36,683 bases of DNA, from contig CAIVYW010000200.1 of assembly GCA_903910205.1 (NCBI GenBank), forward strand, positions 1-36,683, given 5' to 3'. The DNA is from an uncultured Methylococcaceae bacterium. Lineage in GTDB: Bacteria > Pseudomonadota > Gammaproteobacteria > Methylococcales > Methylomonadaceae. A model generated the notes under the pieces. That model ran no database searches. It had not been told where the DNA came from and was given only the letters and a program-made list of their open reading frames with translations. Position numbers and translations under genes: made by a program. Shown in pieces: positions 1 through 36,683 of this stretch (the first letter of the stretch is position 1; the number at the start of each line of letters is the position of its first letter).

Positions 1-345
1 CTAGTAGCAAAACGCGGTTGGACAGGCCCGTCAATGCATCGTAGTGTGCCAGATGCTGTAATGTTTGCTCGAACTGTTTGCGCCGAGAAATATCCTCCAA
101 CACGGCAATAAAACCGCCTACTCCTTGCCCTATCGGTATCGGTGCAACGGACACATTCACCCAGACAAGGTGGCCTTCTTTGTGGATATACTGCTTTTCT
201 TTCGTATAGGTTTGGATTTCACCGGTTGAAAAACACCTCAATGCTTTCTGAGTACTATGCTGTTCGTTGACTGGTGTAAGATCCAGAATCGTTAGATTCA
301 ATAATTCCTCTTCAGAATACCCAGTAATATCTTGGCTGCTGAAAA
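1..345 (-). CDS. Partial PAS domain leading into the start of a GGDEF domain (C-terminal part off the window; N-terminal part of the PAS missing)
   Basis: Minus-strand translation reads ...[112 protein letters not shown], a PAS/PAC followed by a typical GGDEF entry motif ([14 protein letters not shown]). No start codon in frame; upstream stops near 386-391. Confidence 0.75.
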
Positions 346-1918
346 TGATATTAATGCAATGGTTGAGGCCGCTATTGAGGGTGAATTATCAACACGCATT
401 TCGCTGGCAGGCAAAGAGGGCTTTAATCATGATTTAGCCGAGAATATTAATACTATGCTCGATGCTATTACGATACCGTTGAACATTGTGGCTGATCATC
501 TCGCGCATATTGCGGTAGGTGACATACCACCTAGAATTACTGAAGAGTTTAAAGGTGAATATGCGGCTCTCAGAAAAAACATGAATGCGACGACGGGTAT
601 TCTATCTGGGTTTGTTGACAGTATACATTACGTGTCTGGCGAACATGATAAGGGCGATATTGATACATTGATCGATGAGTCACGCTTTGAAGGCTCCTTT
701 AAAATCATGGCTAAAGGTGTTAATGCTATGGTTAATGGACATATCAATGACGAGAAGAAAGCCTTAGCTTGCATCAAAGAATTCGGCGAAGGAAACTTTA
801 ATGCGCCTCTACAAAGATTTCCAGGCAAGAAGGTTTTTATTAATGAAACGATTGAGCAAGTGCGTGCTAATTTACAAGCGGTGATGGAAGACACGTCAAT
901 GCTGGCTGAAGCAGCCTTAGAAGGACGCATACAAATTCGCGCCGATGCTAGTAAACACTATGGTGATTTCCGGAATATTGTGGAAGGCATCAATGCAACC
1001 TTAGAAACCATAGTAAACCCTATTATCATCGTCAATGAAGTCATAGATTCTATCAATACTGCGGCACGAGAAATTTCTGCAGGTAACGCAGACTTATCTC
1101 ACCGTACTGAACAACAAGCAGCTAGCCTAGAAGAAACTGCCGCCAGCATGGAAGAGTTAGCGTCTACAGTTAAACAAAATGCCGATAATGCTAAGCAAGC
1201 GAGACAGATGGCTGAAACAGCCTCTGACGTGGCTATTAAAGGCGGTAATATGGTGCAACAAGTCGTTGTCACCATGTCGGCCATTAATGAAAGCGCCCGC
1301 AAGATTGTTGATATTATTAGTGTGATTGATGGAATCGCTTTACAAACGAATATTTTGGCACTTAATGCCGCCGTAGAAGCCGCCAGAGCGGGTGAGCAAG
1401 GACGAGGCTTTGCCGTGGTAGCCAGCGAAGTGCGTAATTTGGCACAACGCTCAGCGGCCGCTGCAAAAGAAATTAAAGCCTTGATTAGTGATTCAGTAGA
1501 GAAGGTAGAAGATGGCAGCAAGTTAGTGGGAGATGCCGGTAAGACTATGGATGAGATCGTTTCCTCCGTCAGGCGCGTTACCGATATCATGACCGAGATT
1601 GCTGCTGCATCTATTGAACAAAGCTCAGGTATCGGCCAAGTTAATCAGGCTGTGACTCAAATGGATGATGTCACTCAGCAAAATGCGGCATTGGTTGAAC
1701 AAGCGGCCGCTGCCGCTGAATCTTTAGAAGAACAAGCGTCCATGTTGTCAGAAACCATGTCTCAGTTCCGTATCGATTCTGTCGGTGGACGTTCTGCAAT
1801 TTCGCCACGTAAAGTTAATTTTCAGGTCTCGCATAAACCTGCGCCACGTTTATCATCGACTGCCTCAAAACCAAGCAAACAAAGTAAATCAAATGATGAC
1901 GAGTGGACTGAGTTTTAA
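332..1918 (+). CDS. Methyl-accepting chemotaxis protein, poly-HAMP, apparently lacking its N-terminal TM/ligand-binding part
   Basis: HAMP-like repeats ([10 protein letters not shown].., [28 protein letters not shown]) followed by the MCP signalling hairpin [52 protein letters not shown]-terminal EWTEF. Begins at a TTG directly at the junction with the inverted PAS fragment. Confidence 0.9.
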
Positions 1919-1945
1919 AACACACTAAAACAGTAACGTTTAATT

Positions 1946-1968
1946 TAACGGGTAGCATCTACCCGTTA
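1946..1968 (+). terminator. Hairpin downstream of mcp (possible terminator)
   Basis: TAACGGGTAG-CAT-CTACCCGTTA perfect stem-loop 28 nt after the stop; no strong T tract follows. Confidence 0.4.
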
Positions 1969-2049
1969 CTTAATGTTATTAACGTCCTATTTACCTATAT
2001 TAAAAGGGGTGATAGCAGGACTACCTTTTAACTCATCAATAATGTTGTC

Positions 2050-2898
2050 ATGAGCAGAGATCCAGAGCACAAGGAGTTTTTATTCACTCAGTCTGAATTT
2101 GAGCGTATTCGCACACTGTTGTATCAACATAGTGGCATCAAACTTAATGATAGTAAAAAAGACATGGTGTATAGTCGACTAGGTCGTCGACTGCGGGCCA
2201 CAGGCATGAAATCGTTCCAAACCTATTTGGAATTGGTTGAACAAGACCAAGGAAATGAGTGGGAAGCGTTTATTAATTCGCTAACGACCAATCTCACTGC
2301 ATTTTTACGTGAGCCACATCACTTCCCTTTACTCAAAGCACATGTACTCAGTTTGAAAAGAAGACCTATCCGTTTATGGTGCTCTGCTGCATCGACCGGA
2401 GAAGAACCCTATACAATGGCGATGACCATGATAGATGCCTTTGGTAGCTACAAACCACCCGTTGAGATTATCGCCACAGATATTGATACTAATGTGTTGA
2501 AAAAAGCTAAAGCAGGCATTTATTCATTAGAGCGCATAGAAAAACTACCCACCGAAACGCTTAAGCGTTTTTTCTTAAAAGGTACAGGTAAAAACACCGG
2601 TCTTGTTCAGGTACGTAAGGAGTTACGCGACCTCATTACTTTTCGAACTCTTAACCTAGTCGATGAAAACTGGCCGATAACAGGAACATTTGATGTTATT
2701 TTTTGCCGGAATGTAATGATTTATTTCGATAAAGATACACAGTATAAAATACTCAAACGTTTTGCACCTATGCTAGAGACTCATGGCTTACTATTTGCGG
2801 GCCATTCAGAAAGCCTGCATCATGCAGCAGACTTTTTTAAGTTACGAGGCAACACCATTTATGAGCTCACACAGAAAGAACAGCGCTCTCGACAATGA
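2050..2898 (+). CDS. cheR: Chemotaxis protein methyltransferase CheR
   Basis: CheR N-domain plus SAM-binding motifs (LWCSAASTGEEPYTMAM; IIATDIDTNVLKKA; FDVIFCRNVMIYFD; HSESL). Confidence 0.95.
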   Translation: MSRDPEHKEFLFTQSEFERIRTLLYQHSGIKLNDSKKDMVYSRLGRRLRATGMKSFQTYLELVEQDQGNEWEAFINSLTTNLTAFLREPHHFPLLKAHVLSLKRRPIRLWCSAASTGEEPYTMAMTMIDAFGSYKPPVEIIATDIDTNVLKKAKAGIYSLERIEKLPTETLKRFFLKGTGKNTGLVQVRKELRDLITFRTLNLVDENWPITGTFDVIFCRNVMIYFDKDTQYKILKRFAPMLETHGLLFAGHSESLHHAADFFKLRGNTIYELTQKEQRSRQ

Positions 2899-2933
2899 CG
2901 GGGGCATGGGGTAATTAATGCCTATTGTAAAAG

Positions 2934-3497
2934 ATGACTTTAGCCTCCAATATTTACTTTGATAGCTACTTTAATATTGATGCCGTGAAGATTTTACCGG
3001 GTGAATATTATGCTACGACACGTCCAATGCTGATAGTAACCGTACTAGGGTCTTGTGTGGCAGCTTGTATAAGGGATCGTGTCAGCGGTATCGGTGGTAT
3101 GAATCATTTTATGTTGCCCGCCACTAATAATCTTGATGAGTTTTTTAATACCTCAGGATGTTTTGGCATCTATGCAATGGAAAGGCTTATTAACAAGCTT
3201 CTAGAAATCGGCGCTCTGCACAAAAATCTTGAGGCCAAGATCTTTGGTGGCGCTAATCTACTGAAAAGTTTTACCATAGCTAATGTAGGCAGGAGTAATG
3301 CTAACTTTGTACGCAATTACCTCAAACAAATAAACATACCCATTTTGGCTGAGGACTTACTCGATAATTACCCACGAAAAATATATTTTTTTCCATATCA
3401 AGGCAAGGTACTGGTTAAAAAATTGCAGTGTGTACACAACAGCACCCTCATAAAACGCGAACAAGAACATAGTCGGCTTTTAGTTCTACGTGACTAA
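2934..3497 (+). CDS. cheD: Chemoreceptor glutamine deamidase CheD
   Basis: LGSCVAACIRD...GIGGMNHFMLP and AKIFGGANLL motifs typical of CheD. Confidence 0.9.
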   Translation: MTLASNIYFDSYFNIDAVKILPGEYYATTRPMLIVTVLGSCVAACIRDRVSGIGGMNHFMLPATNNLDEFFNTSGCFGIYAMERLINKLLEIGALHKNLEAKIFGGANLLKSFTIANVGRSNANFVRNYLKQINIPILAEDLLDNYPRKIYFFPYQGKVLVKKLQCVHNSTLIKREQEHSRLLVLRD

Positions 3498-3508
3498 TAG
3501 TATTCATT

Positions 3509-3749
3509 GGCTACCAACTTAAGACGGGACAAAACAGTAGTTAAAGCTTTTCTTATTATTCCCACGCTCCGGCGCACTGCCCACAGTTAAGTAATCTGTG
3601 CCTGGAGTAAAACAGCTTCAGCTGTTTTAAAACGCAATAGCTGAAGCTCAACACTCCAAGTTTTTACTATTTTCTCTTAACTGTGGGCAGTGACGCTCCG
3701 GCGTGAGAACGATGTACTATTTACACTGTCCCGCCTTAAGTTGGTAGCC
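3509..3749. mobile_element. MITE-like element A (241 bp), 22-bp TIRs, 8-bp TSD TATTCATT
   Basis: GGCTACCAACTTAAGACGGGAC (3509-3530) versus GTCCCGCCTTAAGTTGGTAGCC (3728-3749), 1 mismatch as inverted repeats; perfect flanking TATTCATT at 3501-3508 and 3750-3757; nested internal palindromes; no ORF. Confidence 0.9.
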
Positions 3750-3781
3750 TATTCATTTAATCAATTTATTGATGCTGCTTA

Positions 3782-3900
3782 GGAATGAGCACGAAATAAT
3801 ATAGTCAAGTAACGTCTAGCCCCCCCTTTTTTTTTTGAAAAAAGGAGGACTGGAGGGGATTTTTAAAATCATAGTTGCTAAAGTGTGTCGTGCTCGTTCC
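3782..3900. repeat. Second, unrelated palindromic intergenic element
   Basis: Ends GGAATGAGCACGA (3782-3794) and TCGTGCTCGTTCC (3888-3900) are inverted repeats (1 mismatch); centre CCCCCCCTTTTTTTTTTGAAAAAAGGAGG can fold as a hairpin. Confidence 0.6.
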
Positions 3901-3936
3901 TTACCACCATCACTCTCCCTGATAAGTTAACTTTAT

Positions 3937-4242
3937 ATGTCAAACATCATCCTTGATCTTCAACAGATAATATTACTGAGTCAAGCTATGCTAAAGAACG
4001 CTAAGAATGGCTCTTGGGATGACGTCATTGTTTTGGAAAAAGATCGAGCAAAGTTACTCAATATTTTTCTATCAACGACTGTTAATCCAGAATATGAGCA
4101 AGAAGTCGCTACAGGCATTCAATCAGTCATGGCCATAGATAGCGATATTATGGTACTAGGGCAATCAAAAAAACTTGATTTGGCACAAATGCTACAAACA
4201 ATGGATCAGGGAAAAAAAGCCGTTAAAGCTTATACCTCATAA
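3937..4242 (+). CDS. fliT: FliT-like flagellar export chaperone
   Basis: Small helical protein LQQIILLSQAMLKNAKNGSWDDVIVLEKDRAKLLNIFL resembling the FliT N-terminal pattern (S.xML..A..G.WD....LE..R..LL). Confidence 0.65.
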   Translation: MSNIILDLQQIILLSQAMLKNAKNGSWDDVIVLEKDRAKLLNIFLSTTVNPEYEQEVATGIQSVMAIDSDIMVLGQSKKLDLAQMLQTMDQGKKAVKAYTS

Positions 4243-4266
4243 GAGCTTATTGGACAGATAACAAGC

Positions 4267-4396
4267 GGCTAGCAGCTTAAGGCGGGGCAGTTTCAGCCCA
4301 GACAAAGGGTTAAGAGTTAACCCTTTGTCTGCTCTTAAGACAGCCCTGTCTAAAAGTGAATCATTAAGTAAGCTGTCCGGCTTTAAGTTGGTAGCC
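4267..4396. mobile_element. MITE-like element B (130 bp), 8-bp TSD TAACAAGC
   Basis: GGCTAGCAGCTTAAGGCGGGGCAG ... CTGTCCGGCTTTAAGTTGGTAGCC; perfect TAACAAGC at 4259-4266 and 4397-4404. Confidence 0.9.
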
Positions 4397-4806
4397 TAAC
4401 AAGCGAGCCAAGGCTACTACGAATGATTTAAGCTCAAGCTTAACCAGTCTATTAAGGCTTAAGCTCCGTCAATTCAGACTTAGAACTGGTCTTTTAAGAC
4501 TTTTGAACCGTTATAATTAACTATAAAACCGTCTACGGCCTTATAGCGAAACCTAATTCTTGTCGAAAAACAGTGCGTGACCGTGCAGCGAACCATAAAT
4601 CCTGTAAAAAAAAGTACCGAGACCGTCGCATAAATTAAAAAACAGGCTCGTAGACATTCAATTAACTGACTTAGATCTTCCATTAGCCATCATGAACGTT
4701 CGCTGAGTTGACATGAACCGTCCAGTAAATACCCTAGTTTCACCTGACAACTACTCAGCGGCTTTTTAAAGTCCCGGTGTGGCCTGCTTAGCCATTTACA
4801 AACACC

Positions 4807-4942
4807 GACTACAAAACTTAATGCGTGACAGATACGCGCCTTAACCCTTAACCTTTAACCTTTCGCCCTTTGTCTGCGCTTAGGAGAGCTGTGTCTAAAA
4901 GTGAACAATTAAGCTAAACTGTGCCGTCTTAAATTAGTAGCC
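4807..4942. mobile_element. Degenerate MITE-like element C, same family
   Basis: Left end GACTACAAAACTTAATGCGTGACAG, right end AAACTGTGCCGTCTTAAATTAGTAGCC; shares interior TAAAAGTGAAnnATTAAGCTAA with B, D and E; no clear TSD. Confidence 0.65.
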
Positions 4943-4983
4943 CACTATATTAATAATACGCCCTTACAGACCTACAGCTTTCG

Positions 4984-6447
4984 TCAATGGGATGCCCGAA
5001 TTAATAAGCTTATTTTATCTAATACAGATAGCGCGGCATTAATAATCAACTGGCGACTACTTTCTTTTGAGCTTGATTCTACAATGAGTCGCGTACTGAT
5101 ACATAAGCGTAACGCACTAATGGCTACACCATTACGTTGCCCACAAGCCACTGGCTGGCCTGTTTGACAACGTAAGTTTGCAATAGCGGCATAATGAGTG
5201 GGTATATTGTTGTGTTTGTCGTTGATAGAAATGGATAGCTGCTGATAAACCCTCAAGGTTTCTTCTGCACTTAAGGGTGTTCTATCTATATCGGCATGAT
5301 AAAGCAAAAACGGAAAAATAGTCTGAAGTTGATCCCAACTAGAGTCTACTTGCAGTGGGCTGCGGTCTATTATTGGCACTGGCAAGGGCTCAAAAAAGAC
5401 ATCCTGTTGTAACCGTTCATGTATAGCCGCAGTAAAGTCATGAATAAAATTAATAATATATTCTTGAGGTATCAATCGGAATGCTTTGAGTTCTTGCAGA
5501 GCGACTTCCCAGCGTAACAATAAGCCAAAATTAACAGGTTCTGAGTGGGGGGTTAAAGTGCGGTAGGCTGCATCTAACTCACTGCTGAGCGAGCTTTTAA
5601 AAAGTATCACTCCAGAAAAAGAAGGGCCGGTTAAAAATTTTGAACCCGTTAAGGCAACGATAAAGCCTAGCTCAAGATAAGCACCCAGTGTAGGTGGCGC
5701 TATACGAAATTGGCAAGCATCGATGAGTACATCCATTTTATCTTGAAAACGCTGGTGCAGATCTAAAACACAGCTAAGACTAGGCGCAATCAAGCCAGTC
5801 TTAGATTGATCCGTTACTATGAGTAATACGCGTCGGTTTGTAGTAATAGCCTCCGCGACCAGTGCTTCGACTTCTTTATCAATAGCGGTTATGGGTCTAA
5901 GTTCACCATTGTCTAATCGAAGCTTTATAGGTATTACTTCGCTTTGCTCATCATGAGTAGCAGTCTTTAACGCAGCATTGACACCTTTGCCAGTTTCATT
6001 GGCTTCTATCATGATTATTCGTGGCGCTAGCTTGTTTCCACGCGCTGCGTAGCAGGCCACTAAGCTATGAGCATCAGTGCCTGACGCTGAGAAGATCATA
6101 CCCGTTGTTTCTGGCACAACGCATAAATGTATTAACTCTTGACGAAGACGCTTTATTTCGTGGCTATAAATAGTGGCTGCTGCTTCTGTTTTAAGGGCTA
6201 CTACTAAGCGTTGATGTAGCTGGTTTGCATGCTGATAACCTTGGCTTGAAATAATAGAGGCCGTAGATGAACCATAAGCTAACATAGTGGGATCGGGAAA
6301 AGGTCGGCAACCGTATTGATTCATACCACTGATAGCATCTAAAGCAATACGGGCATCACCTCCGGACGTTAAACATTGGGCCGTATCAGACAGCATTTCT
6401 TGAGGGCTATAAGTCATGCCTTCAGGATGCGAGTAGTTAGTTTTCAT
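4984..6447 (-). CDS. Fold-type-I PLP-dependent enzyme (class V aminotransferase/kynureninase-like), uncharacterised
   Basis: FSASGTDAHSL (phosphate-binding region), DACQFRIAPP (Asp contacting PLP) and LTGSKFLTGPSFSG (candidate Schiff-base Lys). Confidence 0.7.
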   Translation of the reverse strand: MKTNYSHPEGMTYSPQEMLSDTAQCLTSGGDARIALDAISGMNQYGCRPFPDPTMLAYGSSTASIISSQGYQHANQLHQRLVVALKTEAAATIYSHEIKRLRQELIHLCVVPETTGMIFSASGTDAHSLVACYAARGNKLAPRIIMIEANETGKGVNAALKTATHDEQSEVIPIKLRLDNGELRPITAIDKEVEALVAEAITTNRRVLLIVTDQSKTGLIAPSLSCVLDLHQRFQDKMDVLIDACQFRIAPPTLGAYLELGFIVALTGSKFLTGPSFSGVILFKSSLSSELDAAYRTLTPHSEPVNFGLLLRWEVALQELKAFRLIPQEYIINFIHDFTAAIHERLQQDVFFEPLPVPIIDRSPLQVDSSWDQLQTIFPFLLYHADIDRTPLSAEETLRVYQQLSISINDKHNNIPTHYAAIANLRCQTGQPVACGQRNGVAISALRLCISTRLIVESSSKESSRQLIINAALSVLDKISLLIRASH

Positions 6448-7684
6448 GACTTATAGCGGTTTTATTTTTAATATTAAGCAACATGTCTCGAAAAGCGTTA
6501 AATAATTTATTCATTGGTAGTTGTTTATAAGGAAATAGTTCGACAGAATCAAAAGCGTGTACCATCATGCAGCTATCTACTTCAAAAATAAGTAATTGAC
6601 CATCCGCTGTTTCGCCGCAATCTATACCGAGATAATTTAATCCAATACGCTCATTAATGACTGAAAAAGCCTGTGCATGTCGAGTCGCAAAATCAGTGTC
6701 AAAAGTTGCCATAGCGGCCGCTTCTTCAGCCCTTTTTTCAGCATTTTCTGCCATACCGGCATTGAGGTAATGAATCATCCAGTTTTCAGAGATAGCCAAA
6801 TGACAAATAAACGGACGCCCCTCTATTAATACAATGCGATATTTCCTAAACAGCCCATCTTGTCCTCGATAATCAATAAACCGTGAAATATAGAACTCAC
6901 TATTTGCATGTGTTTGTAAATACTGTGCTAGGGCGACCGCATCATCTATTTTATCCAAGCCGTGTCCGGCATGAGAATCAACGGGACGCACAATTATCGG
7001 ATAAACGCCAGAGGCAAGGTATTGTTGAAGATCTAAAGCCTGATGAGCTATTTTTTCCAAGACTAGTCTATCGATACGCACCGTGTTGGGCATACTAATA
7101 CTAGGACTATCTTGTAAACCTACCCCAGCTTGATTTCGCGATAATAAAGCAATACGATCTGGCAAGTTGATGACGGGGCAAGGCCAACCGGTAATAGCCG
7201 CACTAACCGCTTGCAACAAGGCCATGTTTTGATCAGACTGGGCGATAGCTACAAATAAGACCTCATGCTTTGGCAGTTCTTCTGCTGCGGGTAATGGCCG
7301 ATCTTCTGTCACATAAACCAAATGCAGCAAAATATCGGCGTCTTCTAAGAGGATTTCTATGGGCGTGTTGGCCATAAAATCACCAGCACTCAGTACCGCA
7401 CACACACGCAGAGTGATTGCCGCATGGCTAGTCGGTTGAGTATAAATCTGTTGATGAGCTATCGCTTCTGATTGGGAACGTAGACCTAAGTCACGGTTAC
7501 CTCGTATTTGCAAAACTATCGCCAAATCCATTAGAGAATTTGCACTAGCGCCTGCTTGTACCTCTTCGATTAATTGTGTGCCTAAGGACGCTAAATCCAC
7601 ACCCGAAAAAGCCATACGCATGAGTTTGGCAAAGCCAATTAAGGGTGTTTTATTGGCATTAATAGAAGAGCCTATCGCGTTCAT
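6437..7684 (-). CDS. ATP-grasp (RimK-like) domain protein, putative ligase
   Basis: PIIVRPVDSHAGHGLDKI, YISRFIDYRGQDGLFRKYRIVLIEGRPFICHLAISENWMIHY and NYLGIDCGETADGQLLIFEVDSCMMVH fit the ATP-grasp nucleotide/metal-binding pattern; stop overlaps the next start by 11 nt. Confidence 0.75.
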   Translation of the reverse strand: MNAIGSSINANKTPLIGFAKLMRMAFSGVDLASLGTQLIEEVQAGASANSLMDLAIVLQIRGNRDLGLRSQSEAIAHQQIYTQPTSHAAITLRVCAVLSAGDFMANTPIEILLEDADILLHLVYVTEDRPLPAAEELPKHEVLFVAIAQSDQNMALLQAVSAAITGWPCPVINLPDRIALLSRNQAGVGLQDSPSISMPNTVRIDRLVLEKIAHQALDLQQYLASGVYPIIVRPVDSHAGHGLDKIDDAVALAQYLQTHANSEFYISRFIDYRGQDGLFRKYRIVLIEGRPFICHLAISENWMIHYLNAGMAENAEKRAEEAAAMATFDTDFATRHAQAFSVINERIGLNYLGIDCGETADGQLLIFEVDSCMMVHAFDSVELFPYKQLPMNKLFNAFRDMLLNIKNKTAISHEN

Positions 7685-7710
7685 TTATTTTCCTGTGACA
7701 ATGATAATTT

Positions 7711-7946
7711 GGTTACCGATTTAAGACGGGACAGTTTCAGCCTAGACGAAAGGTTCAAGTTTAAGGATTAAAGGTGGCTAGCAACTTAAGACCGGACATT
7801 TCAGTCCAGACGAAAGGCTCAGGGCGAAAGATTAAGTCTAGGAGGCTGCAACTTAAGGCGTGACAGATACTAGGCTTAACCCTTTGCCTGCTCTTAATCT
7901 AAAAGTGAACCATTAAGCTAAGCTGTCCCGCTTTAAGTGGCTAGCC
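7711..7946. mobile_element. MITE-like element D (236 bp, composite), 8-bp TSD GATAATTT
   Basis: Left end GGTTACCGATTTAAGACGGGACAG, right end CTGTCCCGCTTTAAGTGGCTAGCC; perfect GATAATTT at 7703-7710 and 7947-7954; two further left-end-like copies inside at 7776 and 7844. Confidence 0.9.
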
Positions 7947-9397
7947 GATAATTTTAGTGTGGTTTCGATGATTTCTCCGAAAGCCAAGGTCGCTGCGATT
8001 AAGGCATCAATATCACTAATCGTGGTTCGATGATTAACAATAGCGGCACGAATAGCCAATTGGCCTTGTAGCGTAGTCGATGAAGGGGCAACGATGCCAG
8101 ATTCTTGCAAGGCAATGACAATATCCGCGTTAATACGATTAGGATTTTCGCATCGATAACGAAAGCAAACTATATTGAGCTCAACAGGCGCTAAAAGCTC
8201 TAATTGTGGACTGAGTTCTATGCGTTGTTTTAGGTATTGCGCCAGTACGCAAGTAGCAAAGATAACCTGACCCAACTTTTCTGGGCCATAAACTTTTATA
8301 GTAAACCACGTTTTAAGCGCTCTAAAACCTCGTGATAATTCTGGGCCTAAGTCGCATGGCCAGGGTGAACCTGCCGATAGCCCTTTGCTTGCTCGGCTTA
8401 AATAAGCGGCTGGCGTAGCAAAAGTATCGAGTTGATGCTCACCATTCCTGACCAGTATAAATCCAGCATCATAAGGAACCTGTCCCCATTTATGAAAATC
8501 AAAAGCGATGGAATCGGCACGCTCTATACCTTGCAAACGAGGTGCAAGATCAGGCGCTAATATTGCCAAAGCACCGTAAGCACCATCAACGTGTAGCCAA
8601 ACTTTCTCCAGCTGGGCAAGATCTGCAATTGCAGATAAGGGGTCAATAGCGCCAACATCAACAGTACCTACGGTTGCAGCAATAAAAAAAGGTATCAGCC
8701 CTGCTTTTTTATCGGCACGAATAGCCAGAGCGAGTGCCTCTACATCCATTTGGTAATTGTCATTAGTTGCAATCATACGTAAAGCATCACTGCCTATACC
8801 CGCGATATCCATAGCTTGTGCAATACTAATATGAGCACTTGCCGAAGTATAAGCAACCAACTGTAGACCTGAATTAACTAAGCCTTCTTTTCGAATAGAT
8901 TTTTTTAAGCAAGCAGTACGGGCAATCAACACGCTAATAAGATTAGCCATAGAAGTACCCGTAACAAAAAGTCCGCTGGCTGTTTCTGGAAAAGAAAATA
9001 GCCCTTTAATCCATTGCAGTAATTGTTTTTCAAGTTCAATGGGCGCTTGATCACGTCCACCTACATTAGCATTTAACCCCGCAGCTAACATGTCGGCCAA
9101 CATTCCTACCGGTGTGCCACCGCCATGAACCCAACCCATAAAACCTGGATGAGTATTACCTACCGCATAAGGTAATATGCTTTTCATAAAGGTCTCATGT
9201 ACCTCAGCAAGATCGCTAGGCTCATTAGATAACGGCTGTTGAAAAATTTCACGCTGTGCAGGTGATAAACCTTGCCAAACAGGCTGTTCTCGCAACTGCT
9301 CAAGGTAGTCAAACATATCATCTAACATTTGATGGCCTTGCTGACGAAAACTAGGCCAGTCGTCTGGATCTAGGGTATTTTCAGATGTTTTAAGCAT
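7913..9397 (-). CDS. Group II pyridoxal-dependent decarboxylase (aromatic-L-amino-acid/glutamate decarboxylase-like)
   Basis: GWVHGGGTPVGMLADMLAAGLNANVGG, VTGTSMANL, WLHVDGAYGA and FDFHKWGQVPYDAGFILVR (PLP Lys in HKW). Last 10 residues and stop lie inside MITE D. Confidence 0.9.
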   Translation of the reverse strand: MLKTSENTLDPDDWPSFRQQGHQMLDDMFDYLEQLREQPVWQGLSPAQREIFQQPLSNEPSDLAEVHETFMKSILPYAVGNTHPGFMGWVHGGGTPVGMLADMLAAGLNANVGGRDQAPIELEKQLLQWIKGLFSFPETASGLFVTGTSMANLISVLIARTACLKKSIRKEGLVNSGLQLVAYTSASAHISIAQAMDIAGIGSDALRMIATNDNYQMDVEALALAIRADKKAGLIPFFIAATVGTVDVGAIDPLSAIADLAQLEKVWLHVDGAYGALAILAPDLAPRLQGIERADSIAFDFHKWGQVPYDAGFILVRNGEHQLDTFATPAAYLSRASKGLSAGSPWPCDLGPELSRGFRALKTWFTIKVYGPEKLGQVIFATCVLAQYLKQRIELSPQLELLAPVELNIVCFRYRCENPNRINADIVIALQESGIVAPSSTTLQGQLAIRAAIVNHRTTISDIDALIAATLAFGEIIETTLKLSASHLKRDSLA

Positions 9398-9434
9398 AGA
9401 TTAGCCGCATTTTTTATAGATTAAGGGCTTTAAT

Positions 9435-9543
9435 AGCTACCCACTTAAGACCAGACAGTTTAGCTTAATCATTCACTTTTAAACAGAGCTCTCCTAAGCG
9501 CCGACAAAGAGCTTAATATCTGTCACGCCTTAAGTGAGTAGCC
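9435..9543. mobile_element. MITE-like element E (109 bp), inverted orientation relative to B/D, 8-bp TSD GCTTTAAT
   Basis: AGCTACCCACTTAAGACCAGACAG ... CTGTCACGCCTTAAGTGAGTAGCC; perfect GCTTTAAT at 9427-9434 and 9544-9551. Confidence 0.9.
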
Positions 9544-9563
9544 GCTTTAATCTGCTTACATTA

Positions 9564-10802
9564 TCATGATATGTAATTAAACAAGGATAATTTATTGACT
9601 TGAGAATAGGCTTGTTGTGATGCTTGCAAAGCCACTGACTGTAAGTTTAAGCTACTAATAGCAGAGGCTTCATCGACATTTTGTACCGATGACAAGGCTG
9701 TTTGCATATTAAGTATAGAACCTGAATTAATGCTGCTTTGAGTGGTTAAGGTATTTAATCGGCCACCCACAACCGCATTGATAGACAATATTTGATTGGC
9801 TGCTTTACTAATATCGCTCAAAGACGCTTGTAGTGTACTGCTACTGGTCGTTGTAGCAACGGTTAAACCAGTATTGGTAATATCACCCGCAACAGCAATA
9901 GGCGCTCCAGTTGTATTCGCTAGGGTTATAGCTCCAGTCGTAGGATCAGAAGTTGCGGTTACCCCTGTGGTCCCTGTTAATAAATTAATGGCCTTAGCGA
10001 CACTGGTGCCTTGAGTGACTGCATCAGCAATAGGCGGTATCGCAGCTAATTGCGATGCCGGAGCTGCCATTGCGGGTATGGTAACGCCATTAATAGTATA
10101 AGCATTGCTAGCCCCTAATGCCGTTTGCGCACTGCCTTTAACAGGATTAGTGGTTAGTGTAGTGACAAATTGATTAATCGCTTCAAAAATATTAGTAACC
10201 GAGCCAGCTGCGGGTATAGTGGCAGGAGCAGGTCCTGTTGGTGCACCAAAAACAGTATTGCCTGGATCACTATTTGCGACTGAAGTATTAGGACCAATTT
10301 GAATCATGCGTTGCGCTGAATTACCTGAGTAATCATAAGCACCTGGGTTACTGGCATCTTGACTAAAAGGTGGCGTGGTGCTTTTTGTTCCTGAAAATAT
10401 ATATTCACCATTGACGTTTTGGGTATTGGCTACGCTGACCAATTGTAGATTCAATGATTGTATTTGAGCGGCAATAGAGGCTTTATCACTGGCATTATTA
10501 TTGCCATTCATACCTGAAATACACAAGGCATTCATTTGATTTAATATACCGCTGGCATTTTGCAAGCTGGCATTTTCCATAGATACGGCTTGTGTGGCGG
10601 CATCATTATTAGTCTGATATTGCTGTGTCTGGCTAATACTCTGCGTTAAATTATTAATGCTAACGGTTGCAGACGGCCCATCAGAAGACTGTAAAGTTTT
10701 TATACCCGTAGAAACTTCAGTCTGAGTTTGTTGTAACTTCGATTCTTGATTAAGAATCGAAGTTATCGCGGTTTGTTGACCCCATGACGATGAAATTCTC
10801 AT
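9564..10802 (-). CDS. flgL: Flagellar hook-filament junction protein FlgL
   Basis: MRISSSWGQQTAITSILNQESKLQQTQTEVSTGIKTLQSSDGPSA N-terminus; flagellin-like C-terminus. Confidence 0.9.
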   Translation of the reverse strand: MRISSSWGQQTAITSILNQESKLQQTQTEVSTGIKTLQSSDGPSATVSINNLTQSISQTQQYQTNNDAATQAVSMENASLQNASGILNQMNALCISGMNGNNNASDKASIAAQIQSLNLQLVSVANTQNVNGEYIFSGTKSTTPPFSQDASNPGAYDYSGNSAQRMIQIGPNTSVANSDPGNTVFGAPTGPAPATIPAAGSVTNIFEAINQFVTTLTTNPVKGSAQTALGASNAYTINGVTIPAMAAPASQLAAIPPIADAVTQGTSVAKAINLLTGTTGVTATSDPTTGAITLANTTGAPIAVAGDITNTGLTVATTTSSSTLQASLSDISKAANQILSINAVVGGRLNTLTTQSSINSGSILNMQTALSSVQNVDEASAISSLNLQSVALQASQQAYSQVNKLSLFNYIS

Positions 10803-10809
10803 AATGCCC

Positions 10810-12723
10810 CTACTGTAGGGCTCCTATCAAAGTAGTGAATAAGGATTGAGCAACAGAAATTGCTTTAGAAGATGCTTGATAAGCTTGTTGATATTTAATC
10901 AGGTTTGCCGCTTCTTGATCTAAGTTAACGCCAGACAGGCTCTGTTGAGCCGCAGTGGCTTGGGCTAATGCAGATTGTTGAGCGCTACTATTAAGGCTGG
11001 CCGATTGGGTTACGTTACCGACATTAGTCACCAATTGAGTATAAGCACTATTAAATGATCCCATTGTAGCCAAATTGGCCATAGCCAAAGCATTACTGTT
11101 ATCTCCAGGATTAGTTGTTAGCGTGGGCGCGCTACCAGTCACTGAGCCTGCGGGAGTAATGCCGGTACTTAACCCAGTATCGCTTATATCGCCTGTTATG
11201 CCGATAGCCGAACTCGATGGGCTAGATAAAATGACAACACCAGTACTAGCGTCTGCAGTAATATCAGACGGACTTGCAATTCCTGCTGGCGTAAGATTAT
11301 AGGCCGCTATAGAACTATTAATAGCGGCAGCAACAGCCGTAGATTGAGTTGCTGAACTAGTTCCAGCGCCAACAGCGCCTATATTAATGCCATTAATCTG
11401 AAAAACATTGGCCGCTTTACTGTAGCCATTCGTTGCCGAAGCCGCAACGAGTGTAGGATCGGTCATCACCATGCTCATATTTTGAGCGGCATTAAAAGTA
11501 GGTCTAATAAGATAGCTATCGCCACTCCCTATACTACTCACATTAATATCAAAGCCCGGCCCTGTTATAACCCCCGAAGTAGCTGTAGGAGTCGTTACTG
11601 CCCCATTACTTAATTGGGTTAAAGTGTAGCTACCACCGTTGTAACTGAGCTGATAATCGCTGGCTTGTAATTGCCCAACGTTAGTCGGATCATAAGTGCT
11701 AGTAACACTGCCCGTATTAGTAGCATTGGCAATGACGGTGGGGGGGGCTAAATTAAACATAGCCGCTCCTGTCTTACCATTCATATCATAACCTGCCGCT
11801 TGTTGCGTATTCATTTGCTCGGCAAAACTAGTGGCAACTAATCCTAATTGTTGTTGTGAAGGATTGAGTACTTGGGTCTGAAAGTTAAGTGTACCGGCTA
11901 ATGCCCCTCCAGTAATTTGCGAACTAATATCCTGCCCGTTTAACAGTATCGTGCTATTAGACGGGTTAGCACTAGAAGCACCTACCGACAACAGCGCCAC
12001 ATGACTGTCCGACACCAAAGTTTGTCCACTACCTATCATAACGTTAATAGAACCGTTAGCTTGAGTGATGGTAGAGACATTAGCTTGCTGTGCAATTTGT
12101 GCTACCAGCGCATCTCTTTGATCCATGAGATCATTAGGTAATTGTCCGTTCATTGAACCATTGGTTGCTGAAACAATTTGCATATTTAAGGCGGCAATGC
12201 TGGAGGCATAGCTATTTATATTACTGACACTGGCTTGTATTTGGCCATTGGTCTGAGTATTTAAGGTCGTCAGTTGGCTAGATAGTGAATTAAGTTGCTG
12301 AGAGACCGATCCTGCTGCTGATAATAACGCTTGTCTAACCCCTATTGAGGTAGGATCGTTGGCAACCCCTGTAATTGCAGAGGCAAAATTGCCAAGTACC
12401 GTTGACATCCCGGTCGTTTGATTAGATAGAATCTGATCTACACCGAATGCCAAGGTAGACAAGGTATTGGCTTGAGCATGAGCCGAGGTTGTGGACGTTA
12501 CTTGCTGAGATACAAACTGATTATAACTACGTGTAACAGTGGCGGTGTTTACACCTTGACCTACAAAGGCACCATCATTGTATATGGCAGGCTTTGTGCT
12601 TAGGCTAACGCTTTCGGTGTTATAGCCTACGATATTGGCGTTGGCTATATTGTTACTAGTAACATTTAAAGCACTTTGAGCCGCCATTAAGCCCGATAAT
12701 GAGGTTCCTATTAAACTACTCAT
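10810..12723 (-). CDS. flgK: Flagellar hook-associated protein FlgK
   Basis: MSSLIGTSLSGLMAAQSALNVTSNNIANANIVGYNTESV; C-terminal NLIKYQQAYQASSKAISVAQSLFTTLIGAL. Confidence 0.95.
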   Translation of the reverse strand: MSSLIGTSLSGLMAAQSALNVTSNNIANANIVGYNTESVSLSTKPAIYNDGAFVGQGVNTATVTRSYNQFVSQQVTSTTSAHAQANTLSTLAFGVDQILSNQTTGMSTVLGNFASAITGVANDPTSIGVRQALLSAAGSVSQQLNSLSSQLTTLNTQTNGQIQASVSNINSYASSIAALNMQIVSATNGSMNGQLPNDLMDQRDALVAQIAQQANVSTITQANGSINVMIGSGQTLVSDSHVALLSVGASSANPSNSTILLNGQDISSQITGGALAGTLNFQTQVLNPSQQQLGLVATSFAEQMNTQQAAGYDMNGKTGAAMFNLAPPTVIANATNTGSVTSTYDPTNVGQLQASDYQLSYNGGSYTLTQLSNGAVTTPTATSGVITGPGFDINVSSIGSGDSYLIRPTFNAAQNMSMVMTDPTLVAASATNGYSKAANVFQINGINIGAVGAGTSSATQSTAVAAAINSSIAAYNLTPAGIASPSDITADASTGVVILSSPSSSAIGITGDISDTGLSTGITPAGSVTGSAPTLTTNPGDNSNALAMANLATMGSFNSAYTQLVTNVGNVTQSASLNSSAQQSALAQATAAQQSLSGVNLDQEAANLIKYQQAYQASSKAISVAQSLFTTLIGALQ

Positions 12724-12780
12724 GACACGCTCTACATTGAGTTATCAATACCCTAAAGCAAATCACTTTAACGCGACACA

Positions 12781-13854
12781 TTAGTGTAGCGCCACCACGC
12801 TGTTTGGATCAAAACCTGCTAAAGAATTACGACATATACTCATGATTTTATTGGCATAATTAGGATCTGTTGCATAACCTGCTTGTTGTAATTCTTGTAA
12901 ATAGCGCTCACCATTAGCGACTTGTTTTAAAGCATCGCCATAGCGTGGATTCGTTTTTATAAAGTCGACATAATCGGCAAAACTTTCCTGAAATGAACTA
13001 TAAGCTCTAAAGCCTGAATTTACTTTTTTGGCGATGCCTTGATCAAACTCCAACGTGGGGGCTTGCGCTTGTTTTCCAGTCCATGATTTATCGGCTTTAA
13101 TGTTAAATAAATTAAAACTGGTACTTCCATTACTGTTTTTTATTAACGAACGTCCCCAACCTGTTTCTAAGGCCGCTTGAGCCAAAATAACCTTGGGATC
13201 AATACCCAATGCTTGGGCGGCTTGTTTAGCATGAGGTAGTAACTGGCGAATAAAACTGTCTATTGATGAAGAATTGACGCTAGCCCCCTTAAATGGAATT
13301 TCCGTCATATCATTTTGTGGATCACCACTATTAATATAGCTATTAATAATGGTTTTAGTGCCTTCAGTATCGGTATTAATCCAACTATCGACCTTATTGC
13401 TCTGTGGCTCAGCTGAGGCAGCCACTATACCAGAGGCATTTGAGATACTAGGGATACTTGATATACCAGAGACGCTTGATATAGCGGATGCAGACCCTGC
13501 TAATGATTGATTATTGGCCGGCCTATTAAAAGATGCCTCGGCATTTTGCACCGTACTCTTAGGACTTAGTTGTTTAACAATTAAATCGGCAAGACCTACA
13601 CCCGGATCACCTGATAAATGTATGGCTAATTGCTGATCATACATTTCGTTATAAGAGTCACTTTGTTGACTATCCAAGATACCATCGGCTAATTTTCCAG
13701 CACGCATACTTTTTAAGATGTTATTAAGAAAGAGTGCTTCAAATTGCTTAGCGACCGATTTTAAGGCATCAGGAGAATTTTTCTTAGCCTCCGCTTTTAA
13801 GCCAGCTAAGGCATTAAAATCGGTATAAACATCAGCTGCCTGTACATTTGACAT
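12781..13854 (-). CDS. flgJ: Flagellar rod cap/peptidoglycan hydrolase FlgJ
   Basis: N-terminal rod-binding domain (KQFEALFLNNILKSMR) and C-terminal glucosaminidase domain (ILAQAALETGWGRS...FNLFNIKA). Confidence 0.95.
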   Translation of the reverse strand: MSNVQAADVYTDFNALAGLKAEAKKNSPDALKSVAKQFEALFLNNILKSMRAGKLADGILDSQQSDSYNEMYDQQLAIHLSGDPGVGLADLIVKQLSPKSTVQNAEASFNRPANNQSLAGSASAISSVSGISSIPSISNASGIVAASAEPQSNKVDSWINTDTEGTKTIINSYINSGDPQNDMTEIPFKGASVNSSSIDSFIRQLLPHAKQAAQALGIDPKVILAQAALETGWGRSLIKNSNGSTSFNLFNIKADKSWTGKQAQAPTLEFDQGIAKKVNSGFRAYSSFQESFADYVDFIKTNPRYGDALKQVANGERYLQELQQAGYATDPNYANKIMSICRNSLAGFDPNSVVALH

Positions 13855-13857
13855 GAC

Positions 13858-14961
13858 CTAGATCACCATTAATTCAGCACGCAATGCGCCTGCTGCTTTT
13901 AACGCTTCAAGAATAGCCACTAAATCACTAGGCGAAGCGCCTATATTATTAACTGCTTGCACAATTTCATCCAAAGAAACACCAGGATTAAAGACAAACA
14001 TGCGATTTTTTTCTTCACTTACTTGAACATTAGATTTATTGGTAACAGCAGTTGTGCCATTGGATAACGCGCCCGGCTGGCTGACTTGCTTATTTTCGCT
14101 AATAGAGACCGTGAGATTACCATGAGATACGGCAGCTGGCTGCACCGTTACCTTGCCATTAATGACGACGGTACCAGTGCGCGAGTTAATAATAATACGT
14201 GCCGGTGCATCATCGGGGGCGACCACAATATTTTCGACGATAGAAACAAACGAAACTTTTTGTCCTACATCCAGTGGCGACCTAACGGTAACAGAAGTCG
14301 CATCAATAGGCTTTGCGGTATCGGCACCTAGAAAATTATTAATCGCCTCGGCCATACGGTTAGCGGTAGTAAAATCTGAGGTATTCAAATTTAACGTTAA
14401 GGAATTGCCTTTAGAAAAAGGCGTACTAATGGTTCGTTCAACAGTGGCGCCATTAGGAATTCGACCTACGCTAGGGTTATTCACCGTAATATTAGAGCCA
14501 TCTTTACCCGAAGCACTCAAGCCATTCACCATAAGACTACCTTGAGCCATGGCATAAACTTGTCCGTCAGCTCCTTTTAAAGGGCTCATCAGTAAAGTTC
14601 CACCCTTTAAACTTTTAGCATCACCGATAGATGAAACGGTAACATCAATGGCTTGGCCTGGCTTTGCAAAAGGTGGCAAATCAGCTTGTATGGCCACTGC
14701 TGCGATATTTTTGGCATTAGGATTTTGGCCGGGTGGCAACGTTAAGCCAAAACGACCAATCATGCTGCGTAAGGTTTGTCCGGTAAAGGCTGTTTTATCA
14801 CCCGTCATCACCAAGCCTACCACTAAACCATAGCCGACTAATTGGTTAGGACGCACCCCCTCAATAGAAGCGATATCTTTAATGCGTTCAGCGTGAGCAG
14901 TAGCATTAAGAAACATCATACTGATAAAGAGTAGTGCTAAATAGTTACGATTTGAGTTCAC
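13858..14961 (-). CDS. flgI: Flagellar P-ring protein FlgI
   Basis: [25 protein letters not shown]...TGQTLRSM; C-terminal [25 protein letters not shown]. Confidence 0.97.
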
Positions 14962-14976
14962 AATAATGTCCTAGAG

Positions 14977-15681
14977 TTAGAAGGGAAACCAAGCGCTATT
15001 CAAAATTCTTGATAACCAACCCATTTTACTGGCATCGGCCATAGAGCCATTTCCGGTATACATAATAGTCGCATCAGCGACTTTATCTGAAGATACGGTA
15101 TTAGAAGGATCAATATCAATAGGTCTAACGATGCCTGATAAGCGCACATATTCATCACCTTGGTTTAAGGTGACTCGTTTCTCACCACGTACCTTTAAAT
15201 CACCATTAGGTAGTAACTCAATAACGGTAACTGAAATATTACCTGTTAAGCTGTTACTTTGATCGGCCTTGCCTGTGCCATCAAACTTATTGTCTGAACT
15301 CACTGTGGTTGCAAGATCTTTACCGGTCATCGTCTGTATCGCCATACCGTATAAAGAAGGCGCGGTAAATGACATGGAATTCTTTTTTTCCTGACTAAGA
15401 TCCGCCGCTTTATTGGCGGTAGTCGCCTCATTAAAGGTAATGCTGAGTACGTCACCTACTCGTCTAGCTTTATTATCTTCAAATAGCCGCATATCGTAAC
15501 CGGCTTGATAAATAGAGCCGCTATTTTGTACGGGTGGCACCAAGCTTGCTGCTTGTACCGGTGCAAAATCAGGATCTTTACTAGGCACTGGCGTGCAAGC
15601 GACTATCATTAAAGTGCTTATGACAAGAATGCTAAACTTATAAATCATCATTACCTTATCCTCAGAGATTTTGAGTAACAA
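14977..15681 (-). CDS. flgH: Flagellar L-ring lipoprotein FlgH (true start probably internal, at MMIYKF...)
   Basis: Signal/lipobox ...LMIVACTP; RRVGDVLSITFNEATTANK; GDLKVRGEKRVTLNQGDEYVRLSGIVRP. Confidence 0.95.
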   Translation of the reverse strand: MLLKISEDKVMMIYKFSILVISTLMIVACTPVPSKDPDFAPVQAASLVPPVQNSGSIYQAGYDMRLFEDNKARRVGDVLSITFNEATTANKAADLSQEKKNSMSFTAPSLYGMAIQTMTGKDLATTVSSDNKFDGTGKADQSNSLTGNISVTVIELLPNGDLKVRGEKRVTLNQGDEYVRLSGIVRPIDIDPSNTVSSDKVADATIMYTGNGSMADASKMGWLSRILNSAWFPF

Positions 15682-16450
15682 ATGACAGCATCTGATCTGC
15701 CGTCGAAATCGCCTTGGAATTCATTTCATAGGCACGTTGCGCTTCAATCATATTCACTAATTCTTCTACCACATTGACGTTAGAGGTCTCCAATGAGCCC
15801 TGTGTCAGGGTACCAAACTCGGTTTGACCAGCGATACCAACAATGGGAGCGCCACTAGAGCCAGTCGCCTGAAAAAGATTGCCACCTACGGCCTGTAAGC
15901 CGGTAGGATTAATAAAGTCAGCCAATTCAATTTGGCCTAAATTACTCACTGCGGCAGTTCCGGGCATTTGCGCAGAAACAGTCCCATCGTTGCCGATAGT
16001 CACACTAAGCGCATTGGGTGGTATGGTAATCGCTGGTGATATCAATAAGCCCGTGGCTGTAACCAATTGTCCTGTTGAATCTAACGTTAATGAACCATCG
16101 CGGGTATAGTTGGTATCACCATTGGGCATAGTAACTTGTAAAAATCCACGACCATTAATGGCTAAATCCATAGTGTTACCAGTTTGTTGCACATTGCCTT
16201 GAGTAAATACTTTTTCAGTAGCAACAGCTTGAACCCCAGTACCCACAGCTGTTCCAGTGGGTGATTGGGTATTTTGAGTATTCTGTCCACCGACTTGGCG
16301 AAGATTTTGATACATTAAATCATCAAACATCGCACGGTCTTTTTTGAAACCCGTGGTATTTACGTTGGCCAAGTTATTAGAAATAACAGCCATACGTGTT
16401 TGTTGAGCGTCTAAGCCGGTTTTTGCAACCCATAATGCGCGTTCTGTCAT
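15662..16450 (-). CDS. flgG: Flagellar distal rod protein FlgG
   Basis: ALWVAKTGLDAQQTRMAVISNNLANVNTTGFKKDRAMFDDLMYQNLRQ...NVVEELVNMIEAQRAYEMNSKAISTADQML. Confidence 0.97.
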   Translation of the reverse strand: MTERALWVAKTGLDAQQTRMAVISNNLANVNTTGFKKDRAMFDDLMYQNLRQVGGQNTQNTQSPTGTAVGTGVQAVATEKVFTQGNVQQTGNTMDLAINGRGFLQVTMPNGDTNYTRDGSLTLDSTGQLVTATGLLISPAITIPPNALSVTIGNDGTVSAQMPGTAAVSNLGQIELADFINPTGLQAVGGNLFQATGSSGAPIVGIAGQTEFGTLTQGSLETSNVNVVEELVNMIEAQRAYEMNSKAISTADQMLSFVTQNL

Positions 16451-16511
16451 GATAAACTCCTTGGTGTCAACTTTTTGCCTGTCTAGGCCTCGTTGATATT
16501 AAGAGCACAAT

Positions 16512-17255
16512 TTATGCCAGTTGCATTAATTTGGCGCTAGCGGCTGAGTTATCAGTGATACTTTTCATCACTTTAGTTTGCAATTCAAAATTTCTGGCTA
16601 AATCAATCATTTCTGTCATTGCTGAAAAACCCTTAACATTACTACCCTCTAAAACACCGCTGATCAAAGTAACATCAGGACTAACGTCTAATGGTTTACC
16701 ATTTTTAGAATGAAACAAACCGTCACCTAATTTTTGCACATTGTCCATAGGCGGATTAACCAATTTAATTCTATCTAAAATTTCTAAGGTGGTTGCATTA
16801 CCAGAGCCTAAGGGAATGATGGAAATAGTTCCATCAGTACCTATTGTTAGACTTTCTGAGGGCGGCACGGTAATAGGGCCATTTTGGCCTATCACTTTTA
16901 AGCCGAGATTCGTTTGCAGTATGCCTTCTTGCGTAATATGTAAATCACCCGCTTTGGTATAAGCTTCTTGACCATCAGATCCCTGTACGGCCACTAAACC
17001 ACTACCATTAATAGCGATATCTAAATTACGCCCAGTGGTTTGGATGGTGCCAGGTGAAATATCCGTACCCGGCTTTTCAGCCATCGCATAAACTCGAGTA
17101 GGAAAGCCTGCGCCGGTAACTGGCCTATCACGAAACCACTGCATATCTGCTTTAAAGCCAGTGGTTTGCATATTCGCCAAATTATTGGCGTTTGAGTTTT
17201 GTGCCGCAAAAGATTGCTTAGCACCACTCATGGCAATATATAAGGCTCTATCCAT
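16512..17255 (-). CDS. flgF: Flagellar proximal rod protein FlgF
   Basis: MDRALYIAMSGAKQSFAAQNSNANNLANMQTTGFKADMQWFRDRPV. Confidence 0.95.
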   Translation of the reverse strand: MDRALYIAMSGAKQSFAAQNSNANNLANMQTTGFKADMQWFRDRPVTGAGFPTRVYAMAEKPGTDISPGTIQTTGRNLDIAINGSGLVAVQGSDGQEAYTKAGDLHITQEGILQTNLGLKVIGQNGPITVPPSESLTIGTDGTISIIPLGSGNATTLEILDRIKLVNPPMDNVQKLGDGLFHSKNGKPLDVSPDVTLISGVLEGSNVKGFSAMTEMIDLARNFELQTKVMKSITDNSAASAKLMQLA

Positions 17256-17284
17256 AACAGATCTCCTACTCTATTAGTAACGGA

Positions 17285-19744
17285 TTATCGCACTGCATTC
17301 AAAATGGTTTCGATCATTTTACTACTAGCGGTAATCGATTGTGAATTGGCTGAATAGGCTTGCTGAGCAGTAATCAGAGAAACTAATTGATCTGATAAAT
17401 TAACATTAGATTGCTCCACCGCGCCCGATTGAATACTGCCAAATGAACCGCCCCCAGCCGCACCGTGCTTAGGGGCTCCAGAAGCAGAGGTTTCCACCCA
17501 ATCGGTACCACCTATTGCTACTAAGCCTTGTGGATTTGTGAAATTCGCTAACGCCACTTGACCTAGTGCCGTTGAGGTACCATTACTATAGTTAGCTGAA
17601 ACAATACCTGTACCATCAACAGACACACTGGTTACTGTGCCTCCAATCGTGCCGTTTTGGCTGCTTGAATTAACATTAAAAGTGCTGGCTGTTTGTGTGG
17701 TTCCAGCATAATTGATACTCGCCGTTGTGGGGGTTGAGCCCGACAAAGTCCAAGACAATGATGACGTTGCAGGCGAGGTGAGCTGCCCACTAGAACCGAA
17801 TGTTTGCATAGTACCTGCCGTGTATGCAAAGTAAGGTGCTGCTAAATTAAAATCGTTTTGATAGTTACTGGCTGCTGTTTGGGCGGCTTGAGCAGCTGTT
17901 GCGGCCGCAGTGGCAAGCTTGGCGGCTTGATCGCCAGATGCACTATCCACAACTTGGGCAGCAGCCAAAGCATAAGCTGTGGCGGCAGTCGCAGAGGCAG
18001 TGGCGGTACTTTGTACGGCTGCGGCGTCAGTCACTAAATTCCCTGCAGCCGTAGCGGCTGCCGTAGCGGCGGTAGCTGCTGTGGTATTACCTGCCGCAGT
18101 GGCCGCAGTGGCCACTGCTGTCGCAGCAGTAGCGGCTGCACTAGCATCAGTAGAATTGGTACTGCCGAAAACTTGAGTGGCGGCCTTTGCAGCAGCGGTA
18201 GCCGATGTTTGCGCACTAGTCGCTTGACTCAATGCGGCAGCAGCATTAGTGGCATTAGCTGCTGTATAACCCATCGTTAAATTTGTGGCCATTTGTATCG
18301 GTAAATAGGGTGCTGCCAATGCAAGGTCAGCATTATAAGTTGCAACGGCAGCTTCCGCCAATGCGGCATCATCTGCGGCAGAAGCTCCAGCAACAGGTGG
18401 ATTTTGCGCTGGCCCCGCGAGTAATGCCGCAGCGGTAGCGGAAGCAGTGTCAGTCACAGCCTGCGCTGCAGTATTATAAGCAGCCGCAGAAGTGGCAGCT
18501 GTAGCAGCCGTTGTTTTTACCGCCAAAGCTTCAGTAGCCAGATTGCTTAGTGCTGTACCAGCAGCAGTACCAGCAGCAGACACCGTAGGATCTGCAGAAG
18601 CGGCGGCGGCGGCCGCACTGGCAATAGAATTAGTCAGTGCGGCTGTTGGTGTTGTTACTGTTCCAATAGCTACGACACTATTGTTGTAAGCTGTATTAGC
18701 CACAGTTGCAGCAGAAGTTGTCGCTATTTGCGCTGTTATAGCTTGGTTAACGGCTGCTTTTTGAAGAGTTGGAGAATAGACCGTAGCCGTGGCAGAGGCC
18801 GCGGCAGACGTAGAAGCAGTATTAACCGCATTAACAGCAGCAATCGCAGGATTGGCTGCCGCTGCAGCAGCGGCAGCCGCTGTTGTCGCTGTAGTAACGG
18901 CTAGCGTCGCATCATTGAGTAGCGGAGCTGAAAAAAACGTAGGATTATTACTGGGTATTCCACCTAAATTGACATTATTACTGCTAGCATTTACCGTAAC
19001 AGCAACGGGGGCTGCGGGATTATCGGTCATATAATTATAAGTGGCCCAATCAGTTTGATTGGGTATCTTAGGGTCGGCACCTTGTGCCACATAATAAGTG
19101 GTTAAATTATGTGAAACACCCACTGAATCATAAACAGTGGTTGAGGTAGACGAGCTATAACTAGTCGAATCTAAGGGATTAAATGGGCTGGTTGCTGGCG
19201 GTTTACTAGCAACATTCAAATTAACACTTTGATTAATCGTCGTGGTGGCCACAGGAAGCCCTGCGCCACTAGGTATAGTTATGGTTGACATAGCCCCAGT
19301 ATTAAACCCTGCTGCGGCTGATGCTGGATTATTAGGCTGATAAGCCAGTAATGCTTCGCCTTGCGGATTAATAACCATGCCAGCATTATTCACTTGGAAA
19401 GAACCCGCTCGACTGTAAACAACAGCACTGGGGTTAGTGGGATTAGGCGCTAAGGTAAAAAACCCGTTGCCATTAATCGCCATATTCAAATTATTGCCCG
19501 TAACTTGTGCTGTGCCTTGATTAAACTGCTGTATGTCTTGTACTACCGACACACCAGTACCCGGTTGCGTAGTAACGCCAGTAGCGGAATTAATGCTTTG
19601 AAAATGATTGGCATAGCTATCGGCAAACTGAGCGACTGATTCTTTAAAGCCAGTGGTATTAGCGTTGGCAATATTATTACTAATGACGGCTATATCATTG
19701 GCTGCGGCATTTAAGCCACTAATAGCGGTTGAAAAAGAACTCAT
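17285..19744 (-). CDS. flgE: Flagellar hook protein FlgE with a very large Ala/Thr-rich insertion
   Basis: MSSFSTAISGLNAAANDIAVISNNIANANTTGFKES; C-terminal VNLSDQLVSLITAQQAYSANSQSITASSKMIETIL; about 360 aa low-complexity insert. Confidence 0.95.
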   Translation of the reverse strand: MSSFSTAISGLNAAANDIAVISNNIANANTTGFKESVAQFADSYANHFQSINSATGVTTQPGTGVSVVQDIQQFNQGTAQVTGNNLNMAINGNGFFTLAPNPTNPSAVVYSRAGSFQVNNAGMVINPQGEALLAYQPNNPASAAAGFNTGAMSTITIPSGAGLPVATTTINQSVNLNVASKPPATSPFNPLDSTSYSSSTSTTVYDSVGVSHNLTTYYVAQGADPKIPNQTDWATYNYMTDNPAAPVAVTVNASSNNVNLGGIPSNNPTFFSAPLLNDATLAVTTATTAAAAAAAAANPAIAAVNAVNTASTSAAASATATVYSPTLQKAAVNQAITAQIATTSAATVANTAYNNSVVAIGTVTTPTAALTNSIASAAAAAASADPTVSAAGTAAGTALSNLATEALAVKTTAATAATSAAAYNTAAQAVTDTASATAAALLAGPAQNPPVAGASAADDAALAEAAVATYNADLALAAPYLPIQMATNLTMGYTAANATNAAAALSQATSAQTSATAAAKAATQVFGSTNSTDASAAATAATAVATAATAAGNTTAATAATAAATAAGNLVTDAAAVQSTATASATAATAYALAAAQVVDSASGDQAAKLATAAATAAQAAQTAASNYQNDFNLAAPYFAYTAGTMQTFGSSGQLTSPATSSLSWTLSGSTPTTASINYAGTTQTASTFNVNSSSQNGTIGGTVTSVSVDGTGIVSANYSNGTSTALGQVALANFTNPQGLVAIGGTDWVETSASGAPKHGAAGGGSFGSIQSGAVEQSNVNLSDQLVSLITAQQAYSANSQSITASSKMIETILNAVR

Positions 19745-19758
19745 ATTAATACTCCTAG

Positions 19759-20460
19759 TTATAGAATTTGTGTGACTTGACTTAAATTAACCGAGCCTAA
19801 ACCACCGGCCAAATTAACCTGCACGCCCTGTGCCCCCATAGACACACTGCTGACTTGCGACTGAATATTGGTGGTTAATGCGGTATTAGTACCGTTGACC
19901 ATTGATTGAACCTTGACTTGATAAATACCCGGGCTGGCCTGCGTACCGTCACTATTCGTACCATTCCAAGAAAAAGGCACGTCCCCTGCCGCTTGACTAC
20001 CTAAATCCATACTACTAACCACAGTGCCATTACTAGGATTGATAATTTGTACCGACACATCGGATGAACTGCTAGTCAGCGCTACGCTGCCTTTAATACT
20101 GCCACCAGCCGCCAAAGCACCTTGATTAGAGGCGGTAGAAACCGTTTTTCCTATTAAGTTTGTTGCCTGTAAATTCTGATTAGACCCCATAGAGGTGGAA
20201 AAATTATTAAACGAGGTTTGCAAACCTTTTATGCCATCCACGGTGCCAAACTGGGCCATTTGCGAAAGAAAGTCACCGTTGGTCATCGGTGCGGTCGGAT
20301 CTTGATGGGTCATTTGAGCGGTCATGAGTTTTAAAAAATCAGATTGCCCTAAGGTTTGATTGGCACCTGCACCTGATGACATTGATTGTGACGCTGCTGC
20401 TGTTGATAGCGATGAAGTACCGGGTATCGTTGAGCTAGTAGAATTGACTGTTGACATCAT
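19759..20460 (-). CDS. flgD: Flagellar hook cap/assembly protein FlgD
   Basis: QSDFLKLMTAQMTHQDPTAPMTNGDFLSQMAQFGTVDGI; PFSWNGTNSDGTQASPGIYQVKV. Confidence 0.95.
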   Translation of the reverse strand: MMSTVNSTSSTIPGTSSLSTAAASQSMSSGAGANQTLGQSDFLKLMTAQMTHQDPTAPMTNGDFLSQMAQFGTVDGIKGLQTSFNNFSTSMGSNQNLQATNLIGKTVSTASNQGALAAGGSIKGSVALTSSSSDVSVQIINPSNGTVVSSMDLGSQAAGDVPFSWNGTNSDGTQASPGIYQVKVQSMVNGTNTALTTNIQSQVSSVSMGAQGVQVNLAGGLGSVNLSQVTQIL

Positions 20461-20876
20461 TATTGTCCCATTTTTAAGGTTTGAAGCATAAGCTGTTTGG
20501 CCGTATTAAGTACTTCGACATTATTTTGATAAGAACGTGAAGCTGACATCATATTGGCCATTTCTTCTACGGTATTCACATTCGATTTATAGATATAACC
20601 TGTGGCATCGGCCATAGGATGACTAGGGTTGTATTCCATAACAGGGGGGGCTTGACTTTCAAGGACACCCAGTACATTAACTTTGCTGGCGGCATTTTGC
20701 TTAGTTAAAGCGCCTTGCAATTCAGCAGCAAACACCGGCTGTCTGGATTTATAAACCGCTCCCGCACTACCAGCCGCACTGTTGGCATTAGAAATATTAC
20801 TGGCCACCAAGTTAAGCCTTAATGATTGTGCGTTCATGCCACTACCGGCAATATCAAATACACTAAATGCAGACAT
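20460..20876 (-). CDS. flgC: Flagellar proximal rod protein FlgC
   Basis: FDIAGSGMNAQSLRLNLVASNISNANSAAG...NVNTVEEMANMMSASRSYQNNVEVLNTAKQLMLQTLKMGQ. Confidence 0.96.
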   Translation of the reverse strand: MSAFSVFDIAGSGMNAQSLRLNLVASNISNANSAAGSAGAVYKSRQPVFAAELQGALTKQNAASKVNVLGVLESQAPPVMEYNPSHPMADATGYIYKSNVNTVEEMANMMSASRSYQNNVEVLNTAKQLMLQTLKMGQ

Positions 20877-20877
20877 C

Positions 20878-21267
20878 TTATTGACCTCTCAGGGCTGACA
20901 TTAAATCGGAGAAACTACCATTGATAAACCGCAAACTGGCTTGATATTGCACGGCGTTTTCAGCGTATCGGGCTTGCTCTGAATGTTCTTCAACGGTATT
21001 ACCATCCAATGAAACTTGGGTAGGATTACGGTACATCAAACGAGCATCTATTTCTGATTGAGGCGCAAGATGTCCGGTTTGAGTGCGCTCTAGGCTTGTA
21101 GCACCCGGCATGCTTTGTTTTAAGAGGGATTTAAAATCTATATCCTTAGCTTTATAGTTGGGTGTATCGGCATTTGCTAGGTTGGCTGCAATTAAAGCAC
21201 TGCGCTTTTCGTGCATAGCGAGAGCCTGTGGGTGTATGCCTAATGCTTGATCAAAATTAATGGCCAT
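20878..21267 (-). CDS. flgB: Flagellar proximal rod protein FlgB
   Basis: RSALIAANLANADTPNYKAKDIDFKSLLKQ; LDGNTVEEHSEQARYAENAVQYQASLRFI. Confidence 0.96.
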   Translation of the reverse strand: MAINFDQALGIHPQALAMHEKRSALIAANLANADTPNYKAKDIDFKSLLKQSMPGATSLERTQTGHLAPQSEIDARLMYRNPTQVSLDGNTVEEHSEQARYAENAVQYQASLRFINGSFSDLMSALRGQ

Positions 21268-21298
21268 GATGCTACCTCGTGTGTTTTTTAAATATAAA

Positions 21299-21313
21299 GC
21301 ACAATCAATGCCA
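21299..21313 (-). promoter_or_regulatory. Putative sigma54 promoter for flgB operon
   Basis: Minus strand TGGCATTGATTGTGC: GG-N10-GC spacing, 32 nt upstream of flgB start. Confidence 0.65.
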
Positions 21314-21506
21314 CAAATGATTTATGCTTGTATTTAGTGAGCTAAACCTAAAATATCAGGACAACAATGGCGTATCAACTTAACTAAGCGTCAATAAATT
21401 GGCTGTTTATTGCCGGCAATAAGACTTTAAAGAGCTTACTTGAGGTTTTCTTGAAAACAAGGCTCGCGAATTCAGCTCATTTAGCCAATAATGATTTACA
21501 AATAAC

Positions 21507-21521
21507 TGGCATTAATCCTGC
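21507..21521 (+). promoter_or_regulatory. Putative sigma54 promoter for flgA
   Basis: TGGCATTAATCCTGC: GG-N10-GC spacing, 34 nt upstream of flgA start. Confidence 0.65.
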
Positions 21522-21554
21522 TTAGATTTATTGAGTCAATAACAGGAAATTACT

Positions 21555-22247
21555 ATGATCAAAAATATACTATCGCTTTTAGCTCTGACTTTAACCTTGA
21601 TTACAACCAGCTATGCTGAACAAAATATCCAATCACACGATTCTATTTACGAACTAGTTAGACAGACGCTGATTAAAAATATAAAAGCCGATGATTACGA
21701 GATTAATGTCCTGCCCTTAGATAACTTATTACGACTGCCTGAGTGTGCTCAACCACTAACGGCTGTGATGACAGCTAATGTTATTAATGCCGGTAGAACG
21801 ACCATTGGTGTGCGTTGTGACACAGGCGCTAAATGGTCTATTTTTACTTCGGCGATGGTTAAAATTTTTGACCAAGTTTGTATCTTATCTCAACCTATAC
21901 AACAGGGTGAAATCATTAATCCACAGTATTTAATGATAGAAAAAAGAGACGTCTCTACGCTTAGGGGCGATTTTGTAACCCGTATTGAACAACTTGAAAA
22001 CAAACAAGCGACCCACTACCTACCTAAGGGTACCGTTCTTAGCTTGAAGTATTTTGTAGAACCTTTTCTTATCAAACGAGGAGAGAGAGTGACTATTAGT
22101 GCTATAAAAGCTACATTTAACATCGACATGAAAGGCATTGCAATGACAGATGGCAGGAAGAATCAACGCATTAACGTTAAAAATGAATCCTCAGGACGTA
22201 TGATTAATGCTACGGTTATTGAAGCAGGACACGTGTTAGTTCAATAA
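21555..22247 (+). CDS. flgA: Flagellar P-ring assembly chaperone FlgA
   Basis: Signal peptide; SAF-type C-terminal region QPIQQGEIINPQYLMIEKRDVSTLRGDFVTRIEQL...INVKNESSGRMINATVIEAGHVLV. Confidence 0.92.
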   Translation: MIKNILSLLALTLTLITTSYAEQNIQSHDSIYELVRQTLIKNIKADDYEINVLPLDNLLRLPECAQPLTAVMTANVINAGRTTIGVRCDTGAKWSIFTSAMVKIFDQVCILSQPIQQGEIINPQYLMIEKRDVSTLRGDFVTRIEQLENKQATHYLPKGTVLSLKYFVEPFLIKRGERVTISAIKATFNIDMKGIAMTDGRKNQRINVKNESSGRMINATVIEAGHVLVQ

Positions 22248-22267
22248 ACATCTTTCCAACCCCCCTC

Positions 22268-22338
22268 TTCGCGCTTCTGGCATGGCTGGATATTTCTTGC
22301 TTTAGCGCGAAAGCTTCTGGTATGACTGGATATCTCCA
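22268..22338. repeat. Short intergenic repeat/hairpin between convergent flgA and fliJ
   Basis: TTCGCGCT (22268-22275) pairs with AGCGCGAA (22304-22311); direct repeats GCTTCTGGCATGGCTGGATATTTC and GCTTCTGGTATGACTGGATATCTC 40 bp apart. Confidence 0.5.
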
Positions 22339-22378
22339 TTACACAAAGTAGACAGTGCCGCGATGCGATGCAGCGTAA

Positions 22379-22822
22379 CTATAACAGACGGGAAGCTGAA
22401 CGAGAGGCGTGTTCATCTTGAGCTAATTGCTCTTGCTTATGTTCTTGCTTTAATTCTACAGATAGCGCAGAGTCGCATACTTTTTGTAAGCTTTGTGTTC
22501 GATGATGTAAATCTTTCCAAAGCCTTCTTTTAATTAAGACCTCCATTTCATAGTCGACCAAAATAAGCTCTTGTTCGGCTATGGCCTTATCTAGCTTATC
22601 CATAAAAGATCGAAATTCTAGCAACTTACTAATAGTGCTACCCCCAGCACCTAACTGATTAAATCTATCTCGATATTCTTGACGATAGTTTATTAAACCA
22701 TCGACTTGAGCTTGCATAGTCACTAACTTACGCTGTGTAACCCCCAATACTTCCAAAGCCGATTTTTCTTGTGCCGCTTTAATATCGACAATGGCTTTAA
22801 TGCGTTGTGATTTTTTTTTCAT
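22379..22822 (-). CDS. fliJ: Flagellar export protein FliJ
   Basis: Small coiled-coil protein directly downstream of fliI in the fliE-J order. Confidence 0.8.
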   Translation of the reverse strand: MKKKSQRIKAIVDIKAAQEKSALEVLGVTQRKLVTMQAQVDGLINYRQEYRDRFNQLGAGGSTISKLLEFRSFMDKLDKAIAEQELILVDYEMEVLIKRRLWKDLHHRTQSLQKVCDSALSVELKQEHKQEQLAQDEHASRSASRLL

Positions 22823-22825
22823 ACC

Positions 22826-24169
22826 TTAACCTAACAGTAATGCTAACTCTTGCAAGCTGCGAGCCATATCAACTTGCTCATTCATATCTTGTTGTAAAAA
22901 ACTAACAATTTCAGGATTTTTTCTAATAGCCGCATCAATTCTCGGATCTGAACCAGGTTGATAAGCCCCGACACTGATTAAATCTTGATTTTGTTGATAA
23001 AGTGAATATAACCGCCTGACTTCTCTGGCCATCTGTAAATGATTAACATCAGCGATATCTGGCATAACCCGACTTATTGAGGCTTCAATGTCGATAGCTG
23101 GAAAATGACCGGCTTCAGCAAGACTTCTGGATAAGACGATATGTCCATCCAATACGCCTCTAGCCGCATCGGCAATAGGATCATTATTATCATCACCTTC
23201 GGCTAATACGGTATAGAAAGCCGTAATTGAACCGCCGTCTAGGTTAGCGTTACCGGCACGCTCTACTAAATGCGGTAATTTTGCAAATACCGAAGGTGGA
23301 TAACCCTTTGTTGCAGGAGGTTCGTTAATAGCCAAAGCAATTTCTCGATGTGCTTGTGCAAATCGAGTTAAAGAGTCCATTAATAACAATACATCACGCC
23401 CCTGATCGCGAAAATATTCAGCGATACTGGTTGCCAATAATGCACCATGAACTCGCATCAACGGTGGACAATCGGCGGGAGTGGCCACAACAACCGCTCT
23501 TTTAAGACCTTCTTCGCCGAGTATCTTTTGTACAAATTCGTTTACTTCTCGGCCTCGTTCACCAATTAAGCCTACTACAACTATGTCAGCGTTGGTGAAT
23601 TTAGTCATCATACCTAAGAGAATACTCTTACCTACACCGGTACCTGCAAACAAGCCTATACGTTGCCCCCGCCCTACTGAAAGAATGGAATTAATCGCTC
23701 TAACGCCAACATCTAAGGGTTCTCGTATGGGCTTTCTCGACAAAGGATTAATAGGTACGCCATTAAGTGAAATTTGCGCTTCTATTTTAAGTGGCCCCTT
23801 GTCATCTAAGGGATTACCAGCGCCATCAACGACGCGACCCAATAAGCTATAGCCCACCTTGGCTAAGCTAGCTTTACCCAAAGGGATCACACGACAATCT
23901 GGCTCTAGCCCATACAACTCACCCGTTGGCATCAAGAATAAACGCTCGCCAGAAAACCCCACCACTTCCGCTTCGATGGTTTTTCCAGCCTTAGTCTCCA
24001 CTCGACAACGTGAGCCAATGGCGGCTCTACATCCGACAGCTTCTAAGGTTAGGCCAACCATCCGAAATAACTTGCCCTCAACAACTAGCTCTGGAGTTTG
24101 TGTTAATTTTTGTGAGTAAGGTTTTAATTGCTGCAACCAAAGTGCTGATCTATCTATAACTGGAATCAC
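22826..24169 (-). CDS. fliI: Flagellum-specific ATPase FliI
   Basis: Walker A GLFAGTGVGKSIL; LLMDSLTRFAQAHREI; YPPSVFAKLPHLVERAGN. Confidence 0.97.
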   Translation of the reverse strand: MIPVIDRSALWLQQLKPYSQKLTQTPELVVEGKLFRMVGLTLEAVGCRAAIGSRCRVETKAGKTIEAEVVGFSGERLFLMPTGELYGLEPDCRVIPLGKASLAKVGYSLLGRVVDGAGNPLDDKGPLKIEAQISLNGVPINPLSRKPIREPLDVGVRAINSILSVGRGQRIGLFAGTGVGKSILLGMMTKFTNADIVVVGLIGERGREVNEFVQKILGEEGLKRAVVVATPADCPPLMRVHGALLATSIAEYFRDQGRDVLLLMDSLTRFAQAHREIALAINEPPATKGYPPSVFAKLPHLVERAGNANLDGGSITAFYTVLAEGDDNNDPIADAARGVLDGHIVLSRSLAEAGHFPAIDIEASISRVMPDIADVNHLQMAREVRRLYSLYQQNQDLISVGAYQPGSDPRIDAAIRKNPEIVSFLQQDMNEQVDMARSLQELALLLG

Positions 24170-25170
24170 GAGTCGCTATCCTGTCCTTGTTCTCCATTCA
24201 ATAATGTCGCTATAACCACTGCTACTCTTTTTTCAACTGTGACATCAATATGCGAAATATCCGTATCGACCATACAACCACCTCGGGTAATCGAAGGATC
24301 TTCGATAGCGACCCAGATAGCCGATGGCTCATCTAATTCAAAGGCAGAGCGCACCAACTGAGCGTCCTCAGGATGCAAATGTAAGTTAATTTTTTGTGCC
24401 GATAAAGGTAATGCTTTTATAGCAACCCTAACTACGGCCAGAATTAGTTCAGGATCTAATTTAATTTCACGATAAATAACCTGAGTCGCTATGGCAATGA
24501 CAATCTTAATCAACTCTTGCTCAACTTCAGTATCAAGGTTTTTAAAAGGCTCGCCTAATGCGTCAAGTATAAGATTAAATTCAGCCGCCTTAGCTTGCAA
24601 GATATGTAGATTTTCCTCATAACCTTGGGCTGATCCTTTATTAAGACCATCCTTAAAACCCTCATCAAATCCATTGCTAAGTCCTTGGCTATGCCCTTCG
24701 CTATACCCCTCTTCTTTACCTTGTGCAAAAGCCTCGTCATAAGCCTGCTTTTGCATAAGTTCAATGTCATCAACGGTTAAAACCGACAGGGGTACTGGTT
24801 CAAAAAGGGTAGAGCTCGCCCTATTTCCTGAGGGAATATTCGGCATACGCCATACGCTTAGTGATTCTAGTTCAGTATCTGAAAATCCTGACGTCTTAAT
24901 GGAAGATCCCGATACGGATTCAAAAACATGGGGCGTGATAGTCTTTTCAGAGGGCATATCCGACAGCAGCCCCTCATCTAATGATTCCAATCTAGCGTCT
25001 AAAAATCTTGATGCTTTAGATGAAACAACTAATTCGGGCGATACTGCTTCAAAAATATCAGCCGTTTTTATCTTTCCAGAAGGCACGTCTGGGAGACGCC
25101 AAACACTTAAGGACTCTAACTCGGCCTCTGAAAACCCTGATGCATTAGATGAGGTCATCGGCACTTTCAC
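24166..25170 (-). CDS. fliH: Flagellar assembly protein FliH with triplicated N-terminal segment
   Basis: GxxxG-like stretch AYDEAFAQGKEEGYSEGHSQGLSNGFDEGFKDGLNKGSAQGYEENL and C-terminal FliH/YscL domain; position between fliG and fliI. Confidence 0.92.
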   Translation of the reverse strand: MKVPMTSSNASGFSEAELESLSVWRLPDVPSGKIKTADIFEAVSPELVVSSKASRFLDARLESLDEGLLSDMPSEKTITPHVFESVSGSSIKTSGFSDTELESLSVWRMPNIPSGNRASSTLFEPVPLSVLTVDDIELMQKQAYDEAFAQGKEEGYSEGHSQGLSNGFDEGFKDGLNKGSAQGYEENLHILQAKAAEFNLILDALGEPFKNLDTEVEQELIKIVIAIATQVIYREIKLDPELILAVVRVAIKALPLSAQKINLHLHPEDAQLVRSAFELDEPSAIWVAIEDPSITRGGCMVDTDISHIDVTVEKRVAVVIATLLNGEQGQDSDS

Positions 25171-26143
25171 CTAATTTAATAGTTCCGACATCTATCAGCC
25201 CTTTAACTACGCCTAATATCTCTTTTTGTGCAAACTCCACATCACTTAATTTAGCGGGTGGTGAAGCCTCTAAATCATCTTTTAATATATCAGCTGCCCG
25301 TTTAGACATATTGGTATATATCTTCGTTTTAAGTTCTTCACTGGCTCCTCGGAGTGCTAATAACAACTGACCTGTTTGAATTTCACGTAAGATGATTTGC
25401 ATAGCACTTGCACTCATAGAACTCAAATCTTCAAACACGAACATTTTATCTTGAATCTTTAATGCCAATTCAGCGTCATTTTCAGAAACCTCTGCCAAGA
25501 CATTACTACTGATGCCTCCATCCATAAAGTTTAAGATATTTGCAGCCGCCTCAATACCACCCAGTAGTGTCGCTTTTACGGTTTCACTGCCGCTTAATTG
25601 TTTCTCCATGATTTCATCTAATTCGCGTAAAGCAGAGGGTTGTACACCTTGCATAGTTGCAATTCTGATGAGTAAATCAGAGCGTATATTTTCAGGCAAC
25701 CTAGACATAACTTCTGAGGCTTTGTCGCTACCCAGTAGCGACAAAATAATAGCTCCAATTTGGGGATGTTCAAGCCTAACTAAGTCAGCGACCGACAACG
25801 TATCCATCCACTTTAGTTGCTCTATACCTTTGCCACCACTGCTAACAAAAATGCGTTCAATGATACCACTCGCTTTTTCTTCACCTAGGGCTTGAACCAA
25901 CATTTTACGTATATAGCCATCAGACTCTATACCCAATGAAGATAGGTTTTTTATAGCCATTATGATTTCTTCAAGAACATCATCGACCATGATCGGCGAT
26001 ATATCAGCCAATCGTGCCATTGCGAAACCAATCACTTGCACATCTTTAGGTTCGATATGTTTTAGAACCGCAGCCGCTCTTTCTTCACCTAATGAAAATA
26101 ATAATAAAGCCGCACGTTCAGCTTTGCTTAACTCTCTAGCCAT
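25145..26143 (-). CDS. fliG: Flagellar motor switch protein FliG
   Basis: LSKAERAALLLFSLGEERAAAVLKHIEPKDVQ; EHPQIGAIILSLL; MFVFEDLSSMSASAMQIILREI. Confidence 0.97.
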   Translation of the reverse strand: MARELSKAERAALLLFSLGEERAAAVLKHIEPKDVQVIGFAMARLADISPIMVDDVLEEIIMAIKNLSSLGIESDGYIRKMLVQALGEEKASGIIERIFVSSGGKGIEQLKWMDTLSVADLVRLEHPQIGAIILSLLGSDKASEVMSRLPENIRSDLLIRIATMQGVQPSALRELDEIMEKQLSGSETVKATLLGGIEAAANILNFMDGGISSNVLAEVSENDAELALKIQDKMFVFEDLSSMSASAMQIILREIQTGQLLLALRGASEELKTKIYTNMSKRAADILKDDLEASPPAKLSDVEFAQKEILGVVKGLIDVGTIKLGESADDLI

Positions 26144-26145
26144 GT

Positions 26146-27942
26146 TTACCTAACCCATCTTTTAATAACTTGAGCGACTAATTTCGGATCGTTATCAACA
26201 ACCCGCTGTAAATATTCTAAACGTGCTTCATAGCTATGAGGCACGTCAATTAACAATAAATCATCCATATGAGTAGGTAACATTTCTGAATCTTGTCGCG
26301 CCAAACCAGGAACAGGAGTCGCCTCAGGAAGCGCTAAAGGATCTTTGTTATTAGCATCATTTTCAGCGACTGCAATCAAGGCTTGCTCCTTTAAAGCTTC
26401 GATCTCTTGTTCCAGTAAAACGGTACCTGCAAGACTACGCATTACGGGACGAAGTACAAAAAATATGAGCAGAATGACCGTTAGCCCTGCCGCAACTTTC
26501 TTCATTATTTCAAGAAACCAGCCTTGTTGCCACAGAGGAATTTCAGGCAAAGCTTCTAGTGCATCAGGTATTTTAAAAGCTACATTATTGACCGTCACTT
26601 GATCACCCCTAGCACCGTCAAAGCCTACCGCTTGCTTTACTAAATCAGTAAAGCGATTGATGTCTTCGGGTTTATAGGGTTCTTGGCCTATCTTACCATC
26701 CTCTTGTATTTTATGTCTGTCATCAACCACTACGGCAACCGAGAGCCTTCGTAATACGCCAGTCGCCAGTCGTGTACGAGTGATGGTTTTATCAAGCTCA
26801 AAGTTTCGCGTAGCGTTTTTTGAACTTGAGCCTGTATCGCCTGTGTTTGCTGTATTTGCAGTACTTGGGGTGTTCGGTGTATTGATGGGATTCGCAGGCG
26901 TTGGTGTAGCAGGTGTAGCCGACAGATCGGGAGCCGCGCCTGCGGCTGTTGGTTGATTTGATAACGCACCTGGAACGCCTTGAATAGGGTTATTAGCGTT
27001 TTTTTCTTCGGATGTTTGTTCACTTCTTAAAACCGATGACTGTGGATTAAACATTTCTTGGGTTTTATCGGTTTCTGTAAAATCTACATCAGCGGAGACT
27101 TGTACACGCATACCATCGCCCACCAACGGTGACAAAATATTGCCGATACTTTCCATTAAATGCTCTTCAACATTCTTTTTGTACTCAAATTGTTTTGAGG
27201 TTAAATAACTAGTCGATGAAGAATCATTGCTATTTAACAGCCGGCCTTTTTGATCAACGACGGTGACTTGCTCGGCCTCTAACTGAGGCACACTAGAAGC
27301 GACTAAATGAATAATCGATTCAATTTGACCTTTATCTAATATTCGTCCTTGATATAAACCAATAACAACAGAGGCGCTGGGTTTTTTTCGATCGCGAACA
27401 AATACAGATTGCGGTGGAATAGCCAATAGCACTCTAGCCGTTTTCACACTTTGTATCGACATAATAGTTTGTGCGATCTCACCCTCCAATGCTCGTTGAA
27501 AACGGATCATTTCAACACTTTTACTGGAACCAAAACCAGGATCCTTATCCAGCAATTCATAGCCTATACTATTACTTTTTGGTAATCCTAAGCCTGCCAA
27601 TTTGAGTTTTACCTCATTAACTTGATCGGTAGGAACCATAATGGCACCAGAACCCGCTTCAACTTTATACTTAATACCCTGAGTATTAAGGATGGCAATC
27701 ACTTCTGTAATATCACTTTCACCAATTTCTGAGAACAATCTTCCATACGAAGGTACTTGAGACCACATAACAATGGCAATACCAATCGCAACGCTAAGAG
27801 CCAACCCCAGCATTAATCCAAGTTGACGTCCCATCGTTAACTCAGATAAGCCTTTCATAGCGGGGTGAACATCACTCTTTGCTACTAAAGTCTGCTGTAT
27901 GCCTGTTGTTGGCACTAAATCATTACTGTTTTGTTCGCTCAT
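26146..27942 (-). CDS. fliF: Flagellar MS-ring protein FliF
   Basis: YGRLFSEIGESDITEVIAILNTQGIKYKVEAGSGAIMVP; YELLDKDPGFGSSKSVEMIRFQRALEGEIAQTI. Confidence 0.97.
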   Translation of the reverse strand: MSEQNSNDLVPTTGIQQTLVAKSDVHPAMKGLSELTMGRQLGLMLGLALSVAIGIAIVMWSQVPSYGRLFSEIGESDITEVIAILNTQGIKYKVEAGSGAIMVPTDQVNEVKLKLAGLGLPKSNSIGYELLDKDPGFGSSKSVEMIRFQRALEGEIAQTIMSIQSVKTARVLLAIPPQSVFVRDRKKPSASVVIGLYQGRILDKGQIESIIHLVASSVPQLEAEQVTVVDQKGRLLNSNDSSSTSYLTSKQFEYKKNVEEHLMESIGNILSPLVGDGMRVQVSADVDFTETDKTQEMFNPQSSVLRSEQTSEEKNANNPIQGVPGALSNQPTAAGAAPDLSATPATPTPANPINTPNTPSTANTANTGDTGSSSKNATRNFELDKTITRTRLATGVLRRLSVAVVVDDRHKIQEDGKIGQEPYKPEDINRFTDLVKQAVGFDGARGDQVTVNNVAFKIPDALEALPEIPLWQQGWFLEIMKKVAAGLTVILLIFFVLRPVMRSLAGTVLLEQEIEALKEQALIAVAENDANNKDPLALPEATPVPGLARQDSEMLPTHMDDLLLIDVPHSYEARLEYLQRVVDNDPKLVAQVIKRWVR

Positions 27943-28021
27943 TTTTAATCACAATATTTAAGGTCTATCCTTTGACTAATTTTCCTAGAGCTGACCTATA
28001 ACTCAAAAGAGTAATGTTTAG

Positions 28022-28333
28022 CTACATAGGCATATTCATAACATCTTTATAAGCTTCAACTAATTTGTTTCTAACTTGTAACGTCGCTTGAAAAGAAACA
28101 CTAGATTTTTGTTGAGCCACCATAACATCCGTTAAGCTGACGTTTGCGGCCCCTGTTTCAAAGGCTGCCGCCATTTTTCCGGCGTGCTGTTCAGTGTTAT
28201 TAACAGCTGCTATTGACCGTTGTAATAAAGCAGAGAAATCTGAATTGCCAGTAGGTGCCTGTATAGGGGCACTGGCTTGTAGAGACATTGCTCGCATTTG
28301 TGCTAGCACTTGATTTACATTCATATCACTCAT
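28022..28333 (-). CDS. fliE: Flagellar hook-basal body complex protein FliE
   Basis: DFSALLQRSIAAVNNTEQHAGKMAAAFETGAANVSLTDVMVAQQKSSVSFQATLQVRNKLVEAYKDVMNMPM. Confidence 0.95.
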   Translation of the reverse strand: MSDMNVNQVLAQMRAMSLQASAPIQAPTGNSDFSALLQRSIAAVNNTEQHAGKMAAAFETGAANVSLTDVMVAQQKSSVSFQATLQVRNKLVEAYKDVMNMPM

Positions 28334-28372
28334 CTGGATTCCTTGGTTTCCCTAAACTTTCCATAACTATAA

Positions 28373-28387
28373 GCATTATTAATGCCA
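28373..28387 (-). promoter_or_regulatory. Putative sigma54 promoter for fliE(-FGHIJ)
   Basis: Minus strand TGGCATTAATAATGC: GG-N10-GC spacing, 40 nt upstream of fliE start. Confidence 0.65.
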
Positions 28388-28547
28388 TATTTTGGCATTG
28401 TTCAATAAAACCTATCGAAACTATTATTTAAGCACCCCCCAACCCCATATAATCGCTTTTTAGACAAATGACTACTGTCAAAAATATGACCTACTGTACA
28501 TGCGCAGCTCTCACAAAGGACGAATTTGAAAAAGTTTTCCTCCTAAT

Positions 28548-28690
28548 AGTTACCAACGTAAGACCAGACAAAGCAATAGTGTAAGCTTTTTGCGTGACAC
28601 AGGGCGTCACTGCCCACAGTTAAGCGAAAACAGTTTGTGTGGAGTGCAATAGCTTCAGCTCAGAGTTTTAAAACAGCTGAAGCTGTTTTA
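28548..28690. mobile_element. Truncated MITE-like element F, same family as A
   Basis: Left end AGTTACCAACGTAAGACCAGAC; internal CACTGCCCACAGTTAAG and TGGAGTGCAATAGCTTCAGCTCAGAGTTTTAAAACAGCTGAAGCTGTTTTACTCCA match element A; right TIR not found. Confidence 0.65.
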
Positions 28691-28803
28691 CTCCAAGCCC
28701 ATAGATTAATTAAGTTAATGCAGTTATGTAGAGTGGCTCAGCTGCACGCACCCATCGTTGATACCGGATGCGCGTTACTTATTTACTTATCTGGCCTATT
28801 GCT

Positions 28804-30336
28804 TTATTTTTGAACATCTATTTTGCGTAATTTCTCTACTAATGTGGTACGCCTCATATTCAAGCGCTTTGCAGCATGAGCAACAACACCATTACACTCT
28901 TGCAAGGCTTGACGTATTAAATCGCCTTCCATCATCGTTAAGTATTCCTTTAAATCTAGACCCTGCTCAGGTAACTGAGCTAAGCCAGTAGATATTGACA
29001 CCATAGCATCATTAATCAGCGAGTCATTAGAGACATCAACACTGTCAATATCAAAAATATTTGTCGCCATTTCTATGTTATCGGGTAACTTATAGTCTTT
29101 GAATTTTTCAGGTAGATTCATTACGTCAACATAACCATTAGGATAAAGTATACTCATTCTCTCAATTAAATTAGCCAACTCCCTAACATTACCTGGCCAA
29201 TCATGTTGCATGAGAACAGCCAATGACGCCTTAGTAAACTTTACACCACAACGATTATTTGCCTCCAAACAAGCTGCGATTTCATGAACTAACAAAGGTA
29301 TATCTTCAGTTCTATCTCTTAAAGGAGGTACTTCAATAGGAAATACATTAAGTCGATAAAACAAATCTTCTCTAAACCGGCTCTCTTTAATCTCTTCTGC
29401 TAGATGTCTATGTGTAGCAGCAATAATCCTGACATCACAACAAATCGTTTTGTTACTACCTACACGCTCAAATGTACGCTCTTGCAAAACGCGTAATAAC
29501 TTAACTTGCATAGCCATCGGCATATCACCGATTTCGTCCAGAAAAAGAGTCCCTCCTTCTGCCATTTCAAAACGTCCTTGTCTAGTGCTTAATGCTCCCG
29601 TAAAGGCACCTTTTTCATGTCCAAATAATTCACTCTCTAGTAACTCACTTGGAATAGCACCGCAATTAATAGGCACAAATAATTTTGATTGCCGCAAAGA
29701 AGCGTCATGCAGAGCTCTAGCAATAAGTTCTTTGCCGGTTCCTGATTCACCTAAAATTAAAACCGTCGCATCTGATTCAGCAACTTGAACAATAGCTTGT
29801 CGAATATTAATAATAAGCTGGCTATTGCCCTTTAATCGATCCAGCGCGTAGAAACGGCGATCATAGCCGCGACGATCTATAGCACTACGTTGAACAGCGA
29901 GGGATTGACGCGTATTTTTAGACGCATAATAAAAGGAGTCCATCTTGGTGACTATCGGCTTTAACTCAGCATAGGTAAAAGGCCACTCCAAGACTTGAAA
30001 ACTATCTTTATGAAGAGAATCTTTGATTCTCGTCTCATTTATGATGAGCTGACATTGGCTATTTTTATCACTGCCTTTGTCAACAACAAGAATAATGGCA
30101 ATATTGCCGGCAGCATTATTAACAATATCAGTAATAATCTTGTCTTTTTGATTAAGTCCCTGACCTAAAAAAATACCGAAGAACTGATCTAGTTTTCCGA
30201 CTAAATTCTCATAACTTGATGAATCTGCGGTTTCTACTCGATACTCCATAAAACGAAGGATAGCTTCCAGTTGTAAAGAGCTTGTTTTGTTATCATCAAC
30301 GATTAAGATGCACGGCAACGCCATATTGTTACTCAT
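28804..30336 (-). CDS. fleQ: Sigma54-dependent flagellar master regulator FleQ/FlrA
   Basis: N-terminal receiver-like domain, AAA+ with GESGTGKE, GAFTGA, FLDEIGDMP, and C-terminal Fis-type HTH (VVAHAAKRLNMRRTTLVEKLRK). Confidence 0.9.
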   Translation of the reverse strand: MSNNMALPCILIVDDNKTSSLQLEAILRFMEYRVETADSSSYENLVGKLDQFFGIFLGQGLNQKDKIITDIVNNAAGNIAIILVVDKGSDKNSQCQLIINETRIKDSLHKDSFQVLEWPFTYAELKPIVTKMDSFYYASKNTRQSLAVQRSAIDRRGYDRRFYALDRLKGNSQLIINIRQAIVQVAESDATVLILGESGTGKELIARALHDASLRQSKLFVPINCGAIPSELLESELFGHEKGAFTGALSTRQGRFEMAEGGTLFLDEIGDMPMAMQVKLLRVLQERTFERVGSNKTICCDVRIIAATHRHLAEEIKESRFREDLFYRLNVFPIEVPPLRDRTEDIPLLVHEIAACLEANNRCGVKFTKASLAVLMQHDWPGNVRELANLIERMSILYPNGYVDVMNLPEKFKDYKLPDNIEMATNIFDIDSVDVSNDSLINDAMVSISTGLAQLPEQGLDLKEYLTMMEGDLIRQALQECNGVVAHAAKRLNMRRTTLVEKLRKIDVQK

Positions 30337-30627
30337 TACTAAAATACTGGTTAGATCAATCTGACAACTGATTATGGGGTTATAGTTAATGCATGCTTTT
30401 CTAAGCGCTTTTTTTTCTTGTCAAAACAAGTGGATCTTTATCAATAAAGGTCTGTTAAGTACATTTCAATGCTTAAAGTTAATCTGTGAGTAAGCCCATT
30501 ATATTGTAAGCCCTCATTGACTCTGACACGTAGTTAAATTGATTGATAATTTACCAACCCCTTAATTAAAAGTCCGTTTTGACAACGTGTCATCGGTCTT
30601 AATGTACATAGTATTCAACACTAGAAG

Positions 30628-30692
30628 GCTGTTCGGAAATAGAAACCGTAGCGAGGAATCCAGCCTAGTGGATTTTCTATTCTTGGACAGTT
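30628..30692. repeat. Imperfect inverted repeat between fleQ and fliK
   Basis: CTGTTCGGAAATAGAAA...GAATCCAGCCTAGTGGATTTTCTATTCTTGGACAG; the arms are largely complementary. Confidence 0.5.
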
Positions 30693-30694
30693 TC

Positions 30695-32515
30695 CTAGGC
30701 ATAGACACTCAACAAGCCTTTATTAACAACGATGCGGTTAGCTGCTGCCTCTTCACTAAGTCCAGTAGCAACACCCTCTGTTCCTTGCTCTTGACGTTCT
30801 GGTGTTCTTGAAAAAGATTGGTAAGGTGATTGTGATTGACCTTGATCTGACGTGGTACTTTGTGAAATAGTAACATTCGTTAAATTGAGTTGCTGAGTAC
30901 CTAACATTTCACGTAACTTTGGAATAGACGCCTCAAGAGCCTCTTTAACCGCAGCATGTTGTGCGGTAAATTCTACAGATGCCTGATCTTGAGTAAGATC
31001 GATACGGACAGATATCGGACCAAGATGCTCAGGGTTCATTTTAATCTCTGCTGTAGAAAGTTCTTTGCTATTCATCCATATAATTTGATTGCCTAAATCT
31101 TTACTCCATTCAGGATGCGTTAACGGTTTCGTCAGCACTGGACTCTCAATTTTATTAGTGATAACGGGCTGTTGCGCTCCAGCTATATCCCTAGAAACAC
31201 CCGTTGCTAGTTGACCAGCATCTGACGTTGTTAGCAAATCTTTAATTGCCTGTGTTTTTTCAGAGCTTAATAGAGTGTCAAAGGATGGTAAATCAGATGC
31301 CTGTCCACTTTGAGCGGACTGATTAGGAGCTGCTTCTTTCTGTAGAGAATCACTAGCAACAACAGCTAAATCACTTGGAGGCATAGGCGCGGTATTATTT
31401 TGTGTCTCCGTTAACATTGTTGATGTTTTATCAGACGGGATATTAATCACTACTGGAGCATTTATAGTCATGACTGCACTCATGTTTTGTGCAATAGCCG
31501 TGGCATCAGGCATAATATCCGACATAGTGGGTATTGGCGCATCGTTTAACGTCGATGACGCAGTTGCTTTATCAGCTGGGATACTCATAGTGACCTGAGC
31601 GTTAGTTGTGATGACTGTACTCATGTTTTGTGCAACAGCTATGGCATCAGGCATAGTATTCGACGTGATTGGTTTTGACGCATCTTTTAACGTCGATGCT
31701 GCAACTGCTTTATCAGACTGGGCGCTGGTAGTAGCTTGAACATTAGCGGCCATCACCTCAGACATAGTATTTGACGTAATTGGTTTTGACGCATCTTTTA
31801 ACGTCGATACTGCAACTGCTTTATCAGACTGGGCGCTGGTAGTAGCTTGAACATTAGCGGCCATCACCTCAGGCATAGTATTCGACGTGATTGGTTTTGA
31901 CGCATCTTTTAACGTCGATGCTGCAACTGTTTTATCAGATTGGGTGCTGGTGGTAGCTTGAACATTAGCGGCCATCACCTCAGGCATAGTATTCGACGTG
32001 ATTGGTTTTGACGCATCTTTTAACGTCGATGCTGCAACTACTTTATCAGACTGGGCGCTGGTAGTGGCTTGAGCATGAGTCTCCATCGCTGCACTCATAT
32101 TTTGTGCAATAGTGATAGCGTCAGGTGCGCTACTGACTAACGCTGATTTCTCTCCAGCAGTTAAGGCCTGTAATTTAGATTGAAGATCCAGATTCTTACC
32201 AGCGACAAGTGCTGTGTTTTGTTGATAGCTTGTCGACGCTTTGTTAATCAACAGCTTAGAAAAAATGTCCTCGCCACTTTTACTTTGCGACACGCCATCT
32301 ATATTTTTCGCTGTATCATTAGGCAAAGATGGGGAGGTACTTTTTACTGATTGAGGTGAGCTTGTCTCTGGGCTGGTCTTATTTAACAAATCCACTTGCC
32401 CAGCTAATCTAGTAGAGAACGAATCAGGAGCTGCGCCATTTTCAGGTAAAGAAGTCTCCCCTCCTTTAGAAGACCCATTCACTGACGACGATAAACTCAC
32501 ACCTTCAATATTCAT
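30695..32515 (-). CDS. fliK: Flagellar hook-length control protein FliK with internal tandem repeats
   Basis: C-terminal Flg_hook domain: ELSTAEIKMNPEHLGPISVRIDLTQDQASVEFTAQHAAVKEALEASIPKLREMLGTQQLNLTNVTIS; Q/S-rich tail. Confidence 0.92.
   Translation of the reverse strand: MNIEGVSLSSSVNGSSKGGETSLPENGAAPDSFSTRLAGQVDLLNKTSPETSSPQSVKSTSPSLPNDTAKNIDGVSQSKSGEDIFSKLLINKASTSYQQNTALVAGKNLDLQSKLQALTAGEKSALVSSAPDAITIAQNMSAAMETHAQATTSAQSDKVVAASTLKDASKPITSNTMPEVMAANVQATTSTQSDKTVAASTLKDASKPITSNTMPEVMAANVQATTSAQSDKAVAVSTLKDASKPITSNTMSEVMAANVQATTSAQSDKAVAASTLKDASKPITSNTMPDAIAVAQNMSTVITTNAQVTMSIPADKATASSTLNDAPIPTMSDIMPDATAIAQNMSAVMTINAPVVINIPSDKTSTMLTETQNNTAPMPPSDLAVVASDSLQKEAAPNQSAQSGQASDLPSFDTLLSSEKTQAIKDLLTTSDAGQLATGVSRDIAGAQQPVITNKIESPVLTKPLTHPEWSKDLGNQIIWMNSKELSTAEIKMNPEHLGPISVRIDLTQDQASVEFTAQHAAVKEALEASIPKLREMLGTQQLNLTNVTISQSTTSDQGQSQSPYQSFSRTPERQEQGTEGVATGLSEEAAANRIVVNKGLLSVYA
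31420..32075 (-). repeat. Tandem repeat array in fliK (111-bp unit; several near-identical copies plus degenerate flanking copies)
   Basis: CATTAGCGG recurs at 31741, 31852 and 31963 (exact 111-bp period); protein unit SDKxVAxSTLKDASKPITSNTMxEVMAANVQATTSxQ (37 aa). Confidence 0.9.
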
Positions 32516-32783
32516 AATTAACTCTCTTTTCTGCCTGATTTAAGGTACATATTCCATTTAACCTAAAAGGTACTACCGATCATGTGAATGCTTATTGTTT
32601 TATATTAAATATATAACCCCGTCAATATTTTTAGTGAAACATTGATCTAACTCTTGTTATGCTAGTACCAGATATTTGATAGTCCTTACCAACTATCAAC
32701 TAATGAAGACACAAACAAAAACCCGGCTTTAAGCTACTGGATTAAATAGCTATTTTTTTACTTTATTTGTAACGCGACAACAT

Positions 32784-33767
32784 ATGAGTGACTTACTTTT
32801 ACAGGAAGAAATTGACGCTCTGCTAAGAGGTGTTGATGACGGTGATTTTGAAATAGGGGCAGATGACTTCCACGATAAAGGTATCGCTAAAGATTACGAC
32901 TTTAGTAGTCAAGACAGAATTGTCCGTCGGCGTATTCCAACACTTGAGATGATTAATGAACGCTTCTCTAAATATTTACGCGCCTCCTTATTCAAGTTTC
33001 TACATCGTTCGCCAGAAATATTTTTATCAGGCATACAAATTAAGAAGTTCGGTGAATACACCGATGGTCTAAGAATCCCTATCAATTTAAATATTATTCG
33101 CTTTTCTCCGTTAAGAGGCCGAGCCCTAATAGTCATAGAGCCTAATTTGATTTTTACAACGGTCGATAATTTTTTTGGTGGTGGAATCCACGCCTATAAA
33201 AGTAATCCAGAAACAAGAGAATTCACACTAACTGAAATGCGCGTCATTCAAATTCTTATCGATATGATTTTTAGCAATCTTAAAGAGGCTTGGGAACCTA
33301 TTATGGAGCTCAACTTTGAATACCTCAGCTCAGAAATAAATCCAAGTTTTGCTAGTATTGCCGGAACTGAAGAAATTGTCATGATTTCTTCTGTTAATAT
33401 TCTACTAGAAGGCGGTTCAGGCAACATAGATATTGTCATGCCCTACTCTATGGTTGAACCTATCAGAGCTTTATTGGTGACTATTGACGATGACAGTCAT
33501 CAACATGATCTTCAATGGAGAATTGCCTTACGTAACGTAGTGTTAGACGCAGGAGTCGACATAAATAGTATTCTTGTTGAGAAAACGCTGTCCATAAAAA
33601 AAGTATTGCAGTTAAAAGTAGGTGATGTTATACCAGTTGACCTACCAAAAACAGTGCAAATTATGGCAGAAGGAATCCCTATTTTTTCAGGTAAGGCTTG
33701 CTCATCTGAAGGTTATTATGCAGTACAGATCATTGATCAGTTAAAACAAAACCATATGAAATCATAG
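32784..33767 (+). CDS. fliM: Flagellar motor switch protein FliM
   Basis: MSDLLLQEEIDALLRGVDDGD; PTLEMINERFSKYLRASLFKFLHR; NFFGGGI. Confidence 0.97.
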   Translation: MSDLLLQEEIDALLRGVDDGDFEIGADDFHDKGIAKDYDFSSQDRIVRRRIPTLEMINERFSKYLRASLFKFLHRSPEIFLSGIQIKKFGEYTDGLRIPINLNIIRFSPLRGRALIVIEPNLIFTTVDNFFGGGIHAYKSNPETREFTLTEMRVIQILIDMIFSNLKEAWEPIMELNFEYLSSEINPSFASIAGTEEIVMISSVNILLEGGSGNIDIVMPYSMVEPIRALLVTIDDDSHQHDLQWRIALRNVVLDAGVDINSILVEKTLSIKKVLQLKVGDVIPVDLPKTVQIMAEGIPIFSGKACSSEGYYAVQIIDQLKQNHMKS

Positions 33768-33810
33768 CAACGGCTTATGGTTTAACTATAACGAAATGTA
33801 GGATTAAAAA

Positions 33811-34176
33811 ATGAGCGAAGAACCTATTGTAAATATTGATGAAATTAAAGCGACAGCCTTTGAAGATATTGATATAACTAATGAGCAGTCATCGTCATCA
33901 GAATCATTAAATGACGAACTTAACTTAGATGTTATTTTAGATGTACCCGTGACGCTTTCTATGGAAATTGGTCGAACACAAATTAATATCAGAAACCTTT
34001 TACAGCTAAATCAAGGATCTGTTGTTGAACTTGACCGTTTTGCTGGAGAACCTTTAGATATTTTAGTCAATGGCACCCTAATTGCTCACGGTGAAGTTGT
34101 TGTTATTAATGATAAATTTGGCATTCGTTTAACTGATGTCATCAGTCTATCTGAACGCGTTAAAAGACTTACCTAA
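33811..34176 (+). CDS. fliN: Flagellar motor switch protein FliN
   Basis: LDVILDVPVTLSMEIGRTQINIRNLLQLNQGSVVELDRFAGEPLDILVNGTLIAHGEVVVINDKFGIRLTDV. Confidence 0.97.
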   Translation: MSEEPIVNIDEIKATAFEDIDITNEQSSSSESLNDELNLDVILDVPVTLSMEIGRTQINIRNLLQLNQGSVVELDRFAGEPLDILVNGTLIAHGEVVVINDKFGIRLTDVISLSERVKRLT

Positions 34177-34643
34177 TGCAAACTCACATAAAACAGCGCT
34201 GGCTTAGTCTTATATTTTTATACCTATCGTTTAACACCGGAATCTCTGAGGCTGATGTTCAAAAACAAACGGCAAAAACTATTACATCTACCGATATTAG
34301 CGTATGGGGCATCGGCTTAGTCATCGTCTTAAGTATTTTTTTTGTTTGTGTTTGGGCATTACGTAAACTAAACGCCTCGACTGCAAATAACGCAGAAAAA
34401 ATGCGTGTTGTTGGAGGTATTCCCTTAGGATTACGTGAAAAAGTTATCTTACTACAAGTAGGTAAGAAACAACTTATTCTTGGCATAACACCTGGGCGCA
34501 TTGAAACTTTACACGTTTTAGAGGGCGATGATTGCCTTATTAAAGAACCCACAATGACAACAGAAACAGCCAACAGTTTTGCGCAAAAATTACTACAGGC
34601 AATAAGCGCTAGGTCTGAATATAATCGAAACGAGCCATCCTAA
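34176..34643 (+). CDS. fliO: Flagellar biosynthetic protein FliO
   Basis: Single TM followed by [41 protein letters not shown]; between fliN and fliP. Confidence 0.9.
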
Positions 34644-35401
34644 TGCGAAGTCGACTTTTATTTTGGCTAATTATCATTATCGCCGCCTTTTTCTTTTTTG
34701 AGATACCGGCATACGCAGCCGCAGGAATTGATGCCGTAACAGTAACGACTAACAAACAAGGAGCTCAAACCTATAGTGTTACTCTACAGATACTAGGTCT
34801 CATGACTTTATTGACAGTTCTGCCGGCACTATTACTGACCATGACTTCCTTTACCCGCATCATGATCGTTTTAAGTTTACTCAGACAAGCACTAGGAACA
34901 GGCCAAGCACCTAGTAATCAAGTACTATTAGGCTTATCGCTATTTTTAACTATATTTATCATGACACCAGTATTCGAAAAAGTTAATACCGAAGCGATTC
35001 AACCTTATATGGAAGAAAAAATTGATGCACCTACCGCATTAATAAAGGCTTCTGAGCCCTTCCGTGAGTTTATGCAAAAACAAACGCGTGAATCTGATTT
35101 ACAACTCTTTATCAGAATCTCAGGAAATCCAGATTTACAATCTGCCGAAGACGTTCCCTTTTCATTGCTATTATCAGCTTATGTCACCAGCGAATTAAAA
35201 ACAGCATTTCAAATAGGCTTCTTAATTTTCTTGCCCTTTATGATTATTGACCTTGTTGTTGCCAGTGTACTGATGTCTATGGGGATGATGATGTTGTCTC
35301 CAATGATAATATCCCTGCCTTTTAAAATAATGCTATTTGTTTTAGCCGATGGATGGTCTTTAATTATGGAAATGTTAGCAGCTAGTTTTTATGTTAGTTA
35401 G
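34643..35401 (+). CDS. fliP: Flagellar export apparatus protein FliP
   Basis: [53 protein letters not shown]. Confidence 0.98.
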
Positions 35402-35416
35402 AGAGACGTCAAAATC

Positions 35417-35686
35417 ATGACACCAGAAATCATTTACAGGGTCAGTCAAGATGCAATGATCGTTGCCATCAAGCTGACAACCCCAGTATTGCTACCTTCC
35501 TTAGCAATAGGCTTAATTATTGCTATGTTTCAAGCAGCTACACAGATTAATGAATCAACATTGACATTTGTACCTAAGTTAATAGTGATCGGACTAGTGC
35601 TATTAATTATGGGACCGTGGATGTTGCAATTATTTCTCGATTACTTTCAGACCTTAATAAGAGATATACCGACATTAATTGGCTAA
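35417..35686 (+). CDS. fliQ: Flagellar export apparatus protein FliQ
   Basis: GLIIAMFQAATQINESTLTFVPKLIVIGLVLLIMGPWML. Confidence 0.97.
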   Translation: MTPEIIYRVSQDAMIVAIKLTTPVLLPSLAIGLIIAMFQAATQINESTLTFVPKLIVIGLVLLIMGPWMLQLFLDYFQTLIRDIPTLIG

Positions 35687-35689
35687 TCT

Positions 35690-36463
35690 GTGAATTTTAC
35701 TGAAACTCAAATACTCGGGTACGTTGCGGCATTTGTCTGGCCATTACTACGCATCAGTGCCATGTTTGTTGCCATGCCACTTTTTAGTATTCAAGCAGTA
35801 CCCGCTCGAATTAGACTACTGTTTTCCTTAGCAATCACCTTTGCGATGATACCCGTGCTACCGCCTTTTCAAGCGATTGAAATATTTAGCTACGAAGGCA
35901 TGATGGTCAGTGTTGCACAAATATTTATAGGTTTATCCATAGGCTTAATTATGCAGATGGTTTTTTCTATTGTTCTTTTTGCAGGAGAAAGTATTGCCGC
36001 AAGTATGGGACTCGGCTTTGCCGCCATGGTCGATCCGCAAAGTGGGCAGCAAGCACCAGTTATTGGGCAACTTTATACGATTACCAGCACTTTACTTTTT
36101 CTCAGCTTAAATGGTCACTTACTATTAATACAAATGCTACTCGATAGCTTTACCAGCTTGCCTATTGACATAAACGGACTCGTTAAAGCAGATATTTGGA
36201 CCATTATTACATGGAGTAGTCGTATGTTTTCTGGGGGGTTATTGCTTGCAATGCCGGTTATTATTAGCCTACTACTGGTTAATATTAGTTTTGGCGTTGC
36301 AGCTAGGGCAGCACCACAATTGAATATTTTTTCAGTCGGTTTTCCCATCACGTTAATACTCGGAATGGTATTGATTTGGATCACATTACCGGATGCATTA
36401 AATCAATTTTCCGGCATATTAACAGACTCTTATAACTTGATAGGGCAATTAGTAAAACTATAA
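35690..36463 (+). CDS. fliR: Flagellar export apparatus protein FliR (GTG start)
   Basis: ESIAASMGLGFAAMVDPQSGQQAPVIGQLYTITSTLLFLSLNGHLLLI. Confidence 0.96.
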   Translation: MNFTETQILGYVAAFVWPLLRISAMFVAMPLFSIQAVPARIRLLFSLAITFAMIPVLPPFQAIEIFSYEGMMVSVAQIFIGLSIGLIMQMVFSIVLFAGESIAASMGLGFAAMVDPQSGQQAPVIGQLYTITSTLLFLSLNGHLLLIQMLLDSFTSLPIDINGLVKADIWTIITWSSRMFSGGLLLAMPVIISLLLVNISFGVAARAAPQLNIFSVGFPITLILGMVLIWITLPDALNQFSGILTDSYNLIGQLVKL

Positions 36464-36502
36464 GAATAGTCTGTGTTTTTTATAACTATCATCCACTAAA
36501 AT

Positions 36503-36683
36503 ATGTCTGAAGATTCCGATCAAGAAAAAACCGAAGAACCGACCAGTAAGCGTCTCGACGACGCCCAGAAAAAAGGTCAAATTGCTAGGTCTAAGGAATT
36601 AAACACCTTTGTCATGCTCATTACTAGCGCGACCTTATTTCTTATAATGGGAGGCCAGATAGGTCATGGTTTAATAACCATCA
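36503..36683 (+). CDS. flhB: Flagellar export apparatus protein FlhB, N-terminal part (runs off the window)
   Basis: MSEDSDQEKTEEPTSKRLDDAQKKGQIARSKELNTFVMLITSATLFLIMGGQIGHGLITI. Confidence 0.93.
   Translation, partial: MSEDSDQEKTEEPTSKRLDDAQKKGQIARSKELNTFVMLITSATLFLIMGGQIGHGLITI

Follow-up and report, generated by a model that had tools for sequence, protein, structure and literature searches.

Tandem repeats in the ruler region of a methanotroph fliK gene and differences in FliK length among Methylococcales

Tight control of hook length, and its natural tuning, have been studied mainly with engineered Salmonella rulers. In this organism, FliK proteins of 363 to 785 amino acids give hooks of 42 to 135 nm, a linear relationship of 0.2 nm per residue, and the wild type combines a FliK of 405 amino acids with a hook of 55 nm, the length at which motility is best (PMC6126814). 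This agrees with the preliminary description of the locus studied here, which had stated that FliK length sets hook length in Salmonella. Deletions in the linker that precedes the FliK switch domain shorten the hook and loosen its control (PMC6972891). Natural strain variants of YscP of Yersinia enterocolitica vary in how many in-frame repeats (of 14, 25, and 46 amino acids) they carry, with protein sizes of 452, 515, and 538 amino acids, and needle length is linear with protein size, according to PMC3469391 (citing Wagner et al. 2009). For fliK, the open-access literature yielded no described case of tandem or internal repeats or of repeat variation, which is not proof of absence, and in papers on Brucella, C. 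difficile, and Dickeya the gene appears only as an entry in gene lists.

Here, we describe a fliK gene with such an array in a 36,683-nucleotide stretch of DNA (hereafter, the window) from an uncultured Methylococcaceae bacterium (GenBank contig CAIVYW010000200.1). It corresponds to contig C200 of a draft assembly (3.49 Mb, 618 contigs, 90% complete), the one genome of its species analysed here.

The fliK gene and its repeat array

The gene (Table 1) has a reading frame of 606 codons (32515 to 30695, minus strand) that is unbroken across the whole repeat region. Residues 476-558 of the protein match the Flg_hook domain (PF02120; 81.4 bits against a curated cut-off of 29.8, E = 4.2e-23; Pfam), and residues 456-567 match the solved C-terminal domain of FliK (2rrl, E = 1.1e-13). 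The gene lies between a fleQ-like sigma-54 activator gene and fliM, inside a flagellar gene cluster whose frames are present on the window. Pfam backs the identity of FliF, a flgJ-type glucosaminidase/rod-binding protein, and the FleQ-like activator, and the remaining cluster genes were named from sequence and gene order only. In the family survey described below, FliK proteins have the variable N-terminal ruler and fixed C-terminal switch part expected of this family. The full-length FliK equivalog model of NCBIfam (PRK10118) gave the window FliK 67 bits against a cut-off of 396, and the model of the YscP needle ruler (TIGR02514) gave 17 bits against a cut-off of 76.5. We read PRK10118 as an enterobacterial full-length model, so that the miss argues against an enterobacterial-type subgroup and not against FliK at large. 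Judged by its sequence, the gene is a true fliK, and its repeats lie ahead of the Flg_hook domain, in the N-terminal ruler or linker part in which the preliminary description had placed them.

Table 1. Features of the window fliK gene (positions in the window)
Feature	Position	Strand	Basis
fliK, flagellar hook-length control protein	30695..32515	minus	606-aa open frame, Flg_hook domain, cluster position, 2rrl match
Flg_hook (FliK C-terminal export-switch domain), not repeated	30842..31090	minus	Pfam
FliK N-terminal part, aa 1-130, without repeats	32126..32515	minus	alignment with relatives
Near-identical tandem array, period 111 bp, 3.9 copies	31647..32076	minus	TRF
Unit 1, 47 aa, putatively ancestral type; last 25 aa nearly identical to the 37-aa units	31985..32125	minus	unit split and DNA alignment
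Unit 2, 37 aa, 30-bp-deleted type	31874..31984	minus	unit split and DNA alignment
Unit 3, 37 aa	31763..31873	minus	unit split and DNA alignment
Unit 4, 37 aa	31652..31762	minus	unit split and DNA alignment
Unit 5, 47 aa, diverged	31511..31651	minus	unit split and DNA alignment
Unit 6, partial 47-aa unit, most diverged	31397..31510	minus	unit split and DNA alignment

The array was detected by TRF with 94% matches, no indels, and a score of 783, the two other arrays of the window scoring 58 and 50. At an offset of 37 residues, the best self-match of FliK reached 474, whereas 20 shuffles yielded no more than 62 (a 7.7-fold difference). This is the strongest internal repeat among the 31 proteins of the window, where otherwise only FliH (114 versus 48) and FlgE (190 versus 109) clearly exceed their shuffles. 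These results bear out the near-identical, in-frame 37-aa (111-bp) repeats that had been reported from the sequence, together with their consensus (SDKxVAxSTLKDASKPITSNTMxEVMAANVQATTSxQ). The extent first given, 31420-32075, was too short: the full repeat region extends from around position 32125 down to 31397 (residues 131-373) and reads 47-37-37-37-47-38 (partial) amino acids. The flanking copies, previously taken for degenerate 37-aa units, turned out to be 47-aa units when the region was split into units and aligned as DNA.

The 47-aa units have a PDAxxIAQNMSA-like start in common. The 37-aa units lack 30 bp at the unit start and align throughout the remainder with the 47-aa units, all of which keep these 30 bp, both in the window FliK and in that of the nearest relative (G009). 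The three central 37-aa units differ from one another at 4, 5, and 7 of 111 bases, with two or three of the differing codons per pair changing the residue. The last 25 amino acids of unit 1 fall within the near-identical tract, and the longest perfect repeat in the array is 87 bp. The units have a high content of Thr, Ala, and Ser and also contain some proline; an AlphaFold model built on a three-row alignment had a mean pLDDT of 34 and is uninformative on the repeat fold.

Other genes of the cluster have features of their own. The N-terminus of FliH (24166-25170, minus strand) holds about three copies of a unit of ~41 amino acids (SGFSEAELESLSVWRLPDVPSG..., score 114 versus 48 shuffled), and its gene is likewise long in G009 (339-aa frame), with 236-292 amino acids in the other relatives tested. 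The hook protein FlgE (17285-19744, minus strand; 819 amino acids) has an Ala/Thr-rich insert at about residues 257-640 with a weak 21-aa periodicity. Its orthologue in G009 (587 amino acids) has a shorter insert of the same kind, that in the next relative, G005 (427 amino acids), has none, and FlgE frames of more than 590 amino acids recur in several genera of the family. Two decarboxylase-like genes (recognized by sequence inspection only), with a third gene between them, occupy 4984-9397 (minus strand) within the flagellar cluster, the three being located between chemotaxis/flgN-like genes and flgL.

FliK length in relatives and across the family

FliK is present in 11 of the 35 genomes of the window's genus. 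A scan of the genome contigs with the window FliK as a single sequence found no relative, and an alignment used as the query led to five loci. The nearest relative, G009 (Methylococcales MAG AMbin149), encodes a FliK of 475 amino acids with two 47-aa units and no 37-aa unit, and the next, G005 (MAG Methylobacter sp. KS41), one of 386 amino acids with zero units. Outside the repeat region, the G009 protein aligns over its full length with the window FliK, and the G005 protein does so with more gaps. In many congeners (G002, G005, G011, G024, G027, G029, G032, and G033), there are two Flg_hook genes, which points to a second flagellar system; a single one, of a type also present in G005, is found in the window genome and in G009.

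Among the Methylococcales methanotrophs, 139 of 237 family genomes contained FliK relatives, from which 124 distinct complete frames were read and 123 scored (at least 300 amino acids, switch domain located). Internal repeats well above shuffles occur in 35 of these 123 proteins and in nine genera; the unit lengths are 9, 12, 14, 22, 26, 28, 34, 37/47, 42, 49, and 68 amino acids, among others, and the unit sequences are mostly unrelated. An exception, judged by eye, is a QN(M/V)-type pattern present both in the 14-aa units of genus g11 and in the 47-aa unit, perhaps an ancient element shared by the two. The repeat tract ends before the switch domain in 34 of the 35 proteins and overlaps the domain start by 6 residues in the remaining one. 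The distance from the start of the switch domain to the protein end has a median of 153 amino acids in FliKs with and without repeats alike (sd 10 and 6, respectively), and the part before the domain varies more than twofold (sd 69-129). Median length is 563 amino acids with repeats versus 453 without (Mann-Whitney p = 1e-10, shared descent not corrected), and the 88 FliKs without a detected repeat still span 310 to 654 amino acids. Of the TRF rows with a period of at least 9 bp, 60 of 63 are multiples of 3.

We also compared FliK with FlgE. The rank correlation between the lengths of the two proteins was 0.63 in a set of 104 genomes and 0.52 when 22 genus medians were compared; because it does not hold inside the larger genera (0.18 in g11, 0.25 in g16) and is uncorrected for shared descent, we do not claim that they co-vary.

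The clearest length series is that of Methylotuvimicrobium (g19), whose FliKs measure 445, 445, 445, 532, 664, and 717 amino acids on otherwise closely similar backbones. The 445-aa proteins of three species have no repeats, the 532-aa protein has one extra unit of 86 amino acids, the 664-aa protein holds 68-aa units, and the excess of the 717-aa protein over 445 corresponds to 4 x 68 amino acids. Hence, the differences in FliK length between related species correspond to whole repeat units, in line with the stepwise change expected in the preliminary description. The 717-aa fliK is on a single-contig genome, and since G160 and G163 are single-contig genomes, the repeat lengths in this genus are not artefacts of short-read drafts. 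The 532-aa FliK belongs to Methylotuvimicrobium alcaliphilum 20Z (G158), whose second replicon is 99.9% identical to NC_016108.1 over the 3 kb tested. The hook protein FlgE has 432-451 amino acids in the genomes of this genus where its frame was read. It should be noted that the FliKs of G158 and G159 (L090 and L104) carry an identical variant repeat tract, PATMRSDHNVLDNTQAIPVSTMPLNIIKSPDETILAVDANTKLPLENQSDDTGITDSDGNIPKLIKNILQ, preceded by units that differ, a pattern suggestive of exchange between lineages by recombination inside the array.

The idea that such length variation is peculiar to the Methylococcales family was rejected, as open frames with Flg_hook reach 1560 amino acids across the class, only some of the long ones being repetitive. 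One FliK of 1556 amino acids (L187, G421:C221:8500-13700) contains 14.2 copies of a 150-bp unit (LGSILSDIRAQLSLLEGGEGTKPA...). It comes from a draft genome of another gammaproteobacterial family, its length is far beyond the tested range of rulers, and G325, of the same genus, has a much shorter frame of about 552 amino acids.

Origin of the repeats and alternative explanations

The most likely reading is that of an ordinary FliK ruler evolving in length through the gain and loss of repeats. In particular, we give a probability of about 0.8 to the window feature being an ordinary FliK ruler whose middle part was lengthened by tandem duplication, each unit adding to hook length. The 141-bp unit would be the older one, because the 37-aa units lack only 30 bp and G009 has only 47-aa units; the 37-aa unit taken as the basic one in the preliminary description is thus better seen as derived. 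From the pattern of units, we infer that a 47-aa unit, of which two copies already exist in G009, was duplicated, that one copy then lost 30 bp in frame to form the 37-aa unit, and that this unit was multiplied until there were three copies as well as the tail of unit 1 that matches it, while the N-terminus and the C-terminal switch domain would have stayed fixed throughout. Units were probably gained and lost by unequal recombination or replication slippage. The expansion, proposed earlier to be recent, is so relative to the species split, but it is not fresh, since the central copies differ at 4-7 of 111 bases.

As a secreted ruler, FliK would allow the export gate to change over from hook to filament subunits once hook length roughly matches that of the stretched N-terminal part. 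At 0.2 nm per residue, each 37-aa unit is predicted to add about 7 nm, and the hook would measure roughly 95 nm, or 73 nm without the three 37-aa units; a range of 0.15 to 0.37 nm per residue would give 5.6 to 13.7 nm per unit. For Thr/Ala/Ser-rich units with some proline, the value may not equal the one obtained in Salmonella with helical YscP inserts. We infer an effect of the repeats on hook length, as well as any selective reason for it.

A competing explanation, which we consider unlikely, is the neutral expansion of a disordered linker, in which length drifts and the hook either does not follow or follows without consequence. Many unrelated units occupy the same stretch, as if only length or disorder were loosely constrained, the region is rich in Ser, Thr, and Ala, and the wide span of the 88 repeat-free FliKs is also in keeping with drift. 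However, insertions and deletions in this part of Salmonella FliK alter hook length and motility (PMC6126814; PMC6972891), and therefore a length change without effect on the hook would need a different mechanism here. Phenotypic neutrality, with a hook that changes in length but to no effect, may nevertheless apply.

Less probable still is a contingency locus resembling phase variation, where frequent switching of copy number within one population would produce hook-length variants. Perfect repeats of 87 bp placed 111 bp apart would be long enough for recombination, and copy number differs between closely related species, but the three central copies carry private substitutions and the array has therefore been stable long enough to diverge. 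That the copy number is an artefact of short-read assembly seems very improbable, even with a 618-contig, 90% complete draft and the 87-bp repeat: every copy has its own substitutions and is therefore not one copy duplicated by the assembler, and the same kind of repeat exists on single-contig genomes. The true number could exceed four; given the state of the draft and the length of the perfect repeat, identical extra copies may have been collapsed, which would make four copies a minimum.

Extending the reading of a repeat-lengthened ruler beyond the window, we tentatively propose, as a possibility rather than an expectation, that hook length is an evolvable trait that changes stepwise in methanotrophs and other Gammaproteobacteria. 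In this case, fliK would be a fast-evolving gene with many independent repeat origins, rulers would go from ~310 to ~900 amino acids in the family and up to 1556 elsewhere, and hooks might range from ~50 to well over 150 nm, perhaps matched to the envelope, the S-layer, or the hook subunit. Methylotuvimicrobium provides a natural series of ruler lengths, with zero to four extra 68-aa units on nearly the same FliK backbone, and as it includes the cultured M. alcaliphilum 20Z, the ruler model can be tested on natural variants, as can the cost of long hooks.

Comparison with known rulers

The repeat-bearing FliKs of Methylotuvimicrobium (G158, G159, and G163) resemble the window FliK in bacterial family, gene, position of the repeats, and length steps of whole units. 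Their units of 68-86 amino acids, however, have no evident similarity to the 37/47-aa unit, and the two sets of repeats are apparently of separate origin. Salmonella FliK is similar to the window FliK in its Flg_hook switch domain, its place in the flagellar gene set, and its variable N-terminal ruler. Nevertheless, the Salmonella series (310-785 amino acids, wild type 405) was engineered with pieces of YscP or by deletions, whereas the variation in the window's family is natural and arises via tandem repeats, its hook lengths being only predicted. The closest precedent for repeat-driven variation of a ruler is YscP (PMC3469391), and we class the window FliK with it, among rulers whose length changes through repeats. 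The two differ in that YscP measures the injectisome needle and varies within a species, whereas the window FliK belongs to the flagellar hook and its variation is between species.
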